Positions 1 through 64,000 of a stretch of 64,000 bases of DNA are shown here, piece by piece (the first letter of the stretch is position 1; each line of letters opens with the position of its first letter). The stretch is taken from contig JAIWZP010000021.1 in the NCBI GenBank assembly GCA_025201375.1, positions 310,001 through 374,000 of the forward strand, given 5' to 3'. Source of the DNA: Gongronella butleri. Lineage: Eukaryota; Mucoromycota; Mucoromycetes; Mucorales; Cunninghamellaceae. The notes under the pieces were generated by a model. The model searched no databases. It saw only the letters and a program-made list of their open reading frames with translations, and was not told where the DNA came from. The translations under genes and the position numbers were made by a program.

Positions 1-1445
1 TGCAAGAAAAAAGCACTTGCTGTAGACGTGCGCGACGGCGCTATGGTGGTAAGTTTCAGGGAAAAGGAGTTGGGCGGTGGCTTCCTTTCTTTTGCTCACA
101 CCCCTTGGTCCTCTCCTTTTTTTTTTTCTTCGTGCTCTTAACCCCTCCTTGCTTTCTTGTTGTCTGTCTTGCTGTCTGTCTCCCGTCCTTGTTCCTCGTG
201 TCTCCTTGCTTGCGCCTGCGCCAACAGAACGACGCCCCTCTCATTATATGGCCACAGGTAAAAAAAAAAAAAAAAATTACGAGAGCGTGGTGGAGACTTC
301 CCTCGCGCCCCTTTCTCGCCTTGGCATGGCTCCCGCCCTTTTTTTATTTTCTCACACGCGACATGCTTTCTCCTTTCAGAAACTCGTCGACAGCATCAAT
401 CAGGTAACCCGCGATGCGCGTGACTAGGGCGATGCCATTGAATTGACGCGATTTTTTTGCGCGCTAGCTTTGGATGCATGAAGAGGGCTTCCTCATCAAC
501 AAGAAATCTGGGCTAGGTAGGATCCGATGGTTGTGCACGTGGCCAACGTTTTGCTTTTTTAATGCTTACCCCTTGCCATTTGACTCCCCCCCCCTTTTTT
601 GTGCCATTGTTTAGTTGTCGACATCCGTGGAGGCGACATCAAGCGCGACAAGGCAATTATCCAATATGCGCGCAAGCCTGGCTTGGCTCACAACCAACGC
701 TGGCAATACCAGGACGGTTATATCGCGTCGCAAGCCGCGCCTCACCTTGTTTTGGACATCCGAGTAAGCAGAATCGCCTCCCATTAGAGACGAAAATGAG
801 AAGAACAAGCGTGCTGAGTCTCTTTTATTTTCGTGTCGTAGGGTGGCGATTTCAAGGAATCCAATGCACTCTTTCTGAACACCAAGGATCCTAACAGCCA
901 GACGCAGCAATGGCTCATCCAGCCTTTTGAAAATGAAAAATCCAACGAGGATCTCGCGCTTTTGCGCCCATCCCCTAGTATGTCGAGCGCTGGCCGCAAC
1001 TTGAATAGCGACTCATTTTTTTTTTACGCGCAGACCAACGCAATTCGGCCTTCCCACGCCCCGAGGACTTGTGTGACAGCTATCGCTTGGTATACATGGA
1101 GAAACAGCCCGCACAGGACTTGACCGCCAATCAAATTGCAGGCGCATTGGCCTTCAAGGCCTTGAAGGTCTATATCGACGCTCAAAAGAAGGAAGGACGT
1201 CCGATTGTCGGTCCTGATGCGCGCAAAGAAATTGAAACGCAGGTAAAAAAAAAAAAAAAAAAGGTTCAATGGCGCTATAAACGCGTTCCACGCGACAAAG
1301 CCAATGGCTGATGATACCTTTCGTTTTCTCTTTCTTTTTTTAGGTGAAAAAATTGGCGCAAGAAGAGAACATCCAGGACCAACAGCTGCTGTATGCTGCG
1401 GACCAGGCCGCACTGGGCTACTATGCGCGCGAGTACGAAGGATGA
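1..1445 (+). CDS. Ricin-B-type beta-trefoil lectin with C-terminal CipC-like (DUF3759) domain, 5' partial
   Basis: The gene enters from upstream of the window. Exons read at 1-48, 228-257, 380-403, 468-516, 615-763, 842-977, 1034-1242 and 1344-1445 (stop TGA 1443-1445), giving 248 visible residues. The first two thirds hold beta-trefoil repeats of the ricin-B type: units around VDIRGGD and LDIRGGDF, each followed by a Q-W pair (NQRWQY, QQWLIQPF). The last ~90 residues (DLTANQIAGALAFKALKVY...GYYAREYEG) resemble the fungal CipC/DUF3759 domain, a small helical stress-response module. By family the trefoil binds carbohydrate or lipid; the target is unknown. No catalytic toxin chain is visible, so this is not a ricin-like toxin. 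All splice phases close. Introns 258- and 1243- start GT followed by 15-17 A residues. The domain calls are from pattern recognition; the missing N-terminus could add a further domain. Confidence 0.75.
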
Positions 1446-1567
1446 CGGTTACAAAACGCCGCCCCTTGATTCCCCATTTTCTCTTTTTGCCATGCTTCAC
1501 GCGAATAAAGATACAAATCCGTTTTTATTTTCATTGTCATATCCAATAATAGCTGGCGCAAATGCGT

Positions 1568-2745
1568 TCAAGACGAGCCGATCGCCTCGCGTCTCAATTC
1601 GCGCTCCCAATCTTCCATGTCGTCATCCGCGCTGACAAGCACTGCCTCGCTCTCGGAAGTCACTGTCGCTAAGGCTGGAAAATAAAAAGGGTTAAGATGG
1701 CCCCTGTCATGGATCAAATGGCTCTTACCGTCGTCCGATTTGTCCATTTCGCCATCTTTTTCGTCGTCTGTGTAGTCGAAGAGCACGTCCTCCTAAACAC
1801 AGATCAAAAAATGAGCCAACAAAGCATGGAATCGGTCGCAAAACGCGTGTACCTTGGTATCAACCAGCTTGTCACTGGCAGGAACATCGCTCAACACTTG
1901 CTGTTTCACAATCGTCACGCGATAAAAGTAATTGCGCCAAAAGACCTCTTCTGTCAGCCTAGAAATAAAAGCCAGTGAGCCCTCCGAGCACGCGACAATG
2001 CCATATTTTTGACTTACTTTTGCGGCACCAAGATAAAGCGCAGCTCTGACAGGGTCTTGTCGTGTTCGAGGAGCGCGCGTGCTGAATTGCCGTACGCCTT
2101 GAGGTCGAATTCAAACGTGGTCTCTGTCGGAGGTGGCACGATCAAATTGCGTTCGTCCTAAACGTTGATCGCGTCATGTGATGAGCACAATTGGCTCTGC
2201 GCGACGTTTTTTTTCGATTTTACCTTTGTGATGGCGAGTATCCGGCGCTTCAGCTCATCTTCATAACCACTGTAACCCTCCCATGGCAGGCTAAGCTCTG
2301 TCATCATCGGTGATGGAAATCAAACAAGAAAAAAAAAAAAAGGCGTGGTGAAACCCCAATTCTGCGCCTTTTTTTTTTTTTTTTTGTTTTGCGGTACCTG
2401 TGCCTGGACTTGGCTGCTGTTTTCCCTCGGTCAGCTTGCTTTTCATAAATTGCTCGCGTTCCTGGTTAAGCTGGTCCGGCAGCATTGATATATTTTTGGG
2501 CAAGTCGCGTGCACGTTGCTGAATAGACTCGGACAGCGTGTTGAGGCGCTTGTTGAGGTCTGGCATCACCTTGGACGATGTCGACGCCCATGTCGAGCTA
2601 AAAGTTGAAAAAAGCGAGCTCACAGTGTTGCTTTTGTTCTCGTTCACAGAAGATTCTACAGAAGGAAAAGTAGAAAAACGCATAAATGGTCAATTTAACC
2701 CAAAAAATGTGCAGAATTAAAAGAGAACACACCTCCTGTTACCAT
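1568..2745 (-). CDS. BSD-domain protein (DOS2/SYAP1-like)
   Basis: This is a spliced gene of about 270 residues. The N-terminal third is Ser/Thr-rich and amphipathic (SSLFSTFSSTW, then LNKRLNTLSESIQQRARDLP), as in fungal DOS2-type proteins. The BSD core follows: PWEGYSGYEDELKRRIL, then aromatic-rich helices ending LSELRFILVPQ and EEVFWRNYFYRV, the signature FW-NYF segment. The C-terminus is acidic (DYTDDEKDGEM) and ends with DDDMEDWERELRRE, the conserved DWE-type tail. BSD proteins of this class are linked to ubiquitin-dependent or membrane-signalling roles; no reaction can be assigned. Start is ambiguous. ATG at 2745 with a 13-nt first exon (2733-2745) splices cleanly to the acceptor at about 2674. 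Alternatively ATG 2683 reads straight through in the same frame. The first is preferred because the intron 3' end (pyrimidine tract plus TAG) is strong. The gene ends convergent with the lectin gene. Confidence 0.8.
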
Positions 2746-2939
2746 GGTTAAATACAAAAGAAACTAAAGAAGAGAAAAAGAAGGTTGGGCTTTACTGCCT
2801 TTTTTGAGTTGGCTCGAATTACCCCGCCAAAAGGGAAAAATAAGATCCTCGTTTATGCAATTCACGTTGCGCACGAGCCATAATACATGCCCAACCTTGC
2901 GCTTTTCAAACATGCAATTCATTCACTAGCTTGGAGGTC

Positions 2940-3230
2940 CATTTGGCGCTGTTTGAGTTGTTTACAACTTGTCAAGCGCGTACCGCGAAGGTCCGAATCT
3001 TCGAAACGCGTGTCAACATGAAAAGGCGAGCTGGACACCCCGCGTTGAACCCAATTCGAGGCTACAAAAGACCTCTTGGATCACTGTACCCATCATTGGA
3101 ACATTCATGATTTTAAAGATCGCCATTGCGCGCCATCCGGTAGCCGTAGTGCCCCACAGGTGATGTCCCGCGCTCCTGACCATTCAAACGTGTCGACGAA
3201 AGAGTTTCGAATAGTTGGATCAAAGAATCA
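2940..3230 (+). repeat. Repeat family C, copy C1
   Basis: A stretch ending in a GCCATTGCGCGCCATC core, then a GTAGTGCCCCAC-like segment and CCATTCAAACGTG. It aligns in direct orientation with 34,900-35,240, which has GCCATTGCACGCCATC, GTAATGCCCTGC and GCTCATTCGAACG in the same order. No ORF is shared. Confidence 0.45.
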
Positions 3231-3498
3231 AATGTAAATTTCCTACAAGGTAGTAATCCAATCGAGTTTTCGTTGAATGACCAAGTAAAAAAAAAAAGTA
3301 AAAAAAAAAAAAAAAAGAAAAAAAAGACAGTGACGCAATTTTCTCGGCAACTAACAATAATTTTATGATATTACGACGTACAATTTACAACAGACGACGC
3401 TACTGAACTGAATCGGCGAGAGCCGCCACAGAGCCGCTACTGTATGTACCGGTACAGTAACTGCATCTCGTTGTGAGGAACGTCTTAGATCGCCATAA

Positions 3499-4790
3499 AA
3501 AGTTGGTCTTTGTACCGGTAAAACATGTTATTCAGACTTTGGCGGCCTGCAATGCCTCCAGAATTTTTTTTACAACCTGTTTGCCCGTCAATGAAACCTG
3601 CATCACGGCGTAAACTAGAACAGTATCATATACAGTAGTCCAGTATTCAAGACGAACCCGCCCGATTTTTTTGGACTCGAAAATGGCAAAAACCTCCTAT
3701 TTGTGTTATTTTGCATTCATCTGGTCATCTGTATGGTAGACCCCGCTCAAAATAGCAGCATCGAATTCAGCAACAAAAAAGCTTAAACCCCCAAAGCGCT
3801 ACGACCACTTTTGAAAAATTCCGGGGTCACTCAGGGGTCACACATTTCAGTCTCAGAAAATGCCAAATTTGGGGATTTTCGAACTCCGAGTAATCAATGC
3901 ATCCCAAACAGGTAACTCCGACCATTTGCTATTGGCAGACAAACCGGCGAGTCGCCCCAACGTAAGAAAAAAGTCCCAAGAGTGACGCATGAACGACGAT
4001 CGACTGAAAAATTGCCTACTTTGGTGCAATTTTTTTCCACAAATTCAAGTTTTGACACTTCCAAATTGAGGTGCGTAAATTGTATGGTATGGATTTTTTT
4101 GCATTTTTTTATTTTTTATTTTGCACACTTTTGTACGTTGAGTGAGTGGTGGGCTGCTGGCCTGCTGTCGTCTGGTGAAATGACCGATGCAAAAAGTTAA
4201 AACCCAAGCTAGCGCACCACAAGTTATCCCATTAGGTGCTTTGCTCCCCTGTTGTTAGTAAAACTGCAATAAAAATCACGAGTTTATTATTTAGATCATT
4301 GTCGATCAAATCGCGATCAAAGAATTTAATGAAAAAATGAGTTTTCTCTGCGAGTTTTAGTCATCCATCGATGAAACTGGACTCATTCGATAGAGATGCA
4401 AGAGATACTTTCGACACGTTACTGTAAAAGCGCCGTGGTTCGTCTACTCAGTTGCTGAGAACATCGAGGTTGCATGAAAAAATTTAATGTTTGATCGACT
4501 TTCACGAGCGTGCAAAGGTCACGTATCGTCGGGCAAGCAAACATTCTTCTGGAAATGACGTCTAAGCGTGTCTCTTTCAAATGATGCCAGTTTCATCCCG
4601 ATTCACCAAATATTTCGAGAGTCACTGCTGAATTTGTGAAATTATCGATACTGTATTTTGGATTCATCACCTGCACAACGACTCAACTGACCCTGGTTTT
4701 CAACACCACCATGTTGAAAAAAGGCGCGACAAAATACTCACAGTAATGGCGGCCTACTGTAATGATGAAAAAGATTTGGAGGACAATAAT
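3499..4790 (+). repeat. Repeat family A, copy A1 (uninterrupted reference copy)
   Basis: A dispersed non-coding repeat of at least 1.3 kb. Shared landmarks in order: GGCGGCCTGC...CTCCAGAA, CCCGATTTTTTTGGACTCGAAAATG, CGACCACTTTTGAAAAATTC, GGGGTCACTCAGGGGTCAC, CGAACTCCGAGT, CCATTTGCTATTGGCAG, AGTGACGCATGAACG, a T-rich tract with TATTTTGCACAC, TGAAATGACCGATGCAAAAAG, GAGAACATCGAG and CACCTGCACAACGACTCAACTGACC. The same order occurs at 17,990-18,730 and 41,489-47,170. No transposase, reverse transcriptase or terminal repeats could be found, so the class is unknown. This copy supplies the empty sites for both insertions in copy A3. Confidence 0.85.
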
Positions 4791-5188
4791 AAACCTTAGT
4801 TTACCGGTATTTGTGCTTTTGTGATCCTTAAAATTGAATTTGTGGGAACTCTTTGAAAAAATCAAAAATGATGGCCAAACAAAATATCAAAATCGTCGAC
4901 AACTCGGCTGGCTCGTATCTGGTTCTCAATGATTTTCAAAAATAATAAACGCGCGAAAATTATCAATAATGGCACTGGGTCATATCTAGGGTTTCTCAAT
5001 GAGCGAAATGAATTGAATTTTTACTCGACTCAATTCAATTCACTTGTGCTGGCCATAATTCAATTCATCGCTCAGTTCAATGCCTTCATTTGAAGTAAAT
5101 TACGGTCGCTCAATGGGCGTGATGTCATGATGAATTGAATTGAATTGGCCCTGTTATCTGTTTATGATACTCTACGTATGATACTGTA

Positions 5189-6195
5189 CAGTGCCCGGAC
5201 AAAAAAAAGTTTCGCTGTGCATAATTCTCTGCAGTGCAAGGTATCAATTAATCGCGTTAATCTCTGCTGTATTGATCAATAATGGCTCCAGTGATATGAA
5301 ATTTTGCAGGAACAATGATTTAAAAGTAAAAAAGCAATTCTAAAATTATGAAATGGCTATGCCAAGCGGGTATTGAAATAGATCAAAAAAGGGATACCTG
5401 ACGCGTCACGCGACGCGACGCGTACCTACGCGTATACAATGGCCTGTGGAGATGAATTGACGTTATGAACACCATCTCCAATTTTTTTGCAACGAGTGCA
5501 ATGATGCCTAATTGTATTTTAAGAATCAATTCCATGTTACATGCATTGCAGCATCGGTGCTGTGATCGAATAATGTAAAATTCATCATGTGACACGCGTC
5601 ACGCGTCAGACGCGTCAAAAGTCGCGATTTCCTTCGTAACATGGTCGTAGTGCTCCTACTGGTCAACCAATCGATAACAGTCTATTCTAGTCCTTCAAAT
5701 TAAATAAGTACAATGGTTTTAAGCCAACTAGGGATTAAAATTAGATAACAGAGATGGCAATTGTTATTCCAGATGCAACTGACGCGTGAAGCGTGTCACA
5801 TGATGATTTTACATTATTCGATCACAGCACCGATGCAATGCATGTAACATGGAATTGATTCTTAAAATACAATTAGGCATCATTGCACTCGTTGCAAAAA
5901 AATTGGAGATGGTGTTCATAACGTCAATTCATCTCCACAGGCCATTGTATACGCGTAGGTACGCGTCGCGTCGCGTGACGCGTCAGGTATCCCTTTTTTG
6001 ATCTATTTCAATACCCGCTTGGCATAGCCATTTCATAATTTTAGAATTGCTTTTTTACTTTTAAATCATTGTTCCTGCAAAATTTCATATCACTGGAGCC
6101 ATTATTGATCAATACAGCAGAGATTAACGCGATTAATTGATACCTTGCACTGCAGAGAATTATGCACAGCGAAACTTTTTTTTGTCCGGGCACTG
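5189..6195. mobile_element. Non-autonomous foldback element with Tc1/mariner-type termini
   Basis: A 1,007-bp element consists of two inverted arms, 5189-5609 and 5779-6195, separated by about 170 bp. The arms match almost base for base. The outer ends read CAGTGCCCGGACAAAAAAAA and its reverse complement. Both are flanked by TA (5187-5188 and 6196-6197), the target duplication expected for Tc1/mariner transposition. The inner arm ends carry ACGCGT-rich repeats (TGACGCGTCACGCGACGCG). No transposase is encoded; the only open frames lie across the arms and are mirror shadows. It would need a transposase in trans. Confidence 0.85.
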
Positions 6196-6197
6196 TA

Positions 6198-7190
6198 CTG
6201 TACGGTACTGTACAGTATTACTTTTTTGCTGCTATCATATCATACCATGCTCGCGGGCAGGCTTTGTTGTGAGTTAAATTGAATTGCAATTCAATTCAAT
6301 TCATTTGATCCAAGTTTTCTGCCTGATACTGTACGTAGCTGGGATTGAAAAAGATCTGCTTGGAGGAGGCTGGCGTCAAGCCAGCAGCTACCGGTACTCG
6401 ACGATTGAGCGACGTGGGGACGACGTGGCGCGAGCCAAGGCCTTGCTTAGCCAAGGTGATCCAGGATGTCTCCCCTATGGGGGCCCGGTGTCATCGATGT
6501 CCATGATTGCTGGAGTCGTTTGAGTAGTTGAGGTGTATTCAGAGGAAGGCAAGGGGAAAAAAGGTGCTAAAAGTTTACCCGGGTAATAAAAGTGAACTTT
6601 AGCGGAAAGAAAGGTCAATTCAATTCATTTGAGTTCGAATTTTGCCAAGCTTGATCTTTGGTAATAAGTTCACAACACTTATTACAGTATTTACAAATCG
6701 AAATGCCCAGATTTGACTTGAATCTGCCTATTTTTTTTTGCTAAATTATACGCACTTGCTTGCGGGGGGTTTGTGAGTTGCTTGAATTGAATTGAAGTAC
6801 ATAAGAAAAATTGAAGTGAATTGATGAATTGAATTTGACAGATACTGTAAAAATTCAATTCAAATGAATTGAATTGAGTTGAATTGAGTGATGAGTTGAG
6901 CGGCCCATTGAGAACCCCTAGTCATATCATATCATACTGTATCATATCATAGAATCATACTGTACCCCCTTCTTTGTACAGTAGGTACGTAAATCATGAT
7001 CGCGAGTCACCCAGCGACCACAGTGCATCAATGACAGGAACATCATTTAAACGAGCAAGCTTGGAATTATTGGACCGATTGCAGTAGCTGCTTGTTATTC
7101 ATAATATTTTATTATTACATTCACAGGAATACGTGGTACATAAAAAGAAATGGGGAAATTCGGAAAAGGCGGGGAAAAGCTTATTCCTTG
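6198..7190. other. Intergenic AT-rich low-complexity DNA
   Basis: No gene seen. It holds repeated GAATTGAATT units (6280-6305, 6780-6900), an ATCATATCATACTGTATCATATCAT block near 6925-6960 and a TACAGTA word. It is probably degenerate satellite-like DNA. The sugar transporter's stop codon follows at 7191. Confidence 0.5.
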
Positions 7191-9787
7191 TAGTTGCCCG
7201 CCTGGGCTTCGGCGTGCATCCTTTCCTGATCCATGCGGTAAGAATCCTTGTAGGCCCAGATGCTACCCGACTCGAAAAGTTCGTCCATGTCCTCGAGGCT
7301 ACGACTGTAAACCGAGAATTTTAAAAAATATGTGAGTTTTTCGTTATTTCACAGCGCTTTGGTGCCTTTTTCTCTCTTACCCTCGAGTCTCTGGAACGAA
7401 AAAGAACACAAAGACGCCCATGACAACGGCCATTGAACCGAAAAAGAAGTAGGTGCCAAAGGTAATGTTGGCCATCATCAAGGGAGTCACCTGGCAAAAT
7501 AAAATGATCAATCTGCTGCCTGGTACTTCCAAATTTATGCGTCGCCTGCTTACCTTGGCAATGATGGCATTCATCGCCCAATTGAATGCTGCGCAAAAAA
7601 AAAAAAAAGGAAAGGAGTGAGATATTTGATTTTTTGACAGGTCATTACGATTCCTCGACTTACCAGTGGTGATGGAAAGGCAAACGCTACGGACGTCGTT
7701 GGAGTAAATTTCTGAGCATAAAATCCACTATCATAGCGAATTCGTGGAGAAAAATAAAAATACGGTGAGTTGACGATGCAAAAAGAGAGAGAGAGAGAGA
7801 TCAAGAATTGCGTCTTACAGGAACTATGCAAAAAAAAAAAAAAAAAGTGAGTGGACAAGAAAAAACAATAAAAAAGATCAAGTCTTACTGGGACCCCAGC
7901 TGAATTCGTAGCTATAACAAATGAAGCCAAAAAAAAAAAAAAAAAAGGTGAGCGATTTGAAGGCAGACGCGCTGTGAGGCGTGTCCAAGCGCCTTACCCA
8001 ACGGCAAACAAGTAGATCATGACCATGGCGACGTAACCCTTTGCACCCACTTGGACACCGGTGCCAAGTTTGCCGCCATTCTCATTTTGAATGCCAATGA
8101 TCATGCCGGCAAGGACAAAGAAGGCGGCAAACATGATGACGGAGCCAAGCATCAGGGTGCGACGACGGCCGAGCTTGGTGTCGACCATGAAATACGAAAC
8201 AAAGACAAAAGCGACCTTGACCACACCATACACGCCGGTGGCAATCAAATTGATGTTGTTTGCACTGAGACCCGTGGATGCAAAGATTTGAGGTGCGTAA
8301 TAGTTCTAAAAAAAAAACGCGTCAGCCGGCCGTGTAACCCCGGTAATAGACGCTCAATGCCGCTGCGGCGTCTTGTTTCAAGTGCGTACCACAGCATTGG
8401 TGCCAGTCCATTGTTGGAAGACCTGCATCATGATGCCTAGACCTAGGCGGCGCAGGTGGCTCTTGGTCAAGAGCGATTTCCACATAACAATGACGTTCTT
8501 GTCCTTATCCAAGGCAGCACCTTCCAAGATCTCTTGCAATTCTGTCTGAAAGGCGGGGTCCGACTCTTCGGCGCCGCGCAGCTTGAGCAAATTGGATTTG
8601 ACACGATCATCCTTGCCCCTAAAAAGATGAAGCCATGCGTGTGAGACGATGCTGTAGAAAATCAGCGCCCAATTGGGCATTTTGTCGTGTTTTTTGTTCT
8701 TACTTGACGGCCAGCCAGCGGAGCGACTCGGGGAGGAAGAACATGCCGACGAACAGAATGCCGCCAGGGACGATTTGAATGGCCAGAGGCACGCGCCACA
8801 TATTGTCGCCGGTCAAATGGATGGTGCAGCCATAGTCGATAAAGTACGAGACCATGATACCCAAGACGATCAAGAATTGCCACGTCGTACCGAGACGCCC
8901 ACGCAGCTTTCGGGGCGCAATCTCGGCAATGTACTAAAAAAAAGCGCCATTGGAGCAGGATGAGTGATCATGTTGTGATCAGCGCGTGCTTCTCTGCGTC
9001 TCTGTCTCGTTTTTTTTTTTTTTCTTACCATTGGGACCAGAGCAGAAGCACCACCAACACCCACTTTGTGCATAAAAAATAGAGTTCAAGGACCAAAAAT
9101 AAGTCAAGCTGCGCGCAGATGCGCCGCCTACTCGCCCCGCCGCCTCCCTTTTTGCTTTTTGTTGCTTTTTCTCACACTCCTCAAACCTTACATCCTGCAA
9201 AGAAACGGCCAGCCTTCATGGTCTCTAGGTTTTGCGCAGCGGTCTGCATGATACCACCCATCAAAAAGATGGCCGAGAAAATCTGAATGGCTTTCTTTCG
9301 TCCAATGGGTTCTGCAACATTAAAAAGAAAAAAAATAAGGAATGGATGAGTTATGAGCCACGCGTGTGTAATCGCTGATCATCTGTTGCCCAACTCCGAC
9401 ACTCAGAATTGCATTGATTTTTTTTAAATTTGCTGGATTTGTATTGTTTGTGCCCTTACCCGCAACAAGGTTGGTCAAGAGCGAGCCCACACAGCAGCCA
9501 ACTTGCAACATGGCAACAATGTCACCCTGGATCTGTGCCGCTTGCTCTTTGCTAACGGTCGAATAGCCAAAGTAGGCCATAAACGGCGGCATCACCAACA
9601 CACCCGAAATCACGCCAAGATCATAACCTTTTGCGCGTCAAAAAAAAAAAAAAAAGAAAAAAAAGGAACGGTGAGCCCAATTGACGGGGTCGTTGATGGA
9701 TGAGCGCATGGCTCTTTCTCGTCTCTTACCAAAGAGAAACCCGCCAAAGCAGGAAATGACGGTGGCAATCACTGACAAGCCAACCAT
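7191..9787 (-). CDS. MFS sugar/hexose transporter (sugar porter family)
   Basis: A 12-helix proton-coupled sugar porter of roughly 500 residues, read through at least 13 exons. Family signatures in order: SCFGGFLFGYDLGVISGVL (helix 1), EPIGRKKAI (loop 2-3), AGRFFAG then GVGGASALVPMYIAEIAPRKLRG (helix 4/5), WRVPLAIQ and FFLPESLRWLA, QVFQQWTGTNAV and NNYYAPQIF-type helix 7, GRRRTLMLGS, YEFSWGPIPWI and EIYSNDVRS, and the closing PETRGRSLEDMDELF. By family it imports hexose or pentose across the plasma membrane; the substrate cannot be read. The segment between WGP and WI is supplied by a 5-nt exon at 7819-7823. The start is uncertain: ATG at 9787 lies one codon after an acceptor, and a short upstream exon may exist. 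Confidence 0.9.
7819..7823 (-). other. 5-nt microexon of the sugar transporter
   Basis: On the minus strand the motif tag|TTCCT|gtaag is flanked by consensus acceptor and donor. Joining CCC A + TTCCT + TGG restores the family-conserved WGPIPWI segment. Without it the frame breaks between WGP and W. Confidence 0.8.
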
Positions 9788-12700
9788 TTGCTGTGTAAGA
9801 AAAGAAATTGAAAGAAAAAAAAAGGGTAAAGTAGGGTTGGTGAGTGTGAGGGGAAGAGGGTTTGCCTTTTATATGTGTTGTGATGCATGGCACCCTGACT
9901 TTTTGTGTCTCCTCACATTTACCAACCACTTGCATCCTCGCACGCTCTTGATGTGATGCCCAGCTGGGCAGCAGGGGCACGGCACGAACCTTTTTTTTTT
10001 TTTTTTTTTTTGGCCAGCGAATTGTGTGGGGAAAGCCGCGCCGGCTGCGAGGAGATTAAATTCGCCTAATTCGCCGAAGTGATTAAAAGAGGGAGCCGCG
10101 GTGCGCGCCTGACCATCCATGAGGCCTGCCCTTTTTGATTTCTGACACAATTCCCATCGACAATTGATGTGGAGAATCCGCAGAATGTTCATCGTCCTCA
10201 TTTTTACCTGATCCGGATGCTCTTACTGTTGTGCCCGGGTTTGCTTTCTTCCTTTTCCTTTTCACCTTTTCCCCTTTTTTTTGCCCATTACATCCCTGGT
10301 CTTTCAATTGGTGAAATTGTCAACGATGGACGCGACTCACTGTGCAATTGAGAGAGCCATTGGCCATGAATATACCAAGCTTTGTTTTCAAACACGCTGT
10401 GCAAAGCGAAACTCGACGGATAAAAGTAGTCATGGTCGCGTCGCATGGCGTCCGTGAGATTGGATGTGTAGCGCATGATCGCGATTGACGGTGGGTGAGC
10501 TTTGATTGGCGCGCGCATACTTCACCCACTATTTTGTGGGGATTGTGGAGACAGGGCTGTGTCTGATGATGATTTTTTGCTTTTCACCTTGTGAAACATT
10601 ACGTAAAAGCTGCCCGCTCTTCCCCTTTTTTTCTTCTTTTGGGACGCGCTGGGCCAGATCACAATAATGGGCCAGGATTGGCTGGTTTCGCCGGGAAAGC
10701 GTGTGGGAGACTTGGAATCCCTCTCTGCGACGGCCGGGACGATGAGGCCCGACGAACCTTTCTTCCAGGTGACAAATCAACAGCGAAGGCAATCCCCATT
10801 CTCTTACCACAATGCTGGAAATCAAAAAAAAAAAAAGCAAAATCGCTTGCCTGGCCAAATCGGCCATTGTACATGGCTCAATGACCCCCTTTCAATAGCG
10901 CTTTTTTTCTCTCTTGCCAGCTGGGTGGAATGTCCTAGTAGGAAGAAGCCTTGTGGATGTCGTCCGCCGCACATCCATGTGATCCATGATTGGGCATTGC
11001 GGGGAGATGCGCGCGTGTGTAATTTTTGAATGTTGAGCTATTGTGGCTGGCCTTTTGAATTCGTCAGTGCAATTGCTAGGGTTGCATCCTGCCTGTTTTA
11101 TGCGTTCAATCGCGGAAGCCAATGGTCAAATTAAAAAAAAAAAACAAGAAAAACAGCTCAAGGAGACGCTTTGCGACAAACCTGTTCGTTATCACTCATT
11201 TCTCTGTGATGCAATATCTCTGATAGACGGCTCGCAATGTTCATGCATGTCGAAAAAGTACGAAAAAGGGATTTCCAAAATAGACCTTTGGATCAACGCG
11301 TGATCTGCGAATCAAATGCCCTTTTCCGCTCAATTCCTTACTTTTGCATTGCGCCTCTCGATCAAGAAGCATGGCAAGAGTGGGCGGCTCGTGCGACGAT
11401 GTGCTCAACAAAGTATTATTTCTAGCATCCTCCTTTTGCCTATTTTTGGGCCCTGGGCCCTTTATTTTTGTCTTTTTCCAGAGAGAAAAAAAATGGCATG
11501 CGCACCAGCCAATGTTTTAAGTTGACTCATGGAGATACCGTAGTCAAAGGAGTCCCAGGCCAATGGTCAGTGACCAAACAAAACAAAAAGTAAGGAGGAA
11601 CGAGAAAAAGAGAGCGAGACGCCGTCCATTTAGCGGTGCTCTCATGATGCGGTGGCGTCCCGAGGAATAATAGGGCTGCCAATCACGCCATGCACGCGTT
11701 CAATTGGGAGAAATTGGGGAGGTCAATGGATGAAAACACTGCTGCAGGGTGGTATCGATGCCATGGCCTATCTGATTTGGCTTTATTTACGCTCTTGTCA
11801 ACCAAAAGGGGTGTTGCCGCTGCCGGTGTTGCTCGATTTGGGGCGAAATACAGTATGCTGAGCGGTCACAATGGGGGGGGAGGGGGAGAAGGCAATTGTG
11901 AAAGGGCACTGACGAGAGACACAAAAATAAAAAAAAAAGTGTTGCGCGTGGCGTGGGCGCGGGCGCGCGACCGTGATTTTTTTTGTTGTTTTTTTTTTTT
12001 GCGCCCATCGTGATAGCCGATAACGGGGCACGGTGGCAAGAATGGAAAAGCCGAGCAAAAGGGCCCTTTCTACGCAAGTGACACGGCGATAGGGCGGCGA
12101 CAGCGGCTGTGGCCATGTTTTTGTTCCCTTTCCCGTCTCTCGGTGCCTGATGCTTATTTTTCAGGTGAAACAGGGAGGCTTGACGCAGTCCTCCTTCCTT
12201 TTGCCTTATTTTCTGAAAAAGATCGCCCCTGCGCGTCGTTGGGTTCCACAATGGGTTATCTTTTCGACTCATCGATCTGCGCTTCTATACGCTCTCACCT
12301 GCTCCTGCAGCCGCCGCCCAATGGCTCTCGACTCTTTCATGCGGCAAGGTTCTCGGCTGTCAAAATTATAACAAAGGCGACGCGCATTTGCCTTTTTTCA
12401 TTTCCAGACGAAAGCGCGAATGGCATGAGGACCAGCATCCCCGACTTTTTTTTCGTGCGACCATTGTCGTCTCGCATGTCAAAGCAAAGTCTTGTGTCAC
12501 CCGAGGAATGACAACAGCAAGCACAAAAGGCAGTAAAAGAAAAAAAAAGGCGCGCCATACTTTTTATTGGGCTTATTCTATTGAGAAATCATGGAATGAC
12601 AACAGCAGGGGAAGGGGGGAGCGAACAATTGGCCGTAGATGAATAGGATATATACTTTGTAATGCATGAGAGAATGATGAACATAGTCGTAAAAAGATGA

Positions 12701-13672
12701 TCCCTTATAGCCGAGAGGCAAAAAATAGAAAAAAATGTGATTGTCATGCAGTGATTTTTAGAGGTATGGAAAGGGAGAGACAGGGAGGTAATGCCAAACA
12801 CGCAGTGTGCGCGAGGGCCCAGGCTTTTTTCATTTTAAGCCTCAAGGATAGACAGGACAATGCTCTAGAAAGAAAGAAAAAAAAAAAAAAAAAAAGGAGG
12901 CAAAATCAGAATCCCCATCCCATTGTCGGCAGTCCTTGCCCACCTCCCCTTTCTCTCTAGTTTGACAACGCAACTGTGTCTCTTACTCGTCATATGATTA
13001 GGCGATCCGCAAACTGCACACTTGTTGTGCCCAGTCACCTCGCCTCTGGCGGCGGGATGTTGTATGATAATGATCACCCGAACTTGCACCATGATTTTTT
13101 TTTTTTACGATAGGACGATGTATAAATAAGATTGAGCTTGTTGGGCACGAGGAATGTGTTCCTTGTGTGCTGTTTTCTGCTGTTTTCTTGTGGCGAAAAG
13201 TGAGGAGTGGAAAAAAAGAGAGAAAGACGTAAGAATTTTGTACACAGAAATGCCAATTGGTTGCTTAAATAGCCTCAACGTGCTGCTGCAACGTCCTTCT
13301 TTCTCCATCCTCCCCCCCCCTTTTTCTCACTTTTGTGCCTTGTCATCGGGCAGGGCTCTCCTTCTCTCCGCCCCGCTTCCCCCCCCCCTTTTTTTTTTGG
13401 TCGCTATCAATGACAATCGCGAACACTCTATTTCCACGTTGCTCTTTGTACATTTATGCATCGCTTGCGCTATCAATTAAAAGCTGCGCGGCGAAAAAAA
13501 ACACAAACAATCGATTTCTTTAAGAAAGCCGTTCTTCATTCATTATACAAGTTAAATAAAATGGGGGGTGTTGGGGAATCTCGCTATCAATGGGGTGGTC
13601 GACCAAGAAAATAATAAAAAAGGACAAAGAAAAACGCCAATGGAGAGAATGGCTTGCTCGGGACCGGCCGTA
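9788..13672. other. 3.9-kb intergenic region without a supportable gene
   Basis: Open frames here (for example 10529-10867 minus, 11787-12272 minus, 12143-12511 plus) have no recognisable domain, are rich in homopolymer-coded residues, and lack a splice-consistent partner. The first ~700 bp may hold the promoter and a short first exon of the transporter. It contains G-, A- and T-runs and a CCCTGGGCCC-type inverted repeat near 11,445-11,460. Confidence 0.45.
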
Positions 13673-15303
13673 TCACATCCGCTTGCCGAGAGTCTTATCG
13701 TACCTTTCCTTGCATGAATAGTGCACAACCACCGAGTTGGGAAAGACAGCAAACACGCTTGAAAAAAAAAGAGGCAAAAAAAAAAAAAGAGAGAAAAAAG
13801 ATAAAGAGGAGACGCGACGCGTCAGAGATCCACCAAATATTAAAGCCGTCGTTTTTTTTTTTTTTTTTTTTTTTACCTGTTGCCAATGCGTTTGTTGCAC
13901 TGCGGACACATTCGATCCTCAGTGATCTTGACCGACCTTGATTGCTGCCATGCAAGCTGCTGTTCGGCTTGGAATTGCTCTGCTTTGAGAAGGTTTTTCA
14001 CGACGCGATTCTTGTTTCGTGCACGATGGCTCTCGCGGATGTACTTTTCGAAAAAGGGAAAGAGGCCCTGTAGTGGTGTATCGGCGGGCAAGATGGCGAG
14101 AACATGTGCAGCATTGATGTGCGACCCATGATGTGCTAACAAACGCAGTGCGGGCTCCAAGAGTGGCTGACGCGCATCCTGTCGGCTTGTGTGACTCGGC
14201 TGAAGATAGACACGAAGCAGCGTCAGGTACATTTCGCTGCCCATGGCAGGATCATCCTTGTAGATCTTGCTGCAATACCTTGTTTTCCCCAAAAAAAATG
14301 TAAACCATGAGTCAGAATTGCGTTTTTTTTTTTTTCTGCCAACGGCCTTTCATTGTTGATTGCACGTTCCACGTCTCCTTTTTTTTCGCGCTCAGCCGAA
14401 ACACGAGGGGCCCGGGATTGGGGGGAGGAGGACAATGCCTTACTCTTCAGCCATTGCATAATTCTGGAGCTTGTAAACATAAATGTCCAGGGCCTGGTCG
14501 TGCTGGCCAATCCGGCTTAGAAGAATTGCGCGTTCCTCAAACAAGTCTACACGAAAAGATAAGTCTTTGGGATCGTGCATGAACGCCGCGCGTGCCTTTT
14601 TTTTTTTTTTTTTGCCACGCTCCCCCTGTTTTTCCCCTTTTTTTTTGTTGTTTTGATGGCGCCGATCATGCAAATTGGACCCCGATCGCCCTTTACCATT
14701 CAGTGGCAGTCGTGTCAGAATCTTCTCCGCCTTGTAACATGTCGAATTGATTAAAAATTGCAACAGTTTGCTTCTGAGATGGACCTTGTCGTCTTTAACA
14801 AAAGGGGAGGGGGGCACACGTGCGTTGAAAGAATGGGTGAGACATTCTGTGCAAGCAGGGGGCCTGTATTCTTTTCTTTTTTTTTTTTGCCATTTTACCA
14901 TCGGTTTTATCCATTTTGATTTGATCCAGATACGCGATGGCCAGACGATTGTGAAAAGCAGGGGTCGAGTCCTTTAACTCATCGATTATGTACTCCAAGT
15001 ATTGAATCATCAGGGCGTCGGCAATGGATGCAAGGTGTTGGAGCACGCGTTCCCTCGGAAACAGGTCCACCTCGGCCAAATCGTCAATGAAAATCTATTT
15101 TAAAAAGACAATTGGGGGTGAGTTTAGCCCTTTTCCTTTTGTGCCAATGTCCTTTACGTCCATGCCAAGCACAGGATCGGCCTTGAGAACCCACTGAGAA
15201 TATTTTAGCACGAGATCAAAGTGTTCTAGACCTAGACGCTGCAAATAGCGGATAGTCGGCACCACGCCGCGCAGAGGGCCATCCGCTTGCTGGCCAAGCC
15301 TAT

Positions 15304-15348
<45 letters not shown>

Positions 15349-17620
15349 ACCATAAAAACGCGTTTCTGATGGTTTTTTTTTTTTTGATGGGTGGGTGGGT
15401 GTTCTTTTTACCTTGACAAGAGATCCAATGCCTTGCTGTGCAGTCCCTTGCAATTGTACAGATCGACCATTTCCTTATACTTGCTCTTTTCCAGAAGGAT
15501 GGCCTCGCACTCTTGGACGTCGCAATGATTGTGGACACGCAGCAATGGCCCAACAAGGGCGTCGTTGGTGAGCATGTACGCCTTCATAAGAGTGGTATCG
15601 ACGAGTGTGGCCTCATTGAGTGTGTCGTCGGGCATGTTTCCATTCTCGTGGGCCTGCATGCGCTTGGCAAGTTTCTGGCGACGGTCGGCGAGAAAGTGGA
15701 CAAGGCAGGTGATGGCGTCGTGCAGATGAATGCCTGTCAGTGGGACGGGTTCTTTGCTAGGCGTCGTAGTTGTTGATTGTGAGCGTGCGCTGTTGCTGAG
15801 CACGGTGGACGCGCGACTGGCAGGTCGCTCGACATCGGCTAATGCTGCTGATTTGCGCAGCGGCGGTGACAGCGGCGAATCAGGGTCCAAATGATGGTCG
15901 TGTTCCTCGTCGGTTTCCTTGGCAAGCTTGCCCGAGATGATCGCCGGATACAGTGAGATGACCTCGGCTGCGGCCGTGTCCAGCGATTGGAACAGAGACA
16001 ACGACGTGTCATAGTCACCGTGCACAAACAGATCATGCGCATACGCCGTGCGGATCATTCGCAGTTTTTCTTCCTTGTTTTCCACAAGCACCGCGTCAAT
16101 CTGCTCCAAGAGGCTCACCGCTTCCTCATAAGCGTGTTTTTCCACCAGTTGGTCCAACTAAAAATGGTAAAAAAAAAAAAATGAGTGTGCGGCAAAACAT
16201 GATGCGACGCGTTGATTTTTCAATATTTTTACCTGTGACGAGAAGCTAAAAGGAGTGAGGCGCCAGATTTGCGATGTGGTGGCCACGTAGACCAGTTTGC
16301 CCTGATTCAAAAATTTGGCGGAGGCGAGATCGATCTGCTGCACGAGAGCTAGGCTTTGGATATTGCGAACTTCGACGTGTTTTGGAAGAATTGCAATGAC
16401 GTAGGGGTACGAATAGCCGATTTGCTCCGGCGTGCCTGTCCATTCGATGCCGACCTTGCGCGTGGGTGTGCCGTCCAAGCCCAGAAAGATGCTAATGTCT
16501 ATGAAAAGGATAAAAAAAATTAAGAAAATGATTTTTTCCTTTTAAAAAAATAACAAAAGGAGAGGGGGGCAGCATACTGTCTCTGGCCAGGAGCATTTCA
16601 TTGTTGGGTATCTTGGTCACCATCGGTTTGCCGCCACGAAAGCCAAGGGACATGTTATATAGACTGTTGAGAGTGCTCATTGCGCTTGCATTGCTGGATA
16701 GGGGAGCGCCATTTTGTGACGAATCGGCCATTGGCCCAAATAGCTCGGTCAGCTCGCCCTTGTCAACCTGCATGAGCGCGTACTCGGACGAGAATCCGAG
16801 ACAAATCTTGACATTGCCCACCCAGGCCATTGCCTTGACGCGGTCGGGGATCGGCCATTCTTTTGTCTCGAAAAATTCCGTGTCCTTCCACACAAACACG
16901 AGCAGCTTCTTGCGCACCGCAACCGCCAGACGCGTCACCAGCTGCGGAATCTGGTCGTCCGTCATTTCCACCATTGTTTGCACCGTGAACAGATTTGCTC
17001 CCTTTGTTTTGCCCAATGGCATCTGCAGCTCAAACGTGCGCATATCGTGCAGACTGACAAGTCCATCTATGAAGCAAAAACGAAAAAAAAAAAAAAAAAA
17101 ACATGAGCGTGTCATGCGCAACGCCACAGCGCGTCCTAACCTGAAAGCGACACGAGCGATCCAATCTCCTTGATAATGTCCATTTGCTCAATGGGTCGCT
17201 TTGAAAATGTCTTGTGCGTATCGCGCAGCGTCACCTCTGGAACTTCGTTGTCGTCGGCGACTGTCAAGCAGCAAGGAGAGTGAGATGGCGTGTTTTCCAT
17301 AAGAAAGCGCGACAGAAAATTGCTTACCTAAAGGTTCCTTGATATCATACTCCAGCAAATGGCCCGCATAGGTGCCAATGAGCAGTCGATCGCCTGTGCA
17401 AAGAGCAAATAAAGGAGACAATTGGGTGAGTGGTCATAGGTGGGGTCCTATAGAAGCAACACGACCACCCGGGCATCCACCCCTCGAGTGTCGCATCGTC
17501 TCGCGACAAAGGTCGCGTGCCATTTTGCCAAGACATGACCGCCGACTTACCGTGCGCAAAGATCGACTCTATCTTGTTCACCTTGTCAACAACGGTGGTG
17601 ACTTGAAAAGCATCGTGCAT
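13673..17620 (-). CDS. VPS39: VPS39/VAM6, HOPS/CORVET-type tethering subunit
   Basis: A spliced gene of roughly 950-1,000 residues. The N-terminus is a CNH (citron) domain: MHDAFQ start, then GDRLLIGTYAGHLLEYDI, DGLVSLHDMRTFELQ, VFVWKDTEFFETKEWPIPD, and an IEWTGTPEQIGYSYPYV segment. A clathrin-heavy-chain-like helical region follows (DQLVEKHAYEEAVSLLEQ, YNCKGLHSKALDLLSR, ERAILLSRIGQHDQALDIYVYKL). The C-terminal Vps39-2/RING-like element has CPQCNKRIG and, from the last exon, VVHYSCKERY. By family it tethers Rab7-positive late endosomes or vacuoles for fusion and contacts the Rab. ATG 17620 is chosen because MHDAF is the family start. Stop is at 13673. One intron (about 15,304-15,347) carries a T-tract of over 40 nt; another begins GT-A(20+). 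Confidence 0.92.
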
Positions 17621-17989
17621 CGTGAGCAAAGTCGACCAAGAAACGAGAAAAGGTGAAACAAGTGAAAGAAAAAGAAGAAAAAAAAGGAGGCAGCTCTTTG
17701 CGGACGCCCTTTTATGGCCTCAATTTCCCGTGTCACCATCGCCGACCTGCTTGAAATCCAAAAGCCGCAACCCCCACCGCAACGATCTGACGCTTTGCAT
17801 TGACGCGTCAAAAACGCGTTCTTTGCCGTTTTCTTGCCTGGCCCGTCTCCGTTAAAGAATTCAAACCAGTCAAAGAATCCATGCACACGCTGTAAGCTTG
17901 TTTTTCGCCATTTTCAATTTTTGCACTCGAATCTTCTACTACGTACTATTTGATCCACCGAATTTTTTGCACATTACTGTAGGAACAGC
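17621..17989. other. 5' flank of VPS39
   Basis: No gene seen. It holds a T-rich sense leader upstream of the VPS39 start and grades into repeat A2. Short open frames here have no family match. Confidence 0.4.
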
Positions 17990-18730
17990 TTGGAAAGCAT
18001 TGCTAAAGTGCCAATTGTTTGCTTATACGGTAGCAGCGCACTCTCATACATTGCACAAAGCAGACATTTGTTCTGGAAAAACGAGTTTTGCAAACTTCGC
18101 CGGCTTGTTGAGCTTCCAGAAATTTTTTTACAGCCTGCTCGCCCGCCCATGAAAAATGCGTCGAGGCATACCGGTAAGCTTCAGCCCAGCGCTCAAGTCG
18201 AAACCGCCCGATTTTTTTTGGACTCGAAAATGCCCAAAACCTCATGTTTGTACTATTTTGCATTCATCTCGCCATCTGTATGGTCGACCCTGCTCAAAAA
18301 TACCTACATCGTTTTCAGCGCAAAATTTGCAACAAAAAAGCTTAAACGACTAAAGCGCTACAACCACTTTTGAAAAATTCAGGGGTCATTCAGGGGTCAC
18401 GCATTTCAAGATCAGAAAATGCCAAATTTGGGAAATTTCGAACTCCGAGTGATCAATGCATCCCAAACAGGTAAATCCGACCATTTGCTATTGGCAGCCA
18501 AAATGGCAGCGGTCGACCCAACTTGAAAAAATGGTCAGAGAGTGACGCTTGAACGCCGATCGACTGAAAAAGTGCCTACTTTAGTTAAAATTATTTTTGC
18601 AAAAATTAAGGTTTGACACATCAAAATGGAAATTTTGGATTGCATGGAAGCAGCAACAAGCAACAAATTTTTTATTTTTTATTTTGCATATTTTTTGTGC
18701 ACTGCACTGGTTGGCCGCAGGCTGAAGAAA
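17990..18730 (+). repeat. Repeat family A, copy A2 (3' truncated)
   Basis: Contains, in the same order as A1, CCCGATTTTTTTTGGACTCG, CAACCACTTTTGAAAAATTC, GGGGTCATTCAGGGGTCAC, CGAACTCCGAGTGATCAATG, CCATTTGCTATTGGCAG and AGTGACGCTTGAACGCCGATC, ending after the TATTTTGCATA tract and a GAAATGATCGATG remnant. The 3' half present in A1 and A3 is missing. Confidence 0.8.
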
Positions 18731-18923
18731 TGATCGATGTAAAATCTTCAACCGCAAGCTAGCATCTTGAGAGTCATCCCCCATTTCTGTCAGGATCCGC
18801 CCCGCGTTCCCGACATGTGCCACGAATTTTTGGATCTTTTTCCTTTTTTTTCTTTTGCGTGCATCGCTACAGTAGTAGCTTCTTCATCCCACTCGCTCCT
18901 CACGCCACCATGATCATCCGCCC

Positions 18924-19490
18924 TTGCCTTGTCTCTCTGCCCCTTTCTGGCTGCCGCCCATGAATGCCTTTCCTTGTCTCGTTTGTCTCGCGCGTGCCCC
19001 ACTCCTTTGGCCGCGCTCTCTTTCCTTTTTTTTGGGACTTGCCCATCATCAAGCTTCCGCCGCTGACACTTTGGAAGCCCGATTGGGCAATCACCATCAT
19101 TCACCGGCTGCCTATTTACGTAAGCAGCCTCTTCCCCTTTTCCCCTTTTCCCCCCTTTTTTTTCTTTACGTACCTGATCATTTCCCTGTTTGCCGCACCG
19201 TCCCCTGTCCCTTTCTTGTTCCCAATAAAGCTCATTGTCCGAATTTCATCATGCACCACAGCCCATCGCCAAGGCTTCGACAGCGCCGTGAGAGCATTTC
19301 CTCGTTTGACGACAGGAATCCATGCTCGAACTAGGCATTGAGGTCGATGCCTCCACGCCAGCCCCCGCGCCTGCATTGTCCCCGGTCGTGACGCCTGAGG
19401 TCCAGCAAACGCGTGCGCCTGACACATGCAGTATCATACAGGCGATGGTCGCTCGAGATCATCACTCCACTTTTTTTCGGCGATTACGGT
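18924..19490 (+). pseudogene. Probable gene remnant, unrecognised, with a frameshift
   Basis: Two short coding-like blocks can be spliced: one ending SAADTLEARLGNHHHSPAAY at a donor (19120), the other from an acceptor at 19230 reading HHSPSPRLRQRRESISSF. That frame stops at about 19334. A neighbouring frame carries on from the same point as MLELGIEVDASTPAPAPALS to a stop near 19490, which suggests a one-base frameshift. No family is recognised. Upstream exons are missing, apparently lost next to repeat A2. It could also be chance open frame. Confidence 0.3.
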
Positions 19491-19769
19491 AGACGAGTAC
19501 AGTACTGTATCATATCATTTAAATCATACGTAATCATATTCTTTGTGGAAATCGGGGGGGGGGCAAATACCGGTATGGGATAAACTTCAATTTGTCCGCT
19601 AAAACGTCGGTCGCGGCGTCGCGCCATGAGCGCGGGACGTCGAAACGCTTTGCATTTTTTTATTTGGCGCAGTAAAAAGCCCTATCATATATACAATATT
19701 ACGAAGAACAAGGGGGGAAGAACAAGGGGGGGAAGAGAGAACAGATGGCAAAAGTGGAAAGTGCATTAG

Positions 19770-22736
19770 CTAAGACGGCGGTGGCGCGTGGTGGGGGTCA
19801 TATGGCGGTCGATGCTGGTAAGGCGGACGATGCTGCTGATACTGCTGGTGATGTTGATACTGCTGATACTGTTCGTGCTGCGGATGCCTCTGGTGCTGCT
19901 GGTGCTGCTGGTGCTGTTGTGGGTGCGGATAATGCTGCTGATGCTGCTGATGCTGCTGATATTGCAATTGTTGTTGATAGTGCCATTGCTGTTGCTGGTG
20001 CATCTGCTGCGGCGGCAGCTGGTGGTGATGCTGCATCTGTGGCGGGTGCTGATGATGATGCTGCGGCTGTGGCTGTGGCTGTGGCTGCTGGTAAGGTCCA
20101 TCTACACAATAACAACAAAAAACACGCGCAATTTGTGAGCATTCTCCCAATTGAGGACGATCTGCAGCAAAAACAACTTACCATTGACAGGGAACACCGA
20201 GAGGGAAGCCTCCATTGGCTGCTGGCTGATGGGGCTCAGTGTCACGGGCGAGGATGATCCGGTCAAATCTTTGGATGCGCAATAAAAACAACAAAAAAGC
20301 GAGGATGAGCTATGAAATGGACACGCGTCGCGCCCCTTTTTTTTTTTTTTTTTTTTTTTTTTACCATGGACGGATGAGCCAGCATCAGCAGGAATGACGT
20401 CGGGTGAGGAAGAAGAAGTGGAGGTAGTCGCGGCTGCTGACTCGGCGGCGGCTGATGCGGCGGCGGCGGCAGCAGCCGTGTCTGCGGTCTTGACGGATGA
20501 TTTTCGTCGTTTGGCATCGCGTTCCTCCTTTTCCTTCTTTTTCTCCAATTGGCGTCGCAGACGTTCTTCTTGTGCCTGCTTGCGCTCCTTTTCCTTTTGT
20601 TGTTTGATGACGTCCTTTTCGTGTTGTTTTTCTAATTGAAAAAAAGGCACGAGCATGAGATGACATTCGTTTTCACGTCTCTAATTTGTTGCTTACGTTT
20701 TTCGCCCTCCTCAATGGCCTTGATATTGTTTTCTTGAAGAATGGTGGCATCTGTGAAATCGAGCATTTGGACGCGCGAGCGTTTGACGAAGCCACGCGGC
20801 ACGTCGCCTTGAGCCGTGGCGGCGCCAGCCTGTGTGTCTGCGACGGCTGCTGTGGCGGTTTGCGCAGCGGCGTGGGCGGCAATGGGTGGGCGAGGGGGCG
20901 GGCGGCCGCCTGACGCACCCATGCCTGGTGGTGGTGGTGGTGGATGAGCTGGATGTGCTGCGCCAGGTGGGCGCTGGAAACGTGCGGGGCCCGAGGGACG
21001 CAAGAAGCTCGGGCGCGGCATGCCATCCGATGGTTTGCGCATCATGGGTCTCTGGATGAACAGGCTGGATCCCGAGGGTTGGCGCTGTGGGCGGATGCCA
21101 CCGGGCTGGCCAGGCGCAAATCCCGGGCGCATGGGCCGCTGCTGCAAGGGGTCGGTAGCCGAAGCGGCACTGGCCAAAGAGGGGGCGGTGGGCGGGATCA
21201 CGTTGGGTGGGAACGATGTTTGCGTAGGCGAGGTCATCATCGTGGGCTGTTCCTCGTCCCGGATTAGCGCATCAAACCTGGCGTGGCGGCTTTTGTGCGA
21301 AATCAGGTCCGCGTCGTCCGCAGAAAGATGGAAATGGCGCGTCAGGGATGGCTGGTACGACCGGAACGCCTCGTTTGCAAATGCAATGTCTGGCTGCGCC
21401 TCATGCATTGTCACCATCATTTCATTTGTATGGAACCCAAAGCCCTCGTCGCGCACTATGATAAAAAGGCGAGAGAAAACAGAATCAGTTGCGTCACGTT
21501 TCCTTTTTTCATCTTTTTTTTTTCTTTTTTTTCCCTTTTTTTTTTTTTAACTTACCGACTTGGCCAATGTGGTCAATGAGGGGTTTGACATCGTCGGACC
21601 AATGGTGCATGTCGAGGTTCCAGCGCCGTGTCTTTGGATAGTCTTGCAGGATGAAGCCAATGATGCGGATCCATTCGTCATTGTCAGAACAGGCAGTCTT
21701 GATGATCTACAATCATATAAAAGAACAAAAAGGGAGTGTATCAGTGACAAATCTGCGGGGAAGCATATTTCAAGGATGTTAAAAAAGTGAGAAAAGGATG
21801 ATCACGTTGCCTCGGGTGCTCAATGTCTCCATGTTGTCACGATTTTGCCTCATTCTCTCGCATTGTTGTCGCCTCTCTCTCTCTCTCTCTTTCTCTTTCT
21901 CTTTTTCTCTTTTCTCTCTCTGCAGACACGCACACACCCCGCACGCGTGAGCAAGACCATTTTCAAGCCCGTCAGGGCATGCATGCATCCATTCAGCTCC
22001 ACAAACACACGTGGAATGACGACATGGAAGGGAGACTGGATACATTGGGTGCAAGGCGTGATCGCGTGCTGAGCAACACGCGTCTCTAGACATGATACAA
22101 ACAAGGATCGCGGACTCTCCTTTATTAAATGACGACGAGGGCATCTAAAAGGTGGGCACGCGCACGCAACACTTCCATTTTTTTTCTCGCACCCTCACAT
22201 TTCCACACACACATACACAACACGAACAAAAGTCCATCGCTAATCGTGCGCGCGCGTGCGTGGCGCGCCTTTTTTCATCTGCATCGAGCCATTGCCACTC
22301 CTCCATCGCTTTTTCCCCACGCGCACGCGCACGCGCGTGGTGCCAATCACTAATCACCAATCACTAATCCAATTGCCATCACCTCGTAGTCCTGCGCCTC
22401 GCCTACGGCCACCTTGGTCGAAACACTGGTCGAGAGCAAGAAAAACAGAGGCTGAAGGCCGTGTCGCCTATCCTACAAAAGGGTGTGTGTGGGGGAAAAA
22501 AGACTTACCTTTGTGACAGACGCCTGCATAGCCGCCAGATCGGCCTTGCGGATATAGAAGAGAGCAAAGAGAATCCCCATTTTGATCTGTTTTGAGAATG
22601 TGTTGAATTGCGACGCAATTGAGTTGAGCGAGTCTTCGGATAATTCCTGCGCCACAGCCGACGAGTGCCAGCCGGGACGAGCAAATTCTTCAAAGAGCCA
22701 CGCTTGGAGCGTATCAGACGACGTCCTTTCGTTCAT
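19770..22736 (-). CDS. NELF-A-like transcription elongation factor subunit
   Basis: Six exons, about 610 residues. ATG 22736, stop 19770. Residues 1-~170 form the helical NELF-A N-domain: LNSIASQFNTFSKQIKMGIL, ADLAAMQASVTKI, then IKTACSDNDEWIRIIGFIL and DYPKTRRWNLD. Next come a histidine-free linker with HFHLSADDADLISHKSRHARF, a Pro-rich stretch (APPPPPPGMG-like), and the conserved RSRVQMLDFTDATILQE motif followed by EEGEKRKQQIRD, matching the short basic RGVKLLDI-type motif of animal NELF-A. Then a charged coiled coil (KQAQEERLRRQLEKKKEKEE), poly-Ala/Ser, and a Gln/His-rich tail. In animals NELF-A holds Pol II at promoter-proximal pauses; that role here is inference. The first intron (about 21,707-22,509) is unusually long at ~800 nt. 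Orthology is likely but not proven. Confidence 0.72.
21870..21925. repeat. CT microsatellite in the first NELF-A-like intron
   Basis: A run of CTCTCTCTCTCT followed by TTTCTCTTTCTC units. The same long intron also has alternating CACACA and GCGCACGCGCACGCGCG tracts at 22,200-22,340. Confidence 0.8.
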
Positions 22737-22963
22737 AGGGAGCAAAGGAACAAGGGGGGGAAGGGACGCAGGCGCGAAAACCAAAAAAGAAAAAAAAAGA
22801 AAAAAAAAACTGAAAAAAAAAGAGACAAAGGGAGGAGCGGCCAGATTGGACCGCCTTTTTATATTTTTTTTTTTCTCTTGGTCGGAAAATGGATCACATG
22901 GTCTTTGCCAAACCTGGCCAAGGCCTTGCGACACACAATGGCTTTTTTTTCGCTCTTTCTCTC

Positions 22964-23008
<45 letters not shown>

Positions 23009-23046
23009 CGCGATTTCTCTTTTTATTTTTATGTTTTTCTTCTCTA
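22737..23046. other. Intergenic spacer with ~40-nt A-run
   Basis: Separates the NELF-A-like start from the F-box gene's 3' end. A continuous A-run of about 40 nt lies at 22,968-23,007; no gene was found. Confidence 0.6.
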
Positions 23047-24534
23047 TTATTGCGCATTCCAATTGTCAAAGCCTTTGACGACACAGATCTGATTAATGGG
23101 ATCGAATGCACTGATGCCGCGCTGCTGGACTTGGGCGCATGGCACGACAAATGGCTGGAGCTGCGGCCACGATGGCAAAAATTGCCATGCGGCGAGCGAC
23201 GATTGCGCATTGATTGATTCGTGATCATAGGCGCGTGCCAGGTCGTTTGGCACCTCGGTTTGCACCGCGTTTGGCTGCCACGGCGAGGAAATGGATGAAG
23301 AAGAAGCGATGGATGACGACGAGAGGGAATTGGTGAGTGGTGGTGGAGGTAATGCGACGTGGTGAAGCAAGACATGTGCCAGGCGCGGTGCCTGGACAAT
23401 GGCAGCCACAGTATCCGGGTGGAGCAACAATTGTTGTGCGGACAAATGCAAAAATGCGAGTGACGCGGGTAGCTTTGCAAGCCATTGATGGACTTGGGCG
23501 GCAGGTAAGGCGCATGGCAATCTTTGTTGCGCGTCGTTTGTCTGGTAGCGGAAAGCGAGCGACATGAAAGCGAGACGCGACAGGGACGCGAGCGCATTGA
23601 GGGCAGTGATGATTCGTGTGGGTTGCTGCTCATGCAGCGATAAGGTGACCCTTTCGAGGTGTGGCGATCCATTGACGAGGCATTGGACGAGGTCGAGGCT
23701 CAGGGAATCGGAAAGCGCGATGCGTGTCAATGCCGGCAGATTGGCGAGCAGGCTGGTATAGAGAAAAGCGGGTATCATGGTCACTGCGCGGCTGGCGAGA
23801 TACGCAGAGGTCAAGCTGTTGCGCCGCGGGGTATTTGTGTCGTCCATGGCATTCACAGGCTCGAGCCACACGCTTTGCAAGTGCAACGATTGCAATTTTG
23901 AACGCGATTTGTGCAAAATCGCCAAAAGCGTGCCTGGCTTGATGGAACACGACACGAGCGTGAGTGATTCGAGCGCGCGGTCGTGGATAACAAGCGACCC
24001 AAAGTCGTCGAATGTGTCGCGGCAATTGTCGAGGTACAATTCCGTCAGCATGGCGCAGTGTTGTGCAAAATAGGCAAGTCCATAATGTTCACATCTTGGC
24101 TTTGGATGGAAATCCATGCGCAATGCACGCAAATTGGCAACGAGGCAAGCCATCAATGCCGAATTCGCCAGGTTGTAATGCGGGCTGGTGGAAAGATCTC
24201 TGGACAACGACCGCACGTACCACCCCAATGGCTGGTCGTCATGCTGCTTGAGCGCCGACGGCTCCCGCAAAATATCAGTGGCAATCAGAGACTGTGTCGT
24301 GGACGGCTGCGTCGATGCCTCGGGCAAGATAAACTCCTTATCTCGCCACAGATACGGCAGACAAAGCACATATAACTTGCGACACGTCAGCGCCAATGCC
24401 TGCAAATGCGTGCTACTGTGCTCGGGATATGGCCAACTTAGCAACGTGTTCTTGGGGTGCTTGACAATACACGACCCCACGTTGACCACGTGATCGAGGA
24501 TTTCATCCGGCAAGTCGAGAAGGCGACAAGTCAT
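23047..24534 (-). CDS. F-box protein with degenerate leucine-rich repeats
   Basis: A single exon of 495 residues. ATG 24534 is chosen because the F-box begins at once: LLDLPDEILDHVVNVG (residues ~5-20), then ALTCRKLYVLCLPYLWRD, the second F-box helix pair. The rest is leucine-rich with LRR-like spacing (LTELYLDNC, ALESLTLVSCSI, KLQSLHLQSVWL, HLERVTLSLHE, LAFLHLSAQQ). By family it would be the substrate receptor of an SCF ubiquitin ligase, binding Skp1 through the F-box; its substrate is unknown. A Ser-rich stretch lies near residue 430. An in-frame upstream ATG would add a hydrophobic leader of poly-T-coded residues and is judged untranslated. Lack of introns is unusual next to its neighbours. 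Confidence 0.85.
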   Translation of the reverse strand: MTCRLLDLPDEILDHVVNVGSCIVKHPKNTLLSWPYPEHSSTHLQALALTCRKLYVLCLPYLWRDKEFILPEASTQPSTTQSLIATDILREPSALKQHDDQPLGWYVRSLSRDLSTSPHYNLANSALMACLVANLRALRMDFHPKPRCEHYGLAYFAQHCAMLTELYLDNCRDTFDDFGSLVIHDRALESLTLVSCSIKPGTLLAILHKSRSKLQSLHLQSVWLEPVNAMDDTNTPRRNSLTSAYLASRAVTMIPAFLYTSLLANLPALTRIALSDSLSLDLVQCLVNGSPHLERVTLSLHEQQPTRIITALNALASLSRLAFMSLAFRYQTNDAQQRLPCALPAAQVHQWLAKLPASLAFLHLSAQQLLLHPDTVAAIVQAPRLAHVLLHHVALPPPPLTNSLSSSSIASSSSISSPWQPNAVQTEVPNDLARAYDHESINAQSSLAAWQFLPSWPQLQPFVVPCAQVQQRGISAFDPINQICVVKGFDNWNAQ

Positions 24535-24867
24535 AAAATAAAAAATAAAAAAATTAAAAAGTCGGGAAAAGGGGGATGGGCAAGTAAAAGAACAAGACAA
24601 AGAAAGAGGAAAAAGAAAGGAAACCTATTAAAAAAAAAAAAAAAAGACCCGGTTCAGAAAAAAAAGGGGGGATGCATGAATCGCAAAGGTGGGTGGGAAT
24701 TTTTTTTTTTTTTGCGCTTTTTTCACAGCTGATGCCATGCATGGCGGTCCCCATGACAATCCCCCCCTTCCCAATGCGTCACGCCATTCAAAGTGTCCAT
24801 CGACTCATCTTTTTTATATATGCAATGGTGGAAGAAAAAAAAAAGACAATCTAATAAATTATTAATG
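24535..24867. other. Spacer between F-box and STE14 genes
   Basis: No gene. It holds A- and T-runs (24,630-24,645, 24,700-24,712) and the T-rich sense leader of the F-box gene. Confidence 0.5.
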
Positions 24868-26012
24868 TTAATCTATAAGCGGTAACAATGTGGGTGTCTT
24901 GTTTTTGTATTGAGTCCATTCGTCGCCAAAGAAACGCAAAAGCGTGTACTCTTCATAGGCGATTCTCTCTTTGAAAAAGCGGTGTAAATAAAACACAAAG
25001 AGCAAGAGGCAGATGGGATTGAAGAGCAGGCATTGGACACCGAGCGCCCACCAATAAAAGCCAAAATACGACGGGTGTCTCATCACGCTGTAGATGCCGT
25101 GGACAACGAGCTGATGCTCCGGCGCCTTGAAATCCACAATGCGGTGCGAGAAATTGCCCTTGGCCGACATCATGGCCGTCGTGCGCGCCGCTTGGCCCAC
25201 AATCACCAGCAAAAGTCCCAATCCATTGATCAAACCAAACGGCCGCCAGCTGGGGAAAAAGTAGCTCTCAATGGCAAACTCCAAAAACGACGCCGCGTGC
25301 GCCGCGTGGTAATGCGCGCTGTGGTTGATCAGGTAGGCTACCCAATAAAAAGAAAAAAATCATGAATTTTTTTCTCAAATCTCTCCAATGCCCCCCTCCC
25401 ATCGCTTGCCAATATCTCTCCATCTCAATCCCTCACCATCGCCTCCAATTCCTCACAATTGTGCCCCAATGCCTCTCAAATCACCCCCAATGCTCTTCCA
25501 ATTGCTTCCAATCGCTTCCAATGCCTCTCCATTGCCTCCAATTCCTTTCCAGCGTCTTCAATTCCACACCATCGCCTCCAATTCCTCACCATCGCCTCTC
25601 CACAATGGCTTCCAATACCCTCTCAATCGCTCCCAAAATGCTTACAGTCGAGGGTCAGCTTGCGAGGGTTGTACAGGGCAGTGGCGAGGTATTCTAAAAA
25701 GTGGAAGAGAGCGAGGGCGCAAAGGAAATAGGGCAATTGAGGCTGCTCGGTGGCGACTTTGACGGCGTAAACGAGGCCGCCACCACAAAGTGTGCCGAGA
25801 AGAAAGCCATAGACCGAGATGTTTTGTGGTGTGTTCTCGCCGTCTAGCAACTTGCCATAGGTGCGCTTTTGCTGCTCTTGGAAGCCCAGGAACTCGTGAT
25901 ACGCCGTCAATTCTTCGATATCCGCGCGATTTGGCGACGTGCGTATCACATTGATACGACTGCGCGCCGAATCGGGCTCTTCTGTCGACGTACGCGCTTC
26001 CGTGCCGGTCAT
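24868..26012 (-). CDS. STE14: Protein-S-isoprenylcysteine O-methyltransferase (ICMT)
   Basis: Two exons, 25646-26012 and 24868-25337, give 278 residues. ICMT methylates the C-terminal prenylcysteine of CaaX proteins such as Ras and fungal mating pheromones in the ER membrane, using S-adenosylmethionine. Sequence marks: several membrane helices (SVYGFLLGTLCGGGLVYAV, CALALFHFLEYLATALYNP), HSAHYHAAHAASFLEFAIE, and the catalytic block GNFSHRIV, HQLVVHGIYSVMRHPSYFGF and KERIAYEEYTLLRFFGDEW. The RHPSYFG and E-E-L-F-G-W segments are family-diagnostic. The length is near the family norm once the ~50-residue hydrophilic N-terminus is allowed for. The single intron is full of a degenerate repeat. The gene is divergent from IST1 with only 158 bp between the start codons. 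Confidence 0.95.
25338..25645. repeat. Degenerate ~20-bp tandem repeat inside the STE14 intron
   Basis: Units of the type CCAATTCCTCACCATCGCCT recur with variation across 25,385-25,630 (CCAATGCCTCTC, CCATTGCCTCCAATTCC, CCAATCGCTTCC). The array is plus-strand pyrimidine-rich, so the intron transcript is purine-rich. Splice sites lie just outside. Confidence 0.75.
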
Positions 26013-26170
26013 ACAAAGGGAAAAAAACGAAAGAGAAAAGAGAAGAAAGAAAAAAAAAGTGCCTTTTTCCCCGCTTTTTCTTCTCTTTTTACTGTTTCTT
26101 GGCTTTTTTCCCCCTCTTTTCCTCTCCCCTTTTCTCCCCGCCGCTCCCCAAACACCCTTTTTTTGATACC
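26013..26170. promoter_or_regulatory. Short bidirectional promoter between STE14 and IST1
   Basis: 158 bp between divergent start codons. A purine-rich half (GAAAGAGAAAAGAGAAGAAAG) is followed by a pyrimidine-rich half (CCCCTCTTTTCCTCTCCCC), so each gene has a T/C-rich sense leader, as most genes in the window do. No TATA box is obvious. Confidence 0.55.
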
Positions 26171-27482
26171 ATGTATAATGCGACGCGTCTCAAGGTGCAG
26201 CTAAAGCTAGCTATCAAGCGACTCAAGATGCTGCAGGAGAAGAAACAGTCGTTGGGTCAGCATCAGCGCCGAGAAATCGCCATGCTGCTTGACAAGGGCA
26301 AGGTCGAGAGCGCTCGTATCCGCGTCGAGCATATCATCCGCGACGACTTGCTGATAGAAGCCATGGAAATCATGGAACTCTTTTGTGATATCCTTCTTGC
26401 GCGCTTTGGTCTCCTGGAGCAATACAAGTATGCCTTTTATTCTTGCCCTTTCGATGGCCAATGGGGCAAACGAGCATGGAACATTGCCCTGGACTCCATC
26501 CAATCGCCATTGACGCGCTTTTTCACACTTTTTCTTTTTTTTTTCTCTTTTTTTTTCTTTTTTTTCTTTTTTTTTTAGAGATTGCGACCCTGGCATTGCC
26601 GAGGCCGTCAATACCATCATCTGGGCGTCGCCACGATTAGGCGAAGCAAAAGAATTGGCGCCGGTATGGCTGAAACAGAGGCGAAAATCACGCGCATCTC
26701 GACATACGCAGTCGCGTGCACGTCCAAATGCTCATTTTTTTTAATTTTCGTCAGGTACGTGATCAATTGGCGGCCAAATTTGGCAAAGAGTTCACGCTGG
26801 CGGCGATGGAGAATGAGAATGATGTGGTCAGCGCGCGCGTGTACAGCAAGTTGCAAGTCAATGCGCCCGATCCGTTCCTTGTGGAGCGTTATTTGGAAGA
26901 AATTGCCAAAGGATACCATGTGCAGTGGCTGTCGGATCGATTGGAACACGATGTGGCTGGCAGCGACGACGAGGACGATGACGATGAGGGCGGCCAGCGC
27001 GAATTGGCCCAATTGGAGGCAGAGGCCGAAGAGGTAACGTCATATTAGCAGGGCAAAAAGAGAGAGACAATGGGGACACACTCTTTTGCTCACGTGCATT
27101 GTTTTTTTTTTTTTTTTGTGTGTGTGTATGTGTTTGTCGTGGATTAGATGGAAGCCCCTGATTTGGAGCCTCCTTTGCTGGCAACACCCAAAATCAATGA
27201 TGTAAGAGAGACGGCAACACAATGCGCGCGCCCTTTAGTGTTTTTGTGCGTGTGCATGAAATGGAGCGGGCGCCAATTGGCCTCACTCACCCCTCCCTTT
27301 TTTTTTTTATTGCATTTATTACATGTTAGGCTGCGCCGCTGGATCTCCCGTCTATTCCAAGCAACATCCCGCCTATGAAAAAGACCGGCACACCTACGGC
27401 TCCGGCCTCAACCAAGAGCGACAAGGCGCAAGATGATTTTGATGCACTAGCAAAGCGCTTGGAAGCACTGAAACGCCGATGA
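26171..27482 (+). CDS. IST1: IST1, ESCRT-III-associated regulator
   Basis: Five exons, about 285 residues, ATG 26171, stop 27480-27482. The N-terminal ESCRT-III-like helical core reads LKVQLKLAIKRLKMLQEKK, REIAMLLDKGKVESARIRVE, then LIEAMEIMELFCDILLARF and GIAEAVNTIIWASPR, RDQLAAKFGKEF, the classic IST1 order. An acidic linker (GSDDEDDDDEGG) precedes a Pro-rich region and a C-terminal DDFDALAKRLEALKRR helix, which is a MIM1-type motif for binding MIT domains of Vps4 and LIP5. By family it regulates Vps4 in endosomal sorting and abscission. Splice phases close at every junction (EQYK|DCDP, ELAP|VRDQ, EAEE|MEAP, IND|AAPL). Confidence 0.95.
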
Positions 27483-27645
27483 AAAAAAAAAGAAATCATG
27501 AAGACTGAATAAAAATTGGCTGATTTTTTTTTTTCAATTTGGCGGCTTTTTCTTTTTTTTTTTTTACTCTTTCTGTCTTTTTTCCTCTTCTTTCCTTTGC
27601 CCCTTCTTGTAGATTCGCTTTGCCACTCGTTTCCTCATAATTATC

Positions 27646-30287
27646 ATGAACGAAGCCCAGGCAAGCACCTCGACCAACGAAAAGGACAAAAAAGTCGACA
27701 CGCCGTCACCACCGTCTCCTGCTCCATCTCCCGAATTTGTCGCCACGTCCAAAGCCCTGATCAAGAAGCTGCTGCAGCTACCGTCCGCCAGGCTCGATGC
27801 CAAAATTGTCAGTGTTTTGCTGCTGGACGGTAAAATAATAATAACAATAATAACAAAGCGAGCCATTGAAGGGCGTGCATGAAGAGAGGGGTGGGCAATC
27901 ATTGAATGGGGAGGATGCATGAAGAAGCGTGTGTGCGTGTGCAGCGTTTTTGGTCGACTGATGCCACGTGATTTGCCCTTGTTTTACCCTTTTTTGCTCA
28001 TTTTCTTTTGTTTCCAGGCATGATCGACCTTTTGATGGAGCACATCACGCGGATGGACGAGCCGATGGCGCGCGAGGATTACGAGGGCCAGCCATTGGCG
28101 CGCCTGATCGAGTGGGCCGCGCATGCGCGTGATCGTGACGACCTCGAGGCCATGAAACGATCGTATCACGCCATGGAGATCCTCTGCGGCACATCTGCCA
28201 ACCACTTTTGGATCCAAGATACCAAATGCCACGACATTTGTAAATTTGGAACGACCAGAAAGAGGAGCAAGCGCGGGAAATCTAACTTTTTTCGGTTTAT
28301 GCATTTTTTTTTTTTTACGCCAGTGCGCCTCCTGTTCCACGTCTTTTTCCCCACGTCGCACGGCAACTTTTATCACTTCAACAAGATTTTGCAACATTTC
28401 TTACGCCGTCATCCTTGTGATACCCTGGACTTTATTTTCGCGCCGCAAAACGACGCGGTCCTCTTTTACGACTATATGCTACCCTACATGACCGAGCCAC
28501 CCATCATGGACACGATTCTCAGCCTGCTCTTTGTCAATGACATCAACGATGCTACGCGCGAAAGGCGCGAACAGGCACACCAGCTGCTGTCCACGCGCCT
28601 GATCACATGGCTGCTGCGCGCCATTGATACGTCCCCGGACCCCGCCTATGCCCTCACGGCCGCTGAGCTGCTGCTGCGCATCATCGACGAGTGTGCAAAA
28701 ATCAACAATGGCCACCACCTTGTTGCCGTCTTTTTGCACCCCGACAAAGGCGGCAGAACCATGATGAATGCTATTGTCAAGGTAAAAAAAAAAAAAAAAA
28801 AAAAAAAAACAGGAAATCAAGCGATCAATGGGGTTCAATGAGCTCATCCAATGCATGTGTTTAGCTTGTTGTCGGCCAAAAACCATCTAGTCAGAGGCAA
28901 TGCATGATCAAAATCCTGCACAGCTTGGTGCAATGGTAAAAAATTTAAAAAAAGCGACAATGTGTCAAAAACGTGTTTTTATGCTTATTTTCATTCTTTT
29001 TTTTCGTGCAGCGGCACTCTAGTGACACGCACTGCCATTGCGTCGCAACCGGTACATGGCCCACTTCATGAAGTGTCGCTGCGATGCCAAGAAATGCTGA
29101 CACCATACATTGCTGCGCTGTGTTCCGTGATTGCGCATGATCATGCGGACGTGTCATCAAAGCAGTAGGTGGATCGAGCGCGTCATGGTGCCCATGTGAA
29201 CTTGATTTTGACTTTTTGTTTTGCAGGTTGCCATTGACGGTGTCGGACATGGATCTGCTCGATACAATATACGCGCTGCTGGGCATCGCGCCAACGTCCC
29301 TGATTGACAAGATCCCGACGCAATTCTGGCGCATTGTTGTCAATTCATTCTTTGAGAAAAAAACAAGCACCATCTACCACACCATGTTTTTCCGTTTGAT
29401 CTACCTCGCCGTCAGTCTACAACACGATCCACTTATTGTTGTCTTGATTCGCCGCCAGAAACTCATCACACGCATGATTGACCTCTACGAAGACAAAATG
29501 GAGGCAACTGGTAAGAACGACGCGCTCCTTGAAAAGAAATGCGACTGACGCGCTTTCTTTGCGTTCTTAGACGTGCGCGGCTTCATTTTGCTCATTCTCA
29601 ATTACCTGAGGCTCATGACGGACGCCGAGAAGACTGGCGTGCTTCATCGCATTGTCTCTAGTCACCCTCGCTTTGTAGAATTTCTGCCCACCTTGAGGTA
29701 AATGACAAAGTTTACAGAAAAAATTCATTTCTGATGATTTTGCTTTAGGTCAGAGACCATGGCGCAGCTTCAATTCAAGTACAAATGGAACCTGAGCTCG
29801 TCGCCACGACCGCCAATCTATCTGGGCCCGTGCCCGCCCATCCGACCGTCGCAATTCGCATCGTACACACCCACACTGCAATTGACCGGCGGCGACCACG
29901 ACGTCAGTGGCATTGATCTTGGCAGCGACTGTAAGTTGGCCCCTCTCTTTCTCTCAGAAAGTCCACGTTCCAAACAACCTTGCCACGAACCCCCCCTTTT
30001 TTTTCTCTCTTTCTTGCGTTTCACGTGTTTCTTACCCTTTCCCCCCCCCCTTTTTTTTGATGCTAGTTGCCTACTGCTTGGGCTTTGACCATGCCAAGGG
30101 TGAGGGTTATGAGACGCCTCGGGCGAATTTGTCGCGCCGTGCGTCCCTGCGGTCGCATTCGTCGTCCGAGAGCCTGACAAGCCTAAATGAGGATGCCACA
30201 GCGCATTTCTGGTGGGGCGAGAGCCTGACAGCCAACGATCCAGAGGACGACAAGAAAAAGAGCAAGCTCAAGAAGGGCAAAGCATAG
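27646..30287 (+). CDS. SAPS-family (SIT4/PP6-associated) phosphatase regulatory subunit, divergent
   Basis: A multi-exon gene of about 560 residues, ATG 27646, stop 30285-30287. It is an all-helical, armadillo-like protein: LIKKLLQLPSARLDAKIVSV, FYHFNKILQHFLRRHPCDTL, FIFAPQNDAVLFYDYMLPYM, EPPIMDTILSLLF, TRLITWLLRAID, AELLLRIIDECA, DTIYALLGIAP, IPTQFWRIVVNSFF, FFRLIYLAVSLQ. The order (filament of helices, then 'hold the line' segment before IMD-ILSLL) matches the SAPS domain of Sap155/Sap190/PPP6R subunits, which target Sit4/PP6. The C-terminus is short: Ser-rich (SRRASLRSHSSSES) and Lys-rich (DDKKKSKLKKGK). It is smaller and more divergent than typical SAPS proteins, so the family call is moderate. 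A GT-A(25) intron starts at 28782. It lies 163 bp after IST1 and 236 bp before NOT4, both on the same strand. Confidence 0.6.
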
Positions 30288-30523
30288 AATCCCATCATGC
30301 CCCCCTTGAATAAATGCGCGTTTTTCTCCCTTAAAACGCTTTAATGCGGGTCGTTTTAACTTTTTGGACGGGAAAAAAATGAGCAATGGTTGGCGGCGGC
30401 CTTTGAAAAATCTTTCGATCACCTTCGGTACACTCGCATGCAGAAAACACACTCTTTCTTTCTTCCTTTTACTTTCTTTTTCTTTGTGTAGACTACGTTT
30501 CCCCCGTTTTTTCACTTTTTACC

Positions 30524-32704
30524 ATGTACGATTCCGACGAAGAAGACATTGACTGCCCTCTTTGTATGGAAGAGCTGGATATTGCCGACCGCAATTTCAG
30601 ACCTTGCACTTGCGGATACCAGGTAAAGCAACCGGCGAAATCGCAAAAAATGGAAAAAAGGACCCTGTTGACCACTCGTTTTCTGGACTTGCTTGCATCT
30701 AGATCTGTCGCTTTTGTTGGCATCATATCAAGGAGAACTTGAATGGCCGGTGTCCGGCTTGGTAAGCCCGTCAAACGACAAGCAATGCCCTGTTAATGGC
30801 TCATTTGTCCCCCTTTTTTTCTCATTTAGTCGACGAGAGTATTCTGAGCAAATGGCCGAGTTTCAACCTGTCAGCGCAGACGAGTAAGGCCCCCGTTGTC
30901 CCCCCCCCTTTTTTTTTTGCGAACAAAAATATACTAATTACTCTTTTTTGTAGAATTGCGCGCATCAAGCGAGAAAAAAAGGAAAAGGAGCGGCAGCAAA
31001 AGGACATGGAGGCCGTTAATCGACGCCACTTGGCCAACATGCGTGTTGTTCAAAAGAATCTCGTCTATGTCATTGGCCTCCATCCCAAGTATGCCACGGA
31101 AGATGTAAGTTTTTGGGGCTTGATTGGCAAGGAAATTGGCTCGCGAAAAATGGGAAAACACGACTGATCTTTTTTTTTCGCGACATTTTAGATCATTCGG
31201 TCCAGTGATTACTTTGGCCAATTCGGCAAGATTGCCAAGGTGGTGATCAACAAGCGCAATTTGCCACCAAATCAGCCTGGCGCCACGATGCAGCCTAGCG
31301 CCGCCATCTATGTCACCTATCATCGCAAGGAGGATGCCGACAAGGCCATCCAGACTGTGGATGGCCATACCATTGCTGGCCGGATCCTGAGGTACAAACT
31401 GTTTTTTCAAAAAAAAAAAAAAAAAAAAAAAAAGACAAAATAATCTCATTCTTTTTTTGTTTTCTACTTTTTTTTTTGTTTCCAGGGCGTCGTATGGCAC
31501 GACCAAGTACTGCACATACTATTTGCGCAACATGACGTGCCCGAATCCGAGCTGTTTGTATCTGCACGAGCCTGGCGAGGAGGCTGACACGATTTCCAAG
31601 GAGGAACTGGCGACGGGCAAGCACCGGATGCGCGACCAAATCACTAATGACGACGACGACGAACCCCCAAGTCAGCCGCTGCATTCACATCACCATTCGC
31701 ACCAGGCGCATCATCATCATCACCATCACCACCAACAGCCGCACCATTACGCGTCGGATCAACCGCATCACCACCATCAACACCACCACCAGCACCACCA
31801 ACATCACCAAAACCACCATCATCCATCGTCGCCGTCCATTTCCAATCACGACTTCCCTCCCGTGGGCTCGTCATCGGCTGCCAGCACGCCATTGTCGTCT
31901 CACCGCAAGAAACCGGCATCTTCGTCTTCTGCGGTGCCATTGGCAGCGACAATGGACGATGATGAGCGCTCGGCACTGCCTGCGACGGCGTCTTGGGCGA
32001 AATTGGGCGGTAGCGGCAGCCATCCGTCGACGCCTGTGCTGAAATCGGCGTTACCGGAGCGTACATTGACGCCTGATCACTTTGGTCCTCCCTTGGCGGT
32101 GGCCGCCGCCCCCAAACAACCTGCGCAGCCCCCACCTCTGTCGCCCAACACGCTCAAGCGCAAGTTGGACAAGAAGAAGCGCAAAGAGTTGCAACGATCG
32201 TCGACTTCGACCAACAACAGCATCAAATCCAAATCATCGTCGTCCGCCACGTCGTCGCACGATTCCACGCCCATCCTCGCCACGCAATTCCCCGTCCAGC
32301 CATCCCCGCAGGTCAACCCTACTACATATGCAGGCATGAACGATGCTCTCATCAGCTTTGTTCTTGGTGATGCCATGCAACATGTCGGCTGGCTCACACC
32401 GGATGCTCTCACCGACGAGCCTCGCGTCGGTGTCACGGCCCTGTATGACGACAATGACATGCCTACACAACAGCCAAATAACAATAACACACAGCTGCTC
32501 GAAGACCAATTCCAACAATTGTCTCTGCAGAAATCATTGCTTGACACACCCATCAATACACTCGACTTTCTGCTCAACACTGTGCCTACACCCACGTATC
32601 GCGGCTCCTTCAATCCCTTTGCCCATCAGATCTTGCGTGCTACAGGCAATCTCTTCGAGTCCCCCATGCGAAAAACCTCGCGCTTTGGCTTTGCCCAGAT
32701 GTAA
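30524..32704 (+). CDS. NOT4: NOT4, CCR4-NOT E3 ubiquitin ligase
   Basis: Six exons, about 590 residues. The N-terminal C4C4 RING uses CPLCMEEL, CTCGYQICRFCW and NGRCPAC (residues ~11-53), the arrangement specific to NOT4/CNOT4. A basic coiled coil follows (RIKREKKEKERQQKDME), then an RRM starting NLVYVIGLHPKYA and GQFGKIAKVVIN, and a CCCH finger C-TYYLRNMTCPNPSCLYLH. By family it is the E3 of the CCR4-NOT complex, acting in co-translational quality control and mRNA decay. The C-terminal half is low complexity: long His runs (31,680-31,830), Ser/Pro tracts, a basic KRKLDKKKRKELQ patch, and a final FNPFAHQI...SRFGFAQM. Upstream exons each begin at clean acceptors. Confidence 0.95.
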
Positions 32705-33989
32705 AATCGCCCCTCTTTCCCCCCAATCGTGCTGGCTGCTTGCTCTCCCCTCTTGTTTCCCAATTACCCTTCGATTATAACTACAGTAATTAAAAAAAAA
32801 AAGAACTCGTTGCATCCCTCCTTTTTTTCCGTTTAAACTATTTTTTTTTGTCACGTCGACCCACGGCGGCACCCACGAGTAAATTTGAGCGCGTACCAAA
32901 GGGGCGCACTGGATAATGATCGCGTCAATGCACCTATTGTTTACCCATAACAACCGAAATAGACCCTTTTAACTTTTAGTCGCGACGAAACGTCCAAACA
33001 TATATTGAAAACATGCTTCCCAATATGATCAGTCATGTTTCTGGTAATGGCTCGCATGCTTTGTTTTGATTAGGAATCTCTGGCGTGTCGCCGTCGCGTA
33101 AATCGCGCCCAATTCCCAATTGCATCAATTTAGGCACTGACTGCGGCAAGTACGCGTCGCCCTGCATCTCCACGGCACATGACGCGCCTTTGGAGACGGC
33201 TCGTGTGTGGTACTATTATGAAGTCTCTGACACGTGAACTCGTCCAGAAAAGGCGCGTCGTATTCTAAACAAAAAGTCATTGCTAATTTTTTTTTCGCAC
33301 CCACCAGCATTAAACGAGGTGATTCACATTGAATTGGCAACTAGTGCGTGAGGGACCAGAAGCAGGCACGTTCAGCTGCATCAAAATCATAGCACGCTTC
33401 AGAAAGAACTTGTGATATTATATTCCTTTTGTTATGAAAGATCCGATGATTCAAATGCTGCGCCCAGATTTTTCAAATGATTCGAAACAGGCACAGAAAA
33501 GCATGTTTCTCCAAGTTCACCCCCATCGTAATAAATCAGTTTAAAAGGCAGTTAATGTAAAAAAAAAAAAAAATAGGGAGTGACACGCTAATTTTGCACA
33601 TTTGTGCTTGAAACAAAACCAAAATAACAACCTCAAATGGCTTCCAATCATTGCAAGGGATCAACCCCTGCATCTTTTGTGCGTTGTCGTGGAAGTGCAA
33701 CATGCTGTGTTCTATCCATTTCCAAAAGGATCAGACAAAAACTGTTTGATTCATTGAAAGCGGACAACGTTCTTCCAACCGGCTATCCATTTAAATATGA
33801 ATGGATGCGTGTGCGTGTCTTTTTCTACTGGGGTAAGCTCCACCACGATCATGGCAACAATTTGGAGCATAACAGTTGAATTTGTAAAAATTAGAGTAAA
33901 TGTCAATATAGTCGACAACGTCCAGATCAAATTTCAGTTTTTAATTGTTTTACGAAAAGAGAAGAGCTCAAAGGTCCATTTGGTCCCTC
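32705..33989. other. Intergenic region 3' of NOT4
   Basis: No gene seen. The DNA becomes AT-rich after ~32,950; short open frames (33,637-33,879) have no family resemblance and no splice context. Confidence 0.4.
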
Positions 33990-34720
33990 CTCGGGAGCAT
34001 CACGACTAATGGATGGCACACAATCGAGATTTCCAAAACCACGAATTTCCCAAGGGGTGCAGTCGAGGACGTGAAAATCGTAAAATTTAAGTCCTCGGAT
34101 CGCCAAGCCCTTCAAGTATACAGTAAACACGCCCCGTTCATCGGTGAAAACACAATAAAAATTAGGGGTCCATTGATAAGATTTCGCATAAAATACAAAT
34201 TGCCTGTTATTTTCGTCTCAAGCCAAAGTCGACTAAATTTGGTCGCAGCGCGCTGAAAGTCATTCCATCAGAAAGAGCATGCCTTGAAGCGTTTGCGGGA
34301 CACAAATGATCGCTGAAAAGATAAAGATTTTGGCAGAATTGACGCGATAGAAAGTTACGCCTACGGATTCGACGCGCCGTAAATCGCGCTACCGTCGTCG
34401 TATCTGTTGCCTTTTCGTATCAAAGTTATGCTTCTGGAGCCAATCTTGCTACTGGATGCGTCGGCGCAGATCTACGAGCATGTTCTTCCCGCGCAATTCA
34501 CGGTTGAAGTTTTAAACTAAAATCGCCCATTGCTCGCTACCCAACAGATGGAGTGCCCTCTTTTTTGCAATGTTTGTTGGTTTTGCCATGTCCTTTGTCT
34601 TGTCTGTAAGTTTGGAGCAATTCTGCACATCCTGATTTCAACTTTTTGGTTTGGGGGCTCGCCATGGCTAAAATTTGAGTTGCATGTGGCGCACCACCAA
34701 GGACTTTTGGCAGCTGCGAA
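33990..34720 (+). repeat. Repeat family B, copy B1
   Basis: Direct repeat of 58,200-58,900. Shared ordered landmarks: AAGGGGTGCAG...GAAAAT..AAAATTTA.GTCCTC, CCTTGAA, GAAAGAGCATG, TCGACGCG...TAAA.CGCG, GATGCGTCGGCG, GTTCTTCCCG, TTTGCGGTTGAA-like, CCAACAGAT, TTTGGCGCAATTCTG-like and AAAATTTGA.TTGC.TGTGGCGC. No coding frame is conserved. Confidence 0.7.
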
Positions 34721-34899
34721 TTGCATCCCGCTCTGTTTTCTAGCTCATATTTTTTTTACAACAGTACACATTTCGGTGGCCAGTGGGATTAGGTTGGCGA
34801 GATACAAGCACACTTGCCTCTAAATATGAAATTTTATAGGGCACGTGGATGGGATCCCGTTCAAGTGCATTCAAACTTGTAACAGCTACCGAATGGCAT

Positions 34900-35240
34900 C
34901 AGGCCTCAAGGATTTCAGGCAGAAAACGCGACAAGAAACTAGACGCTTGACTGCCAACCATCGCTAATTATTGATTTTTGACAGTTTACTGGATGCATGG
35001 TGCAGCACCGCCTGAACTTACGCGCACCAATAGGTTCTACCGTGAATGAGACGTGTTGTAGCATGTCGTTGGGATGGTATGGCGATCCGAGGACAGCTTG
35101 AAAACTGACGATTGGCCCCATTTTGAAATTTTTCATTTTAAATTGCCATTGCACGCCATCGATCAGTCGTAATGCCCTGCGAGTGGGCTCATTCGAACGA
35201 CAAAGCTTGAGAAGCGTAATTAATTGCAACTGTATTCACC
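34900..35240 (+). repeat. Repeat family C, copy C2
   Basis: Direct-orientation relative of 2,940-3,230, sharing a GCCATTGCACGCCATC core and the flanking order. Degenerate. Confidence 0.45.
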
Positions 35241-35717
35241 AGAGATTGAGATATCTCATCGAATTCATCAAGAATTCGCGTGAATTTGCGTAAATTGGGC
35301 CGCCAGCATTGCGGGAAATTGTGCATAAGAACACGACGCGTTCGCCATGTGTTGTCGCGTTATTTGTACACCTATTAAAAAAAAAAAGAAACAGGCTTTG
35401 CTGGGCGGCAGGGACTCCCATTTGCCCTTTTACGCGTTCTCTTTTTCATTTCCAGAGCTTTCTGGGCGCCGATCAGGTGGCAACGGAGCGCCATCGGGGT
35501 GCGTGATCCTGGGACGCGTTGGGTCGTGATCTAAAAAGTCGGCGGGGGTCATGTGCGACCGTGCATGATGGCGGTCATCGTGGCAAGTGTGGGTTACACG
35601 GGCTACTTTTTTTTTTTTTTTTTTTACCTTTTTCTTCCTCGTCCTGTCGCTCGATACCCTCGTTTTGCCCCAAGGCACCCCCGTCTCTTGCTTTTTCAGC
35701 TACATTTTCTCCATTTA
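35241..35717. other. 5' flank of the UPF0220 gene
   Basis: Nothing coding. A T-run (35,608-35,626) and a CT-rich sense leader ending TCTCCATTTA lie just before the ATG at 35718. Confidence 0.45.
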
Positions 35718-36512
35718 ATGAGTGAACGTGTTTTTCGTTGCAGCGGCTGCTGCTCACTCGGTGGCAAAGGACGCCTCATCGGCGTGTACATGGCAGGCGC
35801 ACTGGTAACACCTCGGGTCTTGCCCGCTTGGCGCGGACCTTATCACGGTCACGGTTGCTTGGCGTGGAAAAAGGGGACCACGCTGATTTTTTTTCTCTTT
35901 TTCTTTTTAAAAAAAGTTTGCTCTTGCTTGGTGGTTCTTTGTGGACGGGCTATGCACGAGCGAGCCTGGCCTCGTCGGCTTTGAAGACTGGGTCGGCGGT
36001 ATTCTGGCCACATTGGGCATGATAGTGTAAGGTCTGTGTGTGTGGCACCTCCGAGCACGCGTGTGCAAAAGTGCCCACTTTTTTTTATGTATGTTTAGGG
36101 TCAATCTGATTGACAAGGAGGCATTGCGAGGTACCGATTACGACGACCGTGTCCCGTGGCGCGCTCGTCTCTTCCTCTTCATCGTAAGAAAATGGAAAAA
36201 AAACAAGCAATGGACGCCAATTCATGCAAACATGATGCTCCTCTAGGGCTTTGCCTTGATGGCCGGTGGTTTTGCCGGCTCAGTGACGGTGCTTGTCGTC
36301 AAGTACACGACAAAAATGGATCCTGTGCCTTATGTGGGCATCACGGACGTCGTGCAAACCAGTTTGATCATGTTTAGGTAATGCAAATGGCGCGTCAAAC
36401 CCTAAATGCGCGTCGTGCCGCGCGCTAGTTTGCTCACCTTGCTTCTCGTTTTGTTAGCACGGCCGTGCTGTGGTTATCACAAAAAGACGATGACCGACTT
36501 GTGCTTTGGTAA
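35718..36512 (+). CDS. UPF0220 family membrane protein (VPS68/TMEM50-like)
   Basis: Five exons, 155 residues, ATG 35718, stop TAA 36510-36512. Four membrane segments are visible: GVYMAGALFALAWWFFVDG, WVGGILATLGMIVVNLID, RLFLFIGFALMAGGFAGSVTVLV and QTSLIMFSTAVLWLSQ. The motifs FEDW, GTLGMIxVNLIDK-like and FALMAGGFAGS are diagnostic for the family, whose yeast member Vps68 and animal members TMEM50A/B act in the endosome/Golgi system. A Cys-rich RCSGCCSLGGKG precedes helix 1 and reads straight from the ATG, so no extra exon is needed. Length matches the family (150-185). Confidence 0.9.
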
Positions 36513-36833
36513 CTGGCATGCTTGTTGGTTTTTTTTTTCTTTTTCTTTTCATTTGTATTGCGATCCCCCCTCCCATTGAATCCACGTGCCGCTCTGCTGG
36601 ATGTCATCTTTGACCAAGCCAAGAATGTCTTTTGTGGGACTCTTGTAGCCTTTGCATTGTTCTCCTTTTTTGCGTGTGTACCTTTTTTTATGTGGCGTAC
36701 TATAAAAAATAAATTGGCCCATCTTGCATTTAGGTTTTCCATGACGCGCGCAAGCGTGTCAATGCCCCTCTCTCTTTTTTTTTTTTTCTGTCTGCTTAAT
36801 TTTTTAGAAAAAACGGGCCATTTTACTTGACAA
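36513..36833. other. Intergenic spacer with T-rich leader
   Basis: 321 bp between the UPF0220 and 3D-domain genes, same strand. T-runs lie at 36,530-36,550 and 36,775-36,787. Only pyrimidine-coded frames are open. Confidence 0.45.
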
Positions 36834-37982
36834 ATGCGGTTTTGTGCTATTCTTTGCGTGTCTGCGGCGCTTTTGGTGTCGACGAGCTTGGCGTGCAGCG
36901 ACGATGATGAAGGGCACCACCATCATGAGCTACATGATATGCACCGTCGCGGTCGTCGTCATATGCTGGACAATGATTATGAGGAGTTCCATTTGCACCT
37001 GGACGACACGAATGACACGAATCGCACGCTTGAGCTGCTGCAGCGATTCAACAACTCTAACATTGGGCCTGAGCGCCTGTTCCGCAGCAAAGCGTACGCG
37101 ACAAAGCAGGATGGGCGCCCAGCGAATAAAAAAAGTGTCGTCCACCATAATGCCGCGGGGAATCCCATCGTCCCTGGATGCTACAGAGATCTGCGCGGCT
37201 CGGCGGGCTTGACCATGTATTGGATCCCCAAGGAGAACGAATGGGACATCACGGACGAGGGCATGCGCATCTTGCTCGACAAGAACCCTCACTCCACCAT
37301 GGTTGACCTCAAATCCCCTGATGGCAAGGTCCTTGCCACTGTTTCGCAGCCATTTTACCAAAAATGCCGAATGGAAGGAACGGTAAAATGGCAAAAAGAA
37401 CGAAATAATTTCCGCGTCGTCCGTCCCCCCCCCTGACGTCGCGCTTCCCAATTCATGCCATTCAAGCAATTCATGCTTCTTTTTTACTTTTTTTTTTTTT
37501 TTGCTTAGTGTCTCCTTGCAAATGGTGACTTGATCAATCTGTCGTCGGACGAGGCAGACACGTTTTACGTGATTGGGCGCAAGGACCGCACAGCCAACTT
37601 TTTTGGGTGGGGCTCTGGCAAGCAAAATCTTGTGCCCTACGTGAGTGTTGCCGTCAATGACCTCCCTCTGGGCCAAACCCTGTACATCCCCGAGCTGGAT
37701 GGCGCGAATCTTGGAAATGGTCTTGCGCACAATGGCTGTGTGCGTGTCGATGATGACGGCTGGTCCTTTGGCGGCTGCCAATTGGACTTGTTTGTCATTT
37801 CGTACGTCGATCACTTGTACCTGGACCTCGAGCTCGGTGGTGAGGACATGATCCACCCCGTCATCCGCGAATGCACGCCCATGAACTATGTCAATGCCGA
37901 GCATTTACGATATGTTCATGCCAATGCTGCACCGGAGACCATCCCCAAGGTGATGGTCGACAAGATGACGCCACTTGCCTAG
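36834..37982 (+). CDS. Secreted protein with a C-terminal 3D (Asp-Asp-Asp) double-psi barrel domain
   Basis: Two exons, 36834-37382 and 37509-37982, give 340 residues. A signal peptide (MRFCAILCVSAALLVSTSLA, residues 1-20) precedes an acidic, His-rich segment (DDDEGHHHHEL), a middle domain with VPGCYRDLRGSAGLTMYWIP, and a C-terminal 3D domain: VSVAVNDLPLGQTLYIPEL, HNGCVRVDDDGWSFGGCQLDLFV. The family aspartates lie in VNDL, VDDDG and QLDLF. In bacteria 3D domains occur in MltA-type lytic transglycosylases and Rpf/YabE-like proteins; fungal copies are secreted and uncharacterised. A wall-polysaccharide role is inference. NDT and NNS sequons suggest N-glycosylation. The middle domain spans the single intron (MEGT|CLLANGD). 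The gene converges on GCDH with 122 bp between stop codons. Confidence 0.82.
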
Positions 37983-38104
37983 AAAATAATAAATTGGGAG
38001 TTGGAGGCGACGAAAGAACTCCTGTTTGTGCGGGGCCACGTGAATTGACGCGCCCTTATTTTTTTTTAATTTCAAAACAAAGAGAATGATGCTACAAAAA
38101 ATGT

Positions 38105-39680
38105 CTATTTAAAGGCGGGGATGTCGGTGATGGCACGGCCAAGGATCAGGGCGTGCATGTCCTTTGTGCCCTCGTAAGTGACGACGGCCTCGAGGTTGGC
38201 GGCGTGGCGGATGATGTTATATTCAGCAGAGATGCCATTGCCACCAAGAATATCGCGAGCCTCGCGGGCGATTTCCAAGGCCTTGACGGTGGAATTGCGC
38301 TTGATCATGGAGATCATCTCGGGGGCCAATTGCTGCGAATCCTTCAAGCGGCCGACCTGCAGACACGCTTGCAGGCCAATGGCGATTTCCGTGTTAAAGT
38401 CGGCGAGTTTCTTTTGGATGAGCTGGTTGGCCGCGAGGGGGCGGCCGAATTGCTTGCGTTCGAGGGCATAGGTGCGCGCAGTGTCGAGGCAGGACTCGGC
38501 GGCACCGAGGGCACCCCAAGCAATGCCGTAGCGCGCATTGTTCAAGCAGCCAAAGGGACCCTTGAGGCCCTTGACGTTGGGAAGCAGGTTCTCAGCGGGG
38601 ACCTCGACATTGTCCATCATGATCATGCCCGTGATGGACGCGCGCAGCGCCATCTTGCCGTGGATCGTCGGCGTCTCCAGGCCAGCCATGCCGCGCTCCA
38701 AAATGAAGCCGCGAATCGCGCCACCTTCCTCCTCGTTGCGCGCCCACACAATAAATACATCCGCAATGGGCGAATTCGTGATCCACGTCTTGCTGCCATT
38801 CAACACATAATGGCCATTCACCTTTTTGGCCGTCGTCTCCATGCTCGCAGGATCAGACCCGTGATTGGGCTCCGTCAAGCCAAAGGCGCCAATCTTTTCA
38901 CCCTTGGCTAAAAGTCAAAAAAAAAAAAAAATGAGAAAACGACGCGTCATCCCCTCTTGAAATTTTTAAAAGAGCAATTCTTACCGAGGATGGGCAAATA
39001 CTTTTCCTTTTGGGCCTCCGTGCCATAAGCATTGATGGGGTGCATGACCAAGGACGATTGCACAGACATGGCCGAGCGATAGCCAGAGTCGACACTGAAA
39101 AAATGGAAGTGCGACGCGTGAGCCAAACTTGGCCATTTGTATTTTTTTTTTCAATGGCTTACTATTCAACTTCACGGGCTGTCAGGCCATAGGAGACGGA
39201 CGAGACGCCGGCACAGCCATAGCCATCGATCGTGGAGCCCAGGAAGCCCAATTCGCCCATCTCGCTCATGATGTCCTTGTCAAACTCTATTAAGAAACGG
39301 CCGGTGAGATGACCCCGTGGGAAAATGGCCCTTGCATTTTGCTTTGCACGTTACTTTCTTCCAGGTAGCCTTGCGTCACACGAGGCTGCAACTTGTCCTG
39401 GCAATAGCTGCGAGCGGCATCTCTATCAAAGGTCGTGGGAAAATCAAAAAAAAAAAAAAAAGGGCAGAGAGGGGGGCGGTGAGACACTTGGCCATTGACT
39501 TGTTAAACATGGCTCAGGGCTTTTTTTTTACCTGACAAGCTGTTCCTCTTCGGTGAGCTGGCTGTCGAGATTCAAGGGGTCGCGCCAGTCGTATTTGACA
39601 AACGAGCTGGACTTGGAGGCCATGGAGCGCGATTGCATGGGGCGCGCCAGGGCGGCAACGAGTCGACTGCGAGCGAGCAT
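38105..39680 (-). CDS. Glutaryl-CoA dehydrogenase, mitochondrial
   Basis: Five exons, about 420 residues, ATG 39680, stop 38105. The N-terminus [19 protein letters not shown] is a basic amphipathic mitochondrial presequence. The mature protein starts [20 protein letters not shown], the glutaryl-CoA dehydrogenase-type leader. Then come MGELGFLG and [49 protein letters not shown] (FAD/substrate signature), [64 protein letters not shown], and [19 protein letters not shown]. The catalytic Glu lies in the [10 protein letters not shown] segment. It oxidises and decarboxylates glutaryl-CoA to crotonyl-CoA in lysine, hydroxylysine and tryptophan breakdown, passing electrons to ETF. A related acyl-CoA dehydrogenase is the main alternative; the YDWRDPL start and GCAG motif argue for GCDH. 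Confidence 0.93.
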
Positions 39681-41488
39681 AGTGGGATGTATAAGTAAAA
39701 AAAGAAAGCGGTGTGGGGTAAAAAAAGAAGAACAATCGTAAAAAGAGGGCCAATTGGGCCTTGCCCCCCTTTTTATCTATGCCCCGCGTCCAACCGCACC
39801 ACCGGATTCGCTCTGATCCCAACCACAAAAGGCAATCCATGGCTAAAAGTTTGATTCACGCGTGTCATCACAATTGTTGATTGAAAAGTGTGGGGAACAA
39901 TGTCGCAGGTGTCCAAGAGTCGCCCTTTACCATTCTTTTTGCGCTCCATCAAGCAGAAAAAAGCCATTGATATCATTTGTATACACGTCCAATTCACGAG
40001 TCTGTTGTCTGGATTTCTTACCGAGGAATTGCTCGTGGAACAAGGTTTGACATTACCCACGCCTGACATGAGTCAGCGCATGACCAAATCAGGCCAGTGG
40101 GCATCTTTTGGCTACTGATGACACCTGTCGCAGAGATGCTTCGTGTCGGTGGCGATGCGTAAGAAAAAAAAAAAAAAAAGAGGAGAGAGAACCTTGATCT
40201 GCTTTTGAGCCGATCCCAGCCGCTCATGGAAATAGTTAATTCCGTCTGCTATTTTTCTTTTTCGTCGGCAACGCGCGGCGCTGCGCCCGGCCGCTCCGCT
40301 CTCTCTTTTTAAATTTTTCGCATGTATCGCGAGCCTCAAGTCTAAAAGTCCTGATTTCTGCCATTCTTCTGACCAGCAGCTCACCCGATATTGCAAGTGC
40401 GTCGCTGTGATGGGTAGTTAAAAAAAAATGAGGCGCGACGCACCGACAACGAGTCGTAACACGGCCTTTGATCCAGTCGCACGGGCCAACATGTCGTCGT
40501 GTGCAATTCACACAGGCACCGCCGTTGTTGCACATACACAAACACGCTTTTACAGCATCGGAACATTCATGAAAAGCTACCTGCTGGTCATACCCAATGA
40601 CGCGCATGCACTCTGTTTTTCCAACTCATGCAAAAACTCTTTTTTTTTTTGTCAATAAATCAACAGAAACATCTATATTTTCTTGTTTTTTTGCCCATGC
40701 AACGTTCTATGATTTTGCTCGGTTGATGTTCAGTAAAAGTAACAACAAACCCGAGCAACGAAATCAAATTATATCCTTGAAACATGTTGAATATACGCTT
40801 TTCGTAGAATAATCAACAAAATCACGACCTGGTACGGGTTGCCCAGCCAATACTGTATAGTTTATTGCATTTGAATTACACCACACCTGCTGGCCGTCAC
40901 AATTGTACGACAATGTCCGTCTAGATTGTAGTAACTCGACCAAAGCCATTGATTTAAAAATAATCACAAATGGCCAATACTCATACTGTATTGTTCATTT
41001 TAGCCACTACAGTACAAACGTAAGTCATCTCAAAGAGACCATCGTGGGCTGCAAATTACTGTAAGACTTACACTGCAGCAGGTGCTGCGATGCTACGTAT
41101 GCATACAAAGATAAATTGGAAACATGTCAACTTTTCAGTGTTTCGTATTTTTCGCGTCGTTCCCATGGGCCGACTGTCTCCGCAGCAGCTACAGTAGTAT
41201 TTTGAAATGATGCAGCTTTGTTCGTTAATGCACCGTGCATACATGCACAAATTTGACTATTTGAGCTATCGCAAGAGTGAAAAAAGCAGTCAGCATCTTA
41301 GCAAGTGCCCGACAAAAGTCACAAATTCACGATTTTCATCTGCTGCTTTGGATTTTTGCACATATTTTTGCACATTAATCAAGCATTTGACCCGTCCATG
41401 TTTTAATCTCAGTGGATAGAAACTGACGCCGCGTGCTATCACTTCAATGCCTAAAGCATCGCGCTATGTACACTGCACATAAACGTAC
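39681..41488. other. 1.8-kb intergenic region without a supportable gene
   Basis: Short open frames have no family resemblance. The right half (40,600-41,488) is AT-rich with many TACTGTA/TACAGTA words (40,848, 40,990, 41,010, 41,190, 41,485), as elsewhere next to repeat A copies. Confidence 0.4.
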
Positions 41489-41606
41489 ATACAGTACCGT
41501 ATTTACCGTTTAAAACCAAAAAGCATGTTTTTCGGTTGACTTTGCCGGCCTGCTGTGCCTCCAGAAAATTTTTTACAGCCTACTGTACCCGCCCACCGAT
41601 GAAACC

Positions 41607-42259
41607 TGTCATGGTCCGGCCCGCTCTCACCCCTGTGTCCATGATGTTGTCTTCGGCGTCGACGCGTCCGACCTTGCTGGGCGGCGACGCTCGGCACGGG
41701 CTCGGCCTGGCGAGCTGCACGACGCTCTTGTCGAGCCGCGTAGCCGCGTATGCGGCGTGGTGCGGGTGGCAGCGAGCTTGTTGGCGTGTAAGACGGGTCA
41801 GTCATGTGGTGAGGGGGAATAACCTCTTTTATTGGTCAACACTAGGGGAGAGAGTTGGGGACGAGCGATGCTGGTGTTGAGAACGGTAAAGAAAAAGAAA
41901 AGAAAAAAAAAGGAAACAGACAGGAAAGGTAAGGAAAAAAAAAGAAGGGAAAAAAAAGGGGAAACAGGGGGGAGAGCCACGGCGTTGGCGACCAACGGAC
42001 GGGGGTCTGCCACCGAGGTCGCACAACAATGCCGAGCGGAATTAGGCGGGATTGGGCGCGTCGCGTCGCGCCCCGACGCGTAAAATAAAGGGAAAAAAAG
42101 GAAAACAGCGATTGCGCACGATCCAGAGGTGCCAGCGAGATGGGGAAAAGAGTGTTGAGAATCTGGCGACCTTGGGCGTGTGTTGGAGGTGGTTTGGTAA
42201 TCGGGCGAGGAGAAAGTGAGAAGAAAAAAAAAAGAATTTGTCCAGATGGGATCATGACA
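41607..42259. mobile_element. Solo LTR of an LTR retrotransposon (Ty3/Gypsy-type ends)
   Basis: 653 bp starting TGTCATGGTCC and ending GGGATCATGACA, so the ends are TG...CA with an imperfect 11-bp inverted repeat. It is flanked by the 5-bp duplication AAACC (41,602-41,606 and 42,260-42,264). In paralogous copy A1 the same place reads GATGAAACCTGCATCACGGC without interruption, so the empty site is seen. There is no internal coding region, which suggests LTR-LTR recombination. The inside is GC-rich at the left and purine-rich (A/G runs) around 41,885-41,960. The 5-bp duplication and TG/CA ends are typical of Ty3/Gypsy or Copia; superfamily is inferred. Confidence 0.85.
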
Positions 42260-43129
42260 AAACCTGCGTCAAGGCAAAAACTATACCAGCCCAGTCTGTT
42301 CAAGCAAGACGGGCCCACGCACCCGCCAAATTTTTTTGGACTCAAAAAGCCAAAAAAAAATCTCCTACTACGGCACAGTATTGTACTATTACAGTATGCA
42401 TTCTTCATCTGTCGTTCTGTCCACTTGAATGAATGGTCGACTCCGCTCAAAAATGGCCGCATCGCATCCAGCGCAATCTACCGGTATGTACTGTACAAGA
42501 TGCTGTACGAGCGAGTACGACCACTTTCGAAAAATTCAGGGGTCACTCAGGGGTCACACATTTCAATCTCAGAAAATGTCAAATTTGGGATTTTTCGAAC
42601 TCCGAGTGATTCATGCATCCCAAACAAGTAACTCTGACGATTTGCTATTGGCAGACAAAAGGGCAAGTCGCCCCAACGTACTGTAAGAATAAAATACTGT
42701 ACCCAAAGAGTGACGCATGAACGGCGATCCACTGAGAAAATTGCTTACTTTTTTGGTCAAGAATCTTTTTCAAAAATTTAAGTTTGACACTTCCAAATTA
42801 AGGTGCATGGATTGCGTGGATTGCATGGCTTTTTTTAATTTTTAATTTTTTATTTTGCACACTTTTGTACGCTGAGTAGTAGACTGCAGCCTTGGTGAAA
42901 TGACCGATGCAAAAAGTTGAAACCCAAGCTAACGCGTTGCAAGTCATCTCATTAGATGCTTTGCCCCCCTATTTGTTAGTAAAACCGGAATAAAAATTTG
43001 GGGTTGACTAGACCGTTGTTGAGAATATCGCGATCAAAGATTTTAGTGAAAAAGGGGATTTTCTCTGCGAGTTTCAGCCATTCATCCATGAAACTTGTCT
43101 CATTCGATAGAGATGAAAGAGATGCCTTT

Positions 43130-43352
43130 GGTGGTGGGTCAAGTCTTTTAGTTCATCTTTTGATTAAATGTCCAAATGATGACCAAGAAAATATCAAAAA
43201 TTAGACATTCCCGGTGGTGCATCGAAGCAAAGACACGGGTCTATCCTTAGCGTACACCCTGGGCAAAGTATATGATAATACAAAAATGGGTAATTAAATT
43301 ACATCAGTTTTATTATAATTGCCATGTATATCTGGTAATAATCGACCTCCTT
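43130..43352 (+). repeat. Left terminal direct repeat of the two-gene element
   Basis: 223 bp, from GGTGGTGGGTCAAG to ATCGACCTCCTT. Identical by eye to 46,626-46,848 and in the same orientation. It ends 9 bp from the transposase stop codon. Confidence 0.95.
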
Positions 43353-43361
43353 GTTTTAAAA

Positions 43362-44786
43362 TTAACCCTCGCTTATGGTAAGCATATATTCTTGTACCAT
43401 ATTCCCATCATCATTAAATTCATCCATTGATAGCCACTTGTTATGTCTGTTGTCATATCCAATCCATTTTACTCTATATTGAATTCCATTTGAGGTATGA
43501 CGATGCTCAATAATCCTCTCGACTTCGTAACTATTATGATCTGGATCTTGCATTATCTCTTCGGTAGTGTTAACAACACCACTCTCTTGGGCAAAAACCT
43601 CTTCAATAGTAAGATTAAAAAGCTGTTGTTGTATCATCTCTATTTTCTCTTTATGTGCACGCCTATCGGAAATACTCAAAATATCGACGACATCATAAAC
43701 AGAACTAGTAGAAGCAGTACCACCATAATAATCAAAGTCTTTATGCATCCAAAATGTATGATGATCTGTATGTTGAAGCGGTCCCATGGCTACAAACTTT
43801 TTCATGTTGCTTAAAACACATGCCAACTTGAATTGTACCGTAAATACAGCATCTTCAGACACGCGGATCACAGATTTACCGTTAAATCGATGAAAAAGAT
43901 GGCCAAGCTCTCCAAAACGAGATTCTATAGACGATCTAAACCCACCAAGCAGCTGGTTATATGCTGTCTCTTCTGCACTAAGATTTACGCCTCTTGATCT
44001 CCTAACAGGAGTCACAAAACTCTCAAGCTGAAGATGGGAGTTCATACATAATATACGATCAATAAATAGAGTATAGCCTCCATCCACGCAAACAGCATCA
44101 AATCGACTTATTTTATCAGATAAATCCATTGACACCAGCATCGATCCATCGTTATTTGTACCACATGGTGCTGCTTTTGAAACAAACAAGATCATGCTAT
44201 TGGTATCCATGCCTACCTGGGTGCGAAAGCCAGACTTTTTCAATTTGTATGAATAATAATCAGCTCTTGACGTTGCATTTATGTATGTTGCTCGTGAGTC
44301 ATGACCATCAATCATCATGGTAACGTGCCTAAACTCGTTAGGATTCATCTCTCTTGCACACATTACCCTTATTTTTACATTTGAAAACATCTTAGCTAGG
44401 CATTCATCTAATTTCTTATCTAAAAAGTCTAATTGCTTTGCATAAAACACCCGGTAAATGGCGTTGAAGCTGCTTTTTGGGATGAATTGCCCCATTTGAC
44501 TCATGGATGCACCGGTCAATAGATGATACAAAATCAACAGGCCTTTCTCCACTCCACGATATGGTCCAGGATAGTCTTTATTGCTAAATAAAACAGACAA
44601 AAAGAAAAATACGGGTATATAACCTAAGTGCTCAAACACATAGTTTTTTACAATCTCTATACCAACGATGCTCTTAATTTCTGATCGATGATGCTTCTCT
44701 CTTTCAACAACAGGCCAGTCATCATGAAAAAATGTCCAATAATTTCTAACTAAATACTGAAATAATTGTCTTAGATCTTCGTTCAT
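43362..44786 (-). CDS. DDE transposase (DDE_Tnp_4-like) with C-terminal chromodomain
   Basis: Intronless, 474 residues, ATG 44786. Residues ~80-135 (RGVEKGLLILYHLLTGASMSQMGQF) look like the helix-turn-helix seen before IS5/Harbinger-type catalytic domains. The catalytic triad is placed at Asp160 (VTMMIDGHDS), Asp235 (AVCVDGGYT) and Glu288 (RSSIESRFGELGHLF), the spacing and context of the DDE_Tnp_4 superfamily. Residues 419-470 form a chromodomain: SYEVERIIEHR, YRVKWIGYDNRHNKWL, with the methyl-lysine cage residues Tyr420, Trp441 and Tyr444 present. By family it cuts and joins transposon ends; the chromodomain may steer insertion to methylated histone H3. Codon use is AT-rich, unlike neighbouring host genes. 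The frame is intact, so it may be active. Confidence 0.88.
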   Translation of the reverse strand: MNEDLRQLFQYLVRNYWTFFHDDWPVVEREKHHRSEIKSIVGIEIVKNYVFEHLGYIPVFFFLSVLFSNKDYPGPYRGVEKGLLILYHLLTGASMSQMGQFIPKSSFNAIYRVFYAKQLDFLDKKLDECLAKMFSNVKIRVMCAREMNPNEFRHVTMMIDGHDSRATYINATSRADYYSYKLKKSGFRTQVGMDTNSMILFVSKAAPCGTNNDGSMLVSMDLSDKISRFDAVCVDGGYTLFIDRILCMNSHLQLESFVTPVRRSRGVNLSAEETAYNQLLGGFRSSIESRFGELGHLFHRFNGKSVIRVSEDAVFTVQFKLACVLSNMKKFVAMGPLQHTDHHTFWMHKDFDYYGGTASTSSVYDVVDILSISDRRAHKEKIEMIQQQLFNLTIEEVFAQESGVVNTTEEIMQDPDHNSYEVERIIEHRHTSNGIQYRVKWIGYDNRHNKWLSMDEFNDDGNMVQEYMLTISEG

Positions 44787-45026
44787 TTTTGCCTTTGCTC
44801 CTATAAATATGTATTCAAATAAAAAAGGTCATGTGACACACGTCACTATGTGAAGAGCTATTTATTATGAAACTCCGCACTCCGGCAGAAAGCCCATAAT
44901 GACCTCAACCCTTCTCGTTAACACTTTTTTCAACGAACATGCTCAATACCGTACATCAATGATGTTTATGGAATAAATTATGTTAAAAATTATGATCAAC
45001 TTTATGGCTGGACGGACCATACTAGC
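44787..45026. promoter_or_regulatory. Central divergent promoter region of the two-gene element
   Basis: 240 bp between the divergent ATGs. It contains ATAAATATG near the transposase start, a GTGAC-ACAC-GTCAC inverted repeat at 44,833-44,846, and a CTATTTATTATG TATA-like stretch. The open frame of the plus gene continues upstream for about 35 codons without an ATG, so its true start may lie in this region. Confidence 0.5.
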
Positions 45027-46571
45027 ATGTTTGTCGATAGCATCATGCTCTGGTGTGCATTCGATATGGAACAAGATGATGCTTCAAAAATGATCAAATC
45101 TTTTCTGGGTATCATCAGCTCCATGTTTGTCCGTCATTATGAAAAGCACCAATTTTACATAAAATATATAAGAAAGGGTGTCTGGAATAGTTTTGACAAA
45201 GAGTCGGAGGAAATGGAGATCCAGGAGACATTTAGCAAAATGGGTTATATTGGGATCAACGCGACTTTTCATGACATTGGCGTTTCAGGCGTTTTCCATT
45301 CTTTGAGACGTGTACTTGCTGAATTGCGCAAAAACAATATTATACTTCGAAGCATTGATGTGACTGTTGACTGCGGCTATATTTCAACTCGCATGATCAT
45401 TGAGAAATACGTCCTGAGTCACAAAATTGCAACCAAAGGCGATATTGTAAATGATCGTGGGCGCGTAGGTGACAATTGCATTTCGTTTCTTGGAAAATCA
45501 GCCCTTTTAAATAACGCAAATACACGCACTAAAATTTACAATAAGTTTATCCAGGCTTTGGAAAGCTCGCAAGTACTTGTCCCGCTTGGATCACGCCTCA
45601 GTCACCTGGTCGCAGATCGTGACTCGTTGTATATGGAAAAATTGAAACGCTTTCTAAACACTGGTTATACTCGTATTGAGTTATCTATTTATGGTAGTAC
45701 GCTCTTTAGTCCTACGTCATATGAGCGCGCAATGGATGACCTACTTGACAAGCTAGCCGGCTGCCCAACATTTAATGTGCCTTTGTGGGAGCAATGGCAT
45801 ATGATTGTAGATAAACTAACACAGGTTGCTGCAGTGTATGTGGAAAACACAAATACGTTTGCATACTGTCATTGGTGGAACTCTCTTACAAAGAAAAAGC
45901 AAGGCATTTGTAAAGATAAAATCAAGAGAGACGATCTTAAGTGCTTCTTAACTAACTTTAGCTTTAATGATAGAGTGATTCACTGTTTTTTTATCAAGCA
46001 GATTGAAAACAGCTCAGCATATGAAATTATTAATCATAAGCGTTATATGAGAGCTGATGGTTGCACAGCCATGACGTTGACACCAGGTTTGTCAAATTCA
46101 CTCTTTCCTTCTCGTGGTCGGCTTCAAATAAAAGATATCATGTTTGCAGATGTTGGACTTGATATCTATAAGAACATACATATCGAATGGCCTCTCAATC
46201 GCTTAGAAAATACGGTCGATCGAACTGTGACCAGTTTTGTGCAAAGATTAGACGACGACGCATTCAACTTGTCGTCAATCCGAGAAGCCATGCCATCTGC
46301 TTTGCAGGTGATTAACAGTCCTCAAGTATCTCAATATACATCTGACCGCAAGTGCCTTCTAGCCAATGTCTCATACAACGTAATAAAGTATGGATATGCC
46401 AGTTTCAGGGGCAAAATGTGCCTTCATTTGGTGCTAGCGGATGGTTTGATGGTGCGCTGCGGGAATAAAATGCAAGACGTTATTGAACCAACAATTGGGG
46501 AAGGTGTGGTGTTTAGTTTCTTTGTCGATAACGTCACTTACAGAGACGTCACATGCAGGATTGTCATCTAA
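45027..46571 (+). CDS. Rep_trans-like (replication initiation factor) protein of the two-gene element
   Basis: Intronless, 514 residues from ATG 45027. Three spaced motifs match rolling-circle plasmid initiators of the Rep_trans (RepC/RepD) family: ILRSIDVTVDCG (~107-117, metal-site acidic strand), CISFLGKSALLN...TRTKIYNKF (~151-174), in which Tyr171 sits where the nicking tyrosine of IYNK lies in those proteins, and GYTRIELSIYG (~213-223). The remaining ~290 residues are unrecognised; they include CHWWNSLTKKKQG and a C-terminal beta-rich part. If the match holds, it nicks and becomes covalently linked to element DNA. The open frame extends ~35 codons 5' of the ATG (GINYVKNYDQLYGW), and an overlapping frame starts at an ATG near 44,897, so a frameshift or hidden intron at the 5' end is possible. 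Confidence 0.6.
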   Translation: MFVDSIMLWCAFDMEQDDASKMIKSFLGIISSMFVRHYEKHQFYIKYIRKGVWNSFDKESEEMEIQETFSKMGYIGINATFHDIGVSGVFHSLRRVLAELRKNNIILRSIDVTVDCGYISTRMIIEKYVLSHKIATKGDIVNDRGRVGDNCISFLGKSALLNNANTRTKIYNKFIQALESSQVLVPLGSRLSHLVADRDSLYMEKLKRFLNTGYTRIELSIYGSTLFSPTSYERAMDDLLDKLAGCPTFNVPLWEQWHMIVDKLTQVAAVYVENTNTFAYCHWWNSLTKKKQGICKDKIKRDDLKCFLTNFSFNDRVIHCFFIKQIENSSAYEIINHKRYMRADGCTAMTLTPGLSNSLFPSRGRLQIKDIMFADVGLDIYKNIHIEWPLNRLENTVDRTVTSFVQRLDDDAFNLSSIREAMPSALQVINSPQVSQYTSDRKCLLANVSYNVIKYGYASFRGKMCLHLVLADGLMVRCGNKMQDVIEPTIGEGVVFSFFVDNVTYRDVTCRIVI

Positions 46572-46625
46572 ACAATATATTATATCGGCGTCATATCGTA
46601 CTGTTTTTAAAATTTATTTACTGTA

Positions 46626-46848
46626 GGTGGTGGGTCAAGTCTTTTAGTTCATCTTTTGATTAAATGTCCAAATGATGACCAAGAAAATATCAAAAATTAG
46701 ACATTCCCGGTGGTGCATCGAAGCAAAGACACGGGTCTATCCTTAGCGTACACCCTGGGCAAAGTATATGATAATACAAAAATGGGTAATTAAATTACAT
46801 CAGTTTTATTATAATTGCCATGTATATCTGGTAATAATCGACCTCCTT
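46626..46848 (+). repeat. Right terminal direct repeat of the two-gene element
   Basis: Identical to 43,130-43,352. It starts 54 bp after the Rep-like stop codon. The repeat period is 3,496 bp. Confidence 0.95.
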
Positions 46849-47170
46849 TGGCACGTTAAAAGTACCGCGTGTTGTTTAATCCGTTGCCGAGAACATCGAG
46901 CTTGAAAATTTTTGTAATGTTTGAACGGCATCACAAGCATACAAAGGTCACGCATCGGGCAAACAAACATTCCAATAATGGCGTCCAAACGTATATCTTT
47001 CGACTGATGCCAGCTTCATCCCGATCCACAAAAAAATTCGAAAGCCACTGCTGAATTTGTGAAAATATCGATTTTTTTGGATTCACCTGCACAACGACTC
47101 AACTGACCTCTGATTTTCAATGCCATTTTGAAAAAAGACGCGACGAAATACAGTAGCCTAATGAAACAGT

Positions 47171-48709
47171 TTTGGAGGCTATCCAATAATGGCCTGCGGG
47201 TGTTTAATTCTGGATTTGTAAAAAATGTCGAGATTTCGAATTTACTGTATCTGCGCAGCGACTCAGTTGATGACCTCTGGTTATCAACGTTTTGTTGCAA
47301 CAGGGCGCGGCAAATAGTCAGAGGACAAGGATTGGGAGGTAATCGAACGTTGATTTATTTTGGTCATCATTGAATTTGTGACAATTCATGTAAACAGTGC
47401 TTTTCTCCTCGAAAACGGCCTGGTAGGCCTTTGAGTTTTTTACTTTTCCCTTTAAAGAGAGTCGCTGAAATAGCAAAGTGGTGATAAAGTTTGGTGGCAG
47501 TCGAATCATGATTTTGCCTCGAAATGATTTTTTTAAGATCTAATTTTGAGCAATGTCGGATTTCTCGCAGAGCCGGTTGATTGACCTTCTGGTTTTTATT
47601 TTTTTTTTCTACAAAGAGAGGGGCTAAATCCACCACATGGGAAAGTTTCCTGGCGCTGCAAGCGGTCCTTGCTTGATAATGGATTTTTTTTTCAAATTTG
47701 AGAAAAAAAAAGATGGGGCAAGCCAAAATGCATCTGGAGGGACACCCGATTTTTGAATCCGTTTGGCAACTTACATATCAGCCACCAGCGCTTTGGGAGT
47801 CATGTTTTTTGATGCATTGACCCCCTCTCTCTAAGCAAATATGCAGTAAAAATCGAGGAATGACTTGACGGAACTCGAGGAAATGGCGATTAATGTTAAT
47901 TTTTAAAAACGTGCATTTCTCCATTAGTTTTGGTCACAAAGTGGTGAAACTGGAATCATCCCACAGAGTATTGAATCCAGCTTCTGTTGTCACTGCCGCG
48001 TGCCGTGAGTTTTTTTGTCCACTGCCAAGCAAATCGCGTCCGAAATATTTACGTGATAGACGGCAGCGTACAAAAGTCGTCCATCGAGATGCCCAGGCAG
48101 AGACCAAATGACGTCAAAACGGGCAGCTTTCCGTAGTGCAAAGTTCAGCCACATCGAATTCAATTTCGGTGAACCACAACCAAATCGAGCAAAATCGGTT
48201 AAAATTTGCATTTGCTAGACAACGGCCTTGTCGACCAACGATTTTCATGGTGTTTCTGAGAACTAGAGGGCTGAAATGCATAACCAAAAGCCAGGTCCCA
48301 TGGTGGTGCGAGCATTATTTCAAGTGGCGAAATGGCACCTTTTTTTTTTTTTTTTTTTGAAACTGGGAGGTGGGAGCCGCTGGCCAAAAATTTGCCGAGT
48401 TGAAAAAAAGCTCGTTGTCGGATGCATCTTGCATTGGTCAAGCTTAATGCTGGCGATTTGCGTACACCGTGCTCCAAATGAGTGACCATTTTGGAGGCGG
48501 ATGCGCGCTAAGCAGCAGCGCAAGGGTTTCTAAAGGTCGCCAAAATCCATCCCGGTGCGCGTCAAACTCAAAAAAAGTCGCCATCTGGGTCCTTTCAATT
48601 CAATTTAGAACATTTGCAACAAAATCGAATTCATCTGCAAGGATTTTTATTATTAAAACTCCGATTTCGGAGGGCCTTGAGTAACCACTCATCTTCATTG
48701 ACATCTGAG
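47171..48709. other. Intergenic, repeat-like, no gene
   Basis: Continues without a supportable ORF. It shares the style of the A and B repeats (many CGA and AAATCG words, short T-runs) but no second copy was found in the window. Confidence 0.4.
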
Positions 48710-48782
48710 GCCTTCGTAGCTCAATCGGTAGAGCGTGAGACTCTTAATCTCAAGGTTGGGGGATCGAGACCCCCCGTCGGCT
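48710..48782 (+). tRNA. tRNA-Lys (CTT anticodon), possibly degenerate
   Basis: 73 nt. The D-arm (GCTC-AATCGGTA-GAGC), the anticodon stem TGAGA/TCTCA with loop CTCTTAA (anticodon CTT, Lys AAG), and a 5-bp GGGGG/CCCCC T-stem are all intact. The internal B box reads GATCGAGAC, with A in place of the usual T54. The acceptor stem GCCTTCG/CGTCGGC has two central mismatches (positions 4-69 and 5-68). A T9 Pol III terminator follows at about 48,786. It is either a real tRNA with a weak acceptor stem or a recent pseudogene. Confidence 0.75.
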
Positions 48783-49266
48783 GATCTTTTTTTTTCGATT
48801 TTACAATTTGTGGTGATTTTTTTTTTTTACTTTTGCTTTTGCTTTTTTTTTTTTTTAACCATCCCTGACGTAGTCATGCTCAAGTAAGGAGGCCATTGTC
48901 ATTGAGCTAACTGCATCCGCAAAGCCATCAGCCACTGCAATGTTTACGAAAAAGGGGCTCTGCGAGCAAGTGTCAAGCTTTTGCCATGGAAAAGTGACGC
49001 GTGGTCCGCGCTCGAGTGCCACAAAAATAAAGAGGCACGAGCCAGACAATGCGATGGGCTACAGTGAGCACGAGAAAAGGGGACAGAGGGGGGCATGGAT
49101 GTAGCGGATTTATTATTTTGTAGATTGAGGAGACTTTTCGCATCATGTGTGGAAGAAAGGGGTTGCTTGATAAAAAAAAAAAAAAAAAAGAAAGCAAGGC
49201 CATACTTGTTTGGCAACGTGTGTGGTGCGTGCGTGCGCGCGTGCGTTGGGAATAAAGGTGGAGCGT
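48783..49266. other. Spacer between tRNA and Hsp70-like gene
   Basis: T-runs (48,786-48,860) act as tRNA terminator. The rest is the 3' flank of the Hsp70-like gene; no ORF is supportable. Confidence 0.4.
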
Positions 49267-50529
49267 CTAGACGTTAAAGTTACATAGTACATCGTATTTC
49301 TTGTCGCGGATGATAGCCTCGACTCGCAATTCGACCTCGCCAAAGTACATGTTGATGACGAGCTCGACGGGCTCGCCGTAGGCGACGCCAGGCAAGTTGG
49401 GCATGGGGATTTCAAAGTCAAAGACCTTGCGCACACCCTCTTGCACGACCCAGCGCGGCTCCTCCTCGAGGTCGCACGCGTAAAACGTGCACGCCGTGTG
49501 TCGCGGGTAGAAGGTCGTGTATCTTTTGCTCGTGCACTGGTCCTTGGCTATGTAAAAGTGCGCGAAATAGGTGGTCAGATGTGCTATTGTGTGATTGTTT
49601 GCCTTTTTTCATTTTTTTCCCCATTCTTACGCAGAGGTTCACCACGGCGGACAAAGATCGAGTAGCGATGGTCGCAGCGGACGGTGCCGTCGGGATTGGT
49701 GATTTTAAAGTGAGGTGGGTCGATGCCCTCGACAAAGGGAGCGGTGATTTCAATGCCATACCAATAGCGTGGCACGCGCACGGACACCTTGGTTGGGTTG
49801 AGGCCGGCGTACACAGCACCACGTGACACGGCCATTTCTGCATAGACACACAAAGGAGGATTAATAATCGACGTCTTTGTTTTTGCACGCATTTTTTTTT
49901 TTTTTTTTTTTTTTACCAGCGCGATTGGGTGTGATGACCTTGAGGTTTTGGGAGCCAAACTCGCGGTTGACGCGGAGGTACAGGTATTGTGAGGAGCCAA
50001 AGCCACCGACCATGAAGATGGCTTTAAGATTGGTAGTCTCGTTCATCTGCTGCTGCACCAAGTCGAGGACGTCGCGGACAACGGGCTCAAACACCTTTTC
50101 CTCGAGCTCTTGCACGGTGAATTCAAGCTTGCCATCGCGCAGACCCAGTGACGGCATGTTTTGTTCGACGAGGCCCGCAATCATGGGCAAATCCAAGTAT
50201 TGGTCCTCGGAGCCGTCAAAATCGGGCTTCATACGATCTGTGTGCGCGCGGGGGCTGTGTGAGTCTTTTTTCACGAGCCAACGAGACTTTTTTTTTTTTT
50301 TTTTACCAATAAAGTGCTCCATCATGGTCTCGAGGGCCGAGGGGGGGATGGAGCCGCCCTTGCTGATCTTCTTGAGCTTGCTCTTGATGAGCTTGCGCAT
50401 GTTCTTGTCAATGAAGATGGAGCCACACGAGCGGCCCATGCCCTTGGCACTCTCTTGGAACTTGCGGTTGCCGTCGGCGTCCATCTTGACGCTGAACACG
50501 ATCAAATCGAGCGTACCACCTAATGTGTG

Positions 50530-50564
<35 letters not shown>

Positions 50565-51855
50565 TGGAGGGCCCATGTGTCAGCGTACACCGAGAAAAAA
50601 AAAAGGGGGGGGGGAGGAGAGAGCGCGTACCACCGGCGTCGCAAATCATGAATTCGTCGCCATCGACCATGGTGAATTCGTCGCTGGTGCGCTCGCAATA
50701 GATGGCGGCAGCCTCGGGCTCGGAGATGAGGATCAAGCGGTCGTGGTGGTCGTTCTTGTCGATGATGCCCGCCGAGATGGCGGCGTCACGCATCGTCTGC
50801 TTGGCCTTGTCGCTCCACATGGCGGGCACCTGTCGCAAAAGAGGTGGAAAAAAAGCAAGGTCAGCAACGTTGTCGCCTTTTTTTTTCTTTCCATTTGTTC
50901 TTTTTGCAATACACACCGTCAAACAATAGCGGTAGCGGCAGTCCATTTGGCCGACAAATGTGCGCTTCATCTCGTTGCGAACGTGGTCATGGAATTCGCG
51001 CAAAAAGTCTAATTATACCAAGCCGATGATGATGAGCCACGGCAGCTATGCCATTTTTTTTTAAATTTTACCGGCAATCAAGTCGACGACATTGAATCCC
51101 TCTGGGATTTTGAGCAATTGATCCAAGCTTTCGTCCAAAAACAGCTTGAATTGCTGCAGCATCATCAGCTCACGGTCCTTGCTGCTCTTGCGGCACTCGG
51201 AGCGCACGCTGTTTCCCCACGTCACCAGTTTCTAAGCAAGAGATTTTTTTTTTTAAAAAAAACGTGAGTGACAACTATATTCGGGACGCCTTTTTTTTTT
51301 TTTTTTTTTTTTACCTTTGTGTTTCTATCATACAACTGCACCAATCAAAAAAAGCAAGTAATCAGACCAAAGCCCAAAAGTCGCGTGCTTGGACTTTATT
51401 CCAAGCCATCTTTTTTTGATTTTTCAGCAAGACTTACACTCATTGTTGGCACCTACGTGAATGAAAAAGAGCGTGCATCAGCCATGGACGACTGTTGTCC
51501 ACATTCGCTTTCCTCGCCCCCTCGCTCCTTACCTTGGGATAATGATAGCCGGCGCGGCGTGGCCTACAAGGCAAAAAGAAAAAAAGAAGTCGGTGAGATG
51601 CCCTGAGGAATCACAATGGCTGCTTTCTTACCATGACGTAATGTCAATCACCTCGTTCTCGGTGTTGGCAAGCGCATAGGCCGCCCCAGAGTACGTGGTG
51701 CCTGGTGAGAAAAAAAAAAGAAAAGAAAAACGAGCGTGTCAGCCGAATTTCGCGTCAAAAGTGTTCAAAAAGGCCGCTGGCGCCATTGTACCAAAATCAA
51801 TGCCAACGACAATAGGATAGTCGTTTATATTAAACGAGGCTGTTTCTGCTGTCAT
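49267..51855 (-). CDS. Hsp70-superfamily ATPase (HSPA12-like)
   Basis: A multi-exon gene of roughly 600 residues, ATG 51855, stop 49267. Actin/Hsp70-fold nucleotide motifs: IVVGIDFGTTYSGAAYAL (phosphate-1), ICDAGGGTLDLIVFSV (phosphate-2), and IFMVGGFGSSQYLYLRV (adenosine site). Between them are FNVVDLIADFLREFHDHV, PAMWSDKAKQTMRDAAISAG and ISEPEAAAIYCE, the usual Hsp70 connect-1 area. There is no EEVD tail and no canonical substrate domain; instead a short beta-rich C-terminus (VPRYWYGIEITAPF, FVRRGEPL, VELVINMYFGEVEL) as in HSPA12A/B and fungal relatives. The cellular role is unknown; ATP binding is expected. The gene has at least ten short exons, several introns starting GT-A(n). Confidence 0.88.
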
Positions 51856-52395
51856 GAAGATGAAGAAAAAAAAAAGAAAAAGAGGATATGAAACAAAAAG
51901 TGTCGTGTGGGGCCAGGCCAGGCCAAAAAAAAAAAATGAAAGTTCTTCAGCCTCAAAAAAAATCAGGGGGACCACCATTACGGGCAAGTCGACGTGACAC
52001 AGTCCAAGAAAATGAGGAATTGGATGAGAGACGGACGTAAATCAAGAGCGGCACAGGGATCACTCATGAGTGGTGTGTCGGACGTGGGTCATGGCTTGGA
52101 ATGGAAGCGAGAGGCCAGGCTTTTCGGACCTTGGCTCCCCCCCCTCAATTTCGTGAAATGCAAGTAAAATGCAAAGAAAGCAAAAAGCAGCATTCTGATT
52201 GGCCAATGGACGAAACCAAGGGCAAACATCACGCCACTTTTTTTTCTTTTTTTCTCTTCTCAAGTAACCAGAATTTGGCAGGTCCGCCATTTCGACCTTC
52301 CCTTTTCTCTCTCTGTTTCTTTTTTTTTTATTTTTATTTTTTTACTCTTTACTCTTTTTTTTTTTTTTTTTGTTGTTGTTGTTTGTTACCCTCCC
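51856..52395. promoter_or_regulatory. Divergent promoter region of Hsp70-like gene and SREBP
   Basis: 540 bp between the two start codons. It holds a perfect palindromic CCAAT box ATTGGCCAAT (52,198-52,207) readable from both strands, a 12-bp palindrome CACTCATGAGTG (52,064-52,075), and a long pyrimidine leader ending (GTT)n just before the SREBP ATG. Function is inferred from position. Confidence 0.5.
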
Positions 52396-55300
52396 ATGGA
52401 ATATCAGGCGACACCTGGCTACGACAATATGTTTGCCGGAGACGCGAGCGACGGCTTTTTCTGTCTTTCCGACTTTGAATTCGATTTACAGCAGCAAGCG
52501 CAGCTACAATCGTCGGTGTCGGGACGGGCGCCGGCGCTGCACGATATGGACCGATATTTGACAGTGCAATGCGCGCCCTTCAACACATCACAGCAGCAAC
52601 AACAGCAGCAGCAACAGCAACAACAGCAACAACAACAGCAGCAACAACAGCAGCCGATGGCGCCACCGCTTTCACAAGCGCCTTCACAGCAAGCAATGGG
52701 TACAGGGCCTGCTGCGCCGGCCATGTATCCGTTTGACGATGGCAAGGGCGGGGGTTTCCCTGTGGTGCCGTCGCATTGGACGTCGCCGCCGGCGCCCGAG
52801 ATGCTGATGAAAAACGAATACCCTAGCCCCGAAGCGCTCGATCTGTTTAGCAGCGACTTGCAGACGCAGATCAAGGCGGAATCGCCCAAACATCACCCAC
52901 TCACACCACCCACAACGACCTCCTTGCACGATGCCTTGGTTGCACAAGCCATGACCACCACGCCTGGCACCATTACATCCTCTGCCTCGGACAGCAGTCC
53001 TCCGGGTTTGGCCGACACGCCCCCGCCCATGATGCCCATCCTGACAGAGACCGGTAAAGAAAAAAAAAATAGCAAAAAAACCAAGAAAAAAAAGAGAAAA
53101 AAAGAAGAAACGGGCAAACGACGAAAAAGGAAAGAGGCAATGCTCATTTTTCCGACTTCTTTTACAGAAAAAGTAACGCCAATGCAACAAGTTGGCCAGG
53201 GGCTAGGCAAGCCAGGGTCGATTGATACGTCGTCGTTGCTTTTTCCCATGCCTGCGCCAAAAAAATCAGCCCACAATGCGATTGAACGACGTTATCGCAA
53301 CAATATCAACGATCGTATCACGGAATTGAAGAATGCAGTGCCTGCGCTTTTGCATGCCAAGCTCAAGAATGGCACGGGCAAGCGTGCGCGTGACGATGAT
53401 GAGGATGATGGCGAAGATGACGAGGAATATATGGATGGCGTGGCTGTTGCGACGAAATTGAACAAGGCGACGATTCTTCGCAAGGCGACCGAGTACATTG
53501 TGCATTTAAAGGGCGTCGGCGACGAATTGAGGCATGAAAATCACGCATTGCAGCAAATCATCCATCAATTACCTGGTGGTGCGAATGTGCTTGCGCAATT
53601 CAACCACCAAAAGGCGCAGCGCGAGCAAATGTTGCAACGACAGGCCGCCATGGAGCGTCAACGACAAAAGCAAGAGCAACAGATGAGGAAACGCGCGTCT
53701 GCGTCGCGTCGCAAGCGATCGAGGCAGCCTTCACAGCAACCGTTGCAGCAAGCGCCGTCTTCCCTGTCGCCGGCGTCTAATGCGTCCAATGCCACGTCGC
53801 CCATGGCCAATGCGCCTTCCTTTTTGCAACAGCCCATCATGGCCCCCGTCTCGTCCACGGCCAGTGTCGCTTCCACGTATTTACATGATCCTTGGCTCGA
53901 CATGGATAGGGCACGTGTCTCGGTCCATCACAACAACAACAGGCTCAATACCAACTTGCCGCCCGCCGTCACCGCCACCGGAGGCGTCGTCAATCATCGC
54001 GTCTTCATGGCCGTCTTTATGGCCATTTCCCTCTTTTCGTCGTCGCCCCTTACTACGAGCGCCAATGTCGATAATCAGCATCACCATGTATCACGCACAA
54101 CTGCAGAAAATGGCTACACCACCTCTTCCTCTCTCATTGATACATGGACCTATGGCTACGTTGACGACCCCTGGTAAGAAAACATCTATTTTTTTCTTTT
54201 TCCAATTTTTTTCCAATTTTTCCTCCCGTTCTCACCTTTTTCTCAATTAGGGTCCTCCTGAGGTACGTGCTCTTTTTTGCGTACGTGTGCCATTTGGTGT
54301 ATCCTTGGATCAAATCGTGCGTTTACAGCACATTCAACATGCGACGTGTCAAGGCGTCGACGATCCACAAGCGACGCGGGATGCGTCATGCACGACAAGC
54401 GCCAGGCGGCGCAGCGTCGGTGCCTCGGTCGCCGGGCGATGCGAAATTGATGCAAATGTACCAGTTGCTCGTGGACCAGCTGACGGTGGAGCATCACGAC
54501 GTGACGGCTCGATGGACGGCGACGCGACACGGTGTGACGCTCGCGTACAACCTTGTCAAGCAATTTGGCCAGTGGGCGGCGCGCCATGTGCTTGGCTACG
54601 ATATCCGGCTTGGCCAAGATGTGGACGATGGCATCCATGATCATGACGACGATCTTTACGACGATGATGATGACGATGACCGTGCGTGGTTGCAGCGCGA
54701 TGCGCACCGCAGACAGCAACGACGATGGCAGCACGTGTTTCGCTGGATCAAGCTCAACGAATGTGAAGCGCTTGGCGGCCATCCGGCCACTTCCACAGGC
54801 ATCATCCTTTACCACAGCTTTCGCATGCTCAATCTCATCGATTCTCTCGAGGAAGATTATGGCCATGATCTCGAGCAAGCTGCCTTTTACGCGTCGGCAC
54901 GCGTCCCCACGGTATATGATCCTCACGGACCACGTCGCCGAAATCGGCAAAATCGCGAACATGACGAAAACAAGGACGATGATGACGAGAGTCTGCTGCT
55001 TGATTCCGACGACGACAATGACAATGATGACGACAACGACAATGCGTCTACGACCTCGCGCCAGCGCGACCATAATGAATTGAGGCGACGCCAATTGTCA
55101 TCGATGCGCGCACGCGCTTATGCGACGGCCACCATGCAACTTGTCGCGTTGTTTCCATCGAATCGCATTGCGCAATCGCTAATTCAATACTTGTGGAAGA
55201 CGGCCACGTGGGATGCCAATGAACAAGATGTTTGGGCCAGTCTGTCCGACGACGATCACCCGAATTTGAATGCATTGGCGTCCAAACCAGCATGGCACGA

Positions 55301-56294
55301 CACAATTGCCGTCATTCGACAACAATTGGCAACGTCGGCCGGTCTTTTGGTTGGTGGCCAAGGTTTGTCTTTATCTGCGTATGCCCCGACTCTGGTGCCA
55401 ACGGCAATTTTGTCGAATTTGACGCTTTTGGACCGTTTGGAGATGGACTATGTGGCGATGATGAACGGGATGATGATGCCTCAGCCGTCGACGTTCTTTG
55501 CGTATGCGGGATCATTGACGCTGCAGGACGACGAACGGCACGTGGCTGATTGGTTCATGGTAGTGGGCGCCACCATTGAATCCTTGTGGCAGCACAAACC
55601 CAACGAGCAAGCCATGACTACCCTTGTGCAGCGCATGCCACGCGCCATTCTCGTGCCAACGGCATCATACAAGGCCAAAATGCGTCACAGCGACATGGAC
55701 GCCCTTGCAAAGCAACATCTTGTGCATCTCTTGGCAGGCGCCACACTCATCCACCAGCACAATATGGCCAGGAGCTTGCTTGGTGTGCCCAATACCACTA
55801 CCATGGCCACGCCCACGACCCCCACCATGGCCAATGACCAGGAAAATCTCTTGTTGCTGCAACAGGGCCTCGATCAGCTCAAATTGGCACGCCAAATGTG
55901 GGCCAATTTGACACAAAAGACGCCTGCACACTACAAGGCTTCCGAGGCGCAGTTTATGGAGGGCCGTCTCATGGCCGTGGCCACACTAGGCGCGTGCCTC
56001 GTTGCATTGGACGCCTGGCTCACCGTCCCCGCTTCTCACGTCCATGACAATGATAGGCAAGATATCCGCGGCCTCACTCAGACCATCCGCCGCATGGTCA
56101 ACCGCCCGGCTCTCGCCTCACTCACCTGCCAGGCCGCGCTCGTCAATCGTCTGCACCGCATCGGCATGAATTGCTCAAACGATGCCATGGAAGACGACAG
56201 CGACAATAGCCTCACACTCGTCGATGGCGCACCAGGCACATCCCCGGCCTTTGACGCAAGAAAGACCCTCGCCATCCTCCATGGCACCATGTGA
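52396..56294 (+). CDS. SREBP-type membrane-bound bHLH transcription factor
   Basis: Three exons, 52396-53053, 53168-54173 and 54251-56294, give 1,235 residues. The N-terminus is acidic with a ~21-Gln run (~66-86) and an SP/TP-rich region. The bHLH starts SAHNAIERRYRNNINDRITELK (~253-274); Tyr262 in ERRYR is the SREBP-specific residue. An acidic insert (DDDEDDGEDDEE) sits in the loop before KATILRKATEYIVHLK. The zipper is followed by a basic Gln-rich stretch. Two membrane segments follow: VFMAVFMAISLFSS (~498-515), a ~40-residue lumenal loop, and VLLRYVLFFAYVCHLVYPWI (~556-576). The ~650-residue C-terminal regulatory domain has Asp-rich tracts. By family it is released by proteolysis when sterol or oxygen is low and activates lipid genes. 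Intron 1 is 114 nt, in frame, stop-free and Lys-rich. Confidence 0.93.
53054..53167 (+). other. In-frame, stop-free intron 1 of the SREBP gene
   Basis: Donor GGTAAAG and acceptor TTTACAG are consensus, yet the 114 nt translate without a stop to 38 mostly Lys residues (KKTKKKKRKKEE) and rejoin the frame. Retention would insert a basic tract ahead of the bHLH. Confidence 0.7.
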
Positions 56295-56889
56295 TCTCCC
56301 CTCTTTTATTGTCTGTAAATATAGCTATGTATGTCCATTCTCTCTTCTTTCCAACCCTTCAACGATCATTATAAAAATGGCGTCTTTTTCCCCCCCCCTC
56401 AATTGATGATCAAAAGGTCCATTGCTAGCATAAAAAAGGAGACCGCGCCGCGGGGATTCAAATCGCGCGTTTTTGAGGCGAAAAAAGCCAATTTTTTGTG
56501 TCACACCTCTTTTGACGCGTATTAAATCGCATGAAACACGCGTTTTTTTTTCGTGAGCGCCAATACCAACGTGTGCGTATAGCCGCTATGAGTTGACAAT
56601 GTTCATTTTTTAGGGAGGCCATGATTTTACAATGTAATATCTCAAACTCATCTCCCGTGCGCTTCTTCCAGGCTCTGGAGAGGGATGTTTGACAACATGG
56701 TGTACATCAACCTGACCCGAGCTAATGAGTTTTCTGGCCTAATTCAAGGCCTAAAATGCGATCAAAATAAAAAAAAAAGGGGGGAGGGGAGGGAGACGGA
56801 AATGGATCGCTGCTCTTTCCGCTTTTTTTTCTTTTTTCTTTTCCATTGACTTTTTTCTTTTTAATTTTTCCCATCGTCTCTTTCTCACC
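56295..56889. other. Spacer between SREBP and the gag-like ORF
   Basis: No gene. A polyadenylation-like AATTATTATAA region is absent. An A8GGGG purine run (56,769-56,790) and a T-rich leader (56,820-56,880) precede the next ATG. Confidence 0.4.
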
Positions 56890-57417
56890 ATGACCAATCC
56901 CAGTTTACCGTTCCTGGCGTCTTACAAGGTCAAGGAGTGGGTCGAGCAATTTGAACTTGCGTGCGACGCCAACAAGATCGCGGAACATCGACGTGCCGAC
57001 CTTGCAATCCAAAGCATGCACGATTTGTACGCGGAAATCTTGCGTGCCCGATACCAGAAAAACACGGACTAGTGGAATTGGGCCACATTCCGTCAATTCC
57101 TCCTCGACATGGATTACTTCTTGGACCGTATCCTCACGTTCAAAAAGGCCAGCCCCGATGAGCATGACGAAGAGACGAAGCGCCGCTACGAGTCGCTCTA
57201 CCGCGGCCTCGTCGGCTTCACTGCGCATCGCGGCGCATTCATGGCCTCCACAAAAATCGACCTCTTGCAGCCATACGTGAAGGCGTTGTCAAATCCAGAG
57301 TTGGTCGCCATTGCAGAGCGCGAGCTCATGAATCCGGCTTCCACCGTCGTTGACGCCATTGTCCGCACAGGTGTCCACCTCACACACGTCATCTTGCCAC
57401 GCGAAAATAAGAATTGA
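56890..57417 (+). pseudogene. Retroelement gag-like ORF with one in-frame stop
   Basis: One reading frame of about 175 codons runs from ATG 56890 to TGA 57415-57417, broken only by TAG at 57070-57072. The first part (KVKEWVEQFELACDANKI, then RADLAIQSMHDLYAEILR) looks like a Ty3/Gypsy gag helical domain, and the part after the stop (WATFRQFLLDMDYFL) continues the W-F-F spacing. No zinc knuckle, protease or reverse transcriptase follows. The 5' leader (pyrimidine run then ACCATG) resembles host genes here. It could be a decayed gag, a domesticated gag with a mutated codon, a read-through stop, or an assembly error. It is not a complete retroelement. Confidence 0.6.
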
Positions 57418-58199
57418 TCTTGCACCTGCCCATTGTCTCTCGTCTCTCGTCTCTTTTCCCTTGTCTCCTTTCCCCTTTCTCTTTTCTCTTGTCTCTTCCT
57501 CCCCCTCCCCGTCATCTGTTGTCTGTTGATGTTCTTCCCTCGCACTCCTCCCATCTCGGCTATGTCCATGCTTTTCTCTTCTGTTTTCCCCTCCTCTCCC
57601 AATAATATTTTTCGAATAAAAACCCTGGCTTGTGGCCATCTCTCCATCTCTGCCTGCTTTTTTTTCCATCATAAAAACATTTGTTTGCTCTCGATAGCTG
57701 CGCAATTTCTTGTTTTACGCCGCGAAAACCTGAAAAAGCCCATTTTGACACGCAATTGCGTGATTTTCTTGGATTAGCTTCCGGTTCACATCATGTTCTT
57801 GGGATTCAACACGCCCAAGAGTAATCAATGGCTTTCTAGTTTAATAGAGATTGGACCACCAGCGCCAGCAATCGTGAATTTGCTTTTTTTATTGCATTTT
57901 TTTGATGTATTGTCGAATGCTGCTTGAATCGATGCGTGTCAAACGTGCTACTCTGTTTTCTCCCTGTCATTTGTATGGTGCGCAAAAAAAAAAAAAAGCA
58001 CCATTGATCAAGCAGATTGTCGAGAAAATGGCAATTGAGCTTTAAAATTGTATTTTGGCCGTTTGTCAATGAGTCGACAAGCCTTGAAGGACATCCATCT
58101 ATTCAAAAGTGATTATGCCAGCTCTTGTCTTTCAAATAAGCCTACTCCCGCCATGATGTGGCCACTAGGTGGCTCGCAATAACGATGGTAAAAAGTGAC
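57418..58199. other. Intergenic
   Basis: A CT-rich tract (57,430-57,610) is followed by AT-rich DNA. No gene was found. Confidence 0.4.
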
Positions 58200-58900
58200 G
58201 AATTTTCAAAGGGGTGCAGCCATGGATTTGAAAATCCCAAAATTTAGGTCCTCAGGTTGCCACGACCTTCACACCCATGGTAAATGATATCGATTATCCA
58301 AGGGAAATGCAATAAACATGGAGCGTCGATCGACTAGTTGTCGCGTAAAGCGCGAAAAGCAGCTATTTTTCACTCCAAGACAAACTCAACGAGGAATGGA
58401 TGCCGTGCCTTGAAAGTCATATCACTGGAAAGAGCATGACGTGGAGCGTACTTTGGTACCGGTGATCTATGAAAAAAGATTAGTTTCGGCCGAGTAAATG
58501 CGACAGCAAGTTTATTCGTACGGGTTCGACGCGTCTTAAACCGCGTCAGTCGTCGAGTTACACGCGTCGGTTCTTAATCAATTCCATGCACTTTGCGTCT
58601 CTCTTGCTAGTGGGACGCGTCGGCGCGGCTCTATATATGCGTTCTTCCCGAGTAATTTGCGGTTGAAAATAAATCTAAAACGTGGGATTGCTCAACAACC
58701 AACAGATTGACCCTAATCATTTTTGCCATTTTTCGTGGTTTCTCTATGGCCTTTTTCTTGTGGAGGAGTTTGGCGCAATTCTGGAGACCTAATTTTTCAA
58801 TTTTGGTTTTGGTCGCTGGCCAGGTCTAAAATTTGATTTGCGTGTGGCGCGCCCCAATGACGAATGCCAAGATGTAAGTTGAATCCTACTCGATTTTCCA
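58200..58900 (+). repeat. Repeat family B, copy B2
   Basis: Direct repeat of 33,990-34,720 with the same order of landmarks (AAGGGGTGCAGCC, AAAATTTAGGTCCTC, CCTTGAAAGTCAT, GGAAAGAGCATG, GGGTTCGACGCG, GACGCGTCGGCGC, CGTTCTTCCCG, CCAACAGATTGA, GGCGCAATTCTGGA, GTGTGGCGCGCC). The two are clearly diverged. Confidence 0.7.
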
Positions 58901-60229
58901 GCTTGTTTTTTTCACGGTGACATGCATTTTGGAGCTTTGCAGTGCTCGACCGGCGGCAAACGAATTAATTTACCGTTAAAATAAGTCTTTTGGCGCACTG
59001 CTCCGAGTAAACATGTTTTGATGGGCCAAAGTTTGGATCAAGCTCAAGTGTCACGCCAAAGGATTCATACTAGCCAAGTTTTTAGGGCCATCGGCCAGTA
59101 CAATCCTGAATGGAAGCCCCTCCTCCTGGATAAATCCCCGTATTTTCCGCGTTTTTCTGCCGTTTTCTCCTGTTCATCGACCTTGTTTCCCGTCTCACTC
59201 ACCTGGACGTTTGTTCATTGTGTGCTGTGCAATAAAAAGTAAAAGATCAATGAGGTAGGTCTCCAGAAAAGTGCAACAGTACCTTGCTGGTTGTCTTTTT
59301 TTGCAAAAATGAAAAAAGTGGGCATTGCCAATCCATGATAGAAGATTCTTCGACGCTCAAAAAGCGCTTATCATCCTCCAGCGACCCCCACCCCCCGCAT
59401 GAGTCCCAGCATCTGTGACCAATTGCCATGGTTTTCCTCGTCATGCTTCCTAAACCCTGATAAGTTTGGATAAAGTTTAGATTTTCCAGTAATGCTTCCC
59501 GCCGTTTCCCATGCATTGTCCCGCGTTGCAATTTGTGTCTCCTGACACAAAGCATTGTTGTTGGGTGACGCTTCTCAATTCCCAAAATAAAAGAAAAGCG
59601 TCATTTTGGCTAGAGTAAGACAATTTACGACGGCGTTGCCGTGATTGTAGCGTGCATTGGAGGAGATGCGACGAATGCAGTGGAAGGCTACGATATGCAA
59701 GAAAGTCATGCCACGTGCAACGAGTTTTTACGCGAATGAGCAATGCGCGGTTTTTTTCTTTTTCTTTTTATTGCACGGGCAATCAATGGCACTGTGAAAA
59801 GGCGCTTACGGTGGGTCAATTGCATGTCCATAATGCTGTTACAGTAAATGGCGAGGCGCGGCCCACAGAAGCACCATCGTGGCGCGCGCGCTCCACACAC
59901 GCACTCCATATCCCATTTTTGTCCTGTTTAAATGAAAAGATGGCTCGCCTTTTCTTTTAATTAAAATGTGCACACCCCCATTGTCTTTTTTCCCCATTCG
60001 CCTGCTGCTCAATAGTGTGAGTGGCACACGACGTGCTTACAAAAGATCGAGTGTGCCCTGGCTACGGGGCTGCTGCTCTTTTGTTGCATTTTGTGTTTGC
60101 ATGATGAGACATCAAACTCCGACTGCCTTTTTTGGATGCGCAAGCCTCAGAGCAAAAAGAAAAAAAAAGGCAGGGCGGAAGAGCCGCTTTCTAAGTCTTT
60201 CACTTTTTTTTCTTTCTTGATCCCGTACC
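58901..60229. other. Intergenic 5' of NOC3
   Basis: No supportable gene. Short open frames (59,018-59,242; 59,247-59,743) have no family resemblance. The last ~60 bp are the T-rich leader of NOC3. Confidence 0.4.
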
Positions 60230-63200
60230 ATGCCACCCAAGAAGGGTTCTATGAAGAAGACGACGAAGCCTCCCAGCAGCAAGGCGGCGCCACGCCCTTA
60301 TAGCGCACCCAAGAAGCTGGCCAAGGTAAAAAAAGAAAAAGAAAAAGAAAAAAAACAATTGCAAATAGCCATTTAACACTTTTTTTTTTGTCGCGCAAAA
60401 GGACAAGGAGTACGTGAATGTGCCGACGGTGCAGGACGACGATCTCGAGTTGTCCGAGGAGGATCTTGAGTTTTTTGCCGAGAACCAAGCGTTTGGGTCG
60501 TTTTTGACGGGCATGGATGCAAAAGAGCTGACGCGGTAAGCCTTTTACGATGGAAATTGGCCATCGAACCTGACACGGTCCTTGTTTTCTCGTTTCTTTC
60601 GCCATCTAGACAATTGCCTAAGAAGAAGGTGCCCGCTCAGCAACCGATCAGCAAGAAGCAGCAATTGGAAAACGTGCCTGAGCCTTCGGATCTGACCTCC
60701 TCCGATGAAGAGGACTATGCCGACCTTGCCGACGACGCCGACGACTTTGATGCCGACGACGCGCTTTTGCAAGACCTGAGCTCTGACGACGACGTCGACG
60801 ACGACAATGACATCAATGCCAAAAAATCGCAGTCGCAATTGCCGAAAAAGATGCGCAAAGCGCGCGTCGCGTCGGATGACGAGGAAATGGACTATGAGAT
60901 GGCGCCGCGCCAGGTCAGCAGCGAGTGGACAAAGAGGGATTATGTCAACAAGCTGCCGATCAAGCTGGCGACGGGCCAGCTCGCGCAGGCCGAAGGCGAT
61001 CAACTGCCCGAAGAAGAAAGCGAAGATGATAACGAGGTTGCAGCCATCCTTGCACGACAAAAGCAGCAGCAGCAGCAACAAAAGGAGGCGGCGCTTGCCG
61101 AGGCCACGCCTGCCAAAAAAGAAAAGCTCGTGGAAACCAAGGAAAAGCTTGCCGATCTCGCGTCCACCATCTTGGAAGATCCCGAAGAGCACGTCATGAG
61201 CCTTAAGCAATTCCGCAACATCTACAATGCCACCGACAGCGTCACGGTCAAAAAGCTGGCGCTCGTCACCCAATTGGCCGTCTACAAAGACATCCTTCCT
61301 GGGTAAAAATCGACAAAAATCGAGAACGAAAAAAAAAACTACGCGTCGCGCGACATGCCCGAAACGCGTTGCGAGGCGGCCACAACGCGCCACGAAAACA
61401 ATTGGCTCACTTTTTTTTTCTTTCTTTGGATAGCTATCGTATTCGCCCATTGAGCGAGCAGGAGCAGCAAGTCAAGGTTTCCAAGGATGTCAAGAAGCTG
61501 CGCGACTTTGAACGCGCCTTGTTGCTTAATTACGAGATGTATCTCAAGGAATTGCAAGCTCTTCTGTCAAGTAAGAGTTAACAAATGGGAGTTTGCGCGT
61601 GCGCATGAAAGAGAAAACTCATTTTTGTTGTTGTTGTAGAGCGTAATGTGGATGCCGATCCATCTTTGGCATTGGTCGCGACGAGGTGCCTGTGCACGCT
61701 GTTGACAAGCAAGCCGCATTTCAACTTCCGTCTGGAGATCATGGTGGCTGTTGTGGCGCGCATGAGCACGCTCGAATGGAACGAGGTAAGAAAAGAAAAG
61801 AAAAGAAAAAAAATCGGGTTGGTTCATGGGTTGACGCCTCTTTTTTCGTTTTTTTCCAACAGAACGCGCAATTGGCGTTTGACGCGATTGTCCAGCTGTT
61901 TGAGCAGGACGAATCGGGCCGGTACTCGGAGGACGCGGTCAAGATGATGACGCGCATGATCCGCTCTAAAGGCTACCAGGTGCACGAAAAGGCCGTGGCG
62001 ACGTTCCTGCATCTTCGTCTAAAGGAAGAGATGCGTCCCGTCTCCGGCAATGACGAACCCACGGAAAGCAAAAAGCGCAAGGCCAAGGACAAGCCCTTCC
62101 TGACCAAAAAGGCGCGCAAAGCCCTCAAGGAGACAAAGCTCATTGAAAAAGAGTTTGAAGAGGCCGAGGCTGTCGTCAGCAAAGAAGAAAAGGACAAGCA
62201 CGTAAGCAACCCAAGACCAAAAAAAAATCGCCCCAACATTAGGGCGCGGTCCATCCATTCAACCCATTTTTTTTTTTTTTTTTTGTGTAGCACACCGAGA
62301 CGTTGAAGCTGGTGTTTGCCTTTTATTTCAGAATCCTCAAAAAGCAAGCATCGTCGCCATTGCTGCCCAGTGTCCTGGAAGGGCTGGCCAAGTAAGTGTT
62401 ATCTCTTAAAAAACGAGAGAAAAAAGAAAAAGGGGGAGAAAATGGTGGTAATCAAGGTTTGATCGGTGCGAGAGAGCGCATCTTTTTGCGCGCCGCATGG
62501 TCATGGAGCGAGGAGCAAGCACCCTGACCGATTTTTTTTTTTTTTTGTTTATTTTTTTAGGTTTGCGCACTTGATCAATGTGGACTTCTTCAATGATTTG
62601 CTGAACGCGCTGCGGGACGTGATGCTCCAATTGGAAGACAGCAAGCATGTGAATCGCGGCGGCAGCGGAACGCGCAAGCGTCTGATGTGCGCGATCACGG
62701 CATTCGAGCTGTTATCTGGCCAAGGCGAAGCTATCAATTACGACCTAAAGGACTTTTACCGTGAAATCTACCAGATTCTGCTGCGCTGCACATACCGCAC
62801 GGCACTCGAAGAGGATCAAGCTGTCGACGGCGGCCAATCGGAGAGCGAGCTCATTCTCCGTAGCATGGACATGATGCTGCTCAAGAAGCGCCAAATTCCC
62901 GTCGATCGATTGGCTGCTTTTGTCAAGAGATGGGCCCTTGTTGCACTCAACATGCCCACCAAATCATCCCTGCGGTGCTTGTCGCTTGTGCGACGACTCT
63001 TACAGGTAACGCAATGGAACAAAAAAAAAAAAAGCAAAAAAAAAAATGGCGCACTCTTCCTCCCTCCCCCCAATTCATCGGGCCCAATTTTTTTGCTCTT
63101 CCGCCACTCACTTTTCCTTGCTTTGACACTCCTTAGAAGGATCAACGGCTGGATGCTCTTGTACAATCCGAGGACCGCGCGTCCACGGGTGTGTACCAGC

Positions 63201-63515
63201 CATTGTTGCAAGACCCCGAGCTCTGCAATCCATTTGGCACGAGTTTATATGAATTATTCCTCTATCAGGTAAAAAAAAAAAAAAAAAAAAATAGGCACGC
63301 ATCTTTTAAGACGTGTGGTCCTACCAAGACGTCAAAATGGCGTGCTGGCCGCCGTCCATGGAGTGCAAAAACAGCGCTTGAACAAGGCCGGGGTGCGTCC
63401 CCCATCCATATCTGATTCCAATTGCTTTTTTTTTTGTTTTTGTTTTTAGAATCATTATGACCCAAGAATTCGCCAGTTAGCACAATCGATCCAGAAAGCC
63501 TCTTCATCCTCATAG
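60230..63515 (+). CDS. NOC3: NOC3, nucleolar complex ribosome-biogenesis factor
   Basis: Ten exons, about 760 residues, ATG 60230, stop TAG 63513-63515. The N-terminus is Lys-rich ([19 protein letters not shown]), then acidic tracts ([21 protein letters not shown]), as in NOC3. The NOC3p core reads [42 protein letters not shown] (split by an intron after LPG), [41 protein letters not shown], and the CBF/Mak21-like C-terminal block [35 protein letters not shown]-like helices and [21 protein letters not shown]. It acts with NOC2 in pre-60S export and, in yeast, also in replication licensing. Splice phases close. Introns starting 63269 (GT-A20) and the T-tract before 62290 follow the window's style. 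Confidence 0.95.
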
Positions 63516-64000
63516 ATAGAACCATTATTAAATCTTGCATTTTCCTATCATCATGCCATTTTTTTCTCTTTTTTTTTCTCTCGTGTCCCTGAATTTCAAA
63601 AAGAAACAAGCGCCAAGGCAAGGGGGGGGGCGGGCTAAAGTTAAAACGTGGCTTTCCTGAATCCCACGTGCGTTTCGAAAGCCGATAGCAACGGCCTTGT
63701 CAAAAAGTATAACAAGGAAAAAAAGATGCGGTGCGCGTGTTTTTGGTCAAAAATTTTTTGCGACTTGTGCGACTCGAAAATTTTTTTTTCCTTACCGTGT
63801 TGCTTCACATGCCAATTGATACGCTTTGGTTACCTTGGAGTTACCCGCATGCCCTTGCTCTTCGATTTCTTCCTCACTCGGCCTGCCTTTTTATTTTCAC
63901 GCAACACAGAAATCAAAAATGCCCCTTGGCTTTCTTTTTAGGTTATCGCGTCACCTTTTTGCATCCTTTTGGCCCCTATCAACCGCAATGGGGAACGCTT
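63516..64000. other. 3' flank of NOC3, no gene seen
   Basis: Contains a G-run (63,624-63,631) and T-runs. Open frame 63,648-63,941 has no resemblance to any family and may be chance. Confidence 0.4.

Follow-up and report, generated by a model that had tools for sequence, protein, structure and literature searches.

The genome of Gongronella butleri carries a DNA transposon in which two (nearly) identical terminal direct repeats (TDRs) enclose the genes for a chromodomain-bearing DDE transposase of PIF/Harbinger type and for a second protein. This design is common to several diverged lineages, and both complete elements and solo TDRs have 3-bp target duplications at their insertion sites. Among the literature matches listed, long TDRs in a DDE transposon are otherwise found only in animal KolobokP, and the present element is a second case, from another transposase superfamily. 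We think it probable, if well short of assured, that this is a composite-like DNA transposon whose second gene (gene 2) encodes a tyrosine nickase that would rebuild the two-TDR form through a one-TDR intermediate.

Results and Discussion

The window, by which we mean the whole 64,000-nucleotide stretch analyzed, sits on contig C25 of a 33.0-Mb, 110-contig assembly, and the element occupies its positions 43130–46846 between TTT duplications (Table 1). A first-pass annotation had proposed identical 223-bp direct repeats around two intact, intronless, divergent genes. The repeat match is indeed exact and direct (100%, 43130–43352 and 46626–46848), but the true repeat is 221 bp (GGTGG...CCTCC), because the element starts with GGTGG and ends with CCTCC; the shared TT beyond is coincidence, the inner TTG agreeing by chance with the outer TTT target duplication. 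The description of the repeats as direct, not inverted, stands for the pair but not for its members, each TDR having short, imperfect inverted ends near GGAGGTCGGTCA, although its body varies from family to family. The element does contain two divergent ORFs without introns, and no others of at least 200 aa, but in the window copy the gene-2 frame is disrupted close to its start, between 44899 and 45027, which leaves 514 aa; the transposase is kept.

Table 1. Positions in the window of the element, its parts, and the related empty site
Feature	Positions	Strand	Remark
Left target-site duplication copy	43127..43129	.	TTT, 3 bp
Left TDR	43130..43350	+	221 bp; starts GGTGGTGGGTCA, ends GACCTCC
Transposase	43362..44786	-	474 aa; DDE_Tnp_4 + C-terminal chromodomain
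Inter-ORF stretch with broken 5' part of gene 2	44787..45026	.	gene-2 start at 44899 in three other copies
Second protein (gene 2), Rep_trans-like nicking-enzyme candidate	45027..46571	+	514 aa readable in window copy
Right TDR	46626..46846	+	221 bp; identical to left TDR
Right target-site duplication copy	46847..46849	.	TTT, 3 bp
Paralogous host repeat, diverged, without element	3800..4737	+	empty site; junction just after ~4412

The empty site that had been placed at 3499–4790 is a real paralog, though a diverged one, the element flanks matching 3800–4406 (80%) and 4425–4737 (78%). Once joined, these flanks align to it without a gap across the junction, and at the position of the duplication it reads TTC against TTT in the window. 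A diverged host repeat (pieces 75–80% identical) lies at window 3800–4737, 18359–18778 and 42516–47150, and the element is inserted into it.

That the minus-strand protein is a DDE-chromodomain transposase was confirmed with Pfam: residues 172–327 match DDE_Tnp_4 (E 1e-09, 38.6 bits over a cut-off of 24.8), the hit that places it with the PHIS/PIF-Harbinger transposases, and residues 420–467 match Chromo (E 1.4e-09). Only these two lie over the cut-off, DDE_Tnp_1 and Ribosomal_L2_N being weak matches. D160, D235 and E288 are invariant in 15 aligned transposase sequences and are read as the candidate catalytic triad. Relatives of the transposase number 166, and those named among the 120 of these listed come from Cunninghamella, Rhizomucor, Lobosporangium, Dissophora, Entomortierella, Apophysomyces, Mortierella and Lichtheimia, which we take to be Mucoromycota throughout. 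One relative, P0050 (Cunninghamella), is annotated with PF00077, presumably a retroviral-type aspartyl protease, besides Chromo and DDE_Tnp_4, and is perhaps a fused gene model.

The window TDR occurs 17 times in the genome, as five pairs ~3.5 kb apart and seven solo copies, so that the window copy is not unique, and both proteins match further lineages within the genome. The first-pass annotation would have given up its reading if the two genes and the repeats never co-occurred elsewhere; the two genes adjoin in 14 genomic places (C25, C17, C61, C50, C100 (twice), C45, C59, C78, C105, C52, C29, C2 and C20), divergent at some loci and tandem at others, and diverged lineages have TDR pairs as well. 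When the remaining loci were each compared with themselves, an own TDR pair was seen at C100b, C105, C2, C29, C45, C52, C59 and the degenerate C34 locus, and none at C18, two C20 pieces, C54, C69 and two C78 loci; a search for terminal repeats around the C18 transposase likewise found none. At C20 both TDRs are present ~11 kb apart with other sequence between them, and at C105 the right TDR is cut short. Families A–D are thus complete, and C105 represents a fifth lineage with a damaged end. Three further arrangements were recorded: a two-TDR element (G000 C20:409849-417454) interrupted by ~7.6 kb of other DNA, within which lies a chromodomain-like match (410754-410882); a solo family-A TDR (L019, C29:377565-378048) lying ~30 bp outside a complete family-C element, on its right-TDR side; and gene-2 copies that adjoin a TDR-like unit with no transposase match alongside (L059, C78:361885-363645; L060, C69:152266-153975).

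The five family-A elements are 99.57–99.92% identical over aligned bases, from which we conclude that the family was active recently, in support of the recent insertion that had been suggested. Full-length versions of both ORFs are found in one of the five (C17). The gene-2 ORF measures 555–556 aa in three of them, starting where window 44899 lies, and is broken in C100; the transposase ORFs of C50 and C61 are shortened. Where measurable, dN is well below dS (dS is undefined for 7 of 10 gene-2 pairs and 3 of 10 transposase pairs). Between families A and B the transposases are 87% identical in amino acid sequence and the gene-2 proteins 64–67%, between A and C 70% and 66–67%, and in C29 and C52 the transposase is inverted relative to gene 2; transposase and gene-2 halves have probably been reshuffled between families by modular exchange.

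Perfect 3-bp target duplications flank 33 of 36 insertions of families A–D, namely 10 of 11 two-TDR elements and 23 of 25 solo TDRs (this last count including L068 and L069, one duplicated insertion with common flanks), at a chance match of 0.018 per site. L068 and L069, both on C102, lie 8.4 kb apart in opposite orientation and with common flanks, an inverted duplication. The three insertions lacking a perfect duplication are L011 (ATT/AAT), L020 (CTG/CTC) and L078 (TAT/CAT); read separately and outside the 36, C20 shows TAG/TAG, C34 TTA/TTA, and a unit at C54 no duplication (CTT/TAG). Family-A copies occupy five sites, four of which show perfect duplications: TTT at two, TTG and TAA at one each. 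The TWA rule of PIF/Harbinger proper (TAA or TTA) covers just 4 of the 33 perfect duplications and the CWG rule of NuwaI just 2 (L016, CTG; L017, CAG), so neither rule is followed. L011 (C50:233632-237345) is the sole one of the 11 two-TDR elements with unequal flanks, and its TDRs differ by one base, both of which recombination between two insertions would be expected to produce. A conserved nick site or hairpin was sought across nine TDRs, and apart from the inverted ends nothing aligned but a GAA near position 95.

Within an element the two TDRs show at most one base difference (C29 adds a 3-base gap) and are identical in 7 of 11 pairs, whereas between families A, B, C and D they are 58–68% alike, only the A–B comparison exceeding each of its 30 shuffles. 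Closer TDRs exist elsewhere, in relatives of B (70–79%) and also in C105-like units (E, F, H), and the internal regions of families A and B are ~77% identical over 2.9 kb. One substitution in C29 is common to both its TDRs and absent from every other family-C copy, and both TDRs of C100b contain a 3-bp insertion absent from other close family-B copies (the diverged solo L067 has other letters there). TDR pairs merely carried through cut-and-paste would drift as the families did; they did not, and so each pair has come from one template since the family split, through recombination or through copying via a one-TDR stage. Such concerted evolution is the strongest clue to mechanism, and it holds whatever gene 2 is.

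The Rep_trans likeness claimed for gene 2 stands in part: most published active-site residues are conserved and the best VIA-align neighbor is a Rep_trans initiator, but HMM and profile-profile tests are negative, and gene 2 therefore stays Rep_trans-like rather than a member of the family. Its candidate active-site residues are D4, D111xxxD115, K169-I-Y171-N-K173-F-I-Q176 and R216-I-E218 (window numbering), and the would-be catalytic residues are invariant across gene-2 relatives down to ~30% identity in a 23-row alignment. Set against the Rep_trans motif order D / RxDxAxD / TxYxG / RxYxKxxE(Q) / RxE, gene 2 conserves D, DxxxD, KxYxKxxQ and RxE, has TxYxG in part, and replaces two Arg. Rep_trans initiators and MOBT relaxases (RepD, RepSTK1, RelSt3; PMC4797284, PMC6499999) share with gene 2 the order and chemistry of most active-site residues and the order of the predicted strands, and its N-terminal half resembles RepSTK1 in VIA-align. 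Gene 2 differs from them in lacking HMM-level similarity, in the partial motif II, in the first Arg of RxDxAxD (S) and of RxYxK (K), in a C-terminal half (from ~residue 250) without counterpart there, and in its eukaryotic host.

Searches for homology gave the following. Neither gene 2 nor its 22 relatives match Rep_trans (PF02486) over the curated cut-off, and a Rep_trans family search of the genome returned 0 matches, the control matching in 1 of 14 genomes (B. subtilis). Profile-profile comparison of gene 2 with four plasmid Rep_trans proteins, a small and narrow alignment, was not significant. Pfam matches to a Myb/SANT domain are absent from gene 2, and matches to a His-Me finger nuclease from gene 2 and the 22 relatives. 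No gene-2 relatives were found in plasmids (queried with the window protein) or phages (queried with P0021), and none was confirmed among 401 pattern stretches in IMG/VR or 47 in GTDB genomes; the 23-row profile recovered the same 23 proteins and no additional ones. Sequence searches of the PDB with gene 2 gave nothing relevant, and PHROGs scattered weak matches only. HUH/Replitron identity was rejected, no conserved H-x-H being seen by eye in the 23-row alignment, and weak matches to Pfam in single relatives (best RasGEF, E 0.011) and to NCBIfam in P0001 (best E 0.0085) were judged to be chance.

The first-pass annotation held that none of the classes it named combines these parts, which overlooks KolobokP, a DDE transposon that has a nuclease and long terminal direct repeats with inverted ends of their own; Kojima and Bao (2022) write that repeats of this sort set it apart from every other DNA transposon (PMC9587614). 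In both systems a DDE transposase and a nuclease(-like) gene are enclosed by two long terminal direct repeats, each with short inverted ends, and solo repeats occur with target duplications. They differ in the transposase (Kolobok against DDE_Tnp_4, set apart by Pfam matches), the partner (a His-Me finger homing nuclease against a Rep_trans-like protein), repeat length (~450 or 660 bp against 221–250 bp), target duplications (3–5 bp against 3 bp), hosts (animals against a fungus), multimers (common there, none seen here) and the chromodomain, which is not mentioned for KolobokP in the parts of PMC9587614 covered. Transposase type and partner both being different, the TDR design appears to have arisen separately. 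With PIF/Harbinger and other PHIS elements (PMC4482050), the element shares a DDE_Tnp_4-type transposase, two ORFs, 3-bp duplications and short inverted ends beginning with G; it is unlike them in its direct-repeat ends, its chromodomain, the lack of a Myb/SANT partner in our searches and the absence of a TWA or CWG rule. Replitrons (PMC10741241) are likewise eukaryotic transposons, combining terminal direct repeats with a nuclease that resembles replication initiators; their enzyme is of the HUH type, their repeats are 5–11 bp, and the passage covered mentions no DDE transposase. The literature matches listed contained no Harbinger-type element with direct terminal repeats, no Rep_trans-type enzyme in a eukaryotic transposon, and no earlier description of a DDE transposase paired with a rolling-circle-nickase-like protein.

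In the mechanism we favor, the transposase would cut at the GG...CC ends, normally the outermost ones, and a single TDR could move alone or remain after TDR–TDR recombination. The gene-2 protein, by analogy with Rep_trans rolling-circle initiators and relaxases, would act as a tyrosine nickase inside the TDR, yielding a one-TDR intermediate, whether circle, displaced strand or inter-TDR repair event, and the two-TDR form with identical TDRs would be rebuilt from it; the chromodomain may steer insertion toward marked chromatin. A circular one-repeat intermediate and nuclease-induced crossover are discussed by the KolobokP authors (PMC9587614). More tentatively, a Rep_trans-type nickase might copy the element out from TDR to TDR in a rolling-circle-like manner, the Harbinger-type DDE transposase integrating the product, and both TDRs would then be regenerated from one template in each cycle. 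Were this so, the element would be a DNA-only counterpart of LTR regeneration, with two enzymologies joined in one eukaryotic transposon.

A competing account keeps the composite transposon and makes gene 2 a DNA-binding helper without catalytic activity, standing in for the PIF/Harbinger Myb/SANT protein, host homologous recombination alone homogenizing the TDRs and producing the solos. We hold it to be rather unlikely, yet it accommodates the negative Rep_trans HMM and profile-profile tests, the excess of solo TDRs over two-TDR elements (25 vs 11), as recombination would give, and the C50 element, whose unequal flanks (ATT/AAT) and TDRs (one base) fit ectopic recombination. It does not explain why the would-be catalytic residues are invariant at such divergence, which simple DNA binding does not need, and KolobokP independently couples direct repeats with a nuclease (PMC9587614).

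We rejected two other explanations. Solo TDRs do resemble MITEs of 221–250 bp with their own inverted ends and 3-bp duplications, as if an ordinary PIF/Harbinger element had been trapped by chance between two short non-autonomous ones; such an origin is highly improbable given recurrence in several lineages with unrelated TDR sequences and TDR-to-internal junctions that are constant within families A, B and C, save 3 extra bases in C61. Nor does window 42000–48000 contain an inverted repeat of at least 20 bp, or the internal regions of B, C and D elements the inverted-end pattern. The direct terminal repeats, the solo copies and the chromodomain recall LTR elements, but a retro-element or an assembly artefact deserves next to no credence: neither of the two ORFs of at least 200 aa matches reverse transcriptase, the ends are GG...CC, and five family-A copies at five sites, four with perfect duplications, refute it.

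Conclusions

A second TDR transposon, again with a nuclease-like partner, suggests, by analogy with KolobokP, that the TDR design is linked to a helper that cuts DNA, and this pattern provides a rule, open to testing, for the way in which a DNA element maintains two direct repeats in identical form. Should gene 2 prove to nick DNA, a Rep_trans-type enzyme would be at work in a eukaryotic transposon, without precedent among the literature matches listed.
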